A stretch of DNA of 64,000 nucleotides from assembly GCF_015354505.1 (NCBI RefSeq), contig NZ_JACAFP010000002.1, positions 124,001-188,000 on the forward strand, written 5' to 3'. The notes below the pieces were generated by a model. It ran no database searches and was not told where the DNA came from. It was given only the letters and a program-made list of their open reading frames with translations. The stretch comes from Microbacterium sp. UFMG61 (GTDB taxonomy: Bacteria > Actinomycetota > Actinomycetes > Actinomycetales > Microbacteriaceae). The position numbers and the translations under genes were made by a program. Below, one piece after another: positions 1 to 64,000 of the stretch (positions are counted from its first letter, which is position 1; every line of letters starts with the position of its first letter).

Positions 1-456
1 TGCTTCGGTCCACTGCGCGTCGGAGAGGTCTCCATCAAGGAGGGCGATGATGACGCGAGCCACGATTGCCTCCTCCTGCGTGAAGGAAGAGATGTCCTCC
101 GCCCGGAGCGAGGCGAGCTCGCTCTCGCTGAAGCCGATCGCCCGCGCGACGGCTTCGTGGGATTCGCGCTCGAATGCGCTGTCCCATCGTGCAGCCACGA
201 GGAGGATCGCCAGTTCGCGAGCGCGATCAGAGAAGGCCGAGCGATAGCGGATCGCGGCACCGAGTGCTTGCTGCGCGGTTCCGATGGCGGGAGAACGCAG
301 CATCAGATCGAAGGGACCGCGCAGGGATCCGTCCCCGGAAGTGAGCGGGAAGTGCTGAGGTCCTCGAGCACGCGGGCCGCCCGTGATCTCGTCGTACAGC
401 GTGCGCTGCTCCTGAGTGAGGTGCTCGGGGAGAAGCGGAGGGATTCGATGCGTCAT
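1..456 (-). CDS. Carboxymuconolactone decarboxylase family protein (3' end outside the window)
   Basis: The frame is open from an ATG at 454-456 down to base 1 (152 residues) with no stop, so the C terminus lies beyond the window. Residues about 80-110 (AILLVAARWDSAFERESHEA) match the core helix of the CMD/AhpD-like fold, with the family's Glu and His at Glu96 and His100. The CxxC pair of true AhpD peroxidases is not seen, so a decarboxylase-like or unknown role is more likely than an antioxidant one. The gene diverges from the esterase at 561 across a 104-bp region with a good minus-strand promoter. Next to sugar-acid genes it may act on a ring or keto-acid intermediate, but the substrate cannot be told from sequence. 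Confidence 0.8.
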   Translation of the reverse strand, partial: MTHRIPPLLPEHLTQEQRTLYDEITGGPRARGPQHFPLTSGDGSLRGPFDLMLRSPAIGTAQQALGAAIRYRSAFSDRARELAILLVAARWDSAFERESHEAVARAIGFSESELASLRAEDISSFTQEEAIVARVIIALLDGDLSDAQWTEA

Positions 457-513
457 GAGATGCCCCTTCCGAGGGGTTGGGGAGTGCCAAGTTCGACATC
501 AGTATTCAATCAG

Positions 514-545
514 CGAAATATGCTTTCGACAAGTAAAAGTGTCAA
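514..545 (-). promoter_or_regulatory. Promoter of the CMD gene with a CGAAA-N5-TTTCG operator-like site
   Basis: On the minus strand TTGACA (545-540) and CATATT (522-517) are separated by exactly 17 bp, a good sigma70-type promoter about 55 bp before the start codon. The inverted repeat CGAAA-TATGC-TTTCG (514-528) overlaps the -10 box. The same architecture recurs at 1478-1492 ahead of the first dehydrogenase gene. This suggests one regulator controls both units; none encoded in the window is an obvious match. Confidence 0.6.
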
Positions 546-560
546 CTCAAGGAAGAGCCC

Positions 561-1445
561 ATGCCTGAAGTAACTAATCACACCCTCCACGCCCACGGCT
601 TCGATTTCGGAGTTCGGGTGTACCCCGCCGACGATCCCGATGGCTCGGTTCTCGTCTGGCTGCACGGTGGTGCTTTCCTGTGGGGGACGATCGACATGCC
701 GGAGTCCGATGAGGTGGCGAAGCAGGTGAGCGCAGCCGGGACCACTGTGGTCGCAGTCGACTACACCCTCGGCCCGGTCGAGGGGCTGCCGCCGCTTCCC
801 CCGCGAGAAGACGGCGAGACGGGGCCGGACCCCGAGCGGGTCGCCGCGGAGATCGCCGCGGCAGGGCCGCGTTCGCCCTATCCGACGGCATCGCTGCAGA
901 CGGTCGAGGCGCATCGTTGGGCGCGCGAGAATGCCTCCCGCTGGGGAGGCGACCCGAAGCGGGTCTCGCTCGGTGGGGCGAGCGCCGGCGCCAACCTGTC
1001 GGCCGGAGCTGCCGTGCGACTTCGTGATGCCGGTGATGAGCTGCCGGATTCGCTCCTGCTGATCTACCCGGCGCTGCATGAGACGGTGCCGCCGATGGAT
1101 GCCGAGCTTGCCGGCTTCTTGGAGTCGCTTCCCGGCGGGGGTGGGCTCCCGCCGGAGGCGGGTCGGGCGATCAATGAGATCTACTTCGGCGCTGTGTCGC
1201 CTACGGAGGTGTACGCACACCCTGGTGGGCACGACATGCGTGGGATGCCTCGAACGTTGATCGTGACCGCCGAGCATGACAGTCTGCGCCCGTCGGGTGA
1301 GGCCTTCGCTGCCGACCTCGCTCTCGGTGGCGTGGATGTGACGCTCTTTAAGGAGCCCGCGGCACAGCACGGGTACCTGAATGAGATCGGGGACCCCACC
1401 GCGGCTCACACCATCGGGCTCATGGTCCGGACGATGGCCGATTGA
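561..1445 (+). CDS. Alpha/beta-hydrolase, acetyl-esterase (HSL) type
   Basis: A 294-residue cytosolic carboxylesterase of the hormone-sensitive-lipase group. The oxyanion motif HGGAF is at residues 35-39 and the nucleophile elbow GASAG is at 139-143 (Ser141). The remaining triad residues are Asp240 (EHDSLRPSG) and His270 (QHGYL), so the enzyme looks complete. The ATG follows a clear AAGGAAG ribosome site. It has no signal peptide, so it should act on esters or lactones already imported. In this setting it could deacetylate sugars or open a sugar lactone, since no classical lactonase is nearby; that role is inference. Confidence 0.85.
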   Translation: MPEVTNHTLHAHGFDFGVRVYPADDPDGSVLVWLHGGAFLWGTIDMPESDEVAKQVSAAGTTVVAVDYTLGPVEGLPPLPPREDGETGPDPERVAAEIAAAGPRSPYPTASLQTVEAHRWARENASRWGGDPKRVSLGGASAGANLSAGAAVRLRDAGDELPDSLLLIYPALHETVPPMDAELAGFLESLPGGGGLPPEAGRAINEIYFGAVSPTEVYAHPGGHDMRGMPRTLIVTAEHDSLRPSGEAFAADLALGGVDVTLFKEPAAQHGYLNEIGDPTAAHTIGLMVRTMAD

Positions 1446-1464
1446 CTCGCATGCTCCAGTGCGT

Positions 1465-1502
1465 TATGTTCACAGAACGAAAGCAGCTTTCGTTCAATGA
1501 AC
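1465..1502 (+). promoter_or_regulatory. Promoter and 35-bp dyad upstream of the dehydrogenase/hydrolase operon
   Basis: A -10-like TATGTT (1465-1470) is followed by a perfect 21-bp inverted repeat: GAACGAAAGC (1475-1484), A1485, GCTTTCGTTC (1486-1495). Outer arms GTTCA (1468-1472) and TGAAC (1498-1502) continue the symmetry about the same centre. The core CGAAA-N5-TTTCG is shared with the site at 514-528. A repressor bound here would block the operon that starts at 1531. Confidence 0.6.
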
Positions 1503-1530
1503 TTTGCTCGCGAACTTGAAGGAGGCTCTG

Positions 1531-2322
1531 ATGCCGATCGAGACGACGAATGATGCATCCATGCAGACGGATTGGCTGGGCCTGAACGGAGCACGAGTGC
1601 TGATCGCCGGCGCGGGCGGAATCGGCGGCGCCTGCGCTGTCGCATATGCCGAAGCCGGGGCGTCCGTCGCCATCGTCGACCGCGATCAGCGCGCGCTCGA
1701 CATGATCGGCGTCGAACTCGCCGCTCTGGGCGTGAGGTACGAGCTGCTGCAGGCAGACCTCACCGTGCACGGCGAGGGTGCGCGCGTGGTGACGGAAGCG
1801 ATCGCCGTTCTCGGCGGCCTCGACGTGCTGCTGCACGCGGTGGGAATCAACGATCGTCGCCCCATTCTCGAGTTCACCGAGGATGAATGGGACCGCATCC
1901 TGCAGGTCAACCTGTCGTCGGTATTCGGGCTCGCGCAGGCGGCGGGTCGTCACATGGTCGCCCAGAAGTTCGGGCGCATCCTCGCGCTCTCCAGCGTCTC
2001 CGGGCTGCTCGCTCATCATTCACACGGGCCCTACGCGGCCTCCAAAGGCGGCATCAATCAGCTGCTGCGTGTGATGGCGCGCGAGTGGGCTGTTTCCGGG
2101 GTGACCGTCAATGCACTCGCACCCGGCTACATCGAGACGCCGCTGACCGCAGGAGAGCTCGCCAAACCGGGCAAGCGTGAAGATCTCGAGAGCCTCGTCC
2201 CCGCAGGCCGCCTCGGCACACCCGATGAGCTCACCGGCCCCGCGCTGTTCCTGTCATCCCGCCACGCCGGGTTCATCACCGGCCACGTGATGTACATCGA
2301 CGGTGGTCGCACTCTTGTCTGA
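1531..2322 (+). CDS. Short-chain dehydrogenase/reductase, NAD-type
   Basis: A 263-residue classical SDR. The cofactor loop GAGGIGG is at about 27-33, an acidic Asp50 at the end of the second strand favours NAD, and the catalytic Ser155, Tyr168 and Lys172 (YAASK) are present. The ATG at 1531 is chosen over an upstream TTG because GGAGG ends 6 bases before it. It resembles sugar and sugar-acid dehydrogenases of the gluconate 5-dehydrogenase type. With the second SDR and two FAH-fold enzymes downstream, it may oxidise L-rhamnose, L-fucose or a 3-deoxy-keto acid. The exact substrate is not determinable. Confidence 0.85.
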   Translation: MPIETTNDASMQTDWLGLNGARVLIAGAGGIGGACAVAYAEAGASVAIVDRDQRALDMIGVELAALGVRYELLQADLTVHGEGARVVTEAIAVLGGLDVLLHAVGINDRRPILEFTEDEWDRILQVNLSSVFGLAQAAGRHMVAQKFGRILALSSVSGLLAHHSHGPYAASKGGINQLLRVMAREWAVSGVTVNALAPGYIETPLTAGELAKPGKREDLESLVPAGRLGTPDELTGPALFLSSRHAGFITGHVMYIDGGRTLV

Positions 2323-2341
2323 ATCCACGAAGGAGAACAAC

Positions 2342-3121
2342 ATGTCGCAGATCTTCCCCCGCTTCGCGGGCAAGACCGTGCTCGTCACGGGAGCCGGCAC
2401 CGGTTTCGGCGCCGAGATCGCCGTACGTGCCGCCCAGGAGGGCGCCAAGGTCGCCGTCCACTATCGATCGTCGAAAGCCGGAGCTGAAGCAACTCTGGCC
2501 CGCATCCGCGAAGCCGGCAGCGACGGCATCCTGGTACAGGCGGACATCGGGTCCTGGGAGCAGATCAGGCGCATGGCCGACGAGGTGTTCGCCGCCTTCG
2601 GCACTCTTGACGTGCTGGTCAACAACGTCGGTGACGTCTCGAGCGATCAGATGAACTGGGACCAGCTCACGCAGGAAGCACTCGATGCTGTCATCGACAT
2701 CGACGTCAAGGGCACGTTGCTCATGACGCACGAGTTCGGCGAGCGCATGCTGGCTCAGGGGCACGGGAACATCGTGCAGGTCGGATCGACAGTCGTCGTC
2801 CGTGGTTCGGCGCGCGCCCCACAGTACGCGGCGGCCAAGTACGCGATCCTCGGCATCACCAAGTCCTACGCGAAGGCGTTCGCTCCCTCAGTGCGAGTGA
2901 ACACCTTTGCGCCCGGGTTCATGGAGACCGAGCGTCTTCTCGAACGGGAGGACTGGAAGAACGGGCGCCGCGAGGTGCTGCTTTCGCAGACACCCATGGG
3001 TGTCATCCCGCCGCCTGAGTTCGTCGCCGGTGCCTGCCTGTGGCTTGCGACTGACGAAGCGGCACACCTCACCGGCGGGTACATGCTCGCCGACGGCGGA
3101 TTCAACATGGTCGGCGCCTGA
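2342..3121 (+). CDS. Short-chain dehydrogenase/reductase
   Basis: A 259-residue SDR with cofactor motif TGAGTGFG (16-23), NNVG at about 94-97, Ser149, and YxxxK at Tyr162/Lys166. Arg42 after the second strand suggests NADP can be used. The ATG at 2342 has AAGGAG just upstream and lies 19 bases after the previous stop. In the known diketo-hydrolase route of L-rhamnose an SDR oxidises 2-keto-3-deoxy-L-rhamnonate to the 2,4-diketo acid, and an FAH-fold enzyme then cleaves it. This SDR sits directly before two such hydrolases and is a candidate for that step (inference). Confidence 0.85.
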   Translation: MSQIFPRFAGKTVLVTGAGTGFGAEIAVRAAQEGAKVAVHYRSSKAGAEATLARIREAGSDGILVQADIGSWEQIRRMADEVFAAFGTLDVLVNNVGDVSSDQMNWDQLTQEALDAVIDIDVKGTLLMTHEFGERMLAQGHGNIVQVGSTVVVRGSARAPQYAAAKYAILGITKSYAKAFAPSVRVNTFAPGFMETERLLEREDWKNGRREVLLSQTPMGVIPPPEFVAGACLWLATDEAAHLTGGYMLADGGFNMVGA

Positions 3122-3158
3122 GCGCCGATCTTCGACACCATAGAGGAGAAACAGACCA

Positions 3159-4034
3159 ATGAAGCTCATCACCTTCGACGGCGGTCGCGTCGGTCGCCTG
3201 GAACTGGAAGAGGGCGTCGTCCTCGAACTCGACGTTCCGTCGACTCGCGAATACTTCGAGCGCGGCGGCGACGTCCGTGAGACCGGCGAGAGGCTGGCAT
3301 ATGCGGATGTGAAGCTCGAAGCGCCCATTCGCCCCAAGAAGTTCTTCCACACGGCGGGCAACTTCGCAGACCACCACAACGAGCTCACCGCCGTCGACTG
3401 GTCGCACCCTGTGCACAAGGGCATCGTGTTCTTCCAGAACGTCGACGCGATCATCGGGCCCGACGACGACATCGTGTACCCGGAGGGACTGACGAAGGAA
3501 CTCGACTACGAGCTCGAGCTGGGAATCATCATCGGGAAGTCGGGTAAGTTCTTCGGCCCCGACGAAGCGGACGACTACATCGCCGGCTTCACAGTGTTCA
3601 ACGACATCTCGGCGCGCGACATCCAGCGCAAGGAGATGGAGTCGGGCGTCTTCTCGTTCTCGAAGGGCATCGACACCTTCAACCCCATCGGGCCGTGGAT
3701 CGTCACGCGCGATGAGGTCCCCGACATGCACGAGCTGCCGATGCAGCTGCGAGTGAACGGCGAGGTTCGCCAGCAGGGCAACACGAACCAGACGCGAATC
3801 AAGTTCCCGCACCTGGTCGCGTACCACTCGCCGCAGATCTACAGCGCCGGCGACATCATCTCCACGGGCACGATCTCGGGTGTGGCAGCGGTGCAGCCGA
3901 ACCCGTTCGACTTCTACCTCAAGCCCGGAGACAAGATCGAGGCCGAGATCACGGGCATCGGCACGCTTCGCAACACGGTCGTCTCGTGGGAGGACCGCTA
4001 CGGTGTGCCTGCTCCGCAGCGCGTGGACTGGTGA
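3159..4034 (+). CDS. Fumarylacetoacetate hydrolase family protein
   Basis: A 291-residue FAH-fold metal-dependent hydrolase or decarboxylase. Acidic metal ligands are visible at Glu118 and Glu120 (DYELELG) and Asp149 (FNDISARD). The active-site lysine is probably Lys169 (FSKGIDTFNPIGPW), and the C terminus has the GTISG loop. A GAGGAG ribosome site precedes the ATG. It is followed 9 bases later by a second, divergent FAH gene. Family members cleave C-C bonds of beta-diketo or 2-oxo acids, which suits a sugar-derived 2,4-diketo-3-deoxy acid. Which of the two does this is open. Confidence 0.85.
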   Translation: MKLITFDGGRVGRLELEEGVVLELDVPSTREYFERGGDVRETGERLAYADVKLEAPIRPKKFFHTAGNFADHHNELTAVDWSHPVHKGIVFFQNVDAIIGPDDDIVYPEGLTKELDYELELGIIIGKSGKFFGPDEADDYIAGFTVFNDISARDIQRKEMESGVFSFSKGIDTFNPIGPWIVTRDEVPDMHELPMQLRVNGEVRQQGNTNQTRIKFPHLVAYHSPQIYSAGDIISTGTISGVAAVQPNPFDFYLKPGDKIEAEITGIGTLRNTVVSWEDRYGVPAPQRVDW

Positions 4035-4043
4035 GGGCGCGGC

Positions 4044-4895
4044 GTGAAGCTCGCTAATCTCGACGGTCGAGCCGTCATCATCGAACAGGACGGCAACACC
4101 GAACGTGCCATCGATGTCGAGAGGGCTTCGGGTGGTCGATTCGGACCCGATCCGCAGAGCCTGTTCGAGGAGTGGTCGGACTTCGTCGCCTGGGGGGCCG
4201 CGATTCCGAGCGCTGAATCGATCGAGATCGATGCCGGCGGGCTCGGGGCTCCGGTGCCGAGCCCGCGTCAGGTGTTCGCGATCGGGCTGAATTATGCCGA
4301 GCATGCTGCCGAGGCCGGGTACCCGCCAGATGAGATGCCGGTGACCTTCACGAAGTTCCCTTCGTCGATCGTCGGGCCGAATGCGGTTGTCGAGCTGCCG
4401 GAAGGCCACGTCGATTGGGAAGTGGAGCTTGTCGTCGTCATCGCCAAGAAGACCTTCCGAGTCGATCGCGAGAATGCGTGGGAACACGTCGCCGGCCTCA
4501 CGATCGGGCAGGACCTCTCGGAACGGGTGACTCAGCTTCAGGGCACGCTGCCGCAGTTCAGCCTCGGCAAGTCATTCCCCGGGTTCGGGCCGACGGGCCC
4601 CTGGCTCGTGACTCCCGACGAGTTCGCCGATCGCGATGACCTCGCGATCGAGTGCAGCCTGTCGGGCGAGAGCATGCAGTCCTCGCGCACCTCGATGATG
4701 CTCTACGACGTGCCTGAGCTTCTCGTCAGGCTGTCCGCTGTCTGCCCCCTGTTGCCGGGAGACATGATCTTCTCCGGGACGCCATCGGGGATCGGCAACC
4801 GCCGCAGCCCGCAGCGCTTCATCCGTGCGGACGACGTGCTGGTCAGCAGGATCGAAGGCATCGGAACGCTGACGACGCACTTCGACAACAGCTGA
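4044..4895 (+). CDS. Fumarylacetoacetate hydrolase family protein, 2,4-diketo-3-deoxy acid hydrolase-like
   Basis: A 283-residue FAH-fold enzyme starting at GTG 4044. The family signature AIGLNYAEHA is at 79-88. Metal ligands are Glu126, Glu128 (WEVELV) and Asp157 (GQDLSER), Lys176 lies in SLGKSFPGFGPTGPW, and GTPSGIG closes the pocket. The usual NDVSARD motif is changed to GQDLSERV, keeping the Asp but replacing the flanks, so specificity may differ from its neighbour. The layout is closest to 2,4-diketo-3-deoxy-L-rhamnonate / L-fuconate hydrolases, which give pyruvate plus lactate. Placement just before an alpha-L-rhamnosidase supports rhamnose, but this is inference. Confidence 0.85.
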   Translation: MKLANLDGRAVIIEQDGNTERAIDVERASGGRFGPDPQSLFEEWSDFVAWGAAIPSAESIEIDAGGLGAPVPSPRQVFAIGLNYAEHAAEAGYPPDEMPVTFTKFPSSIVGPNAVVELPEGHVDWEVELVVVIAKKTFRVDRENAWEHVAGLTIGQDLSERVTQLQGTLPQFSLGKSFPGFGPTGPWLVTPDEFADRDDLAIECSLSGESMQSSRTSMMLYDVPELLVRLSAVCPLLPGDMIFSGTPSGIGNRRSPQRFIRADDVLVSRIEGIGTLTTHFDNS

Positions 4896-4911
4896 AGAGG
4901 CGAGATCGTTG

Positions 4912-7611
4912 GTGACTCCAGGCGTGCTCGAGGATCTGCGCGTGGAGTATCTGCGGCAGCCCGTCGGGATCGGCGCGCGTCGCCCTCGCTTCATGTGGAA
5001 GGTCGCTCATCGACAGAGCGCCTATCAGGTGGAGGTTCACGCGGGTGATCGCCGCGTGTGGGCGAGTGGCGTTGTAGAGGAATCCGCGACGCTCGTCGAG
5101 TACGCCGGGCAGACGATCGCCTCATCCACCATCTACCGCTGGCGAGTCCGAAGCCGGATGCACGCGGGGGGCTGGACCCCATGGGCGGAGGCGAGTTTCG
5201 AAACCGGGCTGCTCGACTCGGGGGATTGGGTCGCCAGCTGGGTGGAGCCGCAGCAGCAGGATGCTTCGATCGAACGCTGGAGCATTCGGGATTGGATATC
5301 CGGGGGAGGCCCGGATTCTCCACCAGAGCAGCGACTGCGGCCGCCTCAACTTCTGCGACAGTCGTTCGTCGCACGAGCAGGCCTTGAGCGTGCTCGTCTT
5401 CATGCGACGGCGCGAGGCGTCTACTCGGCGTTCATCAACGGCGTGCGGGCGGGAGACCAGACGCTCGCGCCGGGATCGGATGCGTACGAACAGCGGATCT
5501 CCGTGCAGACCTATGACGTGACGGATGCGATCGAGGAGGGGGAGAACATCTTCGGGATGGCGCTTGCCGATGGTTGGTGGGCGGGCCGGCTGGGGCTGAC
5601 CGGATCCAGTGCGCAGTTCGGAACCCGAACATCGGCGATCTGGCAGCTGCATCTGACCTACAAGGACGGCACCACCGACATCGCGGCCTCCGGTGGTGAG
5701 GCGTGCAGCACGGTGGGGCCATGGGTGTACTCGGATCTCTTTGTCGGGGAGTGTTTTGACAGACGGGCCGTTCCCCACGGTTGGGATCGCGGCGGTTTCG
5801 ATGACTCGGGGTGGGAGCCCGTCATCGAGGTCGGACGAGACTACGGCGCTCTCCGTCCGTTCTCCGGCGAGCCGATCAGGCGGGTGCTCGAAGTTCGTGC
5901 GAAGTCGATCGTCGAGACTCCAGCCGGCTCGATCGTCGACTTCGGGCAGGTGATCGCAGGCCGGGTGCGGCTGCTGCTCCGCGACACGACCCCCGGGCAG
6001 CGCGTGGTGATCGAGCACACCGAGACTCTCGCCGCTGACGGCTCATGGTTCGACAACATCGTGGGGATCAATAAAGATCAGACCGACATCTTCGTCGCCG
6101 CTGGCGGGGTGGACGAGTGGGAGCCCGAGTTCACGTTCCACGGATTCCGCTTCGCGAGGGTACGTGGTCTCTCGTTGCCCCTCGTGCCTGGGGACATCAC
6201 TGGAATCGTCATCGCCAGCGATCTCGAACAGACCGGATTCTTCGAGACTTCGGACCCACGTCTGAACCGGCTTCATGAGAATGTGGCGTGGAGCCAGCGC
6301 GGTAATTTCCTGTCGGTGCCGATGGATTGTCCGCAGCGGGAAAGGGCTGGGTGGGCCGGTGACATCCAGGCCTTCGTGGGCGCCGCATCGAACAATGCAC
6401 TGGTCCTGCCTTTTCTATCGCGGTGGCTGGAGAATCTTCGCGCTGACCAACTCCCAGACGGCCGCATCCCGATCTTCTCTCCGCGTTCTCCCTTCGATGC
6501 CGAGGCTGCATCGAACGCGCAAGGGGTCGGCTCGATAGTTGCCTCCGCAGGGTGGAGCGACGCGATCGCCATCGTGCCATGGACGCTCTACGAGCGATAC
6601 GGTGACCCGCATGTGCTCGAGGTGAACTACGAGAGCATGACGCGATGGGTGGAGTATCAGCGGCGGGAAGCGGTGCGCTCGCTTCCTGATGCGCTTGAGA
6701 AAGAGTCGGTACCGGAGGATCGCCGAGATGTACAGGCCCTGCTCTACAACGCGGGGCTTCATTTCGGTGACTGGCTCACTCCCAGCACGGTGGAGAATCG
6801 CCCCATGCATGAGGCCGTCGACATAGCCCCAGCGCTGACAAGCGAGTTCGTGGCTCCGATGTTTCAGGCGAACACGCTCACGATCGCAGCCCGAGCCGCG
6901 AGAGTCCTGGGCAGGGATGCGGATGCAAAGGATTTCGCCGAGCGGGCATCCGCGGTCAGAGCGGCCTTCGCCGCCGAGTACGTCGATGCGCTCGGCGACC
7001 TTCCGGTCCGCCTTCAAGGGCTCTATGTCTTGGCGCTCGCGTTCGAAATGGTTCCGGAGGTGGCTCGTCCGCTGACCGCGGCGCGACTGGTCCAACTCAT
7101 CGCAGAGCGTGGGTACCGGCTCGACACGGGGTTCCTCTCTACGCCGTATCTGCTCGATGTGCTGTGCGATAACGGGCACCGCGAAGTCGCGCGTCGTCTG
7201 CTCTGGCAGTCCGAGATGCCCTCGTGGCTGTATGAAGTCGATCACGGTGCGACGACGATCTGGGAGTCTTGGGATGCGATCGCGCCCGACGGCGAGGTCC
7301 GCGCCACGTCGCTCAACCACTACGCATCCGGTGCCGTCGATGACTGGCTCTATCGGCGTATCGTCGGCATTCGCCCCTTGTCTCCGGGGTACCAGACTAC
7401 AGCGATCGAACCAGGGACGGACATGGGACTCGACCGCGCGAGCGGGCACGTCGGCACACCGTTCGGCCGTCTACGGGTCGAGTGGCAGCGCGACGCGGGG
7501 GATGTTGTCGTGGAGGTTGACATCCCCCACGGGGTTGCCGCGGTTCTTCGCGTGGGTGGGGCTGAGCGAGTGCTCGACCCGGGCAGCAGCGTTCACACCC
7601 TCAGCCTGTAG
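4912..7611 (+). CDS. Alpha-L-rhamnosidase, GH78
   Basis: A protein of about 899 residues that removes terminal alpha-L-rhamnose. The order is N-terminal beta-sandwich domains (about 1-380), the (alpha/alpha)6 catalytic barrel (about 420-780) and a C-terminal beta-domain. The GH78 signature DCPQRERAGWAGD carries Asp472, Glu477 and Asp484 with the same spacing as characterised Bacillus enzymes. The second catalytic carboxylate is Glu785 in TTIWESWD. There is no signal peptide, so it acts inside the cell on imported glycosides. The start is GTG 4912, with TTG 4909 as alternative, after an AAGAGG site. It closes the operon that begins at 1531. Confidence 0.93.
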   Translation: MTPGVLEDLRVEYLRQPVGIGARRPRFMWKVAHRQSAYQVEVHAGDRRVWASGVVEESATLVEYAGQTIASSTIYRWRVRSRMHAGGWTPWAEASFETGLLDSGDWVASWVEPQQQDASIERWSIRDWISGGGPDSPPEQRLRPPQLLRQSFVARAGLERARLHATARGVYSAFINGVRAGDQTLAPGSDAYEQRISVQTYDVTDAIEEGENIFGMALADGWWAGRLGLTGSSAQFGTRTSAIWQLHLTYKDGTTDIAASGGEACSTVGPWVYSDLFVGECFDRRAVPHGWDRGGFDDSGWEPVIEVGRDYGALRPFSGEPIRRVLEVRAKSIVETPAGSIVDFGQVIAGRVRLLLRDTTPGQRVVIEHTETLAADGSWFDNIVGINKDQTDIFVAAGGVDEWEPEFTFHGFRFARVRGLSLPLVPGDITGIVIASDLEQTGFFETSDPRLNRLHENVAWSQRGNFLSVPMDCPQRERAGWAGDIQAFVGAASNNALVLPFLSRWLENLRADQLPDGRIPIFSPRSPFDAEAASNAQGVGSIVASAGWSDAIAIVPWTLYERYGDPHVLEVNYESMTRWVEYQRREAVRSLPDALEKESVPEDRRDVQALLYNAGLHFGDWLTPSTVENRPMHEAVDIAPALTSEFVAPMFQANTLTIAARAARVLGRDADAKDFAERASAVRAAFAAEYVDALGDLPVRLQGLYVLALAFEMVPEVARPLTAARLVQLIAERGYRLDTGFLSTPYLLDVLCDNGHREVARRLLWQSEMPSWLYEVDHGATTIWESWDAIAPDGEVRATSLNHYASGAVDDWLYRRIVGIRPLSPGYQTTAIEPGTDMGLDRASGHVGTPFGRLRVEWQRDAGDVVVEVDIPHGVAAVLRVGGAERVLDPGSSVHTLSL

Positions 7612-7666
7612 ACGCGACCGCGGTTCGTACTCCGGCGTCGGTTAGCCCGTCGCCCGAGAGCGTGAC

Positions 7667-7727
7667 TTTACATGTCTCAGGACTCGTCCTATACTCGGGG
7701 AAGCGCTTCCTAAGGAAGCGCTTCCCC
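7667..7727 (+). promoter_or_regulatory. Strong promoter with tandem LacI-family operators
   Basis: TTTACA (7667-7672) and TATACT (7690-7695) are spaced exactly 17 bp. Two identical 12-bp palindromes GGAAGCGCTTCC follow at 7699-7710 and 7714-7725, separated by TAA and flanked by extra G/C so that 7697-7727 is itself almost palindromic. Transcription should start near 7702, inside the first operator. The same 12-mer occurs at 14116-14127 before the LacI gene at 13046-14056, which is therefore the likely repressor. Confidence 0.88.
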
Positions 7728-7756
7728 GCTCAATGACGACGATGGAGAGGGCATTG

Positions 7757-8683
7757 ATGGCCGCCGCCGCCCCACCCGCGCAGAAGCGCAAACTCAGCCT
7801 GGCTGCTCGCCATCAGGAACGAGCAGCGTGGAGCTTCCTTGCTCCGTGGTTCGTCGGGATGCTGGCGATCACCGCCTTCCCGATGGTCGCCTCGCTCTAT
7901 CTGTCTTTCACCGACTACAACCTCCTCAAGCCGCCTGAGTTCATCGGCCTCGAGAACTATGCGGACATGCTGAACGATCCCCGACTCGCGAAGTCGCTGG
8001 GCGTGACGTTCACATATGTGTTCCTGGGTGTGCCGCTGCTCATGGCTGCCGCGCTCGGCCTGGCGATCATGCTGAACCGCGGCATCCGCGGTCTGGCGAT
8101 CTACCGCTCGGTCTACTACCTGCCGTCACTTCTTGGCGGTTCGGTAGCGGTGGGCATCCTGTGGCGTCAGCTCTTCGGTACGGAGGGGCTCGTCAACCAG
8201 TTTCTCGCGCTGTTCGGCATCGATGGCCCCGGATGGATCTCGGATCCCGACACGGCGCTCGGAACCCTTGTCGCGCTGCACGTGTGGACGTTCGGGTCCG
8301 CGATGGTCGTCTTCCTCGCAGGGCTGCGACAGATCCCGGAGATGTACTACGAGGCGGCGTCCATCGACGGCGCGGGTCGGTGGCGACAGTTCCGAAGCAT
8401 CACATTGCCGCTGCTCTCGCCGATCATCTTCTTCAATCTGATCCTGCAGATCATCGGCTCGTTCCAGACCTTCACCCAGGCGTTCATCGTCTCCGGTGGT
8501 TCAGGGGGGCCGGCCGACTCGACTCTCTTCTACACGCTCTACCTCTATCAGGAGGGCTTCGGCAAGCGCGACATGGGCTATGCCTCCGCGATGGCCTGGT
8601 TCCTGCTGCTCATCATCGCCGTCTTCACCGCGGTGAATTTCATCGCCTCCAAGCATTGGGTGTTCTACAGTGACCGCGACTGA
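7757..8683 (+). CDS. Carbohydrate ABC transporter permease, MalF/UgpA type
   Basis: A membrane protein of about 308 residues with six predicted helices, the first at about residues 25-45. The cytoplasmic EAA loop reads EAASIDGAGRWRQF, where the shared ATPase docks. The ATG at 7757 is preferred over in-frame ATGs at 7733 and 7742 because GGAGAGG lies 6 bases upstream and the expected transcript starts near 7702. It overlaps the next permease gene by 14 bases. With the partner permease and the lipoprotein it forms a CUT1-type importer. No ATPase gene accompanies it. Confidence 0.92.
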   Translation: MAAAAPPAQKRKLSLAARHQERAAWSFLAPWFVGMLAITAFPMVASLYLSFTDYNLLKPPEFIGLENYADMLNDPRLAKSLGVTFTYVFLGVPLLMAAALGLAIMLNRGIRGLAIYRSVYYLPSLLGGSVAVGILWRQLFGTEGLVNQFLALFGIDGPGWISDPDTALGTLVALHVWTFGSAMVVFLAGLRQIPEMYYEAASIDGAGRWRQFRSITLPLLSPIIFFNLILQIIGSFQTFTQAFIVSGGSGGPADSTLFYTLYLYQEGFGKRDMGYASAMAWFLLLIIAVFTAVNFIASKHWVFYSDRD

Positions 8684-9548
8684 TCTCCTGAAGCGCCGCT
8701 CGAGCGCGCCGTCTGCCCACCGCATCACGCTCTCGAAGGTCGTGAGGCACATCATCCTGATCGCTGTGGGCGTGCTGCTGATCTATCCGCTGCTGTGGAT
8801 GGTCGCGAGCTCGCTCAAGCCGGAGGAGCTGATCTTCCGCGATCCGTCGCTGCTTCCCGAGACGATCGACTTCAGCAATTACACCGATGGCTGGAACGCG
8901 CTGTCGAGTCCCTTCGGTCTCTATCTGCTCAACTCGGGTGCGATCGTCCTCGGCAGTCTGCTGGGCAACCTCATCACCTGCTCGATGGCCGCCTACGCGT
9001 TCGCCAAGCTGGAGTTCCGGGGCAAGAAGATCTTCTTCGCACTCATGCTGATGACTCTGATGCTGCCGATCCACGTGCTCATCGTTCCGCAGTACGTCCT
9101 CTTCTCGAACCTCGGCTGGGTCAACACGTTCCTGCCGCTGATCGTCCCGAAGTTCCTCGCCACCGACGCGTTCTTCATCTTCCTCATGGTGCAGTTCTTC
9201 CGCGGACTCCCCAAGGAACTCGACGAGGCTGCTCGCATCGACGGCGCGGGGTACTGGCGCACCTACTTCCAGGTGCTGCTGCCGCTCTCCGTGCCGGCGC
9301 TCGCCACCACCGCCATCTTCACCTTCATCTGGACCTGGAACGACTTCTACAGTCAGCTCATCTACCTCACACGTCCGGACGTTCTCACGGTCCCCGTCGC
9401 GCTCCGCAACTTCGTCGACTCGACAGGGGGATCCTCCTGGGGTTCGCTGTTCGCGATGTCGGTCGTGACCCTCATCCCTGTCTTCCTCGTCTTCCTCGTG
9501 GGGCAGCGCTACCTGATCAAAGGCATCGCGACCACCGGACTCAAATGA
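8670..9548 (+). CDS. Carbohydrate ABC transporter permease, MalG type
   Basis: A 292-residue inner-membrane permease with an N-terminal helix at about 28-50 and the EAA loop EAARIDGAGYWRTYFQVLLP. It starts with GTG 8670 inside the end of the preceding gene, indicating translational coupling. It pairs with the MalF-type permease to form the pore of a CUT1 sugar importer. GH42 beta-galactosidase is the last gene of the unit, so a galactoside or galacto-oligosaccharide is the probable cargo. Confidence 0.92.
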   Translation: MTATDLLKRRSSAPSAHRITLSKVVRHIILIAVGVLLIYPLLWMVASSLKPEELIFRDPSLLPETIDFSNYTDGWNALSSPFGLYLLNSGAIVLGSLLGNLITCSMAAYAFAKLEFRGKKIFFALMLMTLMLPIHVLIVPQYVLFSNLGWVNTFLPLIVPKFLATDAFFIFLMVQFFRGLPKELDEAARIDGAGYWRTYFQVLLPLSVPALATTAIFTFIWTWNDFYSQLIYLTRPDVLTVPVALRNFVDSTGGSSWGSLFAMSVVTLIPVFLVFLVGQRYLIKGIATTGLK

Positions 9549-9588
9549 CCTCTTCCCTGATCGATCACAACTGCAATGGAGCAATGAC

Positions 9589-10908
9589 ATGACACACCCC
9601 CGCACGAGCCATACGGCTCGACTCGTACGCCTCGCAGCTCTCGGTGCCGCCGTGACGATGGTGCTCGCCGGCTGCACGGCGCCATCGGAATCCGCACCGG
9701 CGACAGCCTCCGATGAGCCGGTCACCATCCGCTTCAACTGGTGGGGATCCGACACCAGGCACACCATGACGCAGCAGGTGATCGACCTGTTCGAGGAGGA
9801 GCACCCGAACATCACGGTGGTGCCCGAGTTCGCTCCGTACACGGACTACTGGGACAAACTCTCCACGACCGTGGCCGCAGGAGACGCCCCTGACGTCATG
9901 CAGCAGGTCGACCCCTTCATCTACGAGTACGTCGACAGCGGTCTGCTCGTGAACCTGTCGGACCACGCGGATGTGCTCCCGCTCGACCAGTTCGATGAGG
10001 GCGCGCTCGAAGGGTCGACGATCGACGACGGGGTATACGGGGTGCCGGGAGGAGTGGGCACGTTCGGCGTCGTCATCGATCCGCAGATCTTCTCGGATGC
10101 GGGGATCGAGGTGCCCGACGACGAGACCTGGACGTGGGACGACTACCTCGACATCGCCGCGGAGATCAGTGAGAAGGCAGGGCCCGACGTCTACGGCGCC
10201 ACGCTCCCGCTCGACGAACAAGGCTTCAATATGTTCATCCGTCAGCGTGGCGAGGATCTCTGGAGCCCCGATGACGCCACGGTCGGATTCACCGAGAAGA
10301 CCGCTGCCGCATGGTGGGAGTACATCCTCGAGCTGCGCGACAGTGGCGCGACGCCGTCGGCCTCGCTTGCGGTCGAGCAGGCATCGCTCGGACTGGAGCA
10401 GTCTCCGATCGCGACCCACACCGCGGCGATGTCCATCCTGTCCGCCAACCAGGTCGAAGCGCTGCAGACAGCCTCTGGACGCGAGCTCGAGCTGCTCCTG
10501 TTCCCTGGCGAGTCCGATGGCGACCGCCCTGGTGCCTACGTCAAGCCCGGCGTGTACTACTCGGTCTCGGCGAAGTCGGAGCATCCGGTCGAGTCCGCGA
10601 TGCTGATCGACTTCATCGTGAACAGCGAGGAGGCGGGTGCGATCCTGCGCTCCGACCGTGGCGTACCGGGGAACAGTGAGGTACTCGCGTCCATCGAAGG
10701 CGACTTCTCGCCGTCGGAGCAGAAGTTGGCGGACTACGTGACCGAGGTTTCCGAGCTGTCGGTCGCCGGCTTCCCGAAGCCGAACCTCGACGCCGGGCCC
10801 GAGCTCGTGCCGCTGTTCGCCAGACTGAACCAGCAGGTGATCTTCGATCAGATCACCCCCGATGAAGCAGCGAAGCAGTTCATCTCCGAGCTCGAAGCAG
10901 CTATGTAG
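9589..10908 (+). CDS. Extracellular sugar-binding lipoprotein of the ABC importer
   Basis: A 439-residue solute-binding protein. The N terminus is a lipoprotein signal: basic start, hydrophobic stretch, lipobox LAGC with Cys29 as the lipidated residue, then a Ser/Ala/Pro linker. The mature part starts VTIRFNWWGSD, typical of cluster-1 sugar binders, with aromatic residues that could stack on sugars. It lies 40 bases after the permease gene and is followed by a hairpin at 10918-10947, which may raise its expression over the downstream GH42 gene. Confidence 0.92.
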   Translation: MTHPRTSHTARLVRLAALGAAVTMVLAGCTAPSESAPATASDEPVTIRFNWWGSDTRHTMTQQVIDLFEEEHPNITVVPEFAPYTDYWDKLSTTVAAGDAPDVMQQVDPFIYEYVDSGLLVNLSDHADVLPLDQFDEGALEGSTIDDGVYGVPGGVGTFGVVIDPQIFSDAGIEVPDDETWTWDDYLDIAAEISEKAGPDVYGATLPLDEQGFNMFIRQRGEDLWSPDDATVGFTEKTAAAWWEYILELRDSGATPSASLAVEQASLGLEQSPIATHTAAMSILSANQVEALQTASGRELELLLFPGESDGDRPGAYVKPGVYYSVSAKSEHPVESAMLIDFIVNSEEAGAILRSDRGVPGNSEVLASIEGDFSPSEQKLADYVTEVSELSVAGFPKPNLDAGPELVPLFARLNQQVIFDQITPDEAAKQFISELEAAM

Positions 10909-10917
10909 CATCGCTGC

Positions 10918-10947
10918 GCGCGGGGCCTCGTGTCAGGGGCCCCGCGC
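10918..10947 (+). terminator. Intercistronic GC hairpin between binding protein and GH42
   Basis: GCGCGGGGCC (10918-10927) and GGCCCCGCGC (10938-10947) form a perfect 10-bp stem with a 10-base loop. No U-run follows, so it is more likely a partial terminator or an mRNA-stabilising element, like those known after malE-type genes, than a full stop. Confidence 0.6.
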
Positions 10948-10983
10948 ACTCCGACCCCGATCAGATCGACCAGAAGGCGTCAC

Positions 10984-12999
10984 GTGACGAACCCCATCCA
11001 CAACTTCACCGCCCGGCTTCCCGGCATCGTCTACGGAGGCGACTACAACCCCGACCAGTGGACGAGGGAGACTTGGCTCGAGGACGCCGCGCTGATGAGG
11101 CAAGCGGGCGTGCGGCTGGTGAGCGTCGGCGTCTTCTCCTGGTCGTCACTGGAGCCCGCTGACGGCCAGCTGGAGTTCGGGTGGCTCGACGAGGTGATGG
11201 ACATCCTGCACGACCACGGGATCTCCGTGAACCTCAGCACGCCGAACGCCGCGCCGCCGCCGTGGCTCGCGACCGAGCATCCAGAGGTGCTTCCCACCAA
11301 CAGGGAGGGGCGGAAGATCGCGATCGGAAGCCGGGCGCACTTCTGCCCGTCATCGGCGGTCTATCGCGAGCGCAGCCAGAAGATCGCGCGAGCGCTCGCG
11401 GAACGCTATGGCAACCACCCGGCTCTGGCGATGTGGCACATCGGCAACGAGTATCACACGCAGTGCTTCTGCGATCAGTGCGGTGCGCGATTCCGGGACT
11501 GGCTTCGTGAGCGACATGGGTCGCTGGACGCTCTCAACGAGCACTGGGGCACGACGTTCTGGAGCCAGCGCTACAGCGACTGGAGTCAGGTCGACCTCCC
11601 GAAACCGGTGATGGGAAACGTGAATCCGGCGCGTGAGCTCGACTTCAAACGCTTCTCCTCCGAGCTGCTGCTCGACTGCTTCCGCGAGGAGCGCGACATC
11701 ATGCGCGCGATCACGCCCGAGATTCCGGTTCTGACGAACTTCATGCGGTTTTTCTCGGGCGCCGATTACACCCGCTGGGCAGCGGAAGAGGATGCTGTCG
11801 CGCTTGACATCTATCCCAACCCCGCCGACCCCGAAGCGCACATCACTGCCGCGTTCAACTACGACCTGATGCGTTCGCTGAAAAGCGGCCAGCCTTGGCT
11901 GATGATGGAGCAGGCCAGCAGTGCCGTCAGCCAGTGGCCGCTCAACCTCGTCAAGCAGCCGGGCCGCATGCGACTGGGATCCTTCCAGGCCATCGCGCAC
12001 GGAGCGGACGCGGTGATGTTCTTCCAGTGGCGTGCCTCGCGGTACGGGCAGGAGAAGTTCCATTCAGCGATGCTGCCGCACAGCGGAACCGACACGCGGA
12101 CCTGGCAGGAGGTCGTCGCGCTCGGTCAGGAACTCGGCCAGCTCGAGGAAATCGCTGGAACCACCGCCGACGCGGCGGTCGCTGTCGTCTGGGACTGGGA
12201 GAACTGGTGGGCGATGGAAGGAGTCGCGCACCCCGCGAAGCTCAGCTACGTGGACATCGTGACCCGGCACTTCACTCCGCTCTGGAATCGCAACATCGCC
12301 ACCGACGTGGTTACCCTCGATGCGGATCTGTCGGGCTATCGCCTAATCGTGATCCCGAACAGTTACGTGCTCACCGACGCGCAGGCCGAGCGGCTCGACG
12401 CATACGTGAGGTCGGGCGGACACGTGCTGATCTCCTTCTTCTCGGGCATCGTGGACGAGCACGATCGGGTGATCCCCGGCGGCTACCCCGGCGGTCTGCT
12501 GTCGCTCATCGGCGGACGCGTGCGCGAGTTCTCGCCACTGCCATCGGAGGAGCGGATTCGCGTGAATCTGAGAGGATCAGAGGCGGATGCCGGTCTGTGG
12601 CAGGACGACCTCGTCTCGGCTGCTGCGGCGGTGCTCGCAACGTACGCCGATGGATATCTCGAGGGACAGGCGGCGGCGCTGCGTCACGAGCTCGGAGACG
12701 GAGTGGTGACGTACCTGGGCACCCAGTTGAGCGAAGCGGGCATGCACCGCGTGCTCGACACCGTGCTCGACGATGCGCAGGTGCGCCCTGTGATTGAGAC
12801 GCCGGCCGGCGTCGAGGCGGTCGAGAGGCACGGACCGGAGGGGTCGTATCTCTTCCTCCTCAATCATGGGCAGCGCGTTGTGGAGATCGATCTTCCTCGG
12901 AACGCGACGGATCTGCTCGCGGGGGGAGCGGTCCGCGCTTCAGGGGACACTCTGAATCTCGAAGCCGCGGCCGTCGCCGTCCTGAAGTACGACAGATAG
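10984..12999 (+). CDS. Beta-galactosidase, GH42
   Basis: A 671-residue intracellular GH42 enzyme. The acid/base is Glu156 (WHIGNEYH) and the nucleophile Glu309 (LMMEQASS). The structural zinc site is complete: Cys121, Cys161, Cys163 and Cys166. A trimerisation/glutaminase-like domain follows (about 400-600) and then a small beta-domain. GTG 10984 is chosen because GAAGG lies just upstream and homology begins with GIVYGGDYNPDQW. GH42 enzymes act on galactans and galacto-oligosaccharides, consistent with pectin side chains. The gene faces the LacI gene at 13046. Confidence 0.92.
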   Translation: MTNPIHNFTARLPGIVYGGDYNPDQWTRETWLEDAALMRQAGVRLVSVGVFSWSSLEPADGQLEFGWLDEVMDILHDHGISVNLSTPNAAPPPWLATEHPEVLPTNREGRKIAIGSRAHFCPSSAVYRERSQKIARALAERYGNHPALAMWHIGNEYHTQCFCDQCGARFRDWLRERHGSLDALNEHWGTTFWSQRYSDWSQVDLPKPVMGNVNPARELDFKRFSSELLLDCFREERDIMRAITPEIPVLTNFMRFFSGADYTRWAAEEDAVALDIYPNPADPEAHITAAFNYDLMRSLKSGQPWLMMEQASSAVSQWPLNLVKQPGRMRLGSFQAIAHGADAVMFFQWRASRYGQEKFHSAMLPHSGTDTRTWQEVVALGQELGQLEEIAGTTADAAVAVVWDWENWWAMEGVAHPAKLSYVDIVTRHFTPLWNRNIATDVVTLDADLSGYRLIVIPNSYVLTDAQAERLDAYVRSGGHVLISFFSGIVDEHDRVIPGGYPGGLLSLIGGRVREFSPLPSEERIRVNLRGSEADAGLWQDDLVSAAAAVLATYADGYLEGQAAALRHELGDGVVTYLGTQLSEAGMHRVLDTVLDDAQVRPVIETPAGVEAVERHGPEGSYLFLLNHGQRVVEIDLPRNATDLLAGGAVRASGDTLNLEAAAVAVLKYDR

Positions 13000-13045
13000 T
13001 CGACAGGAGGGGGCGTCGACCGGGCCTGGACAGCGGCGCCCTGTG

Positions 13046-14056
13046 TCAGCCCCGAAGCACCGAGGATGTCGAGGCCCGCAGGTGCACGGTCGGGACGACC
13101 GTCGTTCCGTCATCCGTCTCGCCATCGACGAGCAACGCGTGCAGCCGCTCCCAGGCGAGACGACCGAGCTCCTCGGCCGGGATTGCCGCCGTCGTGAGCG
13201 GCGGGTTGGTGAACTCACTGAAGGTGATGTCATCGAAGCCGGTCACCGAGAGCTGATCAGGAACAGCGACGCCGCGACGCTGCAGCGCGCTGAGCAGGCC
13301 CATCGCGACGACGTCGTTGAAGGCCATCACCGCTGTCGCCTCGGTGGCCAGCACGTCGTCTGCTGCGGCGTATCCCGCCTGGATCGTTCCCCCGCCTGTC
13401 ACGCGACTCACACGCACATCTGGGTGAGCGGCGCAGAACTCCTCGAGAGCGGCGAATCGCCGCGCGCCCGATCGGGACTTCTCGCCGCCGTCGAGGAAGG
13501 CGATGTGACGGTGTCCGAGCCCGTGCAAATGCTCTGCGAGCAATCTCACACCGTGCTCTAGGCCGACAGCGATGACCGGGACTCCGCGAACGGGCACGGA
13601 GCGATAGATCATCACGACCGGACCGAGACGCGCGACGAGCTCTGAAAGCTCGGCGTCATCCATCCGCGGCGAGCACAGCACGATCGCGTCGCATCGGCGC
13701 CGCAGCTCGGTGATCAGCTCCGCCTCGTTCGCGAGTCGTTCCGACGAGTCGGCGATCAGCACCTGATAGCTGTCCTCGCCCGCCGCCTGCGAGAGTCCGG
13801 TGAGGGTGCGCTGGAAGATGGGGTTGTCGAGTTCAGGCACGAGGATTCCTACCGAATGCGTTCGTCCTTTGGCGAGACCGCGCGCGATCTGACTGGGGGA
13901 GTAGCGCAGCTTCGCCGCGGCATCGTGAACCTTCTTCGACAGCAAGGGGTCGACGGTCACCGTGTTGCTGAACACCCGCGAGACGGTGGTGCGCGACACC
14001 CCCGCAAGCTCGGCGACGTCATCCATGGTGGGGGTGCGCGGGACCACTCTCACCAT
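13046..14056 (-). CDS. LacI-family transcriptional regulator
   Basis: A 336-residue repressor. The N-terminal helix-turn-helix and hinge (TMDDVAELAGVSRTTVSRVF) is followed by a periplasmic-binding-type sensor domain ending LRASTSSVLRG. The start is set at ATG 14054-14056, with GGAGG 7 bases upstream. Longer in-frame starts would place the operator at 14116-14127 inside the coding region. That operator equals the two before the permease gene at 7757, so the protein probably represses the importer/GH42 unit and itself, with a galactoside as likely inducer. Confidence 0.92.
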   Translation of the reverse strand: MVRVVPRTPTMDDVAELAGVSRTTVSRVFSNTVTVDPLLSKKVHDAAAKLRYSPSQIARGLAKGRTHSVGILVPELDNPIFQRTLTGLSQAAGEDSYQVLIADSSERLANEAELITELRRRCDAIVLCSPRMDDAELSELVARLGPVVMIYRSVPVRGVPVIAVGLEHGVRLLAEHLHGLGHRHIAFLDGGEKSRSGARRFAALEEFCAAHPDVRVSRVTGGGTIQAGYAAADDVLATEATAVMAFNDVVAMGLLSALQRRGVAVPDQLSVTGFDDITFSEFTNPPLTTAAIPAEELGRLAWERLHALLVDGETDDGTTVVPTVHLRASTSSVLRG

Positions 14057-14648
14057 CTTCATCCCTCCGTGGTTCGGGGCTTCGGTCTCCGAATGATGTT
14101 GCCCATCATAACGGCGGAAGCGCTTCCCGTGGTCTCGCGGTTCTACGTGCACACACGAGGTCCGGCGATATTGCGAGCGACGGACCTTGTGGAGGGGGCT
14201 ATAACGTCGCAACATGGCACGCGGTCTCGTCGACTGGCGTGCGACGGGCGACGAAGTAGTCTCCGGGGACTAGCGACGGCATTCCAGCTGTCTGGCTCGG
14301 AAAGACGCAGCGGGTGAGTCAAACCGGAGAGGAACCGGGGGGCGCTCATCCAGCGCCGGGCTCAAACGAACGTTTCTGGCGCGGTGCGGAGGAGGAGCTC
14401 GGAACCCCGCCGCAAGCCCTCGTCGCAACCGAGTCTCGGCGAGGGATTTCGGCTGAACTTTCAACGATCACGCGCGCTCGAGACGGCCCAGTAGCAGCGG
14501 CGCTACGCGGTGGCGGAATGGCACGCCGCCTGCCTCGGATCGTTGAGATCGACGCGGGATGAAGCAACGTGACCGCACTTTCGGTCCGAGTGCTCCCCGG
14601 CCACATCCCGACTCTGCTGCAAGCAGTCTCCTGTTGTGGCGTGGAAGC
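14057..14648. other. Gene-poor interval containing a LacI operator
   Basis: The first part is the upstream region of the LacI gene, with the palindrome at 14116-14127. I see no convincing gene in the remaining about 500 bases; only short open frames without ribosome sites. A stretch near 14509-14535 recalls the D-arm of tRNA-Leu but cannot fold into a tRNA. The interval marks the left edge of the accessory region. Confidence 0.5.
14116..14127 (-). promoter_or_regulatory. LacI-family operator (autoregulatory)
   Basis: GGAAGCGCTTCC, identical to both operators at 7699-7725, lies 60 bases upstream of the LacI start codon. Confidence 0.8.
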
Positions 14649-16601
14649 TCAGTAGCTGAGGCTGGATTGCAGGATCCCACCGACGAGCAGCGTGAAGATC
14701 ATACCCGCGAAGGCAGTTGTGAGGCTGATCGCTCCCATCACGTGTAGCCAGCGGTGTCGGCGTCGTTTGAAGGAGTACACGGTGCGCCAGGCCGCGGGAA
14801 CGATCCCCAGCGCCGCGACTGCGAGGAGGGCCTGCCCGGTTCGGATGATGAGAGCATCGGGAGCCGGACCGTCTGTGAGCAGTGCGCCGGCAACTACGGA
14901 CCAGGGCAGGGCTGACAGCAGCAAACTGAGTGCGCCGGTCCACGCCGCCCACCCCGTACGTTTCCACGCAGTTGGTTGGTCGTCCTGCCGCTGACGGAGA
15001 CGGCGCACGAGCGCGATGACAGGGTGCGCGACGAGGTACGTCACAAGGATGCCGAGTGAGAGCCCAGCGACGATCGGCAACGCCCTCCGTTCTGCCGGCA
15101 TGGGCTGCAAGGTGAACGCGGGATCGAACCCGATCGCGATGACTTCACCATCTCGCTGGTCCACTGCAATGATCCGGTGGCCCCCCACTTCCGACCACAC
15201 CCAAGACTCGGTCTCGACGAAAGGCACTGGTGTCCCTGTTCGGTCGACGATCGCAGAAATCGTCACGCCGCCGGAGCCGTCCGCGGTGATGTCGATGCTC
15301 GAGAGGATGAAGAACGCTCGGATGAACGTTGTTTCCCCGCGACGGGAGAGCTGATAGGTTCCCGCAATCGCCTCCGCATGGGCAGCAGTCGTGCCGGTCG
15401 GTTTCTGATCCGGTCGATCATCGGGGAAGTAACGATCGGCGAAGTCTCTGGTGAGTTCGTCTCGGATCACTGTGGAGGAATCCGGGTGAAGACCGGAGCT
15501 GTTCAGCGAAACGAAGATTCCGGCGCCATCGTCGGGGTAGATCTCCAGTTGTGCGTGGAATGCGGTGAGATCGCCGCCGTGGCTGAGGACACGGTGGCCG
15601 TTTCGATCGCGCTCGAAGAACCCGAGGGTCATCACCGGGCCCTTCGCGAGGCCTCCGAGGTCTCCACTCGTCAGAGCGGGCTCATGCATCAGGGCCAGAC
15701 TCTGCGGCTGCATCAGACCCGCGTCTGGGTCGCCAAGCTGGGCGAGCATGAACCGGCCCATGTCGATGGCGGTCGCTGAGATCGCTCCCGCGGGAGCCGG
15801 CGAGACGACCTCGAACGGAACCTCGGGAGAACCCGCGAAGCGATATCCGGCCGACATGTTCCTTTGAAGATCCGCGGGAAGGGGCTGTGCCATGGTCGCG
15901 GTCGTCATCCCGATCGTGTCGAAAATGCGCTCCTGCACCAAGACCTCGAAAGGGACCCCCGTCACACGTTCAGCGACATACGCCGCAAGCCCGTTGGAGT
16001 AGTTCGAGTACGCGGGAGTCGAGCCAGGTTCGAAGATCTGAGCGGGTGGATCGATCGCCACCGCATCACGGAGGGATACCGTTTCACCGCCGGGGGCGGT
16101 GATGAGCCCGGCTAGTTCGTCCTCAAAGCCTGCCGTGTGCGTCAACAGATGACGCATCGTGATCGGCTCGTCAAAACTCGTGGGCAGCGAGAAGTCCAAG
16201 ACGTCTTGCACCGGAGCATCCAGGTGCAGTTCTCCTTCCTCGACGAGCTGCATCACGATGGTCGCCGTGAACACCTTCGAGATCGAACCGATCCGGAAAA
16301 GCGATGACTCGGCATCAACGGTCTGGGCAGCGTCGTCCGCATTGCCGACGCTCCCATATCCTCGCGCGGCGATGATCTCCCCATTCGCGACGACCGAGAC
16401 GGTGGCACCGACCACGCCTTCGCGCTCCAAAGCGGCCGGCAGCACCGCGTCCAACCACGCTTCGACATTCCCCGACGAAAGCTCCGCTGTCTGCACGGGC
16501 GCGGGCTCAAGCCTCGTGACCTGCGAGGAGCAAGCCGTCGTAGATGCCAAGATCCCCGCAACCACGAAAAAACCGACAAACGAACGCCAAAGAGAAGTCA
16601 C
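14649..16601 (-). CDS. Beta-lactamase-fold serine hydrolase, lipoprotein with C-terminal membrane domain
   Basis: About 650 residues from GTG 16601. The N terminus is a lipoprotein signal with Cys24 (ASTTAC). The class-C-type catalytic domain (about 45-400) has SxxK at Ser106-Lys109 (GSISK), Tyr198-Ser-Asn200 (YSN), and an SHGGD motif in place of KTG. A linker and four predicted membrane helices complete the protein. The family includes D-alanyl-D-alanine peptidases, esterases and penicillin-binding-like proteins, so a cell-envelope role is likely; beta-lactam resistance should not be assumed. The start is not certain, since the frame stays open upstream, but the signal peptide begins here. 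Confidence 0.85.
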   Translation of the reverse strand: MTSLWRSFVGFFVVAGILASTTACSSQVTRLEPAPVQTAELSSGNVEAWLDAVLPAALEREGVVGATVSVVANGEIIAARGYGSVGNADDAAQTVDAESSLFRIGSISKVFTATIVMQLVEEGELHLDAPVQDVLDFSLPTSFDEPITMRHLLTHTAGFEDELAGLITAPGGETVSLRDAVAIDPPAQIFEPGSTPAYSNYSNGLAAYVAERVTGVPFEVLVQERIFDTIGMTTATMAQPLPADLQRNMSAGYRFAGSPEVPFEVVSPAPAGAISATAIDMGRFMLAQLGDPDAGLMQPQSLALMHEPALTSGDLGGLAKGPVMTLGFFERDRNGHRVLSHGGDLTAFHAQLEIYPDDGAGIFVSLNSSGLHPDSSTVIRDELTRDFADRYFPDDRPDQKPTGTTAAHAEAIAGTYQLSRRGETTFIRAFFILSSIDITADGSGGVTISAIVDRTGTPVPFVETESWVWSEVGGHRIIAVDQRDGEVIAIGFDPAFTLQPMPAERRALPIVAGLSLGILVTYLVAHPVIALVRRLRQRQDDQPTAWKRTGWAAWTGALSLLLSALPWSVVAGALLTDGPAPDALIIRTGQALLAVAALGIVPAAWRTVYSFKRRRHRWLHVMGAISLTTAFAGMIFTLLVGGILQSSLSY

Positions 16602-16618
16602 ACTGCCATCCTGGCAGT
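16602..16618 (-). promoter_or_regulatory. Hairpin abutting the GTG start of the serine hydrolase
   Basis: ACTGCCA (16602-16608) and TGGCAGT (16612-16618) form a perfect 7-bp stem with a 3-base loop that touches the start codon. On the mRNA the loop is GGA, the core of the only ribosome-site-like sequence here. Such a structure could limit translation initiation. Confidence 0.4.
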
Positions 16619-17394
16619 CGCCGGTCCTGCGCTCGCCCCGGGTGGCGGGGGTCTCCCCGGTGGTGGATTCCGTGCAACCCCTGAGCCCCGCACCCAGGAG
16701 AGACCCGACGTTATTCATTGGGGGAGGGGACGACCCGCTGCGTTGTGTGGGGGGGTCTCGCCTCGTCTGCCCTCCTGACGGGGACAGGAGAGGTGACTCG
16801 TCCGTTTTCAGGGTGGTCTGGATCCCGCTTCCGTTGCGGCCGTGTACAGGGTTGGTGAATGCACGGACCATGACATGCTCCTCGCGCCCATGGGCCACCA
16901 GAGTCACCCACCGGAGGGCAAGTGGCCCCGATTCCGTGCGGCCATGGTTCGCCGGTAAACGGCCATCGACCGCCGGGCGGACCCTTCGGCGCGTCGACCT
17001 GCGCGATGACGAGCGCTCGGATGTGCTGGGCGGTCCTCTTGTCGATCGGTCGGCGAAAGGCGTGCTCGAGGACGTCTTCAACTTCGGAGCGGCGGTCGGG
17101 TCGTGAGTCGCGTCATCGGCGACGGCGACGGCGACGGGCCGGGTAGCGCGCGCAGGTGTGCGGTCCAGGGCACCCGCAGTGCTGCGCCGGATAGCTGCGA
17201 TAAGTGGTCTTATCGTCGGTAAACGGCCAGACGGGGAAGTAAGAAGGGACTGAGCACGTGAGGTCGTTCCGCCGCCGGCGCTGAACCACACGGCGCCGCG
17301 CGTAGGGAGTGCCATCGACGTACTCGAACCCGGTGGAGTTCGTCGTGCCGCCATTGGGGGACGCGGGGATGAGACCAGCTACTAAGGGGCTGAG
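16619..17394. other. Gene-poor interval, possibly decayed coding sequence
   Basis: No gene can be called. On the minus strand one frame is open after the FRG stop from 17394 to a TGA at 17113-17115 (93 codons, containing FEYVDGTPY and WPFTDDK). It then continues open to about 16711 (containing SEVEDVLEHAF and WPFTGEPWPHGIG), but without a sensible start codon or ribosome site. The 13-mer CGGTAAACGGCCA occurs at 16953-16965 and 17217-17229 and gives the shared WPFT in both parts. This looks like remnants of one or two former genes, not functional ones. Confidence 0.4.
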
Positions 17395-18081
17395 TCAATC
17401 TGCGACGGTGTCACGAGCGGCGGGTTCGGATCGGAACTCGAGAAAGCCTGCGTAGTCGGGAAACAGGATCTTTGCGGTCCGGTTGTATGTGTTCTCGAGG
17501 TAGCGCAGCAGCTTCTTCTTCAAGCCGGCCTTGATGATCACCGCGACGAACGGCAGCGCGGATGGATGCCCACGCTGCCTGTCAGCACTGAGGCTAGCCG
17601 CAAGCTTCGCTGAGTCTCCGCGCACCCACGGTATGTCTATCGCCTCGAATGGGTCGATCCTCTGGATGCGGAAGTCCTTCGTGCCTGAGGGTGACGCGAT
17701 CACTTCCCCGCGAGGAGGGGGAATCGCGCCGGCGACGAAGAACCCTTCCTGGGCTCGGAGTCGCTCGTTGGGAACAGCGGATCGCACCAGGAATGGCGTC
17801 GGGTCCAGGAGAGCGTCATGCAAAGTTGATCCGGTGGGACTATGCAGGGAACCCCAGCTGCGTCCGGCGGGAACGGTCGAGATCTGGCGCATGCCTGTCG
17901 TGTTGAGAGCGACGAGAATCCCGCTCTTCGCGGCGCCGGGTGCCTTAGGTGACTGGCAGGCGAACCAGAGGGCCGTCATCGGGTTGCTCGTGAAATCAAG
18001 CAGTCTGGTCGCGATCCCGTAGTGCTGCAGGTCTGCGAGGAGCTGCATGTCATCGACATAACCGCCGGGACCGATCCCCAA
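17395..18081 (-). CDS. FRG-domain protein, probably truncated at the N terminus
   Basis: A 228-residue frame starting at TTG 18081. Residues about 14-42 (LLADLQHYGIATRLLDFTSN...) are the hallmark QHyGlpTRLLDwT core of the FRG domain. The typical start of that domain, the fRGQ motif about 60-70 residues earlier, is absent, and the opposite strand becomes coding from about 18090. So the gene has probably lost its 5' end. FRG proteins have no settled biochemical role but are common in mobile and defence-rich regions. The neighbours here are an integrase remnant and unknown genes. Confidence 0.6.
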   Translation of the reverse strand: MGIGPGGYVDDMQLLADLQHYGIATRLLDFTSNPMTALWFACQSPKAPGAAKSGILVALNTTGMRQISTVPAGRSWGSLHSPTGSTLHDALLDPTPFLVRSAVPNERLRAQEGFFVAGAIPPPRGEVIASPSGTKDFRIQRIDPFEAIDIPWVRGDSAKLAASLSADRQRGHPSALPFVAVIIKAGLKKKLLRYLENTYNRTAKILFPDYAGFLEFRSEPAARDTVAD

Positions 18082-18182
18082 GCCCCAGTCTCTCGCTGCC
18101 GCTGGGCAAGTCCCCCGGCGATGGCGAAGAGGCCGCCCTTCCGGACGGGATCGATGAGGCTACACGGGACTGGGCTGCGTCT

Positions 18183-18665
18183 TTGCCGGCGCTGCGAGAC
18201 GAAGACCTCGATCCGTACATCAGCCTTGCCGCGAGCCTAATCAACGTCAGCATGGGCGCCCAAGTCTCGGATGACGTCCTAGGGCTCATCAACGCCCTAC
18301 TGGGCGAGAGCGAGGCAGCGCGGAACGTTGCTGCCGACACCCTCAGCGAGCGGGGCCAGGACGAGCAACTGGCGGCTCTCGACGTTCTGATCGGCGCGAC
18401 CAAACGTACCGATGACGCCGAAGCGGTCGTGCGAGGCACGGTGCTCTGGGTCAGCAAGAACCACACGCTAGAAGATGCAGCCGCGACTGGAATCGCGGCG
18501 CACTGCTGGGGCGCCCGACTGACCCCTGGCGCGATCGTTGAGCTCGCCGGCAGCGGGCGCCCTGCCCTGATCGGGCTGGTACGTCGTGCAGCGACGGACA
18601 CGTCGCTGCACCCTTCAGTGCAGGCTGCGGCCAGTGATGAAGTGGAGCAGCTCAGTGGGAACTAG
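18183..18665 (+). CDS. Unknown alpha-helical protein, possibly truncated
   Basis: Not recognised. 160 residues from TTG 18183; the frame is open and protein-like upstream to about 18090 (GKSPGDGEEAALPDGIDEA) but has no ATG, GTG or TTG there, so the true N terminus may have been lost. The sequence is rich in Ala, Leu, Asp and Glu and looks all-helical, in a pattern that could form helical repeats; there are no membrane segments and no catalytic motif. It overlaps the next gene by 11 bases, implying co-translation with it. It meets the truncated FRG gene head to head. Confidence 0.5.
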   Translation: MPALRDEDLDPYISLAASLINVSMGAQVSDDVLGLINALLGESEAARNVAADTLSERGQDEQLAALDVLIGATKRTDDAEAVVRGTVLWVSKNHTLEDAAATGIAAHCWGARLTPGAIVELAGSGRPALIGLVRRAATDTSLHPSVQAAASDEVEQLSGN

Positions 18666-19437
18666 TGGCGCCTACGGCGGCAGCAACTCGGCCGAGTGGA
18701 ACGACTTCCGTGATGCATGGAGCGGGCTCAGTAGCGGTGGTGCGGACGGAGGCCCGAGCGATGGCGACGGCACCGTCGACATCATCGCTCCGGCAGATAC
18801 GCTGTTCGATCCTGCCCGGCCAGCCTCGGACTTGGATAGGGTCGGGCAGGCGCTCGCGGATGCACTGTGGCGGGATGACCCTGCATCCCGGCGCAACACC
18901 GTACCGCCAATCCCTCGGCCCCGAGTTCCCGGACGGCGTGGTGCGGGCGCGGGAGGGACGGGAGCGGGAAGCGGTTCCACCGGCAGGTCGGCAGGTACCG
19001 GGTCCCCTGTGCAAGTAACGCGCGATATCGATTGGCGTGACGAGCTGAGGCACGAGTACACCCCCTGGTCGGAAGCATCGGAACGGATACTGCTCAACGA
19101 GGAACTGGATCGACAGGTTCTTGAGAACATGGGGAGGCCGCGCTCCGACGCCGAAAAGAACGCACATTTCGATGCGCTACTTGATGAGTATCGGGATCCA
19201 GAGCGAGTTTCGGAGGCGAGCGATCGACAGGTTCGCCCGAGTTTGCCCGTCGCGCGTGCGGCGAAGAAGCTCGGGATCGGGCCGATCGAGGTGGAGCGCT
19301 GGGCTCGAAAGCTCTGGGCCAAGGCATACGAACGTGAGTCGCGCGAGCGAGCCGGTGACACGAGTTCCCCGCAGGCCCGTGGGCGAGTGAACCGGATCTT
19401 GGTCGAGGAGATCCGCAAAGCCATGGGAGGCAGTTGA
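18655..19437 (+). CDS. Unknown protein with N-terminal GTSGAYGGS signature
   Basis: 260 residues from GTG 18655, with GGAG 7 bases upstream. The start overlaps the previous gene by 11 bases. The N terminus GTSGAYGGSNSAEW recalls the GTSxxYGG opening of QatB-type proteins of the Qat anti-phage system and of several other unknown proteins; the rest does not obviously match. A Gly/Ser/Arg-rich linker lies at about 95-120. A charged helical C-terminal region (about 120-260) follows, with a possible short helix-turn-helix at about 205-225 (ARAAKKLGIGPIEVERWARK). Its stop overlaps the integrase start (TGATG), so the three genes form one translational unit. Confidence 0.6.
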   Translation: MGTSGAYGGSNSAEWNDFRDAWSGLSSGGADGGPSDGDGTVDIIAPADTLFDPARPASDLDRVGQALADALWRDDPASRRNTVPPIPRPRVPGRRGAGAGGTGAGSGSTGRSAGTGSPVQVTRDIDWRDELRHEYTPWSEASERILLNEELDRQVLENMGRPRSDAEKNAHFDALLDEYRDPERVSEASDRQVRPSLPVARAAKKLGIGPIEVERWARKLWAKAYERESRERAGDTSSPQARGRVNRILVEEIRKAMGGS

Positions 19438-20431
19438 TGCCGCGCCCGCGCACGCCGCTGAGCAGCTACGGAACGATCAACCTGTCGGAGCTCCAACCAG
19501 GAAAATGGCGAGCGCGGACTCGCTACCGATTCATGGACGGAAAGTCGCGACAGATCGAACGCTTCGGGGCCACCTCTAAGAAAGCAGAGATCGCCCTTAA
19601 GACGGCCTTAGTCGGGATCGAAGCGGATGCCGGGGGCGAACTCAAGCCGTCGACTCGCCTCAGTGATCTGGCACAGCGATTTCTCGTTGCGAAGCGCGAT
19701 GCGGGCCGTGCCGAAGGCTCGTTGGCAACCTACGGCTCCGCGATAAAGATGCACATCTCTCCGAAGATCGGCGACCTGTCCGTGACCTTGAGAGGATCTC
19801 GCAGCGGAAGACGCGGGCTTCCAAGGCCATTCCATTGGAGGAACTCCCGCGCTTCCTGGAACGGCTGCGCGCAGATCCGAAGTTGGTTGCCGCAGACACA
19901 GTAGAGCTCGTCGAGTTCATGCTGGTGTCAGGTTGGAGAATCGCCGAAGCGTGTGCGCTCGACATGGATGCGGTGAACTGGCGTGATCAGACGGTCGCGG
20001 TGGAAGCGATCAACATCCGGGTAAAGGGACGGGGGATCGTCAGACAAGAGTTTCCGAAGACTGAGAAGTCGTGGCGCGTGACCCCGCTCCCTGCATCCGC
20101 CATCGCGATGCTCGCGAGGCGTCGCGACCGGCTGTCCGAGTTCACCACGGTTCTTTTCCCAACTGTCCAGATGAAGTTGCGGGATCCGTCGAACACGCAG
20201 CGGGAGATTCGGGAGAGCCGAGACAATCTGGGGTACCCCGAGCTGTCGACTCACTCGTTCCGCAAGACGGTCGCGACGATCCTCGACAGGGCGGGGCTGT
20301 CCGCCACGGAAATTGCGGACTACCTCGGCCACGAAGATCCGAGCCTCACAATGGGGACCTACATGAACACTCTGAAAGGCGGGACTAAGCCGGCGATGGT
20401 GCTGCAGGAGCAGCTCAAGGGCCTGTTTTGA
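19437..20431 (+). pseudogene. Tyrosine recombinase (phage-type integrase), internally deleted and frameshifted
   Basis: The first part, from ATG 19437 with GGGAGG upstream, carries the Arg-rich N-terminal domain and the beginning of the SAM-like core-binding domain up to KIGDLSV near 19780. Coding then resumes in another frame with LERISQRKTRASKAIPLEELPRFL and runs to 20431 as a complete catalytic domain: Arg (WRIAEA, codon 19937), HSFR, LGHED and Tyr in TYMNT. Roughly 60-80 residues of the core-binding domain appear to be missing at the junction. As written it cannot be one protein. It lies 136 bp from the 3' end of tRNA-Phe, the classic target of such enzymes. Confidence 0.85.
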
Positions 20432-20507
20432 AAGTGCGGGGTTTTTGCGGGGTGCCCGACTGTTAGATCGTCGTCAGGGCAGGTCCCCTCCGCCCAGGAA
20501 AAGCGGA

Positions 20508-20539
20508 AACCCCCGCCATGTAGAAGCTAGGCGAGGGTT
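20508..20539 (-). terminator. Terminator downstream of tRNA-Phe
   Basis: AACCCCCGCC (20508-20517) and GGCGAGGGTT (20530-20539) pair over 10 bp with one G-U pair and a 12-base loop. Read on the minus strand the stem is followed by a T-rich stretch, fitting termination of tRNA-Phe. It also faces the integrase end. Confidence 0.6.
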
Positions 20540-20566
20540 CCTAAGGTGACTGTAATGATCACCCTG

Positions 20567-20639
20567 TGGCTCCGACGGGCGTCGATCCCGTGACCTCACG
20601 ATTTTCAGTCGTGCGCTCTACCAACTGAGCTACAGAGCC
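20567..20639 (-). tRNA. tRNA-Phe (anticodon GAA)
   Basis: 73 nt. The acceptor stem GGCTCTG pairs with CGGAGCC (one G-U), the discriminator is A, and the anticodon loop is CTGAAAA. The T-stem ACGGG/CCCGT is intact, but its loop reads ATCGACG, so the usually invariant T54 is A. CCA is not encoded. Its 3' end faces the integrase remnant, so it is the likely attachment site of the accessory element. Confidence 0.93.
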
Positions 20640-20673
20640 GTGCGACCGGCGAACCTGTCGCATCTAGACGAAA

Positions 20674-20697
20674 GGCCCTTCTCGAATAAGAAGGGCC
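20674..20697 (-). terminator. Rho-independent terminator between tRNA-Asp and tRNA-Phe
   Basis: GGCCCTTCT (20674-20682), loop of 6, AGAAGGGCC (20689-20697). On the minus strand the stem is followed by TTTCGTC, so it should end the tRNA-Glu/tRNA-Asp transcript, leaving tRNA-Phe partly separate. Confidence 0.75.
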
Positions 20698-20709
20698 CGT
20701 CGCTTAGAG

Positions 20710-20783
20710 CGACCCTGACGGGACTTGAACCCGCGACCTCCGCCGTGACAGGGCGGCACGCTAACCAACTGCGCTACAGGGCC
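20710..20783 (-). tRNA. tRNA-Asp (anticodon GTC)
   Basis: 74 nt. Acceptor stem GGCCCTG with CAGGGTC (one G-U), discriminator G, anticodon loop CTGTCAC, T-loop TTCAAGT. CCA is not encoded. Confidence 0.95.
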
Positions 20784-20815
20784 ATACTTGTTTTCAATTA
20801 TTGTATCGGAAAGAG

Positions 20816-20888
20816 TGACCCCAACGGGATTCGAACCCGTGCTACCGCCGTGAAAGGGCGGCGTCCTAGGCCGCTAAACGATGGGGCC
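20816..20888 (-). tRNA. tRNA-Glu (anticodon TTC)
   Basis: 73 nt. Acceptor stem GGCCCCA with TGGGGTC, discriminator A, anticodon loop CTTTCAC, T-loop TTCGAAT. First gene of the minus-strand tRNA group; a TATGCT box near 20920 could be its -10. Confidence 0.95.
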
Positions 20889-21099
20889 GGAGTCAGCCCC
20901 GGGGGACTTCCTTGCCGACGCTCAAGCATAAGGGAAGATTCGAGCAAAACGCGAATCGAGGGCGAGTCGGCTTCCGCCCGCGCGTGTTCGGGAGGATGCT
21001 GGAGCTGTACGCCTGTGTCGCTCGACCCCAGCCGCGACCTGTTGCGGATGTGAAAGTTGTTGTTAGTGTGGCATCTGTGAATCCGGCGGAAGGGGCCGT

Positions 21100-22509
21100 G
21101 TGAACGACAAGCAATCGCCCGTGGATGCTGCTGCCTTGGCGGCGTCCGAGGATTGCGGCTGCGCGCCCACTCCCGCCGAGAGCCGCGCCTTCTGGCAGAA
21201 GGGCTCCTTGAGTCGTCGCGGCGCTCTCGGCGTCGGACTCGGTGCACTCGGAGTCGTCGCGCTCAGCGCCTTCGGGGTGACCAACGGTGTCACCGCCGCC
21301 TACGCCGCGTCGTATCCCAGCTGGGATGACGTGCAGAACGCCATGCGCAACGAATCGTCGAAGGCCGCGGAGATCTCGCGCATCGAAGGCCTCATCGCGT
21401 CCCTGCAGCAGAAGGTCGCCGAGACCCAGGCTGCAGCCGTCGCCGCGGGCGACGAGTTCTACGCCGCGCAGCAGGCGTACTTCGAAGCCATCTCGATCGC
21501 CGATGAGCTGCAGGCGCAGGCCGACGCACAGGCCGTGATCGCCGACGACGCCTCGCGCAAGGCCGCCCAGCTCGCCGCGCAGCTCTACCGCAACGGCGGC
21601 GACGACACGGCACTCGAGCTCTTCTTCGCAGGCTCCGCCGACAACGCCGACGAGCTCCTCTCGCGCCTCGGCACGATGGACAAGGTCTACCAGTACAACC
21701 AGACGGTGCGCGACAAGGCCACGGCCGCGCGCGACGCCTCGCAGTCTCTCACCGACCAGGCCGTCGTCGCGCGCACCGAGCGCGACCGTCTGCAGCAGGT
21801 CGCCGAGCAGAAGATGCGCGAGGCGCAGGCCGCGGCCGACGCCGCACAGGCCGCGCTCGACGAGCAGTCCGCGAACCTCGCCACGATGCAGGCGCAGCTC
21901 GCAGCCCTCAAGGACCAGACCGCGACCACGGTCGCCGGGTACCAGGAGGGCGTGCGCGTCGCCGAAGAGGAGCGCAAGCGCCGTGAAGCCGAAGCTGCGG
22001 CTGCTGCCGCAGCGGCGGCCGCAGCCGCAGCAGCTGCCGGTGGTGGCGGAGGCGGCGGAGGAGGCGGCGGAGGAGGCGGCGCCGGCGGCCAGGCGGGCAC
22101 CGGGGGATGGGTCCGACCGCAGGGCGGCTACCGCAGCGCCGGCTATGGCTCCCGCCCTCGTCCGTGCCCGGCCTGCTCGGCGTTCCACTACGGAGTCGAC
22201 CTCGCCAACGGCTGCGGAGCCGCGATCTTCGCCGCGCAGTCGGGAACCGTCGATTACGCGGGCCCCAACGGCAACTACGGCAACTACATCCGCATCCAGC
22301 ACGGCGGTGGCGTCGCGACCGGATACGCGCACATCAAACCCGGCGGGTTCAATGTGCGCAACGGGCAGTGGGTCGGCGCGGGTCAGGTCATCGCGTATGC
22401 CGGCAACACCGGCGCATCCGTCGGCTGCCACCTGCACTTCGAGGTCTACATCAACGGTGCCTACACGAACCCGATCGACTTCCTCGCGGGCCGTGGCATC
22501 TCGGTCTGA
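21100..22509 (+). CDS. M23 (LytM-type) peptidoglycan endopeptidase with coiled coil
   Basis: 469 residues from GTG 21100 with a GGAAGGGG ribosome site. A Tat-like signal has the arginine pair at 39-40 (LSRRGALG) and a hydrophobic stretch to about 65, with likely cleavage near AYA. A long Ala/Gln-rich coiled coil spans about 75-300 and contains CwlO/RipA-like helices. A run of Ala and a run of Gly form a linker, and then comes the M23 domain with zinc ligands His363 and Asp367 (HYGVD) and His446 (HLHFE); His444 completes the motif. It probably cleaves cross-links during growth, with the coiled coil as regulatory arm. A strong terminator follows. Confidence 0.92.
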   Translation: MNDKQSPVDAAALAASEDCGCAPTPAESRAFWQKGSLSRRGALGVGLGALGVVALSAFGVTNGVTAAYAASYPSWDDVQNAMRNESSKAAEISRIEGLIASLQQKVAETQAAAVAAGDEFYAAQQAYFEAISIADELQAQADAQAVIADDASRKAAQLAAQLYRNGGDDTALELFFAGSADNADELLSRLGTMDKVYQYNQTVRDKATAARDASQSLTDQAVVARTERDRLQQVAEQKMREAQAAADAAQAALDEQSANLATMQAQLAALKDQTATTVAGYQEGVRVAEEERKRREAEAAAAAAAAAAAAAAAGGGGGGGGGGGGGGAGGQAGTGGWVRPQGGYRSAGYGSRPRPCPACSAFHYGVDLANGCGAAIFAAQSGTVDYAGPNGNYGNYIRIQHGGGVATGYAHIKPGGFNVRNGQWVGAGQVIAYAGNTGASVGCHLHFEVYINGAYTNPIDFLAGRGISV

Positions 22510-22522
22510 GAACCCCGTCCGC

Positions 22523-22569
22523 ACGCACGAGACCCCCGGCCGCTGAGCGGAACCGGGGGTCTCGTGCGT
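22523..22569. terminator. Bidirectional terminator between the M23 peptidase and ppa
   Basis: A perfect 17-bp inverted repeat (22523-22539 with 22553-22569) around a 13-base loop, between convergent genes. Confidence 0.85.
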
Positions 22570-22597
22570 CGGGCTCCGTGGCCCGATGGATGCTGTG

Positions 22598-23089
22598 TCA
22601 GTGGCCCTGCTCGCCGAAGCGGACGATCGCCTCGTCGAGGATGCGCTGCGCCTCAGCGGCGTCGCCCCACTCGTCGACCTTGACCCACTTGTTGGGCTCG
22701 AGGTCCTTGTAGTGCTCGAAGAAGTGCGCGATCTCCTTCTTCGTGTACTCGGCGATGTCGCCGATGTCCTGGATGTGCGCCCAGCGCGGGTCCTTCGAGA
22801 GCACGGCGACGAGCTTGTCGTCTCCGCCGGCCTCGTCGCTCATCTTGAGCACGGCGACGGGGCGCACCTCGACGACGACGCCCGGGTAGATGGCGTGGTC
22901 GAGCAGCACGAGCACGTCGAGCGGGTCGCCGTCCTCGCCCAGGGTGTTGTCGAAGTAGCCGTAGTCGGCCGGGTACCCGAAGGTCGTGTAGAGCACGCGG
23001 TCGAGGTGCACTCGTCCGGTCTCGTGGTCGACCTCGTACTTCACGCGGCTGCCGCGCGGGATCTCGATGACGGCGTCGTGTGCGCCCAT
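22598..23089 (-). CDS. ppa: Inorganic pyrophosphatase, family I
   Basis: 163 residues, the usual length of the hexameric bacterial enzyme, which hydrolyses pyrophosphate to drive biosynthetic reactions. Metal-binding signature DGDPLDVLV lies at about residues 53-61, and the N-terminal IEIPRGSRVKYEVD substrate loop and YPADYGY are present. It is cytosolic and complete. It converges on the M23 gene across a terminator. Confidence 0.97.
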   Translation of the reverse strand: MGAHDAVIEIPRGSRVKYEVDHETGRVHLDRVLYTTFGYPADYGYFDNTLGEDGDPLDVLVLLDHAIYPGVVVEVRPVAVLKMSDEAGGDDKLVAVLSKDPRWAHIQDIGDIAEYTKKEIAHFFEHYKDLEPNKWVKVDEWGDAAEAQRILDEAIVRFGEQGH

Positions 23090-23131
23090 GCGTGTGCTCC
23101 TCAGAATGACGGTTGGATGCCGCGCACTAGC

Positions 23132-23797
23132 CTACCGGCGACCGGCCGGAGGACTCGGACTCCGTCTCGACGCGCGGCTGAGCAGCGTCGAGACGACGCC
23201 GCTCAGCAGCAGCACCAAGAGTCCCGCGTACCCGACCGACGGCACGAACACCGCGAGCGCGAGAGCGATCAGGAACAGGATGATCGCGGCGAGATCGCCG
23301 AGCACGCCCGCACGCAGCACGTCGACGGGTGTGCCTGTGAAACCGGGATGACGGAGCAGATACAGCCAGCCGGCGAGAGTCGTGACCTGGGTGAGTATCA
23401 GAGTCCCGATGTAGACCACCGGCTGCAGGGAGTCCGTCTCCATCTGCCCGATCATCGCGGTGGGCACCGGCAACCAGACGATCGTGGCCATCCAGGCGAT
23501 GTTGATCCAGAGCAGCGGCGTCGTGATCCACTCCACGTCGCGGTACTGACGATGGTGGCCCATCCAGAACGTCGCGATGAGCACGAAGCTGAGGCCGAAG
23601 CTCAGGAGCTGTCCGGAGTGCTCGACGAAGAACTCTCCGGTGCTGAGCTTGTCCGTCGCCGCTTCTGACACCGACTCCATGAGCGGCAGGATCAGCAGCG
23701 TCATCGCGATGGCGACGACGGCATCGACGAAGGCCTTGAAGCGCTCGGTCCTGAATCGCACGGGCCGGTCTGCCCCGGTGTCTGTCTGATCCGTCAC
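23132..23797 (-). CDS. TMEM175-family (DUF1211) membrane protein, putative potassium channel
   Basis: 221 residues with about six hydrophobic helices. The first helix carries the family's pore signature RxxxFxDAVxAI (Arg19 to Ile30), here with FVD instead of the usual FSD. Bacterial TMEM175 proteins form tetrameric potassium-permeable channels. The Ser-to-Val change in the filter-forming helix could alter conductance. It lies about 40 bp upstream of ppa on the same strand. Confidence 0.8.
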   Translation of the reverse strand: MTDQTDTGADRPVRFRTERFKAFVDAVVAIAMTLLILPLMESVSEAATDKLSTGEFFVEHSGQLLSFGLSFVLIATFWMGHHRQYRDVEWITTPLLWINIAWMATIVWLPVPTAMIGQMETDSLQPVVYIGTLILTQVTTLAGWLYLLRHPGFTGTPVDVLRAGVLGDLAAIILFLIALALAVFVPSVGYAGLLVLLLSGVVSTLLSRASRRSPSPPAGRR

Positions 23798-23882
23798 GGC
23801 GCCAGATTAGGGCGAGGCGCACCTCGAGCGCGAGCATCGGGCGGCGATCCCTCGGGGTCATCGCCCGCGCTACCGTGGAGCT

Positions 23883-24869
23883 GTGCCCTCGCTCTCACCC
23901 GTCATCGCCGAGATCCGCCTCGCCGTGCGCACCGCGCTCGCCGATCTTCCCGAGGGATCGACCGTGATCGTCGCCCTCTCCGGGGGAGCCGACTCGCTCG
24001 CGCTCGCCGCCGCGACCGCGTTCGTGGCGCCGAAGCTCGGTCTGCGTGCAGGCTCGCTGACTGTCGACCACGGGCTTCAGGACGACTCGGATGCCGTCGC
24101 CGCCCGCGCCGCGAAGACGGCGGCAGGACTCGGACTCGATGCCCTGATCGTCCGGGTCGACGTCGGAGTCGACGGCGGACCGGAGGCCGCCGCTCGGGCT
24201 GCGCGCTATCGAGTCCTGAAAGACGCCGCGACGGATGCCGGCGCCGCGGCCGTGCTTCTCGGCCACACGCTCGACGACCAGGCAGAGACCGTGCTTCTCG
24301 GCCTCGCCCGCGGGTCCGGAGCCGCCAGCCTGCAGGGCATGGCCCCGGTGCGCGAGGACGACGACGGAGTGCGCTGGATTCGGCCGCTGCTCGGAGTGCG
24401 GCGCGAGACGACGCGTGCGTTCTGCACGGCATCCGATCTCGACGTCTGGGACGATCCCCACAACTCGGAGGAGCGTTTCGCGCGGGTCCGCGTGCGCGAC
24501 CGTGTACTGCCGGTGCTCGAATCCGAACTCGGACCGGGCATCGCCGAGGCGCTCGCGCGCACGGCGGAGCAGCTTCGGGAGGATGCCGAGGCGTTCGACG
24601 AGATGATCCACGAGACCATCGAAGACATCGTCGAGCACGCAGAGGCGGGCATCTCGGTCAGCGTCGCGGCTCTCGCCGCCAATCCGGCCGCATTGCGCAA
24701 CCGCATCATCCGCCTCGTCGTCGACAGCGAGTTCGGAGTGAGTCTGACTCGATTGCAGACCCTCGAGGTCGCTCGCCTCGTGACGGACTGGTCGGGTCAG
24801 GGGCCCATCGACCTGCCGGAGTGCTCCGCCGCTCGACAGGGCGGGCGCATCGTCTTCACCGCGCGCTGA
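23883..24869 (+). CDS. tilS: tRNA(Ile)-lysidine synthetase
   Basis: 328 residues from GTG 23883. It converts cytidine 34 of the CAU-anticodon tRNA-Ile to lysidine using ATP and lysine. The N-type ATP pyrophosphatase P-loop SGGADS is at 33-38, and the second signature GHTLDDQAETVLLGLARGSG and the RPLLGVRR loop are present. The C-terminal tRNA-binding part is short, as in other Actinobacteria. It is normally followed by hpt and ftsH; here a reversed DUF937 gene lies in between. Confidence 0.95.
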   Translation: MPSLSPVIAEIRLAVRTALADLPEGSTVIVALSGGADSLALAAATAFVAPKLGLRAGSLTVDHGLQDDSDAVAARAAKTAAGLGLDALIVRVDVGVDGGPEAAARAARYRVLKDAATDAGAAAVLLGHTLDDQAETVLLGLARGSGAASLQGMAPVREDDDGVRWIRPLLGVRRETTRAFCTASDLDVWDDPHNSEERFARVRVRDRVLPVLESELGPGIAEALARTAEQLREDAEAFDEMIHETIEDIVEHAEAGISVSVAALAANPAALRNRIIRLVVDSEFGVSLTRLQTLEVARLVTDWSGQGPIDLPECSAARQGGRIVFTAR

Positions 24870-24891
24870 ATCGCGGCCTCGCCGGAGAACG

Positions 24892-24942
24892 GAGAAGACC
24901 TTCGCGACCGCATCCGAGGGATGAGGCGACGGAGGTCTTCTC
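24892..24942. terminator. Possible terminator between tilS and the DUF937 gene
   Basis: GAGAAGACCT (24892-24901) and AGGTCTTCTC (24933-24942) are perfectly complementary but enclose a 31-base loop. Position between convergent genes fits a terminator. Confidence 0.45.
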
Positions 24943-24962
24943 GAGGTCAGCCGCGCTGTCGG

Positions 24963-25550
24963 CTATTTCCTGCCGCCGAGGAGCCCGCCGAGCAGGTCGC
25001 CGATTCCGCCGCCACCCGAGGACTTGCCGCCGCCGAGCAGTCCGCCGAGCAGGTCGCCGATCCCTCCGCCGCCCGACGAGTCGCCGCCGAGCAGCCCGCC
25101 GATCACGTCGCCGATCCCTCCGCCGCCGGACTGCGTCTCTGCGGTCCCGCTCTTCGTGCTCTTGTCCTTGGTCGCGTTCGCGATGAGGCCCATCACGATC
25201 GGCGCGAGGATCGGCAGGAGCTTGTCGAAGTCGATGCCGGCGGTCTCCTTCGATTCGGTGAGCTTCTCGGTCACCTTCTTCTCGTCAGCGCCGAGGATGT
25301 GCGAGACGATCTTGCCGCCGTCGGCCTGATCGATCTCGTCGACCTTCGAGGCGCCGGCCTTGCCCTCGTGACGCTTCAGCGCGTTCTCGATCGCGGACGA
25401 GCCCTCCGACGTGGAGGCGTTCTTCGCGAGGCCGCCGAGCAGCACCGCACCGCCCTGCTCGACCCCGGCCTTCGCGACCTCGGGGGAGACGCCGAGCTTC
25501 GCGGCGATGTCGTCGATCGGCACCTGCTTCAGGATGTCGTCAAGAGCCAT
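24963..25550 (-). CDS. DUF937-domain protein with C-terminal glycine-rich repeats
   Basis: 195 residues from ATG 25548-25550, with GGAAGGA upstream. The DUF937 part (about 1-130) is helical and soluble. The C-terminal tail holds three near-copies of GGGGIGD(V/L)(I/L)GGLLGG at about 138-193, each repeat spaced by a Ser-Ser or Lys-Ser-Ser step. The function of DUF937 is not established. The repeats are encoded by nearly identical DNA and could expand or contract. It lies antisense to the tilS-hpt direction. Confidence 0.85.
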   Translation of the reverse strand: MALDDILKQVPIDDIAAKLGVSPEVAKAGVEQGGAVLLGGLAKNASTSEGSSAIENALKRHEGKAGASKVDEIDQADGGKIVSHILGADEKKVTEKLTESKETAGIDFDKLLPILAPIVMGLIANATKDKSTKSGTAETQSGGGGIGDVIGGLLGGDSSGGGGIGDLLGGLLGGGKSSGGGGIGDLLGGLLGGRK

Positions 25551-25688
25551 GGAGATTCCTTCCGTCAGGGGCATCCGCCCGTCTCACGGCTCAGAGTAGT
25601 GCGGATGCAGAAGACGCACCCGGAATTCTGGTTGCCGATCTGCGGATCCTGTGCGGGAGCATGGGGGCGCGTCACCTAAAATCGATCC

Positions 25689-26240
25689 ATGCGCGCCGCG
25701 GAAATCCAGGACGACCTTGCCCAGATCCTCGTCACCGAGGAGGAGATCATCGCGAAGCTCGACGAGCTGGCAGCGCAGGTCGCCGTCGACTACGAGGGCA
25801 AGGAGCTCATCCTCGTCGGCGTGCTGAAGGGCGCGGTCATGGTCATGGCCGACTTCGCTCGCGCGCTGCCCTTCCACGCGCCGATGGACTGGATGGCGGT
25901 GTCGAGCTACGGAGCGAGCACCAAGTCGAGCGGTGTGGTGCAGATCCGCAAGGACCTCGACACCGACCTCAACGGCAAGCACGTGCTGATCGTCGAGGAC
26001 ATCATCGACTCGGGCCTCACCCTCAGCTGGCTGCTCGAGAACTTCGAGTCGCGCGGTGCCGAATCGATCGAGGTGCTCGCGCTGCTGCGCAAGCCCGAGG
26101 CCGCCAAGGTCGTCATCGACTGCAAGTACGTGGGCTTCGACATCCCCACCGACTTCGTGGTCGGGTACGGCCTCGACTACGACGAGCGCTACCGCAACCT
26201 GCGCGACGTCGCGGTGCTGGCTCCGCACGTCTACTCCTGA
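25689..26240 (+). CDS. hpt: Hypoxanthine phosphoribosyltransferase
   Basis: 183 residues. It salvages hypoxanthine and guanine with PRPP to IMP and GMP. The PRPP-binding motif VEDIIDSG is at 102-109, the flexible-loop Ser-Tyr pair lies in VSSYGAST, and VGYGLDYDERYRN matches the C-terminal base-binding region. It is of the expected length and sits in the common actinobacterial order tilS, hpt, ftsH. Confidence 0.96.
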   Translation: MRAAEIQDDLAQILVTEEEIIAKLDELAAQVAVDYEGKELILVGVLKGAVMVMADFARALPFHAPMDWMAVSSYGASTKSSGVVQIRKDLDTDLNGKHVLIVEDIIDSGLTLSWLLENFESRGAESIEVLALLRKPEAAKVVIDCKYVGFDIPTDFVVGYGLDYDERYRNLRDVAVLAPHVYS

Positions 26241-26242
26241 CG

Positions 26243-26352
26243 CTTCGACAGGCTCAGCGACCCAGGGGGACAGTGTCTGGGTCCCTGAGCCTGTCGAGGG
26301 GTGCCAGCGCTTCGACCGGCCGGGACAGTGTCTGGGTCCCTGAGCCTGTCGA
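26243..26352. repeat. Intergenic repeat cluster: hairpin plus two 31-bp direct copies
   Basis: The 31-mer whose core is TCTGGGTCCCTGAGCCTGTC occurs exactly at 26267-26297 and 26322-26352. An inverted, slightly diverged arm at 26243-26265 pairs with the first copy to form a long hairpin just after the hpt stop. It resembles the dispersed hairpin repeats found between genes in Microbacteriaceae. It may act as terminator for hpt; mobility of the unit is inferred only from duplication. Confidence 0.8.
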
Positions 26353-26415
26353 AGGGTACGCCGTGGGTGAACGCACAGCAGGCACCTAGCGCCCGCGCGA
26401 TACGCTGATCCGACC

Positions 26416-28416
26416 ATGGATGTCAAGAAGCTCACGCGGAACCCGCTGATCTACGTCGCTCTGATCGGTCTGCTGCTGTTCGGCGGCTTCCTGCTGATCT
26501 CCAACCTCGGCGCGCCGAAGCAGATCACGACGGAGCAGGGAATCGAACTCCTCGCGGGCGACACCGTCACCAAGGTCGTCACGACCGACGGCGATCAGCG
26601 TGTCGACATGACGCTGTCGAAGGCGTTCGAGGGCTCCGAGAACGTGCAGTTCTACTACGTCGAGGCCCGCGCCGGCCAGGTCGTGCGGGCGATCAACGCC
26701 GCTGACCTGGAGGAGGGCTTCAACGACGCCGTGCCTCGGGCGACCTGGTTCGACGGCATCCTCTCCCTTCTTCTTCCCCTCGTGCTGCTCGGCCTGCTGT
26801 TCTGGTGGCTGCTGTCGTCGATGCAGGGCGGCGGCGGCAAGGTCATGCAGTTCGGCAAGTCCAAGGCCAAGCTCGTCAACAAGGAGACCCCGACGGTCAC
26901 CTTCGCTGACGTCGCCGGCGCCGACGAGGCGATCGAGGAGCTCCACGAGATCAAGGAGTTCCTGCAGGACCCGGCCAAGTTCCAGGCCATCGGCGCCCGC
27001 ATCCCGAAGGGCGTGCTGCTGTACGGCCCTCCCGGAACCGGTAAGACCCTGTTGGCCCGCGCCGTCGCCGGCGAGGCCGGGGCCCCGTTCTACTCCATCT
27101 CGGGGTCGGACTTCGTCGAGATGTTCGTCGGTGTCGGTGCCTCCCGCGTGCGTGATCTGTTCAACCAGGCCAAAGAGAACTCCCCGGCGATCATCTTCAT
27201 CGATGAGATCGACGCGGTCGGTCGGCACCGTGGCGCCGGCATGGGCGGCGGAAACGACGAGCGCGAGCAGACGCTGAACCAGATGCTCGTCGAGATGGAC
27301 GGCTTCGACCCGAACGCGAACGTCATCGTCATCGCTGCGACGAACCGCCCCGACATCCTCGACCCCGCCCTTCTGCGCCCCGGCCGGTTCGACCGCCAGA
27401 TCGGTGTCGACGCCCCCGATCTCAAGGGCCGCCAGAAGATCCTCGAGGTGCACAGCAAGGGCAAGCCGCTGGCGAAGAGCGTCGACCTCGAGGTCGTCGC
27501 CCGCAAGACCCCCGGATTCACGGGTGCCGACCTCGCGAACGTGCTCAACGAGGCCGCCCTGCTGACCGCGCGCTCGAACGCGCAGCTGGTCGACAACCGC
27601 GCGCTCGATGAAGCCATCGACCGCGTGATCGCCGGTCCGCAGCGCCGCACGCGTGTGATGAAGGACAAGGAGAAGCTCATCACCGCGTACCACGAGGGTG
27701 GTCACGCGCTCGCTGCGGCGGCGATGAACTACACCGACCCGGTGACGAAGATCACGATCCTGCCGCGCGGCAAGGCTCTGGGGTACACGATGGTGCTGCC
27801 GCTCGACGACAAGTACTCCGTCACCCGCAACGAGCTGCAGGATCAGCTCACCTACGCGATGGGCGGTCGCGTCGCCGAGGAACTCGTGTTCCACGACCCG
27901 ACGACGGGTGCCTCGAACGACATCGAGAAGGCGACCTCGATCGCTCGCAAGATGGTGCTCGAGTACGGCATGACCACTCAGGTCGGACCGGTCAAGCTCG
28001 GCAGCGAGGGCGGGGAGCCCTTCGCCGGTCGCGACATGGGTCGTGGCCGCGAGTACTCCGAGAGAGTCGCGGAGCGGGTGGATGCCGAGGTCCGTGCACT
28101 CATCGAGCAGGCTCACAACGAGGCCTACGAGGTGCTGAGCGCCAACCGCGACATCCTCGACAGGCTCGCCCTGGCGCTGCTCGAGGAGGAGACCCTCGAC
28201 CACAACCAGATCGCCGAGATCTTCACCGAGGTGCGCAAGCTCCCCGAGCGACCCCTCTGGCTCTCGAGCGAGGCGCGTCCGGTCTCCGAGCTGCCCCCGA
28301 TCGAGGTGCCGAAGAAGGACGTCCCGCTCGCGGCATCCGTCGAGGCGCCCGCCGCCGCTCCGCGCACGCAGCCGGGATCAGCCGGTGCCGGTCAGGCGCG
28401 ACCCGCGACGGCCTGA
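26416..28416 (+). CDS. ftsH: ATP-dependent zinc metalloprotease FtsH
   Basis: 666 residues. Two membrane helices (about 12-30 and 115-135) flank an extracytoplasmic domain. The AAA module has Walker A GPPGTGKT (204-211), Walker B with IDEID (262-266), and the second region of homology. The M41 protease motif is HEGGH (426-430), Gly replacing the Ala of canonical HEAGH but keeping both zinc His and the Glu. The C terminus is a Pro/Ala-rich tail. It degrades misfolded membrane and regulatory proteins. Three bases separate it from folE, so the folate genes are probably co-transcribed. Confidence 0.97.
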
Positions 28417-28419
28417 TCC

Positions 28420-29025
28420 GTGTCCGTCGACCGCGCACGCGTCGAGCGGATCACACGTGAGCTGCTCGAGGCGATCGGCGAGGATCCCGACCGGCCGGGG
28501 CTGAGACAGACGCCGTCGCGGATGGCCGACCTGTACTCGGAGTTCTTCGCCGGAGTGGGGGAGGACCCTGCAGCACCGCTGGCACACACGATCAGCGTGA
28601 CGCGGGGCCCTGCCCCGGACACGCTGCCCTCCGGGGCCGTGCTGCTGCGAGACATCCGCTTCCGGTCGGTGTGCGAGCACCATCTGCTTCCTTTCGCCGG
28701 CCGCGCGCACATCGCGTACCTGCCGGGCGAGCAGGTCGTCGGACTCGGCGCGCTCGTCCGCGTCGTCGAGATCCTCGCGACCCGTCCGCAGGTGCAGGAG
28801 CGACTGGGCGAGCAGATCGCCGACACGATCGCCGAGAACCTCGACACCCGCGGCGTGCTGGTGGTGCTCGACGCCAGCCACGGCTGCGTCACGATGCGCG
28901 GAGGGCGACAGCCCGAGGCGTCGACACTGACGATCGCGGCCCGTGGCGAGTACACGGATGCCGTGTCGCGCGCCGAGCTCATCGCGCTGATCGGCGCCTC
29001 CGGCGCAGGATCGACGCACGGATGA
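28420..29025 (+). CDS. folE: GTP cyclohydrolase I
   Basis: 201 residues from GTG 28420. It makes 7,8-dihydroneopterin triphosphate, the first step of folate synthesis. Zinc ligands Cys85 and His88 lie in the signature VCEHHLLPFAG, and the second signature GLGALVRVVEILATRPQVQE and the DASHGC region with the third ligand Cys are present. Its stop overlaps the folP start (ATGA). Confidence 0.97.
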   Translation: MSVDRARVERITRELLEAIGEDPDRPGLRQTPSRMADLYSEFFAGVGEDPAAPLAHTISVTRGPAPDTLPSGAVLLRDIRFRSVCEHHLLPFAGRAHIAYLPGEQVVGLGALVRVVEILATRPQVQERLGEQIADTIAENLDTRGVLVVLDASHGCVTMRGGRQPEASTLTIAARGEYTDAVSRAELIALIGASGAGSTHG

Positions 29026-29828
29026 CCGGCATCTGGGGCATCGTCAACGTCACCCCCGACTCTTTCAGCGACGGCGGACGCTATCTCGACGTCGACCGGG
29101 CCGTCGCTCACGGCCTGCGCCTGCGTGCCGAGGGCGCCACCGTGCTCGACATCGGCGGCGAATCCACCCGTCCGGGCGCCGAGCGCGTCGGTCCCGACGT
29201 CGAGCAGGAGCGGGTGCTGCCCGTCATCGAACAGCTCGTCGCCGCAGGCGCTCCCGTGAGCATCGACACGTTCAACGCCGCGACCGCCACCGCCGCCGTG
29301 CGGGCCGGAGCGCGCATCGTGAACGACGTCTCGGGAGGACTCGCGGATCCCGACATGCTCGCGGCGGTGGCGGAGACCGGCGCCGACTACGCGATCGGGC
29401 ACTGGCGCGGATTCTCGTCCGACATGTATGCGCAGGCCGAATACCGCCGCGTCGCTCGCGAGGTCGCGGGCGAGCTCAAGGAGCGCATGGGAGATGCCGC
29501 GGCAGCGGGAATCGCCCCCTCGCGACTCATCGTCGATCCCGGCATCGGGTTCGCGAAGGCGGGTGCGCAGAACTGGGAGCTCCTCCGCGGTCTCGACGAG
29601 ATCGTCGCCCTGGGACCCCGGGTTCTGATCGGCACCTCACGCAAGCGGTTCCTCGCGGAGACGCTTCGGCACGCGGCTCCGGAAGAAGAGGCGTCCGAGC
29701 CGCGTCGCGACCTCGCGACGGCCGTGACCAGCGCACTCGCAGCGCGTGCAGGAGTCTGGGCGGTACGGGTGCACGACGTCGCTGCGACGCGGGATGCTCT
29801 CGCGATCGCCCACGCGTGGGAGGGTTGA
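29022..29828 (+). CDS. folP: Dihydropteroate synthase
   Basis: 268 residues, TIM barrel. It joins 4-aminobenzoate to the pterin pyrophosphate and is the sulfonamide target. The N-terminal signature GIVNVTPDSFSDGG and DIGGESTRPGA (pterin loop) are intact, followed by IDTFN, NDVSGG and DPGIGFAK. Translationally coupled to folE and 3 bases before folB. Confidence 0.97.
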   Translation: MTGIWGIVNVTPDSFSDGGRYLDVDRAVAHGLRLRAEGATVLDIGGESTRPGAERVGPDVEQERVLPVIEQLVAAGAPVSIDTFNAATATAAVRAGARIVNDVSGGLADPDMLAAVAETGADYAIGHWRGFSSDMYAQAEYRRVAREVAGELKERMGDAAAAGIAPSRLIVDPGIGFAKAGAQNWELLRGLDEIVALGPRVLIGTSRKRFLAETLRHAAPEEEASEPRRDLATAVTSALAARAGVWAVRVHDVAATRDALAIAHAWEG

Positions 29829-29831
29829 CGC

Positions 29832-30224
29832 ATGGATTTCCTCGACGAGATCGTCCTGACCGGGCTCACGGTCTTCGGGCGCCACGGCGTCTACGACCAC
29901 GAGCGCGAGGACGGCCAGGAGTTCACGATCGACCTGACGCTGCGGATGCCGCTGCGCGAGGCCGCGGCATCCGATGACGTCGTCGACACCGTGCACTACG
30001 GCGAGCTCGCCGAGAAGGTCGCCGCGGTGGTCTCGGGCGAACCCGTGAACCTCATCGAGACGCTCGCCGAGCGCATCGCCGACGTCGCGCTCGCCGACGA
30101 GCGAGTGCATTCGGTCTCGGTCACCGTGCACAAGCCGCACGCGCCCATCTCGCTGACCTTCGCCGACGTCGCAGTCACGGTGCACCGCGCGCAGCCGCCT
30201 CAGGCCGTCGGGTTCTCGCGATGA
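29832..30224 (+). CDS. folB: Dihydroneopterin aldolase
   Basis: 130 residues, normal for this octameric enzyme, which splits dihydroneopterin to 6-hydroxymethyl-dihydropterin. The N-terminal DEIVLTGLTVFGRHGVYDHER with the catalytic-region Gly-x-His and the later LIETLAERIAD and KPHAPI motifs are present. ATGA overlap with folK. Confidence 0.96.
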   Translation: MDFLDEIVLTGLTVFGRHGVYDHEREDGQEFTIDLTLRMPLREAAASDDVVDTVHYGELAEKVAAVVSGEPVNLIETLAERIADVALADERVHSVSVTVHKPHAPISLTFADVAVTVHRAQPPQAVGFSR

Positions 30225-30787
30225 GCCGCAACCTGACGACGCCGCTCGGCCAGCCCGTTCCCCGCGAAGGACGCCCCGAGGCGACCGCGGTCGTGGCGTT
30301 CGGCGCGAACCTCGGCGACCGCGAGGCGACGATCCGTGCAGCGGCCGAGCGCATCGCGCGGCTGCCCCTCGTGAGCGAGGTGCGGCTGTCGCCCCTCATC
30401 GAGACGGTCGCCCTGCGGCTCGACGGCCCCGACCCCGATGCCCCCGGATATGTGAACGCCGCGGCCCTCGTGCGCACCCGCCTCGCGCCGACGATCCTCC
30501 TGGGCATGCTGCACGCCGTCGAAGACGAGCACGGCCGTGAGCGGCACGAGCGCTGGGGCGACCGCACGCTCGACCTCGATCTCATCGCCTACGGAGACGA
30601 GACCTCCGACGACGAGCGACTGCTGCTGCCGCATCCGCGCGCCGCCGAGCGTCTCTTCGTGCTGGAGCCGTGGCTCGCCCTCGACGCCGACGCCGAGCTG
30701 CCGGGGTACGGTCGCGTCGCCGACCTGGTCGCGCGCCTGCGCGCCGACGAGCAGAGCGCCCAGCGGCCGCACGCCGAGGACGAGTGA
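30221..30787 (+). CDS. folK: 2-amino-4-hydroxy-6-hydroxymethyldihydropteridine pyrophosphokinase
   Basis: 188 residues. It transfers pyrophosphate from ATP to the pterin. The FGANLGDRE start and the signature RWGDRTLDLDLIAYG are clear. A short extra N-terminal stretch precedes the fold. The gene is coupled to folB and is followed 4 bases later by the DUF3180 gene. Confidence 0.96.
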   Translation: MSRNLTTPLGQPVPREGRPEATAVVAFGANLGDREATIRAAAERIARLPLVSEVRLSPLIETVALRLDGPDPDAPGYVNAAALVRTRLAPTILLGMLHAVEDEHGRERHERWGDRTLDLDLIAYGDETSDDERLLLPHPRAAERLFVLEPWLALDADAELPGYGRVADLVARLRADEQSAQRPHAEDE

Positions 30788-30791
30788 CGGC

Positions 30792-31289
30792 ATGAAGCGC
30801 ACCTCTGTCGCACTCCTCGCGGTGCTCGCTCTGCTCGCCGCGGCGGGAGGGTTCCTGCTCGACCACATGCTGACCGCGATGGGGCGGACCACCTTCACGC
30901 CGTCGCTGCTGCTGCCGTTGCTGCTTCTGCTCATCGCGGCCGCATCGCTCGGGGTCGCGTGGCCGGTGCGGACCAGTGTGCGCAACGGCCGGCGCATCGA
31001 CCCGTTCCGCGCCACCCGGGCCGTGACCCTCGCTCGCGCGTCGAGTCTGGTCGGCGCGATCATGGCGGGGTTCGGCGCCGGGCTCCTCGTGTTCCTCCTG
31101 TCCAGGCCGATCGATCCCCCGGTAGGGTCGACTGTGGCGATGCTGGCTCTGATCGGAAGCGCGGTCGTGCTCGCGATCGCCGCGCTCATCGCCGAACAGT
31201 TCTGCACTCTGCCGAAGGATCCTGATGACTCAGAACCCACAGACCGAGCCGGAGACCCCGGCCCCGCTGGACTCGGCGGAGGTCACTGA
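30792..31289 (+). CDS. DUF3180 membrane protein
   Basis: 165 residues with four hydrophobic helices (about 5-27, 37-57, 80-105, 115-138), a conserved actinobacterial family found after folK. The function is unknown. The last 21 codons overlap the start of the next gene by 65 bases in a different frame, an unusually long overlap. The Asp/Gly/Pro-rich tail is what the overlap encodes. Confidence 0.88.
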   Translation: MKRTSVALLAVLALLAAAGGFLLDHMLTAMGRTTFTPSLLLPLLLLLIAAASLGVAWPVRTSVRNGRRIDPFRATRAVTLARASSLVGAIMAGFGAGLLVFLLSRPIDPPVGSTVAMLALIGSAVVLAIAALIAEQFCTLPKDPDDSEPTDRAGDPGPAGLGGGH

Positions 31290-31821
31290 CCTCGGAGCCC
31301 TCGACCAGGGGACGTACTCGCAGCTGCGCACGGCGCGCAACACCGCGCGGCTCGAACTCGACGGTGCCTGGCACCAGATCTCACCGCGCTACGTCGTGTC
31401 GCAGATCGTGCAGAAAGTGATCTTCGTGGCATTCGTCGTCGTGGTCGCCGCAGTGCTCGCTCTGGCCCTCGGCCAGACCTGGGCGTGGATCCCGGCGGGT
31501 GTGATCGTGGTGATCACGCTCATCACCCTTGTGATCCTGCCTCGGCAGGCCAAGGCGATCGGCTACATGCTGCGCTCCGACGACATCGTCTTCCGTAAGG
31601 GCATCCTCTGGCAGCGCATGATCGCCGTGCCCTACGGTCGCATGCAGCTCGTCGACATCACGCAGGGACCGCTCGACCGCGCGTTCGGCGTCAGTCAGCT
31701 GAAGATGGTCACCGCCGCCGCGACCACCGGCGTGCAGATCCCCGGGCTCACGCAGGCCGCCTCCGAGGCGCTGCGCGACACGCTCATCGAGGTGGCCGAG
31801 ACCCGCCGGACCGGCCTGTGA
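31225..31821 (+). CDS. PH-domain membrane protein (YdbS-like)
   Basis: 198 residues: an acidic Pro/Glu-rich N terminus, two helices (about 62-103) and a bacterial PH domain (bPH2) at about 110-185 (RKGILWQRMIAVPYGRMQLVDITQGPLDR). Its start lies within the DUF3180 gene and its stop overlaps the next PH gene (GTGA). Pairs of YdbS/YdbT-like proteins occur widely and are thought to protect or organise the membrane; the exact function is not settled. Confidence 0.88.
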   Translation: MTQNPQTEPETPAPLDSAEVTDLGALDQGTYSQLRTARNTARLELDGAWHQISPRYVVSQIVQKVIFVAFVVVVAAVLALALGQTWAWIPAGVIVVITLITLVILPRQAKAIGYMLRSDDIVFRKGILWQRMIAVPYGRMQLVDITQGPLDRAFGVSQLKMVTAAATTGVQIPGLTQAASEALRDTLIEVAETRRTGL

Positions 31822-33779
31822 GCGAGCCACAGCTCCCCCCGCCCCCGGCTCCTTCCGCAGCGGCGGAATCCTCAGGAGAGACGACCCTCGCCGACGGCGA
31901 GTGGCATCGGATGCATCCGCTCACCCCGCTCTTCAAGGGCGGGCTGGCGCTGATCATCATCGCGGGAATCGTGCTGACCAACATGCGCGATCGTCTGATC
32001 GCCTGGGCCGTCGACCTGTTCTCGCCCGAGGCGCATTACGGCGACTACTCGGGCGGCGACCCCGTCGACTGGGTGCTCGAGAACAACCTGATCCTGATCG
32101 CTCTGCTCAGCGTGCTCGCCCTGGTGCTCGTGCTGGTCGGCATCTTCTGGTTCGTCTGGCGCTTCCACCAGTTCCGCATCACCGGAGACCACGTCGAGGT
32201 GCGCAAGGGCATCGTGTTCCGGTCGCACCGTCGCGCGCCGCTCGACCGCGTGCAGGGCGTGAACCTCACCCGGCCGTTCCCCGCCCGCATCATCGGGCTC
32301 GCCAAGCTCGAGGTGGTGGGGGCGGGCAACGACTCGAACGTCGACCTCGAGTACCTCGCCACAGGCCGCGCCGAATCCGTGCGCGCCGACATCCTGCGTC
32401 TCGCCTCGGGAGCGCGTGCGGCTCGTCGCGGCGCGGCCGTGCCCGGCGCCCCCGCCGTTCCCGGTGCCCCCGCCGTGCCCGCCTCTGCACGCGGACAGCT
32501 CGTGGGGTCGATGAACGAAGGGGTGAACGGCCTGATCGGCGGCGTGGACCTGGCCGACGTCGAGCCCGAGAGCGTCGTCAAGATCCCGACCGGGCGCCTC
32601 GTGGGATCGCAGCTGATCTCGAGCGTGCTGTGGTTCGTCTTCTTCGGAGTGATCTTCGCTGTCGCCGTGGGCGGCGTCGTGATCGGCTCGCTGATCGACG
32701 GCGATCCGATCGAGGGGTTCCTCGGCCTCGGAATCACGCTGGGAATCGGGATCCCGATGATCATCGCGGTCGTCGGTATCACCTGGGCGCAGATCTCGAA
32801 GTCTCTGCGGTACTCGATCGCCCCGACGCCCGACGGCGTCCGCATCACCTACGGGCTGCTGACCACCGTGACCGAGACCCTGCCCCCGGGGCGCATCTTC
32901 GCCGTGGAGGTCACGCAGTCGCTGCTGTGGCGTCCGTTCGGGTGGTGGACCATCAGGATCAACCGCATGAGCGGCAAGAGCGCGGCGCAGCAGTCGTCGG
33001 GATCCGCCCAGCAGTTCAACGTCGTCCTTCCCGTCGGCAAGCGGGCCGATGTCGAGCGCGTGCTGTCGCTCATCCTCCCCGACGCGCAGCCCGCCGATCT
33101 GCAGCTCGTCTGGGAGCACGGCATCCTCGGCCCCGTCGAGGGCGACCCCTACCGCGTGATGGCCCGCCGTGCGTGGTGGCGTCGGCCGCTCTCGTGGAAG
33201 CGCCATGGCTTCGTCCTGACCGACATGGGACTCCTGCTGCGTCGCGGTGTGATGTGGCGCAAGCTCGCGATCTTCCCGCTGGCCCGGCTGCAGGGCGTCT
33301 CGCTCTCTCAGGGGCCGATCGATCGCGCGCAGCGGGTGTCCGGTGCACAGGTGCACTCGGTGCAGGGCCTCATCACGGGGTACCTGTCGGGCCTCGAGCG
33401 CGCCGACGCCCTGTTCCTGATCGACAGCGTGAGCGCTGCCGCGGTGGCCGCCGCCGAGCGGGACCACAGCCACCGGTGGGGCGAGCACGCGACAGCGGAT
33501 GCCGCGGCGGTGCCGGTGCATGACGGCGGCCTGCCTGCGGTGCCGGCCGGACCTGCGTTCGCGTACCCGGCTCCGCAGGCTGCTGCGCCTGCCGTGCCCT
33601 TCGAGCGTCCTGCCGAGCCTGCAGGTCCTCCGGTCGCGCCCTCGCCCGACGTGGCTCCGATTCCCCCGGTCGCTCCGCCTGCGCCGCCGGTCGCTCCGCC
33701 TGCAACTCCGCCTGCGCCGCCGGCAGGTCCGTCGTCTCCGTCCGCTCCGCCCGCGTCGCCGGCGCCACGTGATGAGTGA
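31818..33779 (+). CDS. Multi-domain PH-domain membrane protein (YdbT-like)
   Basis: 653 residues. Helix pairs near residues 45-65 and 90-115 precede a first bPH2 domain (HVEVRKGIVFRSHRRAPLDRVQGVNLTRP). A second set of helices (about 270-330) and two further PH-like segments follow, the last containing LARLQGVSLSQGPIDRAQRV. The C terminus (about 550-653) is a long Pro/Ala-rich tail with many APPAPP-type steps. It partners the preceding PH protein. The Pro-rich tail is unusual for the family. Confidence 0.87.
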   Translation: MSEPQLPPPPAPSAAAESSGETTLADGEWHRMHPLTPLFKGGLALIIIAGIVLTNMRDRLIAWAVDLFSPEAHYGDYSGGDPVDWVLENNLILIALLSVLALVLVLVGIFWFVWRFHQFRITGDHVEVRKGIVFRSHRRAPLDRVQGVNLTRPFPARIIGLAKLEVVGAGNDSNVDLEYLATGRAESVRADILRLASGARAARRGAAVPGAPAVPGAPAVPASARGQLVGSMNEGVNGLIGGVDLADVEPESVVKIPTGRLVGSQLISSVLWFVFFGVIFAVAVGGVVIGSLIDGDPIEGFLGLGITLGIGIPMIIAVVGITWAQISKSLRYSIAPTPDGVRITYGLLTTVTETLPPGRIFAVEVTQSLLWRPFGWWTIRINRMSGKSAAQQSSGSAQQFNVVLPVGKRADVERVLSLILPDAQPADLQLVWEHGILGPVEGDPYRVMARRAWWRRPLSWKRHGFVLTDMGLLLRRGVMWRKLAIFPLARLQGVSLSQGPIDRAQRVSGAQVHSVQGLITGYLSGLERADALFLIDSVSAAAVAAAERDHSHRWGEHATADAAAVPVHDGGLPAVPAGPAFAYPAPQAAAPAVPFERPAEPAGPPVAPSPDVAPIPPVAPPAPPVAPPATPPAPPAGPSSPSAPPASPAPRDE

Positions 33780-34476
33780 GCCGGCGCGTCGAGACGGGCG
33801 TCTCGGTGTCGGCATCATCGGTGCCGGTCGCGTCGGACCGGTGATCGGTGCCGCCCTCGCGGGGGCCGGCCACGCCGTCACGGGGATCACGAGCGGCTCG
33901 GACGATGACCGCGCTTCGGCCGTGCTGCCGGACGTCCCGGTCCTCGACGCGCTTGAGGTCGTGCGTCGCAGCGAGCTCGTGGTGATCGCGGTGCCGCACG
34001 ACGAGTTGCCCGCGCTGGTCGCGGGCATCGCCGAGGTCGGTGGATGGCAGCTCGGGCAGCTCGTGCTGCACACCGATCCCGGTCACGGTATCGAGGTGCT
34101 GCGACCCGCAGCCGAGCGCGGGGCGATCCCGCTGGCGGTGCACCCGGCGATCACGTTCACCGGCACCTCGATCGACCTTCGACAGCTGCGTGCGGGCTAT
34201 GCGGCGGTGACCGCTCCCGCGGCCGTGCTTCCGATCGCTCAGGCGCTCGCTGTCGAGATCGGTTGCGAGCCGGTCGTGATCGCCGAGGGCGACAGGGCGG
34301 ACTACGCGGACGCGATCCAGACGGTGACCGAGTTCTCGCGCTCGATCATCGCGCAGTCGACGTCGCGCCTGAGTGAGATCGGCGTCGAGAACGCGGGCGG
34401 ATATCTGTCGGCGCTCGTGCAGTCGGCGGTGGAGGGCGCGCTCCGCGACGCCTCGCCTCCGACCCCGCTGCTGTAG
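33772..34476 (+). CDS. Rossmann-fold protein with DUF2520
   Basis: 234 residues from ATG 33772, overlapping the previous gene by 8 bases. The N terminus is a dinucleotide-binding fold (GIIGAGRVGPVIGAAL), and the C-terminal helical part resembles the DUF2520 region that follows such folds. In many Actinobacteria this gene precedes panC; here the next gene is a reversed DUF2207 gene and panC is not present. It is probably an NAD(P)-dependent oxidoreductase of unknown substrate. Confidence 0.85.
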   Translation: MSEPARRDGRLGVGIIGAGRVGPVIGAALAGAGHAVTGITSGSDDDRASAVLPDVPVLDALEVVRRSELVVIAVPHDELPALVAGIAEVGGWQLGQLVLHTDPGHGIEVLRPAAERGAIPLAVHPAITFTGTSIDLRQLRAGYAAVTAPAAVLPIAQALAVEIGCEPVVIAEGDRADYADAIQTVTEFSRSIIAQSTSRLSEIGVENAGGYLSALVQSAVEGALRDASPPTPLL

Positions 34477-34590
34477 GGGCAGACCGCTGCGGGACGCCCG
34501 ACGAGGGCTGCGGGATGCACCGACGACGGCTGCTGTAGCCCCCGACGGCGGCGACAGACCTCGCGCGCCCGACCGAACCCTCGGACGGAG

Positions 34591-36444
34591 TCAGCGACCG
34601 CCCGAGAACCCTCCGCCGCCTCCGCCGCCCGAGAACCCGCCGCCGAAGGATCCGCCGCCGCTCGACGAGCTGCTCGCACTGGGTGCCGAGTAACTCGCCG
34701 CGGCGTGCGACGACACCGCGAACGCTGCCAGCTGCGCCCGAAGGAACGGGGCGGAGGGGTCGCCGATCCACGTCGCGCCCCGCTGCTCGAACGCGTACAC
34801 GTTCTCGAGCACCGACCCCCACTCGTCTTCCATGCCGAAGAGCATGGCGTAGGGGAGCAGCCGTTCATAGACGACGATGACGTTCGCCGTGCCGTCCTGT
34901 CGCCGCTCGGCACCCGAATACGACTGCAGCATCTGCAGCCGATCGGCCTCGGCGACTCGGATGAACTCCTTGACACCCATCAGGTACTCGTGCTCGCGCG
35001 CCCCCTCGGGCGTGAGCACCGTGTGGCGCGCGAACGCGTAGAACGACGAGAAGAGCACCAGGAACGTGCCGATGCAGATCGCGATGAATGCGGGAAGCGC
35101 TGTGACCCGGCCGCTGATGATGCCCCACAGGCCCAGCCCGAAGCCGGCCAGGACCAGCGCGATCGCGATCCACTGCAGCAGCACCGCCGCTCGACTGCGG
35201 GCTTTGGTCGTGAGTCCCCGGGATGCTGCGGCATCCGTGCCGCTCTGCGCGAGGGCCTTCATGCGCGCGGCGAACGACTCGCTCGTGGCGGGAAGCTCGG
35301 CGATGCCCTCGGCATCGGCGTCGGCGAAGAGGGCGTCGAGTGCTTCGGCATCGAGCTGGTCGGGGCCACGTCCGTCGGGGATGCGGCGCAGCCGTGGCTG
35401 CACGACCGCCGAGCCCTCTTCGATGCGCAGAGCGCCGCGCACGGCGAGATGCACGATCTCGGCCGGGATCGCGTCCTTCGCCTTCGGCACGATCGCCGCG
35501 GCGAGCAGCGGAGGCAGGGTGTCGGGCACGTCGTACTGGGCGATCACGATGCCGGTCGCCTGCCGGCGTGACCTCGTGAAGGCGGAGACCGCGAACCATC
35601 CGGCGGCGGAGACGCCCAGTGCGGCGAGCGCGGCGACGGCGGGGATCGTGTCGGTGACCGGGTTCGGCTGCCGCGCCGAGGGCTGCGTGGCGGTGCCCTG
35701 ATCGAACCCGATCGCGACGGTCACGCCCTCGCCCGCCGAGAGGCCATCCGCCTCGACGGCGAACGTCGCCCCGTCGGTCGTCAGCGGACACTCCTCGGTC
35801 GAACCGGAGTAGCCGATGTAGCAGCGGGCGTCGCCCGTGAGGTGATCGGCGAGTGTGTCGTCGAGAGCGATGTCGGCACGGAAGCTCTCGATCGGCTGCG
35901 TGCTGTCGAGGGGGAGCAGGTCCCAGTAGAACTCGTCGACACCCGTGTCCGCCGCGAGGATCACGTCGCGCATCTCGTACTCGATCACGTAGGTCGTGAG
36001 GCCCTGCACATAGTCGTCGTCACCGGTGAGCACGAAGAGGAGCCCGTCGTCCTCGTCGGTCTCGAACGGCATGCTCTGGCCGTTCTCGTCGGTGACGGAG
36101 AGCACACGGACATCGAGCCAGGCGTTCTCGTAGCTGGTCGGGAGTCCGCGCACGATGCCCTTGTTCTGGTCCTCGTCGGGGAACCGGGCGGTCAGCGACT
36201 CGGTCACGTGCATGCGCGCGCGTCCCTCGGCGTCGAGGCCGATCTCGTAGTGCGCGTCCCACGTCGCGTAGGAGAAGTCATCGACGTCGGTGCGGACGGC
36301 CGCCTCGGTGCTGCTCGCCGCCGTGCCGACTGTCCCTGCGGCGGTGCTCGAGACGGCGGCGCTCGCCGCGGACGCGGGAACGAGCAGCGCGGCCCCGCAG
36401 AGAACGAAAGTCGTGAGGGCCTGGGCGAGACGGAAGGCTGCCAT
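34591..36444 (-). CDS. DUF2207 membrane protein with Gly/Ser-rich tail
   Basis: 617 residues. The Sec signal peptide is at about 1-30 (ends SASAA). The extracellular DUF2207 domain (about 55-260) comes next, then a membrane helix near 270-295, a cytoplasmic region, two helices near 425-475, and a final tail of Ser and Gly (FGGGFSGGGGGGGFSGG) that is typical of this family. The function is unknown; such proteins are predicted envelope components. It stands alone between the DUF2520 gene and lysS, which diverges. Confidence 0.85.
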   Translation of the reverse strand: MAAFRLAQALTTFVLCGAALLVPASAASAAVSSTAAGTVGTAASSTEAAVRTDVDDFSYATWDAHYEIGLDAEGRARMHVTESLTARFPDEDQNKGIVRGLPTSYENAWLDVRVLSVTDENGQSMPFETDEDDGLLFVLTGDDDYVQGLTTYVIEYEMRDVILAADTGVDEFYWDLLPLDSTQPIESFRADIALDDTLADHLTGDARCYIGYSGSTEECPLTTDGATFAVEADGLSAGEGVTVAIGFDQGTATQPSARQPNPVTDTIPAVAALAALGVSAAGWFAVSAFTRSRRQATGIVIAQYDVPDTLPPLLAAAIVPKAKDAIPAEIVHLAVRGALRIEEGSAVVQPRLRRIPDGRGPDQLDAEALDALFADADAEGIAELPATSESFAARMKALAQSGTDAAASRGLTTKARSRAAVLLQWIAIALVLAGFGLGLWGIISGRVTALPAFIAICIGTFLVLFSSFYAFARHTVLTPEGAREHEYLMGVKEFIRVAEADRLQMLQSYSGAERRQDGTANVIVVYERLLPYAMLFGMEDEWGSVLENVYAFEQRGATWIGDPSAPFLRAQLAAFAVSSHAAASYSAPSASSSSSGGGSFGGGFSGGGGGGGFSGGR

Positions 36445-36524
36445 TCTTCGAGGCTACCCAGACTCGGCCGCAGGGCGGGGGAGGAGACCTCGGTAAACTG
36501 GACTCGACTTTCAAGGAGCCCCGA

Positions 36525-38051
<1,527 letters not shown>

Positions 38052-38106
38052 GCGGCCGTCGACCAGGACTCCCGCACCGGAGCTTTCCTGTCGATCACCG
38101 CGCTGC

Positions 38107-39213
38107 TCACGCACCTCGCCGGAACGCCCACTCGGGCAGCACCGCGGCGCCGATCATCGTGTCGAGCAGCGAGGCGAGTCCGTACTCGGGCTCGATCGCG
38201 CGCGCGAGATCGAGGTAGTGGCCGGCGTGGCTCGCGCGGCCGAGCGCCCACGAGATCCATGCGGCGACCGTGAGCGGAGCGGGCCGCGACAGCCGAGGTG
38301 CGCGGGCCGCCGACTCGCGTACGGTGTCGAGCGCGCGGCGCAGACGCGCGGGGTCGGGTGCGGGCCCTCTGCCCAGGAACACGTCGCCGAGGTCGTCGGG
38401 CACCGCGACGTGCCCGCCGGAGAAGGCGAGCTGTGCGTCGAGCGTGCGTACGCCGCCGGGCAGATCGGTGGCCCACTGCGTGAGCGCGACGTCGCGGAAG
38501 ATCGGTCGGTTCAGGCACCACAGCAGGGCGGCGTGGGCGAACGGCGGAAGGTCGCTCGGGGTTGTGAGCACCGATTCGAAGAAGGCCGGCAGATCTTCGA
38601 GCAGCGTCAGAGCCGCGATCGCCTGCGGGTTCTCCCGACCGGTCACCCCGCCGATCCGCCCGTGGGCGAGCAGCTCGTCGAGGTCGCGGAGCGCACGCGC
38701 CACCCGCTCCTTCTCCGCCAGATCGGCAGCCGGGAGATCCGTGCCGGCGAGCTGGTCGCCTGACACGTCGCCGAGGCCCGGTACCGGGGGCGCACCCTCC
38801 TCGAGGTCGCGGAGCACGGGCTCGTCGTCGAGGTAGCTCGCCCATCCCGACGGCATCACGCAGAGCGCGTCCACGATGCGCAGGCCGCTGTCGGCCGCGC
38901 ATCCGAGCACCTCGTCGATCTCGACGGTGTACGGCAGCACGAGTCCGTCGCGCGTGGAGTACGCCTCGACGTCCGTGTAGACGACGACGGCCAGGGCATC
39001 CGTCTTCTCCACCCGCGCGACGAGACCGACGGCGGCGTCCGCGTACTCCTCGAGCGAGACGCCGTCGTCCGGCAGATCGATGCGCATCGCTCCGTACGTG
39101 CGGGTGCCGCGGAAGGGGAGCAGCACCAGGCTCCGGCGCGGAGTGAACCCGGCGAGGGAGGGGACGATGCGGAGGAATTCGGAAGAGCCGGAGGCCCGGA
39201 GCACAGTTGTCAT
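38107..39213 (-). CDS. DUF4192 protein
   Basis: 368 residues from ATG 39213, a soluble actinobacterial family. The start has the typical pattern LPSLAGFTPRRSLVLLPFRG, and a helical C-terminal half ends with the ISWALGRASHAGHYLDLA segment. Its function is unknown; no catalytic motif is evident. It converges on lysS. Confidence 0.85.
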   Translation of the reverse strand: MTTVLRASGSSEFLRIVPSLAGFTPRRSLVLLPFRGTRTYGAMRIDLPDDGVSLEEYADAAVGLVARVEKTDALAVVVYTDVEAYSTRDGLVLPYTVEIDEVLGCAADSGLRIVDALCVMPSGWASYLDDEPVLRDLEEGAPPVPGLGDVSGDQLAGTDLPAADLAEKERVARALRDLDELLAHGRIGGVTGRENPQAIAALTLLEDLPAFFESVLTTPSDLPPFAHAALLWCLNRPIFRDVALTQWATDLPGGVRTLDAQLAFSGGHVAVPDDLGDVFLGRGPAPDPARLRRALDTVRESAARAPRLSRPAPLTVAAWISWALGRASHAGHYLDLARAIEPEYGLASLLDTMIGAAVLPEWAFRRGA

Positions 39214-39342
39214 CCGGCGAGTGTCGTCGAGTCCGTGACCTGTCCGGCGCGGTTCACAGGCCGAGCACGGGCCGGAGCGGGAGGCAGCGGATGTGCAGGA
39301 GCAGTGGGCCGCGCGTCGCCGGGGGTCGCGTACCATGGAGCC

Positions 39343-39516
39343 ATGGAGAACTTCTGGGTCGCAGCGGCATGGTCGATCCTTCCGACCATCGGTGTGAGCG
39401 TCGTGTTCTTCTTCGTGATCCGAGGGATCCTGCGGTTCGACCGCACCGAGCGCAAGGTGCACGCGCGCATCGAGGCTGAGGAGCGCGCCGCCCGGGGCCT
39501 CCCACCGCGCTCCTGA
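39343..39516 (+). CDS. Small single-helix membrane protein
   Basis: 57 residues from ATG 39343. A hydrophobic helix (about 4-25) is followed by a basic and charged tail (RFDRTERKVHARIEAEERA). The pattern of a conserved small actinobacterial membrane protein is evident from composition and codon use, but no function is known. Lies 100 bases before cls on the same strand. Confidence 0.65.
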   Translation: MENFWVAAAWSILPTIGVSVVFFFVIRGILRFDRTERKVHARIEAEERAARGLPPRS

Positions 39517-39616
39517 GCTCTGTCCGTCCCATCCGCTACTGTGTAGCCAACGCACCGTCCCCGGTGCCCACTGAGGCGCATCCCCGTCGAAGTGCCGCCC
39601 GTCGGGAGGACGAGGT

Positions 39617-41077
39617 ATGACACCCGACACCTGGGCAGCCTGGATCGCGGCGTTCATCCTCGTCCTCGATCTGACGATCCGCATCACGGCGATCATCGTG
39701 ATCCCGCGCAACCGGCGTCCCACGGCGGCCATGGCCTGGCTGCTCGCCGTCTTCTTCATCCCGTTCGTCGGCGTCTTCCTGTTCCTGCTGATCGGCAACC
39801 CGCGTCTGCCCCGGGCCAGGCGGCGCAAGCAGGATCAGATCAACGAGTACATCGCCGAGACGAGCGAGCATCTGCACTTCGGCACGCTGCGTCCGAACGC
39901 GCCGAGCTTCTTCCCGCCGCTGGTCGAGATGAACCACAGGCTCGGGGCTCTTCCGCTCTCGGGCGACAACGGCGCGCACCTCATCTCGAAGTATCAGGAA
40001 TCGCTCGACGCGATGGCCGATGAGATCCGCAAGGCCGAGGACTACGTCCACATCGAGTTCTACATCCTGCAGTCCGACGCGTCGACCGACAACTTCTTCC
40101 GCGCGATGGAGGAGGTCGCCGCCCGTGGCGTGCACGTCCGCGTGCTGCTCGACCACTGGGCGAACCGGTGGAAGCCCAGGTACCGCGCCACGATCAAGCG
40201 GCTGAACGCCATGGGCGCGCACTGGCACCTCATGCTGCCGGTGCAGCCGCTCAGGGGACGCATGCAGCGCCCTGATCTGCGCAACCACCGCAAGCTCCTC
40301 GTCGTCGACGGCAAGGTCGCCTTCCTCGGCTCGCAGAACGTCACGGACTCGACCTACAACCTGCCGAAGAACATCAAGCGGGGGCTCCACTGGGTCGACC
40401 TGATGGTGCGCATCGACGGCCCTGTGGTGCTGAGCGTCAACGCGATCTTCCTGAGCGACTGGTACAGCGAGACCGACGAGGTGCTGCAGGAGATCGACAT
40501 CTCGCACGCCGAGGCAGGCTCCGGTGATCTGGACTGCCAGGTGGTTCCGTCCGGCCCCGGGTTCGAGGTCGAGAACAACCTGCGTCTCTTCCTGGGGCTG
40601 CTGTACGCGGCCAAAGAGAAGATCATGATCGTCAGCCCGTACTTCGTGCCCGACGAAGCGCTGCTGCTGGCGGTGACCGCGGCCGTCGATCGCGGCGTCG
40701 AGGTCGAGCTGTTCGTCTCCGAAGAGGGCGACCAAGCGATGGTGTATCACGCCCAGCGCAGCTACTACGAGGTGCTGCTCAAGGCCGGGGTCCGCATCTG
40801 GATGTACCGCAAGCCCTACATCCTGCACACCAAGAGCCTCACGATCGACGATCAGGTCGCGGTGATCGGCTCGAGCAACATGGACATGCGGTCGTTCGGT
40901 CTCAACCTCGAGGTCTCGATGCTGGTGCGCGGCGAGGAGTTCGTCGCCGAGATGCGGGTCGTCGAAGACGAGTACCGCTCGCTCAGCCGCGAGCTCACGC
41001 TCGAGGAGTGGAAGCAGCAGCCGCTGCGTTCCACCGTGCTCGACAACCTCGCTCGTCTCACGTCGGCACTCCAGTAG
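39617..41077 (+). CDS. cls: Cardiolipin synthase, phospholipase-D type
   Basis: 486 residues. Two N-terminal helices (about 8-28 and 38-60) anchor it, and two PLD domains each have HxKxxxxD: His224/Lys226 with Asp231 (HRKLLVVD) and His404/Lys406 (HTKSLTIDD). It joins two phosphatidylglycerol molecules, or a related pair, to cardiolipin. The domains are complete. Confidence 0.93.
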   Translation: MTPDTWAAWIAAFILVLDLTIRITAIIVIPRNRRPTAAMAWLLAVFFIPFVGVFLFLLIGNPRLPRARRRKQDQINEYIAETSEHLHFGTLRPNAPSFFPPLVEMNHRLGALPLSGDNGAHLISKYQESLDAMADEIRKAEDYVHIEFYILQSDASTDNFFRAMEEVAARGVHVRVLLDHWANRWKPRYRATIKRLNAMGAHWHLMLPVQPLRGRMQRPDLRNHRKLLVVDGKVAFLGSQNVTDSTYNLPKNIKRGLHWVDLMVRIDGPVVLSVNAIFLSDWYSETDEVLQEIDISHAEAGSGDLDCQVVPSGPGFEVENNLRLFLGLLYAAKEKIMIVSPYFVPDEALLLAVTAAVDRGVEVELFVSEEGDQAMVYHAQRSYYEVLLKAGVRIWMYRKPYILHTKSLTIDDQVAVIGSSNMDMRSFGLNLEVSMLVRGEEFVAEMRVVEDEYRSLSRELTLEEWKQQPLRSTVLDNLARLTSALQ

Positions 41078-41136
41078 CGCGACCGTGGCACTCGACGGGG
41101 TGTCCCGAAGATCGTCGGAGCGATAATCTGTGGGGC

Positions 41137-41889
41137 ATGGCCCTCCCCACACGCGCCGCCTTCCGGCCAGCCACTGCTCTGTCCGTCGCCGCGCTCTCGG
41201 CCGCCGCGCTCCTGCTGCTCGCCGGATGCACAGCAGGGCCCAGCGCCACGGCTCCCAGTTCCACGCCCGTGCCCTCGACCCCGTCGGGCGCAGACGGCGA
41301 CGACTTCGACGACATGGAGGCGACCCTCCTCGACGACGGGCGTATGTTCGCGGTCGTCACCTGGGGGTCGTCGACGTGCGTGCCGCAGGTCGACACGGTG
41401 TCAGCGAACGGGCAGACCGTCACGGTGGGGCTCGTCGGCTCCGGCGATGCGGATGCCGTGTGCACGGCTGACATGGCGCAGCGCGCGAGCATCGGAGGAC
41501 TGCCCGAGGGGGTGGACCCCACGAAGGAGATCACGCTGCAGGTCACGTACGGCGATGTGACGGACGACGTCGACCTCGATGGCGATGCATCGTTCACCGG
41601 GGCGCCCGGATCCTCGACCGAGTACACGCCGTCGGCCGGATGGTTCGATGACGGCTCGTTGGTGCTCCTCACCTGGGGATCGTCGGGCTGCCTGCCCATC
41701 GTGGAGGGCATCGAGGGTTCGGGCGCGAGCGGAACCGTCACCTTCGCCGACGACGACAGGGCGTGCACGATGGACATGGCGCCCCGCGCGACGATCATCG
41801 CGTTCGGCGACGATCAGGTCGAGGACGACGACTTCACGCTGAATCTCGTGGGCGGCGGGCTGGACGGCACCGTCCAGGTGCGCGGCTGA
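41137..41889 (+). CDS. Secreted lipoprotein with two repeated TWGSSxC modules
   Basis: 250 residues. Lipobox LLAGC with Cys31, then a Ser/Thr/Pro spacer. The mature part has two similar halves, each with TWGSS(T/G)C, a strand of V/T residues and a later CT(A/M)DMA(Q/P)RA segment (about 78-130 and 185-235), each half having two Cys that could bridge. The architecture suggests an internal duplication of a small beta domain. No function is assigned. Confidence 0.75.
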   Translation: MALPTRAAFRPATALSVAALSAAALLLLAGCTAGPSATAPSSTPVPSTPSGADGDDFDDMEATLLDDGRMFAVVTWGSSTCVPQVDTVSANGQTVTVGLVGSGDADAVCTADMAQRASIGGLPEGVDPTKEITLQVTYGDVTDDVDLDGDASFTGAPGSSTEYTPSAGWFDDGSLVLLTWGSSGCLPIVEGIEGSGASGTVTFADDDRACTMDMAPRATIIAFGDDQVEDDDFTLNLVGGGLDGTVQVRG

Positions 41890-41929
41890 TCAGCGCCGAC
41901 CGCGACTGATCTGAGTCGAGCGCGGCGGC

Positions 41930-42928
41930 TCAGAGCGCCGACACCGGATGCCCCGACGGGAGCGCGAGCAGGAGTGCGTTCCGATCGACCCGGCAGGTGA
42001 CCCGCACCGCGACGCCGAACTCGTCGCCGTCGAGCTCGATCGGGAGCGGTCGCGGTCCCGCGGCCTCAGCCGCCAGCCCGCGGAAGTAGTGCACCGATGC
42101 ATCGCGACCCCGCCGCTCGAGCACTCGACGCCCGGCGCGGGAGCGGCGCAGCACCGAGTTGTCCCACCAGATCTTGCGCCACACGCCCAGCCACCCGAGA
42201 ACGCCGGTCGGCTGGATGACCGCGACGTCGAGGATCCCGTCGGTGATCGAGGCGTCGGGGATCAGTGCGATGCCCGCGGGCAGGGTGCCGCAGTTCGCGA
42301 ACAGGATGCTGTGCACTTTGGTGGTGTGCAGTCGGCCGTCGTCGATCTGGAACACCGCACGGAAGGGCTCCGCGGTCACGAGCGACCTCGCGGCGCCGTC
42401 GACGTAGGCGATCCAGCCCATCGACTTCTTGAGGTCGGGTCGGGTGTTCGCGATCATGTCGGCATCGAGGCCCATGCCGGCCAGCACCACGAAGGCGTGC
42501 TCCTCGTGCTCGCCGTCGGCACGGGTGAGCCGAGCCCAGCCGATGTCGATCGGGTGGCGGAAGCCGCCCAGCGCCGCCCTGATCATCTCGTCGGGATCGG
42601 CGAGGGGCAGCCCGAGGTTCCGCGCCAGCAGATTGCCCGTGCCGCTCGGCAGGATCGCCAGCGGCACGCCGCTGCCGGCGATGGCCTCGGACACGGCGCG
42701 CACCGTGCCGTCGCCTCCCGCGACGAGGACCACCGAGACCCCGCGCGCCAGCGCCAGGGCGGTGACGCCCTGACCGGGGTCGTCGATCGTGGTGGTGTAG
42801 AACGCCGGCCGCTCCCACCCCGCATCGCTCGACAGAGATCGAACCCGGTCGCGAAGATGCTTCTCATCGACCTTGACGGGGTTGTAGATGAGTGCCGCCT
42901 GCCGTCGGACGGGGGCGCTCTGAGTCAT
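41930..42928 (-). CDS. Diacylglycerol/lipid kinase family protein
   Basis: 332 residues. The nucleotide-binding GGDGT is at 71-75, followed by LPSGTGNLLARNL. The pattern is that of YegS/DgkB-type lipid kinases that phosphorylate a membrane lipid with ATP. Cytosolic or peripheral membrane. It diverges from serS across 55 bases, a shared promoter region. The lipid substrate is not determined. Confidence 0.9.
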   Translation of the reverse strand: MTQSAPVRRQAALIYNPVKVDEKHLRDRVRSLSSDAGWERPAFYTTTIDDPGQGVTALALARGVSVVLVAGGDGTVRAVSEAIAGSGVPLAILPSGTGNLLARNLGLPLADPDEMIRAALGGFRHPIDIGWARLTRADGEHEEHAFVVLAGMGLDADMIANTRPDLKKSMGWIAYVDGAARSLVTAEPFRAVFQIDDGRLHTTKVHSILFANCGTLPAGIALIPDASITDGILDVAVIQPTGVLGWLGVWRKIWWDNSVLRRSRAGRRVLERRGRDASVHYFRGLAAEAAGPRPLPIELDGDEFGVAVRVTCRVDRNALLLALPSGHPVSAL

Positions 42929-42983
42929 GGCGCTACTCTAGCCGCGCGGATGACGCGCCCGGCGCGCACCATAGACTTGGTGG

Positions 42984-44282
42984 ATGATCGACCTCGCACT
43001 CCTCCGCGACAACCCGGAGATCGTCCGCCGTTCTCAGGCCGCCCGTGGCAACGACCAGGGCACCGTCGACACCGCACTCGAGGCTGACCGATCGCGCCGC
43101 TCCGCGCTCTCCGCGTTCGAGGAGCTGCGGGCCGAGCAGAACGCCTTCGGCAAGCAGGTCGCGAAGGCGCCCAAGGACGAGAAGGCCGCGCTCGTCGCGC
43201 AGGCCAAGGACCTGGCCGACCGCGTGAAGCAGGCCCAGCAGGTGTCGAACGAGGCTTCGGCCGCGGCATCCGCCGCTCTCGCGCGCATCGAGAACGTCGT
43301 CATCGACGGCGTGCCGGCCGGCGGCGAGGCCGACTTCGTCGAGTTGCGCCGCGTCGGCGAGGTGCCGGCGTTCGACTTCGAGCCGCGCGACCACCTCGAG
43401 ATCGGCGAGATCCTCGGCGCGATCGACATGGAGCGCGGCGCGAAGGTGTCGGGCGCTCGCTTCTACTTCCTCCGCGGCATCGGCGCCCGCCTCGAGATCG
43501 CGCTCATGAACCTCGCGCTCGACAAGGCACTGCAGAACGGCTTCGTGCCGCTCATCACGCCGACCCTCGTGCGGCCGGAGATCATGCAGGGCACCGGATT
43601 CCTCGGCGAGCACGCCGACGAGGTCTATCACCTCGACAAGGACGACGACCTCTACCTCGTCGGCACCAGCGAGGTCGCTCTCGCCGGCTATCACAAGGAC
43701 GAGATCCTCGACCTCGGCGAGGGCGCGCTGCGCTACGCCGGCTGGTCGACCTGCTACCGCCGCGAGGCGGGCTCGCACGGCAAGGACACCCGCGGCATCA
43801 TCCGCGTGCACCAGTTCAACAAGCTCGAGATGTTCGTCTACACGACGCCGGAGGATGCCGAGGCGGAGCACCTGCGCCTCGTCGCGTTGCAGGAGGAGGT
43901 GCTGACCTCGCTCGGCCTCGCCTATCGGGTGATCGACGTCGCCGCCGGCGATCTCGGGTCGAGCGCCGCGCGCAAGTACGACATCGAGGCATGGGTTCCC
44001 ACGCAGGGCGCGTTCCGCGAACTGACGTCGACGTCGAACTGCACGACCTACCAGGCGCGTCGACTCGACATCCGCCACCGCCCGGTCGCCGCCGGTGCGG
44101 GGGCGCAGGAGGGCCAGGCCGCCAAGACGCAGCCGGTCGCCACCCTGAACGGCACCCTCGCCACCACCCGGTGGATCGTCGCGCTGCTCGAGACCCACCA
44201 GCAGGCCGACGGCTCGGTGCGTGTGCCCGAGGTGCTGCGCCCGTACCTGGGTGGCCTCGAGGTCTTGGAGCCGACCGCGTGA
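42984..44282 (+). CDS. serS: Seryl-tRNA synthetase
   Basis: 432 residues. The N-terminal long antiparallel coiled coil (about 25-110) binds the tRNA-Ser long arm. Class II core motifs follow: [41 protein letters not shown] and the C-terminal [15 protein letters not shown]. It lies 860 bases upstream of a tRNA-Ser gene. Its stop overlaps the next start (GTGA). Confidence 0.97.
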
Positions 44283-45100
44283 CGGCTCCCTGGCTCGTCG
44301 GCCTCGACGTCGACGGCACGATCATCCTGCAGGACGAGACGATGAGCCCCGGTGTTCCCGAGGCCGTCGCCCGGCTGCGGGATGCCGGCCATGAGGTGAC
44401 GATCGCCACCGGGCGCAGCTGGATGGCGACGCGGCGCTACGTCGAGCTGCTCGGTCTGACGGCGGAGTTCGTCGTGTGCTCGAACGGCGCCGTCACCATG
44501 CGCCGTGTGGGCGACGACTGGGAGCGGTGGCACGTCGAGACGTTCGATCCCTCGCCCGTTCTCGCGCTTCTGCGCGAGCGCCTTCCCGAGGCCAGGTACA
44601 TGGTCGAGCTGGGAGACGGCAAGCGGCTGTACACCGAGCACCTGGACGATTGGACGCTCGACGGCGGTCGTCAGGTCGACTTCGACGAGCTCGTCGCGGA
44701 GCCGGTCTCGCGCGTCGTCGTGGTCTCGCCGGGACACGATGAGGACGACTTCCACCGACTCGTCGCGGATGCCGGGCTCAATGAGGTGTCGTATGCGATC
44801 GGCTGGACGGCGTGGCTCGACATCGCTCCGCAGGGGGTCGACAAGGGCACGGCACTCGAGCGCGTGCGCACCGAGCTCGGGTTCGAGCGCGGTCGAATCC
44901 TCGTGGCCGGCGACGGTCGCAACGACATCGGGATGTTCGGGTGGGCACTCGGGCTCGACGGGCGTGCGGTGGCGATGGGGCAGGCACCCGACGAGGTCAA
45001 GGCCGCAGCAGGCGAAGTGACCGAGGATGTCGACGCAGGGGGACTCGCGATCGCCCTCGACACGCTTCCAGCAGCCGCCCAGGTCAGCGCGGGAGAATAG
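44279..45100 (+). CDS. HAD-superfamily phosphatase, Cof type
   Basis: 273 residues from GTG 44279. The catalytic Asp pair is Asp10 and Asp12 (LDVDGT). Motif II (ATGRSW), a cap domain with mostly Glu/Asp/Leu residues, and motif IV ([10 protein letters not shown]) are present. It probably dephosphorylates a small sugar phosphate or nucleotide. Coupled to serS, a pairing often seen in Actinobacteria. Confidence 0.9.
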
Positions 45101-45142
45101 AACTCGGCTAGACTCACGGCTTGTCGGCAGATTCGTCTGTCG

Positions 45143-45227
45143 GGAGGGTTGTCCGAGCGGCCGATGGAGCTGGTCTTGAAAACCAGTGGGCAGAGATGTC
45201 TCGTGGGTTCGAATCCCACACCCTCCG
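45143..45227 (+). tRNA. tRNA-Ser (anticodon TGA)
   Basis: 85 nt. Acceptor stem GGAGGGT with ACCCTCC, discriminator G, anticodon loop CTTGAAA, extended variable arm, T-loop TTCGAAT. A TAGACT box near 45108 is a possible -10 but lacks a clear -35. Confidence 0.95.
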
Positions 45228-45278
45228 CTTCTTGAGCACGGTGTCCCCACACCGGAACGCCGAACCGAAAGGCCCCGA

Positions 45279-46547
45279 GTGAGTCAGAACACCCGCCGCC
45301 GCCGCACCGTCGCCCGACATGGGCAGCAGAAGACCCCCGGTGCCGTCAGCCAGCTTCTGAAGTTCATCGCGATCGGCCTCGCGGTCGTGCTCGTCAGCGG
45401 GTTCGGCGTCGCGGCCTACATCGTCTACGACCTGTCGAGCACGGTGTCGGCGAACGCGGTCGACCTCGAGGGTCAGGAAGACCTGCCGCCCGACATCAGT
45501 GCATACGAGGGCGGATTCAACCTGCTCCTCACCGGTGTCGATGCGTGTGAGGAGGAGTACGCCCAGTACTTCGGAGACCGCTGCAGCGGCGGCGACTCCG
45601 AGGGCACGCTCAACGACGTGAACCTGCTCATGCATGTCTCGGAGGAACCGCGCCGCATCACGGTCGTGAGCTTCCCGCGCGACATGATGATCCCGATCCC
45701 CGAGTGCGAAGACGCCGAGGGCACGGTCCACTCCGCGATGAGCAAGCAGCAGCTGAACGTCGCCTACACCGACGGCGGCCTGAACTGCGTCGCGAAGACC
45801 ATCTCCGACCTCACCGACCAGGACGTGCAGTTCGCGGCCTCGGTCACCTTCGGCGGTGTGATCGAGATCACCAACGCGATCGGCGGCGTCGAGGTCTGCC
45901 TCGCCTCTCCGATCAAGGACCGTCACACGAGCCTCGACCTCGCGGCCGGAAACCACGTCATCGAGGGCCTCACGGCGCTGCAGTTCCTGCGCACCCGTCA
46001 CGGCGTCGGCGACGGCAGCGACCTCGGACGCATCGGAAACCAGCAGCAGTACATGTCGAGCCTGGCCCGCAAGCTCATCAGCGGCGAGACGCTCGGCAAC
46101 GTGCCGATGATGCTCAAGCTCGCGACGACCGGCCTCGACAACGTCGAGGCGAGCACATCGCTCGCCGACCCGATGAAGATCGTGCAGATCGCGCTCGCGG
46201 TGAAGTCGGTGCCGTTCGAGGACATCGTCTTCCTGCAGTACCCGACGTTCACGGATCCCGACAACCCCAACCGGGTCGTGCCGGACAAGGACTCGGCTCA
46301 GACGATGTGGGACGCGATCAACGCCAACTCGCAGCTGCAGGTCACGCACGAGAACACGGCGAACGACGGCGTCATCCTCCAGGATCCGAACACCGGTGTT
46401 CCCGTCGAGACGCCGACCGAGGGCACGCCCACGGAAGAGGTTCCCGACCCGACCGCGACCACGCCCGGTGTCGTCGCGCTGCCGAACTCGATCAAGGGCA
46501 ACTCGGCGGCGCAGCAGACCTGCTCGAACGGCCAGGTCGACGGCTGA
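45279..46547 (+). CDS. LCP-family (LytR-CpsA-Psr) glycopolymer ligase
   Basis: 422 residues from GTG 45279. A basic N-terminal stretch and one membrane helix (about 27-50) place the catalytic domain outside. The LCP domain has the conserved Arg/Asp sets SFPRDMMIPIP and RTRHGVGDGSDLGR with QQ. A Thr/Pro-rich region and a short C-terminal segment follow. LCP enzymes move undecaprenyl-linked glycopolymers to peptidoglycan. The tRNA-Ser lies about 50 bases upstream, and a strong terminator follows. Confidence 0.93.
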   Translation: MSQNTRRRRTVARHGQQKTPGAVSQLLKFIAIGLAVVLVSGFGVAAYIVYDLSSTVSANAVDLEGQEDLPPDISAYEGGFNLLLTGVDACEEEYAQYFGDRCSGGDSEGTLNDVNLLMHVSEEPRRITVVSFPRDMMIPIPECEDAEGTVHSAMSKQQLNVAYTDGGLNCVAKTISDLTDQDVQFAASVTFGGVIEITNAIGGVEVCLASPIKDRHTSLDLAAGNHVIEGLTALQFLRTRHGVGDGSDLGRIGNQQQYMSSLARKLISGETLGNVPMMLKLATTGLDNVEASTSLADPMKIVQIALAVKSVPFEDIVFLQYPTFTDPDNPNRVVPDKDSAQTMWDAINANSQLQVTHENTANDGVILQDPNTGVPVETPTEGTPTEEVPDPTATTPGVVALPNSIKGNSAAQQTCSNGQVDG

Positions 46548-46564
46548 CCCACGTCTGAGGTACG

Positions 46565-46598
46565 AGAGCACCCCTTCCGGATTCGGGAGGGGTGCTCT
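46565..46598. terminator. Bidirectional terminator between LCP and TetR genes
   Basis: AGAGCACCCC (46565-46574) pairs with GGGGTGCTCT (46589-46598); TTCC-GGATTC-GGGA in between extends the stem with a short loop. It lies between convergent genes. Confidence 0.85.
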
Positions 46599-46602
46599 GT
46601 TC

Positions 46603-47193
46603 TCACTGACGTTCGGGGCGCGGTTCCGGGGGATAGAGCACCTCGAGCACAGATTCGACGATGCCCGGCATGTCGACGCTCGGATCGATCATCCACTGCA
46701 GCTGGAGCCCATCGGCGACCGCCTGCACCACGCGCGCCGTGGTCTCGGGATCGAGCACGGCGCGGCGCTCGCCGTCGGCCTCGAAGCTCTGCGCGATCGT
46801 CTCGCGGAGCCGCTCGCTGCGATCGAGGAAGAACTGGTGCGCCGGATGCTGCGGGTCGACGGCATCCACCGACAGCCTCGAGAACAGCTCGACCATGCCG
46901 GGGGTCCGGGTGTTGCGGCGCACCACCTCGAGGAAGATGGCCTTTGCCTCGCCCGGATCGAGCTGCTGCGGGTCACGCCCCTCGTGCTCGTCGCGCTTGC
47001 GCAGCACCTCGGTGAACAGCTCCTCCTTCGACCCGAAGTAGTGCAGCAGCGCGGCGGGGGTGACGCCGACGACCTCGGCGATCTGCTTGAGCGAGGCGCT
47101 CTGGTATCCCTTGGTCGCGATCACGTCGAGCGCGCTCTCCAGGATCTCCTCGCGTCTGGCGACGCCCTTCGCGTATGAACCTCGTCGTGCCAT
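46603..47193 (-). CDS. TetR-family transcriptional regulator
   Basis: 196 residues. The N-terminal helix-turn-helix (SLKQIAEVVGVTPAALLHYFGSKEELF) is complete and the ligand-binding C-terminal half is diverged. An 11-bp palindrome GAACGACGTTC (47211-47221) precedes its start and is a candidate autoregulatory operator. Its ligand and targets cannot be assigned; it sits next to the sugar-acid operon but is separated from it by that operon's terminator. Confidence 0.9.
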   Translation of the reverse strand: MARRGSYAKGVARREEILESALDVIATKGYQSASLKQIAEVVGVTPAALLHYFGSKEELFTEVLRKRDEHEGRDPQQLDPGEAKAIFLEVVRRNTRTPGMVELFSRLSVDAVDPQHPAHQFFLDRSERLRETIAQSFEADGERRAVLDPETTARVVQAVADGLQLQWMIDPSVDMPGIVESVLEVLYPPEPRPERQ

Positions 47194-47210
47194 GCCTCGA
47201 CACTAATCCT

Positions 47211-47221
47211 GAACGACGTTC
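47211..47221 (-). promoter_or_regulatory. Candidate TetR operator
   Basis: GAACG-A-CGTTC, a perfect 11-bp palindrome, ends 18 bases upstream of the TetR start. Confidence 0.45.
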
Positions 47222-47232
47222 GACAACGAATG

Positions 47233-47267
47233 ATGCCGCTCTGCCGACCCCGTCGGCAGAGCGGCAT
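47233..47267. terminator. Terminator of the galacturonate-type operon
   Basis: ATGCCGCTCTGCCGA (47233-47247) and TCGGCAGAGCGGCAT (47253-47267) form a perfect 15-bp stem with a 5-base loop, just after the semialdehyde dehydrogenase stop on the minus strand. Confidence 0.85.
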
Positions 47268-47289
47268 CGGCTCAGGAATCGGCTCCGGC

Positions 47290-48732
47290 TCAGGCCGGGA
47301 GGACGAGCTCTCCGTTGCGGCGGTGCGGCAGTCGCGCGAGCGCCTCATCGCGCAGGGTCTCCGGCAGCAGGGAGGGCGGAGCGTCCTGGAACGCCAGGGG
47401 ACGGAGGAACCGCCGGATCGCGGAGGCCCCGACCGAGGTGTGCAGCGAGGTCGTGGCCGGCCACGGCCCACCGTGCTGCTGTGACCAGGTCACTGCGACG
47501 CCGGTCGGCCAGCCCGCGAACAGCACGCGTCCCGCGCGCTCCTGCAGCAGTTCGAGCGTCTCGGCCGGGTCGTCGGCGGACTCGGCGTGCAGGGTGGCCG
47601 TGAGGCTGCCTGGAACGCGGGAGAGGGCCGCGTGCAGGTCGTCGGTGGAGTCGTAGCGCACCAGCAGGGTGACGGGACCGAAGCACTCCTCGAGGAGCGT
47701 GTCGGGTCGCTCGGCCACCGCGCGGGCATCCGTCAGCAGGGCGACCGGACGTACGCCGTCGACCTCGACGCCCTGCGCGACGACCGTCACAGAAGAGTCG
47801 TTCTCGAGATGCGCGAGGCCGGCGGGGAAGGCATCGGTGATGCGCTCGGTGAGCAGCGGGCCGCCCGAGGCGGCCGGGACGCGCGCCGCGACGAGGTCTT
47901 CGAACCCGGCGCCGGCGGGGATGAACACCACACCGGGCTTGGTGCAGAACTGTCCCACGCCCAGCGTGAAGGATCCGACCAGGCCCTGCGCGAGCGCCTC
48001 GCCGCGCGCCGCCACGGCGGCCTCGGTGATGACCACCGGGTTGATGCTGCCGAGTTCACCGTAGAACGGGATCGGGTCCGGCCGCCCGGAGGCGAGATCG
48101 AACAGCGCGCGGCCGCCCGAGACCGACCCCGTGAAGCCGGCGGCGCGGATCAGCGGGTGCTGCACGAGCGCGTTGCCCGCCTCGCGGCCTTCGACGAGGG
48201 CGAGCGAGCCGGTCGGAGCGCCGGCTTCTTCGAGGGCGGTCGCCACGAGCTCCGCCGTGCGGGCCGACAGCCGCGGGTGGCCGGAGTGCGCCTTCACGAC
48301 CACGGGGTTGCCGGCCGCGAGCGCCGAGGCGGTGTCGCCTCCGGCCACGGAGAACGCGAACGGGAAGTTCGACGCCGAGAACACGGCCACGGGCCCCAGT
48401 GCGGTGAGCAGACGACGCAGCTCGGGCCGAGGCGGGGTGGCGGACGCATCCGCATCGTCGACGGTGAGCTCGAGGTACGAGCCCTCTTCGACGACCGCGG
48501 CGAAGAGCCGCAGCTGGCCGCTCGTGCGTGCGACCTCGCCCGTCAGCCGGGCAGTGCCGAGGCGGGTCTCCTCGTCGGCGATCGCGACGAGCTCGGCGAC
48601 GTGGGCGTCGAGCACGTCGGCAGCGGCGCGCAGCCATCCCGCCCGATCGGTGGCTGAGGACCGACGCCAGATCGGTGCGGCCGCGGCGGCGGCGTGGACG
48701 ATCGCGTCGAGGTCTGCGGGGGACGTGGTCAC
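47290..48732 (-). CDS. Aldehyde dehydrogenase, probable 2-oxoglutarate semialdehyde dehydrogenase
   Basis: 480 residues from GTG 48732, with AAAGGA upstream. The ALDH catalytic set is present: Asn122 (SASNFPF), Lys147, Glu226 (YGELGS) and Cys263 (GQFCTKPG). Sequence pattern and length resemble NADP-type 2,5-dioxovalerate dehydrogenases, which oxidise alpha-ketoglutarate semialdehyde to 2-oxoglutarate. The upstream dehydratase gene (49859) would supply that substrate. The start overlaps the previous gene's stop (GTGA). Last gene of the operon. Confidence 0.88.
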   Translation of the reverse strand: MTTSPADLDAIVHAAAAAAPIWRRSSATDRAGWLRAAADVLDAHVAELVAIADEETRLGTARLTGEVARTSGQLRLFAAVVEEGSYLELTVDDADASATPPRPELRRLLTALGPVAVFSASNFPFAFSVAGGDTASALAAGNPVVVKAHSGHPRLSARTAELVATALEEAGAPTGSLALVEGREAGNALVQHPLIRAAGFTGSVSGGRALFDLASGRPDPIPFYGELGSINPVVITEAAVAARGEALAQGLVGSFTLGVGQFCTKPGVVFIPAGAGFEDLVAARVPAASGGPLLTERITDAFPAGLAHLENDSSVTVVAQGVEVDGVRPVALLTDARAVAERPDTLLEECFGPVTLLVRYDSTDDLHAALSRVPGSLTATLHAESADDPAETLELLQERAGRVLFAGWPTGVAVTWSQQHGGPWPATTSLHTSVGASAIRRFLRPLAFQDAPPSLLPETLRDEALARLPHRRNGELVLPA

Positions 48733-49862
48733 GAGTGATCCTTTCGAGCGGTGAGTGGGTCGTCTGCCGGGGTGCGACCACCGGTGAGAAGCGGGGCGAA
48801 GCGGATGCCGAGGCCCTCGTGCGCGTTCTCGGTGAGCCATCCGTCGCCGATCGTCACGGGCGAGGGGTCGGCGAGGGCGCCGAGAGCGCCGAAGCCGGCA
48901 TCCTCCACGTCTTCGACCAGCACCTCGTGCGCGGTGTCGGGCAGAGTGAGCGCGAGCTGACCGGAGAGCTCGGGCAGCAGATGCGGATGCAGCGCCGCAC
49001 CGTGCTCTGCGGCGAGTTCGACGATGCGGAGGAACGGCGTGATGCCGCCGACCCGCACGATGTTGGGCTGCACGACCTGGGCGGCTCCCGCGCGCAGGAA
49101 ATCCCCGAATCGGTGCACGGTGTGCAGGTTCTCGCCCAGGGCGATGGGCACGTCGATCCGGCGCGCGAGCTCTGCGTGTCCGGCGAGATCGTCGGCGCGC
49201 AGCGGTTCCTCGATCCAGGCCAGGGAGAAGCGCGACAGAGCGTCGACCGAGGCCGTCGCACGATCGAGGTCCCATCGCTGGTTCGCGTCGATCATCAGCG
49301 CCCGATCCGGCCCGAGCAGTGCGCGCACGGCGGCGACCCTGTCGAGGTCCTCGGCGAGGTCGGGCTTGCCGACCTTGATCTTCACTCCCTCGAAACCCGC
49401 GTCGATCCAGCGCTGCACCTGGGCGAGCAGCTCCTCGAGCGAGTAATGCAGGTTGACGCCCGACCCGTAACCTCGCACACGCTCGCGGCGGCGACCGAGC
49501 ACATGCGACACCGAGGTCCCGGCCGAGCGCGCCTCGGCATCCCAGAGTGCGAGGTCGAGCCCGGCGAGAGCGATCGTCGTGACGCCCCCACCGCCCGCCT
49601 CGTGCAGGTGCTCCCACAGGCCCTGCCAGCACTCACCGGGAACGGCGGAGCGGCCGACGGATGCCGGGGCTATGTCGTGTTCGAGCAGGGCGTGCACGGC
49701 GGGGGCGCCGATCTGCGGACTCCAGGAGAAGCCCCAGCCTTCGGCGCCGTCAGAGCGCACCACATGGGTCGCGATGATGCCGACCGAGGTCACGTCGGCA
49801 GCCCACGGCCGCGTGAGCGGCACTCGCTGCAGACGCGTCGTCAGACTGCGGACGGTCGTCAC
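48729..49862 (-). CDS. Enolase-superfamily sugar-acid dehydratase or lactone cycloisomerase
   Basis: 377 residues, mandelate-racemase group. The capping domain comes first, then a barrel with KxK at Lys161/Lys163 (VKIKVG). Metal ligands are Asp192 (DANQRW), Glu218 or Glu219 (IEEP) and Glu244 (GEN). His292/His294 (HPH) lie near the barrel end. Its position between KdgD-like and semialdehyde dehydrogenase genes fits a galactarolactone cycloisomerase or galactarate/glucarate dehydratase giving 5-keto-4-deoxyglucarate. The exact substrate is inference. ATGA overlaps on both sides. Confidence 0.85.
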   Translation of the reverse strand: MTTVRSLTTRLQRVPLTRPWAADVTSVGIIATHVVRSDGAEGWGFSWSPQIGAPAVHALLEHDIAPASVGRSAVPGECWQGLWEHLHEAGGGGVTTIALAGLDLALWDAEARSAGTSVSHVLGRRRERVRGYGSGVNLHYSLEELLAQVQRWIDAGFEGVKIKVGKPDLAEDLDRVAAVRALLGPDRALMIDANQRWDLDRATASVDALSRFSLAWIEEPLRADDLAGHAELARRIDVPIALGENLHTVHRFGDFLRAGAAQVVQPNIVRVGGITPFLRIVELAAEHGAALHPHLLPELSGQLALTLPDTAHEVLVEDVEDAGFGALGALADPSPVTIGDGWLTENAHEGLGIRFAPLLTGGRTPADDPLTARKDHS

Positions 49863-50758
49863 AGCAGTGCGCGGCCCGCGGCGAGGATCTCGGCGAGACG
49901 CGCCTCCTGGGCGGGGGTCGGGTCGACGAGCGGTGCGCGTACCGAACCGACCGCGAGTCCTGCGAGGCGCAGCCCGGCCTTGATCAGCGAGACCCCGAAG
50001 CCGGGCGTCTCGTCGCGCAGCTCGACGAGCGGGCGGTAGAAGCCGTCGAGCAGGGCGAGGCGTCGCTCTTCATCGCCGTCGGCGTAGGCGCGGTAGTAGG
50101 CGTTCGCGATGTCCGGGGCCATGGCGAAGGCGGCCGAGGAGTACAGGGGCACGCCGATGCCTCGATACGCGGCCTGCGTGAGCTCGGCCGTGAGCAGTCC
50201 GTTGAAGAACGCGAAGTCGGTGCGGCCCTCCTCGGCGACCGCGCGCACGATCAGCTGGGTCGTGCCGATCTCGCCCGTGCCGTCTTTGAAGCCGACGACC
50301 CGGGGGTTCGCGACGAGTCGACGAACGGTGTCGACCGAGTACTGCGCGCTGCCGCGGTGGTAGACGATCACCGGCAGGTCTGCGGCCTCGGCGATCTGCT
50401 CGACGTAGGCCGCGAGGCCCGACTGGGTGCCGCCGACGAGGTAGGGAGGCAGCACGAGCAGGCCGTCGGCGCCGGCATCCGCCGCGGATCGAGCGACCTC
50501 GATGGCGTGGCCCAGGGGTCCGCCGGCTCCGGTGATCACCGGCACACGGCCCGCGACAGCGGTCACCGCGGTACGGGTCACCGCAGCCGCCTCGCTCGCC
50601 GACAGCGCGTGGAACTCACCGGTCCCGCAGGCGGGGAAGACACCGCCCGCGCCGGACTCGACGCCGGTGGCGACGTGCGCCGCGAGCATCTCGTGGTCGA
50701 TCGTGCCGTCGCTGGTGAACGGGGTGACGGGGAAGAACAGGATTCCATCGAAGTCCAT
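49859..50758 (-). CDS. kdgD: 5-dehydro-4-deoxyglucarate dehydratase
   Basis: 299 residues, DapA/N-acetylneuraminate-lyase fold. It removes water and CO2 from 5-keto-4-deoxyglucarate to give alpha-ketoglutarate semialdehyde. The N terminus has FFPVTPF. GTGEFHALS is the family-specific loop, Tyr133 lies in VYHRGS, and the Schiff-base Lys158 in GFKDGTG. The start is ATG 50758. The following genes supply the next step (semialdehyde dehydrogenase), and a uronate dehydrogenase-like gene precedes it. Confidence 0.9.
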   Translation of the reverse strand: MDFDGILFFPVTPFTSDGTIDHEMLAAHVATGVESGAGGVFPACGTGEFHALSASEAAAVTRTAVTAVAGRVPVITGAGGPLGHAIEVARSAADAGADGLLVLPPYLVGGTQSGLAAYVEQIAEAADLPVIVYHRGSAQYSVDTVRRLVANPRVVGFKDGTGEIGTTQLIVRAVAEEGRTDFAFFNGLLTAELTQAAYRGIGVPLYSSAAFAMAPDIANAYYRAYADGDEERRLALLDGFYRPLVELRDETPGFGVSLIKAGLRLAGLAVGSVRAPLVDPTPAQEARLAEILAAGRALL

Positions 50759-50768
50759 GTCGAGCCTT

Positions 50769-51686
50769 TCAGGAGACGGATGCGGGGGCCGGCGCGGTGA
50801 CGAGTTCGTCGCGCCAGGTGCGGGCGGGGTGCCAGCCGAGCAGTCGAGCGGCTTTGGCGGAGGAGAAGGCCGACGCATGTCCGGTGAGCACCGACGCCGC
50901 GCGCTCGGTGCCTGGGTGGAACTGCGGCAGCAGCTCGCTCAAGGGGCGGCGGGCGAGGGCATCATCGGCGCCGACGAAGAACACCTCGCCGTTGGGGATG
51001 TCGTCGAGGGCGGTCAGCAGTGTGTCGGCGAAGCTCGCGACGTCACGCGCATCGACGTAGTTGAACAGAGCGGGTGCCGACAGGGCCGGGTCGTCGAGGC
51101 GTTCGAGCGCGGTGTGGCCCTGCTGGGTCGGCGCGCCCGCCCATTCCTCGGGGGCGATCACGTAGCAGGGGCGGAACGAGGCGAAGCGCACGTCATCGCC
51201 GGTCTGCCGCCGCAGCATGGCGACCGTCTGCTCGATCAGGAGTTTCGACAGCGCGTAGGCGTTCCACGGCTCCGTCGCTGATTCCTCGTCGAGGGGAAGA
51301 CGGTCGGGCGCCCATCCGCGAGGAGCCCCGTAGCCGATGACGGTCGGGCTCGACGCCGCGACGATCCGGTGGATCCCCGCCCGCACCGCGCCTCCGAGCA
51401 CGGACTGGGCAAGCGACGCATTGGTGCGCAGGATGACGTCTTCGGGCGCGGAGAAGGGCACGGCGATCGCTGCGAGATGGATGAGCGCATCGGCGCCCGT
51501 GCCCGCGAGCGCCGACGCCGTGGCATCCGCATCCGTGAGGTCGAGAGAGAACTGTGTGATCCCGGGGCGCTCGAGATGCTCGCTCGGCGCGCGGTCGATC
51601 GACACGAGTTCGTGTCCGGCCTCTGCGAGACCGGTCACCAGGGACCGGCCGAGGCGACCGGACCCGCCCGTGACGGCGATCCTCAT
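50769..51686 (-). CDS. NAD-dependent epimerase/dehydratase-family protein, possible uronate dehydrogenase
   Basis: 305 residues, extended SDR. Cofactor motif TGGSGRLG (6-13), Asp31 for NAD, active-site Ser112/113 and YxxxK at Tyr144/Lys148 (YALSK). In known oxidative galacturonate pathways an SDR of this type oxidises galacturonate to galactaro-lactone. At 305 residues it is longer than the about 265-residue characterised enzymes, so epimerase activity is not excluded. It lies 10 bases before kdgD, ATGA overlap with the Gfo/Idh gene. Confidence 0.82.
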   Translation of the reverse strand: MRIAVTGGSGRLGRSLVTGLAEAGHELVSIDRAPSEHLERPGITQFSLDLTDADATASALAGTGADALIHLAAIAVPFSAPEDVILRTNASLAQSVLGGAVRAGIHRIVAASSPTVIGYGAPRGWAPDRLPLDEESATEPWNAYALSKLLIEQTVAMLRRQTGDDVRFASFRPCYVIAPEEWAGAPTQQGHTALERLDDPALSAPALFNYVDARDVASFADTLLTALDDIPNGEVFFVGADDALARRPLSELLPQFHPGTERAASVLTGHASAFSSAKAARLLGWHPARTWRDELVTAPAPASVS

Positions 51687-53017
51687 CTGCCCGACTCCAG
51701 GAGGGCGATGCCGAGGTCTGCGACCTTCACCGGGAGTCCCGTGTCGAGCGAGCGGTTGCCCGCGATGCCGACAGCGATCGAGCGGATGCCGTCGGTCCAG
51801 TCCGCCGGCCGCGCGAGCGGGTCGTCACCCGGACCCTCGAAGACATCGGACAGCAGCAGAGCATCGCCGCCACCGTGACCGCCGTCGCCGCTGACGATCG
51901 GCACCTCGTGGGCCGCTTCCCAGTGCCGCTGCACGAGGATGCGCTCACCTTCGGGTCGCAGCTCGGTCGCGCCGTCACCACCCGAGAGGCTGGGGTCGAT
52001 GTGCGGGTGCAGACCTTCGCCGGCGAGTACGGCACCGCGCTCGACGACCTCGAGCTCGACTCGGCCGAGCGTGCCGTTGACCGCCACACGGTAGCCCTCC
52101 CACGGGGAGTGCGCGTTCAGCGAGTACGACAGCGTGGCGCCCGAGGCGTAGTCGACGACGAGTGCGAGGTTGTCCTCGATGGTGATGCCCTCGCTGAACA
52201 CGTCGAGATCGCGTACATAACCGTCGTGCTGTTCGGCCTCGAGGTAGAGCGCGGTCAGACGCTCGTCGGTGCGGAGGTCGAGCTCGAAGAGGTCGCCGCC
52301 GTCGTGGGTTCCTCGTGCCGGTCGCTCACCGAGGCCGCGGCCGGCCGCATTGTCCGCGCCGTAGAAGCGCAGGCCACCCGATGCGTAGACGCGGGTCGGC
52401 TGCGAGCGGATCCACCAGTTGACGAGGTCGAAGTGATGGCTCGACTTGTGCACGAGCAGGCCGCCCGAGTTCTTCTTGTCCCGGTGCCAGCGGCGGAAGT
52501 AATCGGCGCCGTGGTTGGTGTCGAGCATCCACTGGAAGTCGATCGAGGTGACCTGCCCGATCGTGCCGTCCTGGATGATCTGGCGCAGTGCGCTGTTGCG
52601 AGGGGAGTAGCGGTAGTTGAAGGTCAGCACGACCTGGCGTCCGGTGCGCTCGACCGCCTCTTCGATGCGCGCGGCGCTCGCCGCGTCGATCGTGAGGGGC
52701 TTCTCGACGACGACGTCGGCGCCCGCCTCGAGAGATCGCACGATGAGCTCGGCGTGCAGATCGTCGCGCGAGCAGATGACGACCCGGTCGACGCGCTCGT
52801 CGCGGATCACCTGCTCGAGCTCGTCAGGGGTCGCGAGCCGCGGAGCTGCGGCGCCGGCGTCGACCGCGCGTGCGGAATGGAAGGCCGCGCGCACCGGGTT
52901 GGGCTCGACGATGGCGACCAGTTCGGCCCGGTCACGGTGCGCACCGGTGATCGCATCGACATACATCTGTGCGCGGACTCCGGCACCGGCGAGGGCATAA
53001 CGCAGACGGGACATCAA
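51683..53017 (-). CDS. Gfo/Idh/MocA-family oxidoreductase
   Basis: 444 residues. N-terminal Rossmann fold (ALAGAGVRAQMY) with the VVEKPLT motif (Lys-Pro) typical of the family at about 100-106, then a GFO/IDH C-terminal alpha/beta domain. First gene of the five-gene operon from the promoter near 53050. Members oxidise sugars or inositol with NAD; the substrate may be a uronate or its derivative but cannot be settled here. Confidence 0.88.
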   Translation of the reverse strand: MMSRLRYALAGAGVRAQMYVDAITGAHRDRAELVAIVEPNPVRAAFHSARAVDAGAAAPRLATPDELEQVIRDERVDRVVICSRDDLHAELIVRSLEAGADVVVEKPLTIDAASAARIEEAVERTGRQVVLTFNYRYSPRNSALRQIIQDGTIGQVTSIDFQWMLDTNHGADYFRRWHRDKKNSGGLLVHKSSHHFDLVNWWIRSQPTRVYASGGLRFYGADNAAGRGLGERPARGTHDGGDLFELDLRTDERLTALYLEAEQHDGYVRDLDVFSEGITIEDNLALVVDYASGATLSYSLNAHSPWEGYRVAVNGTLGRVELEVVERGAVLAGEGLHPHIDPSLSGGDGATELRPEGERILVQRHWEAAHEVPIVSGDGGHGGGDALLLSDVFEGPGDDPLARPADWTDGIRSIAVGIAGNRSLDTGLPVKVADLGIALLESGR

Positions 53018-53028
53018 ACTCTCCGAAT

Positions 53029-53075
53029 CTCAGGAAACGTTTTCTCAGAATATCAGGAACTCTGGCTCTCCGGAA
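53029..53075 (-). promoter_or_regulatory. Promoter and AAACGTTT operator of the galacturonate-type operon
   Basis: Minus-strand -10 TATTCT (53052-53047) with a weak -35 TTCCGG (53075-53070), spacer 17. Immediately downstream GGAAACGTTTTC (plus strand 53033-53044, core AAACGTTT) is a LacI-type operator overlapping the start of transcription. Confidence 0.65.
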
Positions 53076-53107
53076 GGTCGTGTTCGCGGACAGGGTCATG
53101 TCAGGCG

Positions 53108-53136
53108 TGGACAGGAACCGGTTTCCCGACTAGCTT
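53108..53136 (+). promoter_or_regulatory. GH43 promoter with operator between -35 and -10
   Basis: TGGACA (53108-53113) and TAGCTT (53131-53136) are 17 bp apart. The operator GGAACCGGTTTCCC (53114-53127) fills the spacer. Transcription would start near 53143, only 1 base before the ATG at 53144, so the mRNA is expected to be leaderless; no ribosome site is evident. AACCGGTTTCCCGA is shared with 63694-63707. Confidence 0.7.
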
Positions 53137-53143
53137 GAGACGG

Positions 53144-54652
53144 ATGAAACTCAGCGATGATGTGAGCTCGTACCGCAACCCGATCATCGATGCCGATGTT
53201 CCCGACCCCGACGCCATCCGCGTCGGAGATCGCTTCTACCTCGTGGCATCGAGCTTTCATCGCGCCCCGGGGCTGCCGATCTTCGCGTCTGACGACCTCG
53301 TGACCTGGGAGCGCGCCGGCTACGCGCTCGACGGCTCGGCGCCGCAGGCGTGGTTCGCGCAGCCGCGACACGGCGGCGGCGTGTGGGCGCCCTCGATCCG
53401 CCACCACGGGGGGCTCTTCCACGTCGTCTACCCCGATCCCGACCAGGGCGTGTTCGTGGTCACCGCGGCCGACCCGGCAGGTCCCTGGTCCGAGCCGCAT
53501 CTGCTGCTCCCCGGGCTCGGCATCATCGACCCGTGCCCGCTGTGGGACGACGACGGTCGCACCTACCTCGTGCACGGCTGGGCGCGCTCACGGGCAGGAC
53601 GCAAGAACATCGTCACCGTGATCGAGGTGGATGCAGGGCTGAGGAATCCGATCGGCTCGGCCGTCGACGTCATCGACGGCGATCTGGTCGACGGCTTCTC
53701 GACGCTCGAGGGACCCAAGTTCTACAAGCGCGGGGGGGAGTACTGGATCTTCGCCCCGGCCGGCGGTGTCGCCACAGGCTGGCAGACCGTGTTCCGCGCA
53801 CCGACGCCGTTCGGGCCGTACGAGCATCGCATCACCCTCGCGCAGGGTGAGACGCCGGTGAACGGCCCTCATCAGGGAGCATGGGTCGACGACGGCAGGG
53901 GTGGCGACTGGTTCCTGCATTTCCAGGACCGCGGGGTCTACGGCCGGGTGCTGCACCTGCAGCCGATGGCGTGGGGTTCTGACGGGTGGCCGGTGATGGG
54001 CGAGGCGGTGAGCGGCGGTGACGCGCAGCCGGTGCTGCGGCATCCGACTCCCTTCGGCACGGCGCCGGGCCCGAGTTCTCTCGCGCGATCCGACGACTTC
54101 GTCGACGGGCGGCCGAGCAGTCACTGGCAGTGGGAGGCGAGAGTCGATCCGCACACGGTGGTCGACGGGGGTCCGGGGCTGGGCCTTCGGAGCAGTCCTG
54201 ACGGCGGCAACGTGCGCACGCTGCCGCGGGTTCTCTCTCAGAACCTGTCAGGACAGCCGTGCGTCGCCGATGTCGAAGTCGCGCTGCAGACCTCCGGCGC
54301 GCACGAGCGCGCTGGAATCGCCGTACTCGGCAGGGACTATGCCTGGGCGGGCATACGACGCACGGATTCCGGTGTCGAGGCCGTCGTCGCGGTGCGCAGC
54401 CGTGACGACCAGGCGGAGCGCGTGGTCGCGACGATCCCGCTCGACGAGGCTCGCATGCGGGTGGGCGTGGCCGTCGACGCCGCCGCCCGAGTGCGGTTCA
54501 CGCTCGGCGCGACCCCGGTCGATCCGCAGTTCACCGCGGTCGAGGGGCACTGGGTCGGCGCGTCGCTGTCGCTGTTCGCCGCGGCCCCGTACGGCGCTCC
54601 CGAGGCGATCGGACGCTTCGCGGACTTCACGATCGACGCGCAGGAAAGCTGA
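53144..54652 (+). CDS. Glycoside hydrolase family 43 protein (beta-xylosidase/alpha-arabinofuranosidase type)
   Basis: 502 residues from ATG 53144. Five-bladed propeller domain: base Asp21 (PDPDAIRVGDRFY), pKa-tuning Asp129 (IIDPCPLW) and acid Glu189 (LEGPKF). A C-terminal beta-sandwich (about 320-500) follows. There is no signal peptide, so it works on imported oligosaccharides, probably removing arabinose or xylose side groups. It leads the operon GH43, LacI, DUF6807 and serine hydrolase, whose gene spacing is 2-3 bases or overlapping. Confidence 0.9.
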   Translation: MKLSDDVSSYRNPIIDADVPDPDAIRVGDRFYLVASSFHRAPGLPIFASDDLVTWERAGYALDGSAPQAWFAQPRHGGGVWAPSIRHHGGLFHVVYPDPDQGVFVVTAADPAGPWSEPHLLLPGLGIIDPCPLWDDDGRTYLVHGWARSRAGRKNIVTVIEVDAGLRNPIGSAVDVIDGDLVDGFSTLEGPKFYKRGGEYWIFAPAGGVATGWQTVFRAPTPFGPYEHRITLAQGETPVNGPHQGAWVDDGRGGDWFLHFQDRGVYGRVLHLQPMAWGSDGWPVMGEAVSGGDAQPVLRHPTPFGTAPGPSSLARSDDFVDGRPSSHWQWEARVDPHTVVDGGPGLGLRSSPDGGNVRTLPRVLSQNLSGQPCVADVEVALQTSGAHERAGIAVLGRDYAWAGIRRTDSGVEAVVAVRSRDDQAERVVATIPLDEARMRVGVAVDAAARVRFTLGATPVDPQFTAVEGHWVGASLSLFAAAPYGAPEAIGRFADFTIDAQES

Positions 54653-54654
54653 GC

Positions 54655-55671
54655 ATGGCCACCAGACGAGCACGCAGCGCCCCCACGCGCGAGACGACGA
54701 TCAACGACATCGCGCGGGTGGCCGGGGTCTCCAAGGCGACCGTGTCGCGCGTGGCCAACGGCGTGAGCACCGTCAACGAAGAGATCGCGCAGCGGGTCCG
54801 CGCGGTCATCGACGAGCTCGGCTACACGCCCAGCCAGACCGCTCGGTCGCTGTCACTCGGTTCCAGCCGCACGGTCGGGGTGCTGCTGCCCGACCTCGGC
54901 AACCCCATGTTCCACCAGGTGCTGCACGGCTTCAATCGTGCGGCGTCGCAGGACGGGTATCACGTGATCGTCACCGACGCGTTCGAAGACGCGGATGCCG
55001 AGGCCGAGCTCGCCAGAGACCTCCGTGACCGCACAGACGCCGTGGCGCTGTTCGCGCCTCGGATGCCGAGGGAGAGCCTCCTGCAGCTGCTGCCGCGCGT
55101 GGCACCGGTCGCGGTGTTCAACCGCACCACCGGCAAGAACGCCGGATCGGTGCTCATCGATTACCACGAGGGAATCATCCTGCTCGCGCGCCATCTGATG
55201 CGGCTCGGTCACCGCCGCATCGCGTTCCTCGCCGGCCCCGCCTACGCCCGTGCGAACTGGGAGCGCGAGCGCGGCCTCGACGAGCTGCGAAGCGCGGAAT
55301 CCGACGTCGAGATCATCGACGTGCCGTGCGGCCACTCGTTCGAAGACGGCTACGACGTCTGGCCGGCACTGCGGGCGACCGGTGCGACGGCCGTGATCGC
55401 ATACAACGACGTCGTGGCGCTCGGGCTTCTCGGTCGTCTCTCCGAAGAGGGGGTCTCGGTGCCGGGGGAGATCTCGGTCGCCGGATTCGACGACATCCCG
55501 TTCTCGCGCTTCTCCTCTCCGTCTCTGACCACGATGACGTCGAGGCTGTCGGAGATCGGCGCGCGCATCTGGGAGGTGCTGCGCGCCGAGATGACCGATG
55601 ATCCGATCCGCGAGCCCATCATGTTCTCGCCGGAGCTGGCGACCCGCGCCAGCACGAGAGCGATCTCATGA
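54655..55671 (+). CDS. LacI-family transcriptional regulator
   Basis: 338 residues. Complete N-terminal helix-turn-helix (TINDIARVAGVSKATVSRVANG) and a sugar-binding-type core. It lies 2 bases after the GH43 stop and overlaps the DUF6807 gene. Its natural targets are probably the operators in 53029-53127 and 63675-63704, but which of the two site types it binds is not determined. Confidence 0.92.
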   Translation: MATRRARSAPTRETTINDIARVAGVSKATVSRVANGVSTVNEEIAQRVRAVIDELGYTPSQTARSLSLGSSRTVGVLLPDLGNPMFHQVLHGFNRAASQDGYHVIVTDAFEDADAEAELARDLRDRTDAVALFAPRMPRESLLQLLPRVAPVAVFNRTTGKNAGSVLIDYHEGIILLARHLMRLGHRRIAFLAGPAYARANWERERGLDELRSAESDVEIIDVPCGHSFEDGYDVWPALRATGATAVIAYNDVVALGLLGRLSEEGVSVPGEISVAGFDDIPFSRFSSPSLTTMTSRLSEIGARIWEVLRAEMTDDPIREPIMFSPELATRASTRAIS

Positions 55672-56459
55672 GCGTCGACCTGCTCGAGTCGGATCTCGGC
55701 GGCGTCCGCTATCACGACGGCGGCGACGTGGACCCGCTGCTGTCTCCTCGCCCCTATCTCACTGCCACCACGGCGAGCGGTGTCGCCGCGACCGCCGTCG
55801 GACCCGACGACCACCGGCATCATCTCGGCGCGAGTGTGGCGATCCCCGATGTCGACGGCACGACGTTCTGGGGCGGCCGCACCTTCGTGCGCGGCGAGGG
55901 GGCGCGGATGCTGGCGAATCACGGTCGACAGGTGGAGCGATCGCGAGAGTTCGACCAGGGGCGGCTCACAGAAGAGCTGGTCTGGGTCGCCCCCGATGGG
56001 ACCCCGCTGCTCGACGAACGGCGAAGCATCGTCGCTCGCGCAGGCATCGACGTGCTCTGGAGCACGGTGCTGACCGCCGTCCACGGTGCTGTCAGCATCG
56101 GCAGCCCGCACACCAACGGCCGCGACGGTGCGTTCTATGGCGGCATCTTCTGGCGGGCGTCGTTCCTCACCGGTCGGGTGCGCTGCGCGGGCGGCGAGGG
56201 GGTGGAGGCCGCACATGGCTCCCTCTCTCCGTGGCTCGCCGTCGACGGGCCGGGCGTCTCGCTCGTCGCGACCACCTCGAACCACGACATGCCCTGGTTC
56301 GTCCGCGCTGACGGCTACGTCGGCTTCGGGCCCGGGGTGGCCGCCACCGGGCGCCGACTTCTCGATGCCGGCGAGGAGCTGCACCTCGACCTGCGCGTCG
56401 CGATCCTCGATCACCCACCTGTCGACCCGGCAGCCGTCGCACGTCGGCTGAGCGCCTGA
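55668..56459 (+). CDS. DUF6807 (PmoA-like) protein
   Basis: 263 residues, beta-rich and cytosolic. The hallmark RPYLTATTASGVAATAVGPD with the His-rich DDHRHHLG and TFWGGRTF fits the family of PmoA-related proteins found in sugar and polysaccharide loci. Function unknown. Its start overlaps the LacI stop by 4 bases. Confidence 0.75.
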   Translation: MSVDLLESDLGGVRYHDGGDVDPLLSPRPYLTATTASGVAATAVGPDDHRHHLGASVAIPDVDGTTFWGGRTFVRGEGARMLANHGRQVERSREFDQGRLTEELVWVAPDGTPLLDERRSIVARAGIDVLWSTVLTAVHGAVSIGSPHTNGRDGAFYGGIFWRASFLTGRVRCAGGEGVEAAHGSLSPWLAVDGPGVSLVATTSNHDMPWFVRADGYVGFGPGVAATGRRLLDAGEELHLDLRVAILDHPPVDPAAVARRLSA

Positions 56460-56462
56460 GCG

Positions 56463-57770
56463 ATGACCGACGATCTGCAGCAGCTGCTCGAGCGTGCGCA
56501 CGCGGCCGACATCGCGATCCACTCGTTCGCGGTCAGCGTCGGCGGCGATGAGGTCGTGCGAGCCGGGGTGCCTCCGTGGGGACACGACGTACCGCACCGG
56601 ATGTACTCGGTGTCGAAGTCGATCACGGCCGTCGCGATCCTCCTGCTCGCCGAAGAGGGGCGTCTGAGCCTCGACGACCCGATCATCGACCATTTCCCGG
56701 AGATGGGTCCGGTGCACCCGTGGCTCGCCGCCACCCGCATCGACGACATGCTCGCGATGACGGGACCGCACAGTCGCACCACCTACGTCGCCGATGGCGG
56801 CGGATGGCTCGAGTCGTACTTCCGGGTGCCGCCGACCCATCGTCCGGGCACGCTGTTCACCTACGACACCAGTGCGAGCTACGTGCTCAGCGCGCTGGTC
56901 GAACGGCTGTCGGGAATGCCGATGGTCGATTACCTGCGGCCCCGGCTGCTGGATCCGCTCGGGGTGGCGGGCACCATGAGGTTCCTCACCGGACCCGAGG
57001 GGATCAGTCACGGCGGTTCAGGGCTGATCGCCGCGCCGGGCGACATGCTGCGGATCGCGGAGGCCGTGAACGGCACGGTCGAGGTGCTGCCGGCATCCGT
57101 TCGGACGAGGCTGCTCGAACGCCGGAGCAACCCGGCGACGCAGACCTGGGGTGCGGCACTGCGACACGGGTACGGGCGCCAGGTCTGGCTGCCCGATGAA
57201 GGATGCTGGCTGATGTTCGGCCTGGGCGGCCAGGTGGTCTACGGAGACCCGTCGCGCCGGATCGCCGCGGTGGTGACCGCCGACACGACGACCCTGGCGA
57301 GCGGCGATCAGCGGCTCGTCGACCTGCTCCTCCCTGCGCTCGGACTCGACGTCAGCGACGACGTCGGCGCCGGAGTGCAGCTGCGCCCGCCGACGCCCTC
57401 GCACGACCCGGCGTCGGCGCGTGCGGTGCGGGGCATCTGCACCCTGGTGTCCGGCGAGGGAGCCCCGCAGCGACTCGCCGTCGAGCTCGACGGCAGCGGG
57501 GGAGTGCTCGACGTCGCCGGGTCGACTCTGCGGTTCGACACCGCGCACCCGACCGTGACCACGCTGCCGCTCGGCGATGCGGTCGTGACCGCCGGCTGGT
57601 CATCGCCCGGCGTGCTCGACGTGCGGGTGAGCGCGGCCGCCGCCGACATCGCATCGGTCCGTCTGCGACTGGTCGCCACCGACGATGGCATCATCACCGT
57701 CATGTCGCAGGGGTCCGGGCCCGAGATCGGACCGGAATGGACCTGGCGCGGCAGTTATCTGGCTCCGTGA
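56463..57770 (+). CDS. Serine hydrolase, beta-lactamase class C fold
   Basis: 435 residues, no signal peptide. Nucleophile Ser49 with Lys52 (SVSKS). The second motif near 142-144 appears as YDT rather than the usual YxN, and GLGGQV may occupy the third motif site. This is a family with esterase or transglycosidase-like members; in this operon deacetylation of a sugar is possible. The last gene of the plus-strand operon, ending at a terminator. Confidence 0.82.
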   Translation: MTDDLQQLLERAHAADIAIHSFAVSVGGDEVVRAGVPPWGHDVPHRMYSVSKSITAVAILLLAEEGRLSLDDPIIDHFPEMGPVHPWLAATRIDDMLAMTGPHSRTTYVADGGGWLESYFRVPPTHRPGTLFTYDTSASYVLSALVERLSGMPMVDYLRPRLLDPLGVAGTMRFLTGPEGISHGGSGLIAAPGDMLRIAEAVNGTVEVLPASVRTRLLERRSNPATQTWGAALRHGYGRQVWLPDEGCWLMFGLGGQVVYGDPSRRIAAVVTADTTTLASGDQRLVDLLLPALGLDVSDDVGAGVQLRPPTPSHDPASARAVRGICTLVSGEGAPQRLAVELDGSGGVLDVAGSTLRFDTAHPTVTTLPLGDAVVTAGWSSPGVLDVRVSAAAADIASVRLRLVATDDGIITVMSQGSGPEIGPEWTWRGSYLAP

Positions 57771-57773
57771 TCG

Positions 57774-57809
57774 CGTGAGGCTCGATCCCGCCCGGGATCG
57801 AGCCTCACG
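57774..57809. terminator. Bidirectional terminator between convergent operons
   Basis: CGTGAGGCTCGATCCCG (57774-57790) and its exact complement (57793-57809) form a 17-bp stem with a 2-base gap. Confidence 0.88.
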
Positions 57810-57820
57810 GGAAGTCGAGG

Positions 57821-58759
57821 TCAGCCCTTGACCGAGCCGATCAGAGCGCCCTTGACGAAGTAGCGCTGCACGAAGGGGTACACGAGCAGCATCGGCAGGG
57901 TGGCGACGAAGATGACGGCCATCCGCACCGACTGAGCGGGCGGCACGACCTCGACGGCCGCGCCGTCGGCGTTCATGCCGCTGGCCACGATCACGATCTG
58001 GCGGAGCAGCACCTGCATCGGCCACAGTTCGGAGCTGTTGATGTAGAGGATCGCGCTCTGGTAGGTGTTCCAGTAGTAGACGGCGTAGAAGAGCCCGATG
58101 GTCGCGATCGAGGCCAGCGAGAGCGGCAGCACGATGCGCCAGAACACGCCGAGCTCGCTGCATCCGTCGATGCGCGCCGCCTCTTCGAGGCTCTCCGGGA
58201 TGCCCTGGAAGAAGCTGCGCATGATCACGAAGTTGAACGCGTTGATCGCCACAGGGACGATCAACGACCAGAGCGAGTCGATCAGGCCGAGGTTCTTCAC
58301 GACGATGAACGTCGGGATCATGCCGCCCGAGAACAGCATCGTGAACAGCACCAGGAAGTTGATCACCCGCCGGCCCTTCAGGTGCTTCTTCGACAGCGCG
58401 TACGCCATGAACGCCGTCAGGATCAGGCTGATGAGCGTGCCGCCGATCGTGACGATGGCGGAGACCCCGAGGGCGCGGAAGATCGTCGGGGTCGAGAGGA
58501 TGTACCGATATGCGTCGAGGCTGAAGGTCTCGGGCCACAGGATGAACGGCCGCGTCGCGAGCTCACCCGGTGTCGCCAGCGAACTCGCCAGCACGTTCAC
58601 GAAGGGCAGCAGGCAGGCCAGCGCGAACGCCGTGAGGATCACGGCGTTGACCACCATGAAGACGCGGCGGCCGGGCGTGACCGAGCGGCGCTTGCGTGCG
58701 GCCTCGCGGACGCGGATCGGAACGGTGGCGTCGTCGACGCGGGGCAGGGTGCTGGTCAT
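57821..58759 (-). CDS. Carbohydrate ABC permease, YtcP/LplC type
   Basis: 312 residues from ATG 58759, with about six helices and the EAA loop EEAARIDGCSELGVFWRIVLPLS. The N terminus is about 30 residues of basic tail before the first helix. It pairs with the permease at 62669-63622 although the two genes are separated by four others. The group imports oligosaccharides such as rhamnogalacturonan or uronide fragments. Overlaps the small membrane-protein gene (ATGA). Confidence 0.9.
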   Translation of the reverse strand: MTSTLPRVDDATVPIRVREAARKRRSVTPGRRVFMVVNAVILTAFALACLLPFVNVLASSLATPGELATRPFILWPETFSLDAYRYILSTPTIFRALGVSAIVTIGGTLISLILTAFMAYALSKKHLKGRRVINFLVLFTMLFSGGMIPTFIVVKNLGLIDSLWSLIVPVAINAFNFVIMRSFFQGIPESLEEAARIDGCSELGVFWRIVLPLSLASIATIGLFYAVYYWNTYQSAILYINSSELWPMQVLLRQIVIVASGMNADGAAVEVVPPAQSVRMAVIFVATLPMLLVYPFVQRYFVKGALIGSVKG

Positions 58760-59217
58760 GACGGACTCCGAGGGGTGACGGGTCGCACCGCGAACAGTGC
58801 GGCCGAGGCGAGGAAGAGGAAGGCGACCGGATACAGCACGAACTGCGTGCCGAACAGGCAGGCGAGTCCCGCGACGAGGAAGCACAGGCCGGTCGCACGG
58901 CGGCGGGGACGCAGGCGGGCGAAGAAGAAGCCGATCGCGGTGCACAGCGCCACCACGATGAATGAGAACCCGAACCACGCGGCCATGGTGTTGAGCACGA
59001 CGTGGGCGTCGGCATCAGCCAGGTCGAGGCCTGCCGCACGGAGTGCGGGCACGATCGTCGATCGGAGGGTCGCGTCGTCGCTTCGGGTGATCACCAGCGC
59101 GAAGCCGCCCTGCAGCACGGCGGATGCGGCCATGCCGATGCCGGCGACGATGAGCTCGGCTCGGCGCCGGAACGGAGGGATCATGGTCTCGGTCCCGCGT
59201 ACCGCCGCGGCCGTCAT
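58756..59217 (-). CDS. Small membrane protein, possibly DUF4064-like
   Basis: 153 residues with about four hydrophobic helices (22-43, 76-98, 106-122, 126-143). Start and end have features of DUF4064 (basic N terminus before the first helix and a final hydrophobic helix), but the match is weak by eye. Its start and stop overlap its neighbours, so it is clearly co-expressed with the GH28 and permease genes. Function unknown. Confidence 0.65.
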   Translation of the reverse strand: MTAAAVRGTETMIPPFRRRAELIVAGIGMAASAVLQGGFALVITRSDDATLRSTIVPALRAAGLDLADADAHVVLNTMAAWFGFSFIVVALCTAIGFFFARLRPRRRATGLCFLVAGLACLFGTQFVLYPVAFLFLASAALFAVRPVTPRSPS

Positions 59218-60473
59218 CGTGCGAGCTCCACGGTGTCGTCGACGAGCAGGTCGGGACCGACCACTCCGTCGAGGCGCAGACCCGAGATGCGCAGGCCGGT
59301 GGCGAACTGCGCGTGGATCCCCGCTGCGGCCATGGCCGGAACCCCGTCGGCCATCGCCGGGACGGCGGGTTCGGCATCCGGGGCGAACGAGATGCTCACG
59401 TGATCGAGCGAGACGTCGTCGAGCGGCGCTTCCGGCAGGCCGGAGATGAAAGCGGCGCACGACTGCACGTTGGTCGCGGTGATGTGCGACAGATGGATGC
59501 CGCGGAACCGCGGCGTGCCCGCGTCGACCGGCTGCGGCGTGCGATCCGACACGATCGGCAGTTTGCCGTCGGGTCCGCAGAAGTAGAAGGGGTTGATGAC
59601 CAGCGGGCACATGACCTGGTCCATCACGATGTTCGACACCCGCACGTCGGCGACGGTGCCGCCGCGGCCCCGCCGCGACTTGATGCGAATGCCGCGGTCG
59701 GTGCCCTGGAAGACGCAGTTCGAGATGACGACGCCGCGCACGCCGCCCGACATCTCGCTGCCGATCACGACGCCGCCGTGCCCGTGGATCATCGTGCAGT
59801 TCGTGATCGCGATGTTCTCGCACGGCACACGATCGGGTGATCCCTCGCTGCCCGCTTTGATCGCGATGCAGTCGTCGCCCACGTCGATGTGGCAGTCGCT
59901 GATGCGCACGTTCCGACACGACTCGGGGTCGATGCCGTCGGTGTTGGGGGAGTCGGGCGGGTTGATGATGCGGATGCCCGTGATCCGCACGTCGTCGCTG
60001 AGCAGCGGATGCACGGTCCAGGCGGGGGAGTCCCGCAGCGTCACACCCGCGATCTCGACCCGTGAGCATCCGTGCAGGCCGATGAGGGTGGGACGCGGGT
60101 GCGCCAGAGCCCCGGCACGGAACGCGGCCCACCACCATGCGCCGCCGCCGTCGATCTCGCCACGGCCGGTGATCGCGACGTCGACTTCATCGTCGGCATA
60201 GATGCACGGGGAGTGGATGGTCGTCGCGGCGCCCTCCCAGCGCGCGGCGACCGGCGGGTAGAGGGCGGGGTCGGCCACGAATCGCAGCACGGCCCCCGCC
60301 TCGAGGTGAAGCTCCACCCGGGAACGCAGGCGCAGGGCACCGGTCTCGTGCACACCGGGAGTGATGCTCACACGGCCGCCACCCGCGGCGGCTGCCCGAT
60401 CGATGGCCTCCTGAAGCGCGCGCGTGGTGCGCACGACACTGCTCTCGCTGCTCTGCACCTGCGTTCCGTTCAT
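59214..60473 (-). CDS. Glycoside hydrolase family 28 (polygalacturonase-type)
   Basis: 419 residues, right-handed beta-helix. The four GH28 motifs are intact: NTDGID with Asp179, GDDC with Asp200/Asp201, GHGG with His232, and RIKS with Arg263. No signal peptide, so it should work in the cytoplasm on imported galacturonides (exo-type or rhamnogalacturonan-specific). It sits in the importer operon. It lies 1 base after the binding-protein gene. Confidence 0.92.
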   Translation of the reverse strand: MNGTQVQSSESSVVRTTRALQEAIDRAAAAGGGRVSITPGVHETGALRLRSRVELHLEAGAVLRFVADPALYPPVAARWEGAATTIHSPCIYADDEVDVAITGRGEIDGGGAWWWAAFRAGALAHPRPTLIGLHGCSRVEIAGVTLRDSPAWTVHPLLSDDVRITGIRIINPPDSPNTDGIDPESCRNVRISDCHIDVGDDCIAIKAGSEGSPDRVPCENIAITNCTMIHGHGGVVIGSEMSGGVRGVVISNCVFQGTDRGIRIKSRRGRGGTVADVRVSNIVMDQVMCPLVINPFYFCGPDGKLPIVSDRTPQPVDAGTPRFRGIHLSHITATNVQSCAAFISGLPEAPLDDVSLDHVSISFAPDAEPAVPAMADGVPAMAAAGIHAQFATGLRISGLRLDGVVGPDLLVDDTVELAR

Positions 60474-60474
60474 G

Positions 60475-61995
60475 TCACTTGCTCTCGGCGTACGAGGCGG
60501 TGAACTCCTCGATCATCGTGTCGAGTCCCTGGCCGCCGAGCTTGTCGATCGCGGCCTCGTAGCCGTCCATGTCGATCTGGCCGACCATGTACTTGTTGTA
60601 CGCGTCGTTCGCGGCCTGCTGGATCGTCGACCAGCTCTGGTCGAACGCCGCCGAAGACAGGGGCTGCGTCGGATCGACGATGGCGAACTCGGCGTTCTCG
60701 GCGATCTTCTCGTTGCCCTCGTCGACGTAGGGTGCGGAGCTCTTGAACGTCGTGACGATGTCAGACGGACGCGACGAGTTGTAGGGCTGAACGTCCTGCT
60801 CCCACTTGGCCTGATCGGTGATCGAGACGACGCCGTCGCCGTCGACCGAGTAGTGCTCGCCCTCGATGCCGTTCGTCATCAGTGCGAACGCCTCTTCGTC
60901 GAGCAGCTTGTCGATGAAGGCGAGGATCGACCTCAGCTCCGTCTCGTCCTTGACCTGTGTGGTCGACAGCGCCAGCCATCCGCCGAAGCCGCCGCCCGTG
61001 TCGGAGAGGGTGCGACGCGGCACGTCTTCGAAGGTCATGTCGTTGACGAGGGCCCAGGCCATGGGCGTGTTCGGGTCGGCGCTCAGGGCGAGGTTCATGT
61101 AGTTCTTCGCCTCGAACAGACCCGTCACGACGATTCCGCCCTTGCCCTGTGCGATCGCGTCCTGCTGATTCTGCTTCTGCATCGTCACGAACTCGCCGTT
61201 CACCGCACCCTGTTCATACAGGCCGCGATACCACTCCATCGCCTGCTTGAACTCGTCGGTCTGGAAGGACGGGACGACCTCGTCGTCATCCGTGACCGTC
61301 CAGTTGTTCCCTGCGCCGAAGTGGCCGGCCAGCGACTTGAAGCCGAGCTTGAAGCTCTCGAGCCGGTCGATGAAGCCGGTGGTGTCGTTCTGGCCGTTGC
61401 CGTCGGGATCCTGGGTCGCGAACGCCACCGCGACCTCGCTGAGCTCCTCGATGGTGTGCGGCGTCTCGAGGCCGAGGTTGTCGAGCCAGTCCTGGCGGAT
61501 CAGCACTCCGTAGCGGGCCTTCGGCTTCTGGAAGGGCACGCCGTACAGGTGGCCGTCGACGCGGGCCGAGGCGATGGTCTGCTCGTCGATCTGCGACAGA
61601 TTGGGGTACTCCTCCAGGTACTTCTCGACGTCCCAGAACTGACCGGATTTGAGCGCCTGGCGCACCGAGGTGTTGGTGGTGTTCGTGATCGAGGTGATGT
61701 CGGCGAGCGTGTCAGAGGCGAGCGCCGCGTTGATCTTCTCGTCCTTCGACGCGTCGGGCACCCACTGGAAGTTGAGCTCCGTGCCGGTGTACTCCTCGAG
61801 CGCGGTCTGGATCGGACCGTCCGACTCCGGCGTCGTGGGGGTATGGAGCATCGTCATCCAGGTGACGCTCTCGGCGGGCTTGGCATCGCCTCCGCCGCCT
61901 CCCGTCGCTTCGCCCGACGAGCCGCACGCGGTGAGCGCGAGCGCTGCGACGGTGACGAAAGCTGCGGCGATTCCGAGCCTCGAGTGATTCCTCAT
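60475..61995 (-). CDS. Extracellular solute-binding lipoprotein, YtcQ/LipO type
   Basis: 506 residues from ATG 61995. Signal with lipobox LTACG (Cys24), a Gly-rich spacer, then a large binding domain starting SVTWMTMLHTP. The length of about 500 and the motif pattern match the binding proteins that accompany YtcP-type permeases. Likely to capture oligogalacturonides or rhamnogalacturonan pieces. The start overlaps the YesL stop (ATGA). Confidence 0.92.
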   Translation of the reverse strand: MRNHSRLGIAAAFVTVAALALTACGSSGEATGGGGGDAKPAESVTWMTMLHTPTTPESDGPIQTALEEYTGTELNFQWVPDASKDEKINAALASDTLADITSITNTTNTSVRQALKSGQFWDVEKYLEEYPNLSQIDEQTIASARVDGHLYGVPFQKPKARYGVLIRQDWLDNLGLETPHTIEELSEVAVAFATQDPDGNGQNDTTGFIDRLESFKLGFKSLAGHFGAGNNWTVTDDDEVVPSFQTDEFKQAMEWYRGLYEQGAVNGEFVTMQKQNQQDAIAQGKGGIVVTGLFEAKNYMNLALSADPNTPMAWALVNDMTFEDVPRRTLSDTGGGFGGWLALSTTQVKDETELRSILAFIDKLLDEEAFALMTNGIEGEHYSVDGDGVVSITDQAKWEQDVQPYNSSRPSDIVTTFKSSAPYVDEGNEKIAENAEFAIVDPTQPLSSAAFDQSWSTIQQAANDAYNKYMVGQIDMDGYEAAIDKLGGQGLDTMIEEFTASYAESK

Positions 61996-62669
61996 TGTGA
62001 TCTTCCTCTCGCAAGGTGCAGACGGGCCGGCGAGGTCTCGCGCGGCGTGGGTGGTGAGGTCGGTGTCTCTTCGGCGGCGAGCCGGCCGAAGACGGTGCGG
62101 GTGACGGCGCCGATCGCGGCGGCGGGGATGCCGATGCCGAAGAGCACGAGGATCGGCAGAGCGAAGGAGGCGAGCAGCCACACGACCGCGACGACGGCGG
62201 CGGTGGCGACGATCGTCCAGTGCAGCGATCCGAGACCGATCAGCAGCGCGGCAGCGATCTGACGGTGGATGCCGCGGATGTCGGTGGCCGCCATCACCGG
62301 GAACACGTACGCGGCGATGATGCCGATCACGACGAGCGCCACGACGTTGACGAACTGCAGCAGCCAGCTGGCGCCGGTGAAGATGTTCGTGACGACGATC
62401 GCACTGGCGGCGAGGAGGATGCCGCCCATCGCTGTGGTCGGCCAGTAGTGCGCGCGCATGTGCCCGATGAACGCGGCCGTGACAGGAGGGGTCTCGCCCC
62501 GTCGGAACCAGCCGTCGATGTACGCGGCGACCGCGTAGGAGGCGGGTCCGATGCCGAACACGACGAGTCCGAGCGCGGTTGCGGCGACCCAGAGGAGGTT
62601 CAGGTACGCCACCCGGTAGACGGCCCGGAGGAACAGGTTCAGGCGCATGAACGCCTCGTACGAGAACAT
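61992..62669 (-). CDS. YesL-family (DUF624) membrane protein
   Basis: 225 residues with about five helices (25-50, 80-95, 105-125, 145-180) and the start MFSYEAFMRLNLFLRAVYRVAYLNLLW, characteristic of YesL. YesL genes accompany the rhamnogalacturonan importer in Bacillus, but the exact role of the protein is not known. Overlaps both neighbours. Confidence 0.85.
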   Translation of the reverse strand: MFSYEAFMRLNLFLRAVYRVAYLNLLWVAATALGLVVFGIGPASYAVAAYIDGWFRRGETPPVTAAFIGHMRAHYWPTTAMGGILLAASAIVVTNIFTGASWLLQFVNVVALVVIGIIAAYVFPVMAATDIRGIHRQIAAALLIGLGSLHWTIVATAAVVAVVWLLASFALPILVLFGIGIPAAAIGAVTRTVFGRLAAEETPTSPPTPRETSPARLHLARGRSQ

Positions 62670-63622
62670 CAGTACACGCCCTCCTCGCCGAGCTTCTTGG
62701 CGAGCTTGTTGGCGCCGATCACGAGGATGAGTCCCACGAGGCCCTTGAACAGGCCGACGGCGGTCGCGTAGCTGAGCTGGCCGTTCTGGATGCCGGCGGT
62801 GTACACGTAGGTGTCGAAGATCTCGCCGACCTCGCGGTTGAGCGAGTTCAGCATCAGGAACATGTGCTCGAATCCGAGTTCGAGGAAGTCGCCGATCGCG
62901 AGGATGAACATCACGATGATCGTCGGGCGGATCGCCGGGAGCGTGATGTGCCAGGTCTGCAGCCAGCGCCCGGCGCCGTCGAGCTCTGCAGCCTCGTAGA
63001 GCTCCATGTCGACGCCGGTCATCGCCGCGAGGTAGATGATCGTGCCCCAGCCGGCGGTCTTCCAGATCTCCTGGATCGTGTACAGCGGTCGAAGCCAGTC
63101 GGGATCGGTCAGGAACGGCACCGACTGCATGCCCCAGGACTCCAGCAGCCTGTTGATGCTGCCGCCGTCGGTGGTGAGCAGCACGTAGAAGAGCGAGACG
63201 ACGATGACCCACGACATGAAGTGCGGCAGATAGATGACCGTCTGGATGCTGCGCTGGAACAGCTTCGAGCGCAGTTCGTTGAGCAGCAGCGCGAGGATGA
63301 TCGGCACCGGGAACGCGAAGATGAGCAGGAGCAGCGAGATGGTCACCGTGTTCACCAGCAGCATCACGAACGTGCTCTCGCTGAAGAACCGGATGAAGTG
63401 CTCGAAACCGACCCAGGGGCTGCCCGCGATGCCACGGAACGGCGAGTAGTCCTGGAAAGCGATGACCAGGCCGCCCATCGGCACGTACTTGAAGACGATG
63501 AAGTACGCGATGCCGGGGATGGCCATGAGATAGAGGGCCCGCTGGCGCCAGATGCTCTGCCACCACGGGCGTTTCCGGTACGTGGCTGGTGCGTGCCCTG
63601 CCGTCGCGTCAACGCTCACCAT
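62669..63622 (-). CDS. Carbohydrate ABC permease, LplB/YtcP type
   Basis: 317 residues. N-terminal helix at about 28-48 and the EAA loop YEAAELDGAGRWLQTWHITLPA. First gene of the six-gene operon from the promoter at 63706-63734. It is the partner of the permease at 57821. It starts with ATG 63622; its stop shares a base with the YesL start. No ATPase gene is present. Confidence 0.92.
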   Translation of the reverse strand: MVSVDATAGHAPATYRKRPWWQSIWRQRALYLMAIPGIAYFIVFKYVPMGGLVIAFQDYSPFRGIAGSPWVGFEHFIRFFSESTFVMLLVNTVTISLLLLIFAFPVPIILALLLNELRSKLFQRSIQTVIYLPHFMSWVIVVSLFYVLLTTDGGSINRLLESWGMQSVPFLTDPDWLRPLYTIQEIWKTAGWGTIIYLAAMTGVDMELYEAAELDGAGRWLQTWHITLPAIRPTIIVMFILAIGDFLELGFEHMFLMLNSLNREVGEIFDTYVYTAGIQNGQLSYATAVGLFKGLVGLILVIGANKLAKKLGEEGVY

Positions 63623-63674
63623 CGGTGCGCCTTCCTGTTCTCGTCATCGAGGTCGGGTGGGGGAGAACGAGAGA

Positions 63675-63734
63675 GAAAGCGTTTCCCCGAGTAACCGGTT
63701 TCCCGAGATTAGCATGGGAGGCGGGAGTCGACAA
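63675..63734 (-). promoter_or_regulatory. Promoter and two LacI-type operators of the importer/GH28 operon
   Basis: On the minus strand TTGTCG (63734-63729) and TAATCT (63711-63706) are 17 bp apart. Downstream are two sites, given on the plus strand: TAACCGGTTTCCC (63692-63704, ACCGGT type) at the start of transcription and GAAAGCGTTTCC (63675-63686, CGTTT type). The first has 14 bases in common with the GH43 operator. Confidence 0.75.
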
Positions 63735-63857
63735 CAGGCAGTTCCACCCGATCGTGCAGCCGCGTTCGCGGGCGCGCTTCGTCGAGCAACAGCCTGCGGG
63801 AAGGGGCCCGGGCTCAGGCCCTGACGGAGCCGGGGCTCAGGCCTGACGGGCCGGCGT

Positions 63858-64000
63858 TCAGGCCCTGACGGGGCCGGTGCTCGCGCGAACGACGACCTTC
63901 GGCGTGAAGGTCGCGGACGCGACGGGTTCGCCCCCGGTCAGCAGGGCGTGCATCGCGCCCCAGGCCAGGCGTCCGATCTCGGCGGCCGGCACGGTCGCCG
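63858..64000 (-). CDS. LacI-family regulator (C terminus; rest outside the window)
   Basis: The last 47 residues (ending VVVRASTGPVRA) match the C-terminal segment of LacI-family proteins (compare AAIPAEELGRLAWERLHALL in the regulator at 13046-14056). It has its stop at 63858-63860 and runs out of the window on the minus strand. It is upstream of the importer operon and is a candidate for its control. Confidence 0.85.
   Translation of the reverse strand, partial: ATVPAAEIGRLAWGAMHALLTGGEPVASATFTPKVVVRASTGPVRA

What the first reader, a model, noticed from the sequence alone, without database searches (positions are those of the whole stretch)
17395..20431. Possible decayed genomic island at tRNA-Phe with an FRG gene and a coupled unknown-unknown-integrase unit
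Directly visible: two unknown genes and a tyrosine recombinase overlap by 11 and 3 bases in one translational unit, ending 136 bp from the tRNA-Phe 3' end. An FRG-domain gene lies head to head with them. FRG proteins are frequent in defence-rich regions, and one of the coupled proteins starts GTSGAYGGS, similar to the QatB opening of the Qat system. The combination of an integrase with these two unknowns in one unit is not one I recognise. A defence role is inference only.
Basis: partly seen in the sequence, partly recalled or inferred. Interest (0 to 1): 0.62.

Follow-up and report, generated by a model that had tools for sequence, protein, structure and literature searches.

The report
Deletion-scarred remains of a Qat island
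What looked like a new three-gene unit is the wreck of a mobile DNA island beside a tRNA gene, in which large deletions have cut short a known anti-virus defence system (Qat) and glued part of it onto the island's own control gene, so it is an ordinary genetic fossil rather than a new system.

Summary
The sequence is as described in outline, but the "unknown-unknown-integrase unit" is not a native operon. Unknown 1 (18120-18665) is the 3' end of qatA: 69-76% identical to the C-terminus of the QatA ATPase in intact qatABCD operons of Isoptericola, Arthrobacter and an Actinomycetales MAG. Unknown 2 (18655-19437) is a chimera: residues 1-117 are the QatB N-terminal tail (68% identity over 116 residues, same 11-bp qatA/qatB overlap); residues ~148-260 are the C-terminus of the regulator that normally precedes this integrase. 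The integrase lacks 50 codons and is frameshifted. The FRG gene has lost its first ~78 codons, at a junction within ~23 bp of the qatA break. The seven closest other integrases in the genus sit at the same tRNA-Phe. No second att copy and no QatC were found in the genome. Best reading: a decayed mobile island whose Qat cargo was destroyed by at least three deletions. Interest is low.

The parts
17395..18096 (-). FRG-domain gene, 5'-truncated (lacks ~78 N-terminal codons of ~305)
   Evidence: Pfam FRG 56-91/94 E 5.7e-12; 54% identity over 222 aa to a 305-aa intact same-genus FRG protein from its residue 78 on; the 7 homologues fetched, of 9 found, have ORFs of 293-396 aa
18097..18119 (.). deletion junction 1: FRG 5' end joined to qatA, both head to head
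   Evidence: FRG homology stops at ~18096 and qatA homology starts at 18120
18120..18665 (+). qatA remnant: C-terminal ~181 codons of the KAP-type ATPase QatA ('unknown 1')
   Evidence: 76%, 75% and 69% identity to QatA C-termini in L094, L095, L078/L096; 37% to L016 QatA
18655..19005 (+). qatB 5' part: QatB N-terminal tail with the (M)GTS opening (residues 1-117 of 'unknown 2')
   Evidence: 68% identity over 116 residues to Isoptericola QatB; score 421 vs maximum 88 in 300 shuffles
19006..19095 (+). deletion junction 2 lies about here: qatB joined in frame to the regulator gene
   Evidence: change-point scan equal at residues 116-132, one point lower at 144; regulator alignment begins at residue 148 against L013 and at window 19093 in the genome search
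19096..19437 (+). 3' part of the regulator gene that normally precedes this integrase (C-terminal domain only)
   Evidence: 38-40% identity over 113-145 aa to regulators in L011 and L013, same place upstream of the integrase; score 198 vs maximum 71 in 300 shuffles; the whole regulator finds only this part (its residues 132-243) in the own genome
19437..19784 (+). tyrosine integrase, N-terminal part (residues 1-116)
   Evidence: 62% identity over 116 aa to 381-aa integrases in L011-L014; alignment
19785..19786 (.). deletion 3 inside the integrase: 50 codons replaced by 2 bases, with frameshift
   Evidence: alignment of the two halves with the intact integrases of L011, L012, L128, L129
19787..20431 (+). 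tyrosine integrase, C-terminal catalytic part in another frame
   Evidence: Pfam Phage_integrase E 1.7e-18; 60-62% identity over 211 aa to the integrases of L011-L014
20566..20639 (-). tRNA-Phe, integration site; its first 44 bases (20566-20609) are the stretch repeated beside this tRNA in some relatives
   Evidence: ARAGORN; second copies of about this stretch near the same tRNA-Phe in G006, G011, G021; no second copy in the window's own genome

Best explanation
A mobile island with a regulator-integrase pair integrated at tRNA-Phe and carried an FRG gene and a qatABCD anti-phage operon. At least three deletions then ruined it. One removed the 5' ends of the FRG gene and of qatA, which face each other, with whatever lay between. 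One removed the end of qatB, qatC, qatD, any further genes up to the regulator, and the regulator's DNA-binding half, fusing the QatB tail in frame to the regulator's C-terminal domain. One removed 50 codons of the integrase and shifted its frame. [quoted passage not shown] Here no QatC was found in the genome and QatB lacks its C-terminal domain, so Qat defence should not run. The integrase is broken and no second att copy was found, so the island should not move. Shown by sequence: the truncations, the fusion, no match to QatC, to the regulator's other half or to a second att. Inferred: that these were successive simple deletions from one island, and that the products are inactive.
For: U1 is the QatA C-terminus: 69% (Isoptericola chiayiensis), 75% (Arthrobacter sp. 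HY1533) and 76% (Actinomycetales MAG Actino_02) identity, each beside QatB, QatC and QatD. DNA homology to the intact Isoptericola operon runs from 18120 to 18956 and stops at both ends. The 11-bp qatA/qatB overlap is the same in L016, L073, L078, L094 and L095. U2 halves: 1-117 vs QatB scores 421 (shuffle max 88) and vs regulators 41; 118-260 vs regulators 198 (shuffle max 71) and vs QatB 36; the C-termini of 4 of 4 intact QatBs do not resemble the regulators. A whole regulator as query finds only its residues 132-243 in the own genome, at this place, but 61-62% identity over nearly the whole length in 2 of 2 control genomes. The seven closest other integrases found (59-100% to the L011 query) sit at tRNA-Phe, like the window's. 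No QatC in the own genome, while 3 of 3 control genomes are positive; no QatA at E 1e-20. No second att.
Against: No genome with the whole ancestral island (FRG + Qat + regulator + integrase at tRNA-Phe) was found, so the original arrangement is inferred. FRG homologues were absent near the 11 distinct Qat loci and the 7 related integrase loci searched, and Qat was absent near the 7 FRG loci fetched, so FRG and Qat need not have been neighbours; an inversion or a second insertion could have brought them together. No Qat remnant like U1 was seen in the 7 related integrase loci either. The closest Qat operons show no tRNA in the stretches held (L078, L094, L095, L096). pN/pS of the qatA remnant is as low as between intact copies, so no decay is visible apart from the deletions. 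The in-frame fusion and the kept overlaps could be read as selection for the product, though one junction in three is in frame by chance.
Confidence: 0.92

Rival explanations
1. The three genes are a functional, novel coupled unit: a small HEAT-like protein and a GTSGAYGGS protein acting with an integrase, perhaps in defence.
For: Open frames across U1 and U2, conserved overlaps; low pN/pS of U1 against intact qatA.
Against: U1 and U2 1-117 are truncated pieces of qatA and qatB; U2 118-260 is the regulator's end; the integrase is frameshifted with 50 codons lost; the arrangement was not seen again in 295 and 366 same-genus genomes.
Confidence: 0.03
2. A minimal or reduced Qat variant that works without QatC and QatD.
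For: The MGTS-type tail is retained, and PMC13279940 (abstract and passages) reports that QatA and QatD are dispensable against some phages.
Against: The same paper finds QatB and QatC to be the minimal unit and their interface needed; here no QatC was found in the genome and QatB's C-terminal part is replaced.
Confidence: 0.02
3. The apparent deletions are an assembly artefact joining reads from separate loci.
For: The genome is a draft in 34 contigs and raw reads were not available.
Against: Three separate junctions within 2 kb, in a 378-kb contig. The missing QatC and the missing regulator half have no match elsewhere in the genome, and the integrase query finds only this copy at E 1e-60.
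Confidence: 0.03

Closest known systems
Qat (qatABCD) anti-phage system
   Same: U1 is 69-76% identical to QatA C-termini and U2 1-116 is 68% identical to QatB of an intact operon, with the same 11-bp gene overlap
   Different: QatA NTPase domain, QatB C-terminal part, QatC and QatD are missing from the locus, and no QatC was found in the genome
Regulator-integrase module of islands at tRNA-Phe in the same genus (L011-L014, L127)
   Same: Same tRNA site, integrase 60-62% identical in the parts kept, same order and the same 1-base overlap
   Different: Regulator lacks its HTH half; integrase lacks 50 codons; no relaxase or D5-type helicase among the eight window ORFs to the left scanned with Pfam (not every ORF was scanned)
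FRG-domain proteins (PADLOC candidate class PDC-S15; ART-superfamily clade)
   Same: Pfam FRG E 5.7e-12 and PDC-S15 best E 7.7e-20
   Different: 5'-truncated; the first ~78 residues are gone

Membership tests
Qat system (qatABCD) | KAP-family P-loop NTPase QatA with NTPase domain | tested here: not met
   Only the C-terminal ~181 codons remain; no other QatA in the genome at E 1e-20
Qat system (qatABCD) | QatB with MGTS N-terminal tail | tested here: met
   GTG start then GTSGAYGGS, 68% identity over 116 residues to Isoptericola QatB
Qat system (qatABCD) | QatB C-terminal helical domain that binds QatC | tested here: not met
   U2 118-260 scores 36 vs QatB, within shuffles, and 198 vs regulators
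Qat system (qatABCD) | QueC-like QatC | tested here: not met
   No match in own genome; same query positive in 3 of 3 control genomes
Qat system (qatABCD) | TatD-like QatD in the operon | tested here: not met
   The stretch 18665-20431 is filled by U2 and integrase, and their Pfam scans show no TatD domain; the rest of the genome was not searched for QatD
Tyrosine integrase (Pfam PF00589), active | One open frame with core-binding and catalytic domains | tested here: not met
   Two frames, 50 codons of the core-binding region missing
tRNA-Phe genomic island | Integrase of the family that targets this tRNA | tested here: met
   The seven closest other integrases of 22 found sit at tRNA-Phe, like the window's; of the 15 more distant ones 5 were fetched, all by tRNA-Thr, two of them with a tRNA-Met too
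tRNA-Phe genomic island | Direct repeat of the tRNA 3' end at the far end | tested here: not met
   Single copy in window and genome
FRG-domain protein, intact | Complete FRG domain | tested here: not met
   Profile positions 56-91 of 94 only, against 2-91 in the intact homologue L097

The most novel reading that the evidence does not exclude
The in-frame fusion is expressed and useful: a QatB tail that can be modified, carried on the C-terminal domain of an island regulator, might act on the QatC of incoming Qat-bearing elements (as decoy or sensor) or control what remains of the island.
Probability: 0.03. Interest if true: 0.55.

Novelty: new member of a known kind. Interest (0 to 1): 0.15.

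Why it matters
It closes a lead: the unit is a fossil of a known defence system, not a new one. It shows how deletions can leave open, overlapping frames that look like a translationally coupled operon, and that a short N-terminal motif (GTSGAYGGS) can correctly flag Qat remains. It also points to tRNA-Phe in this genus as a site used by elements that carry defence genes (an ApeA-domain gene in L011, with a 93% identical copy in L012).

Tried and rejected
Library scans of U2 gave nothing useful (Pfam, PADLOC, NCBIfam, PHROGs, and its halves in NCBIfam). PADLOC also missed the three intact QatBs that I scanned (L078, L094, L016), so absence of a QatB hit there meant nothing. The first scan of genome contigs with U1 alone found nothing; the alignment-based scan found three loci. 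A plasmid search with the FRG fragment gave 7 records of distant FRG matches, one without an annotated gene. Search for the second att copy in the window and own genome: none. I tried to delimit the island by comparison with relatives: none of the 8 stretches fetched after (up to ~18 kb left of the tRNA) aligns to the window left of 20488, and a backbone gene 7.6 kb from the tRNA in G001 is 83 kb away here, so the left edge stays undetermined. FRG-Qat neighbourhood as a recurrent pair: not found, 0 of 11 distinct Qat loci with FRG, 0 of 7 FRG loci with Qat; an earlier motif search for FRG was too strict and is superseded. Structure of U2: AlphaFold2 mean pLDDT 60.9, only residues ~194-258 confident; Foldseek against PDB gave 23 matches at E <= 10 and none at E <= 0.001. 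Paper searches in the held library for Microbacterium + tRNA-Phe + genomic island, and for qatABCD + pseudogene, returned 0 papers each.

Full report
Observation. The ORFs, the 11-base overlap, the GTSGAYGGS opening, the FRG ORF and the tRNA-Phe are present. The recombinase is split into two frames, 19434-19904 and 19835-20431, and the FRG ORF matches only positions 56-91 of the 94-position FRG profile. So damage was visible before any comparison.

Unknown 1 is the end of qatA. The 160-aa ORF matched QatA weakly in two libraries (PADLOC E 0.033, NCBIfam E 0.028). A same-genus genome (G210) gave 37% identity over 175 aa to the C-terminus of a 576-aa KAP ATPase. That ATPase is followed by QatB-, QatC- and QatD-like genes (NCBIfam QatA 2e-81, QatB 0.0083, QatC 7.4e-78, QatD 5.3e-39, none above its curated cut-off). 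A survey of 396 genomes of the order with the NCBIfam QatA model gave 12 with a match at E <= 1e-20, none over the curated cut-off and the window's own genome not among them. I fetched 9 of those 12; seven have QatC and QatD beside QatA, two (G440, G401) showed only the ATPase. One of the seven, G392, has a 707-aa QatA whose last 181 residues are 69% identical to unknown 1. A collection scan with an alignment named three such loci: an Actinomycetales MAG (76%), Arthrobacter sp. HY1533 (75%) and Isoptericola chiayiensis (69%, the same proteins as G392), all with QatB, QatC and QatD behind QatA.

Unknown 2 is a fusion. Its residues 1-116 are 68% identical to the Isoptericola QatB, and the 11-base overlap with qatA is the same as in L016, L073, L078, L094 and L095; more distant Qat loci differ (e.g. 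1 base in L079 and L080). Its C-terminal part is 38-40% identical to the C-terminus of a helix-turn-helix protein that lies directly upstream of an intact 381-aa integrase in L011-L014 (HTH domains by Pfam in L011 and L012). With shuffled controls, residues 1-117 score 421 against QatB (shuffle maximum 88) and 41 against the regulators; residues 118-260 score 198 against the regulators (shuffle maximum 71) and 36 against QatB. The C-terminal parts of 4 of 4 intact QatBs do not resemble the regulators (32-35, within shuffles). A full-length regulator as query matches the own genome only with its residues 132-243, at window 19093-19425, while it matches over nearly its whole length in 2 of 2 control genomes: the DNA-binding half was not found in the genome. 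The split cannot be placed more closely than residues ~116-147.

The integrase is broken. Against the intact relatives in L011, L012, L128 and L129 the window keeps residues 1-116 and 167-381, with 2 bases in place of 150 between them, hence a frameshift. In 366 same-genus genomes 23, the window's included, matched the L011 integrase at E <= 1e-60. The seven closest others (59-100% identity to the query, which is one of them; the window has 61%) all lie beside tRNA-Phe. Three of them (L013, L014, L127) carry near-identical elements, so they are not independent. Of the 15 more distant ones I fetched 5; all lie beside a tRNA-Thr, two of these with a tRNA-Met as well. A homologous regulator precedes the integrase in 5 of the 7; L129 has another protein there with HTH matches below Pfam's curated cut-off; none was recognised in L128.

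Junction with FRG. The window FRG is 54% identical over 222 aa to a 305-aa protein starting at that protein's residue 78. FRG homology ends at ~18096 and qatA homology begins at 18120. One break therefore cut both genes. FRG was not found beside any of 11 distinct Qat loci (8-20 kb each) or 7 related integrase loci, nor Qat beside 7 FRG loci, so there is no sign that the two form a standing pair. The nature of the event that joined them is inferred.

Extent of the island. In at least three same-genus genomes (G006, G011, G021) a second copy of the tRNA-Phe 3' end lies about 2.7-14 kb from the tRNA; which integrases made those islands I did not examine, and further partial copies in other genomes were left. 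The window's genome has no second copy. None of the 8 stretches fetched from relatives aligns to the window left of 20488. The left edge is unknown.

Function. From the abstract and passages of PMC13279940: QatB and QatC form the minimal defence unit, the MGTS N-terminus of QatB with its glycine is essential, and QatA and QatD affect the range. Here QatC has no match in the genome, with the same query positive in 3 of 3 control genomes, and the C-terminal part of QatB is replaced. So Qat defence should not operate. PMC9503650 (passages) places the FRG domain in the ART superfamily as a possible NADase effector; the window copy lacks more than the first half of the domain.

Age. Over the last 180 qatA codons the window differs from intact copies with pN 0.137-0.165 and pS 0.68-0.756; intact pairs give 0.168 and 0.778 (L094-L095), 0.184 and 0.846 (L095-L078), 0.056 and 0.392 (L094-L078). 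The remains show no accumulated decay beyond the deletions, which suggests, but does not prove, that these are recent.

Verdict. A decayed tRNA-Phe island with Qat remains and a deletion-born fusion gene. The genus is probably Microbacterium (my inference from genome size, GC and the large genus; no call named it).

Noticed in passing
L011:6572-7906 and L012:4281-5615: A 444-aa protein between the integrase and tRNA-Phe carries an ApeA N-terminal domain (PF18862, E 7e-26 in L011; the L012 copy is 93% identical), a likely defence cargo of intact relatives of this island. PADLOC gave no hit for it.
   Followed up: partly
L013:1338-8482, L014:1420-8564, L127:6047-13191: Three same-genus genomes hold near-identical elements at tRNA-Phe (proteins 100% identical between L013 and L014; L127 judged by matching protein starts), with a MobA/VirD2-type relaxase (PF03432, tested in L013), regulator and integrase: a recently moving, probably mobilizable element.
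   Followed up: partly
L011:2467-4041 and L012:8025-10037: D5-type primase-helicase domains (PF08706, PF19263) in the same kind of island suggest phage-satellite or plasmid-like replication.
   Followed up: no
window left of 20431: A backbone gene 7.6 kb from this tRNA in the close relative G001 lies 83 kb away in the window's genome: a large variable region whose left edge I did not find.
   Followed up: partly
L073 (NZ_CP088909.1, Rhodococcus qingshengii pLP1) 7837-12396: Qat operon on a linear plasmid, with QatB in two overlapping frames annotated as two hypothetical proteins; possibly a frameshift in qatB.
   Followed up: no
L078:6028-6894, L094:10536-11402, L016:6988-7833: PADLOC-DB 2.0.0 gave no QatB hit at E <= 0.1 for any of these three QatB proteins of actinobacterial Qat operons: a gap in detection of divergent QatB.
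   Followed up: no
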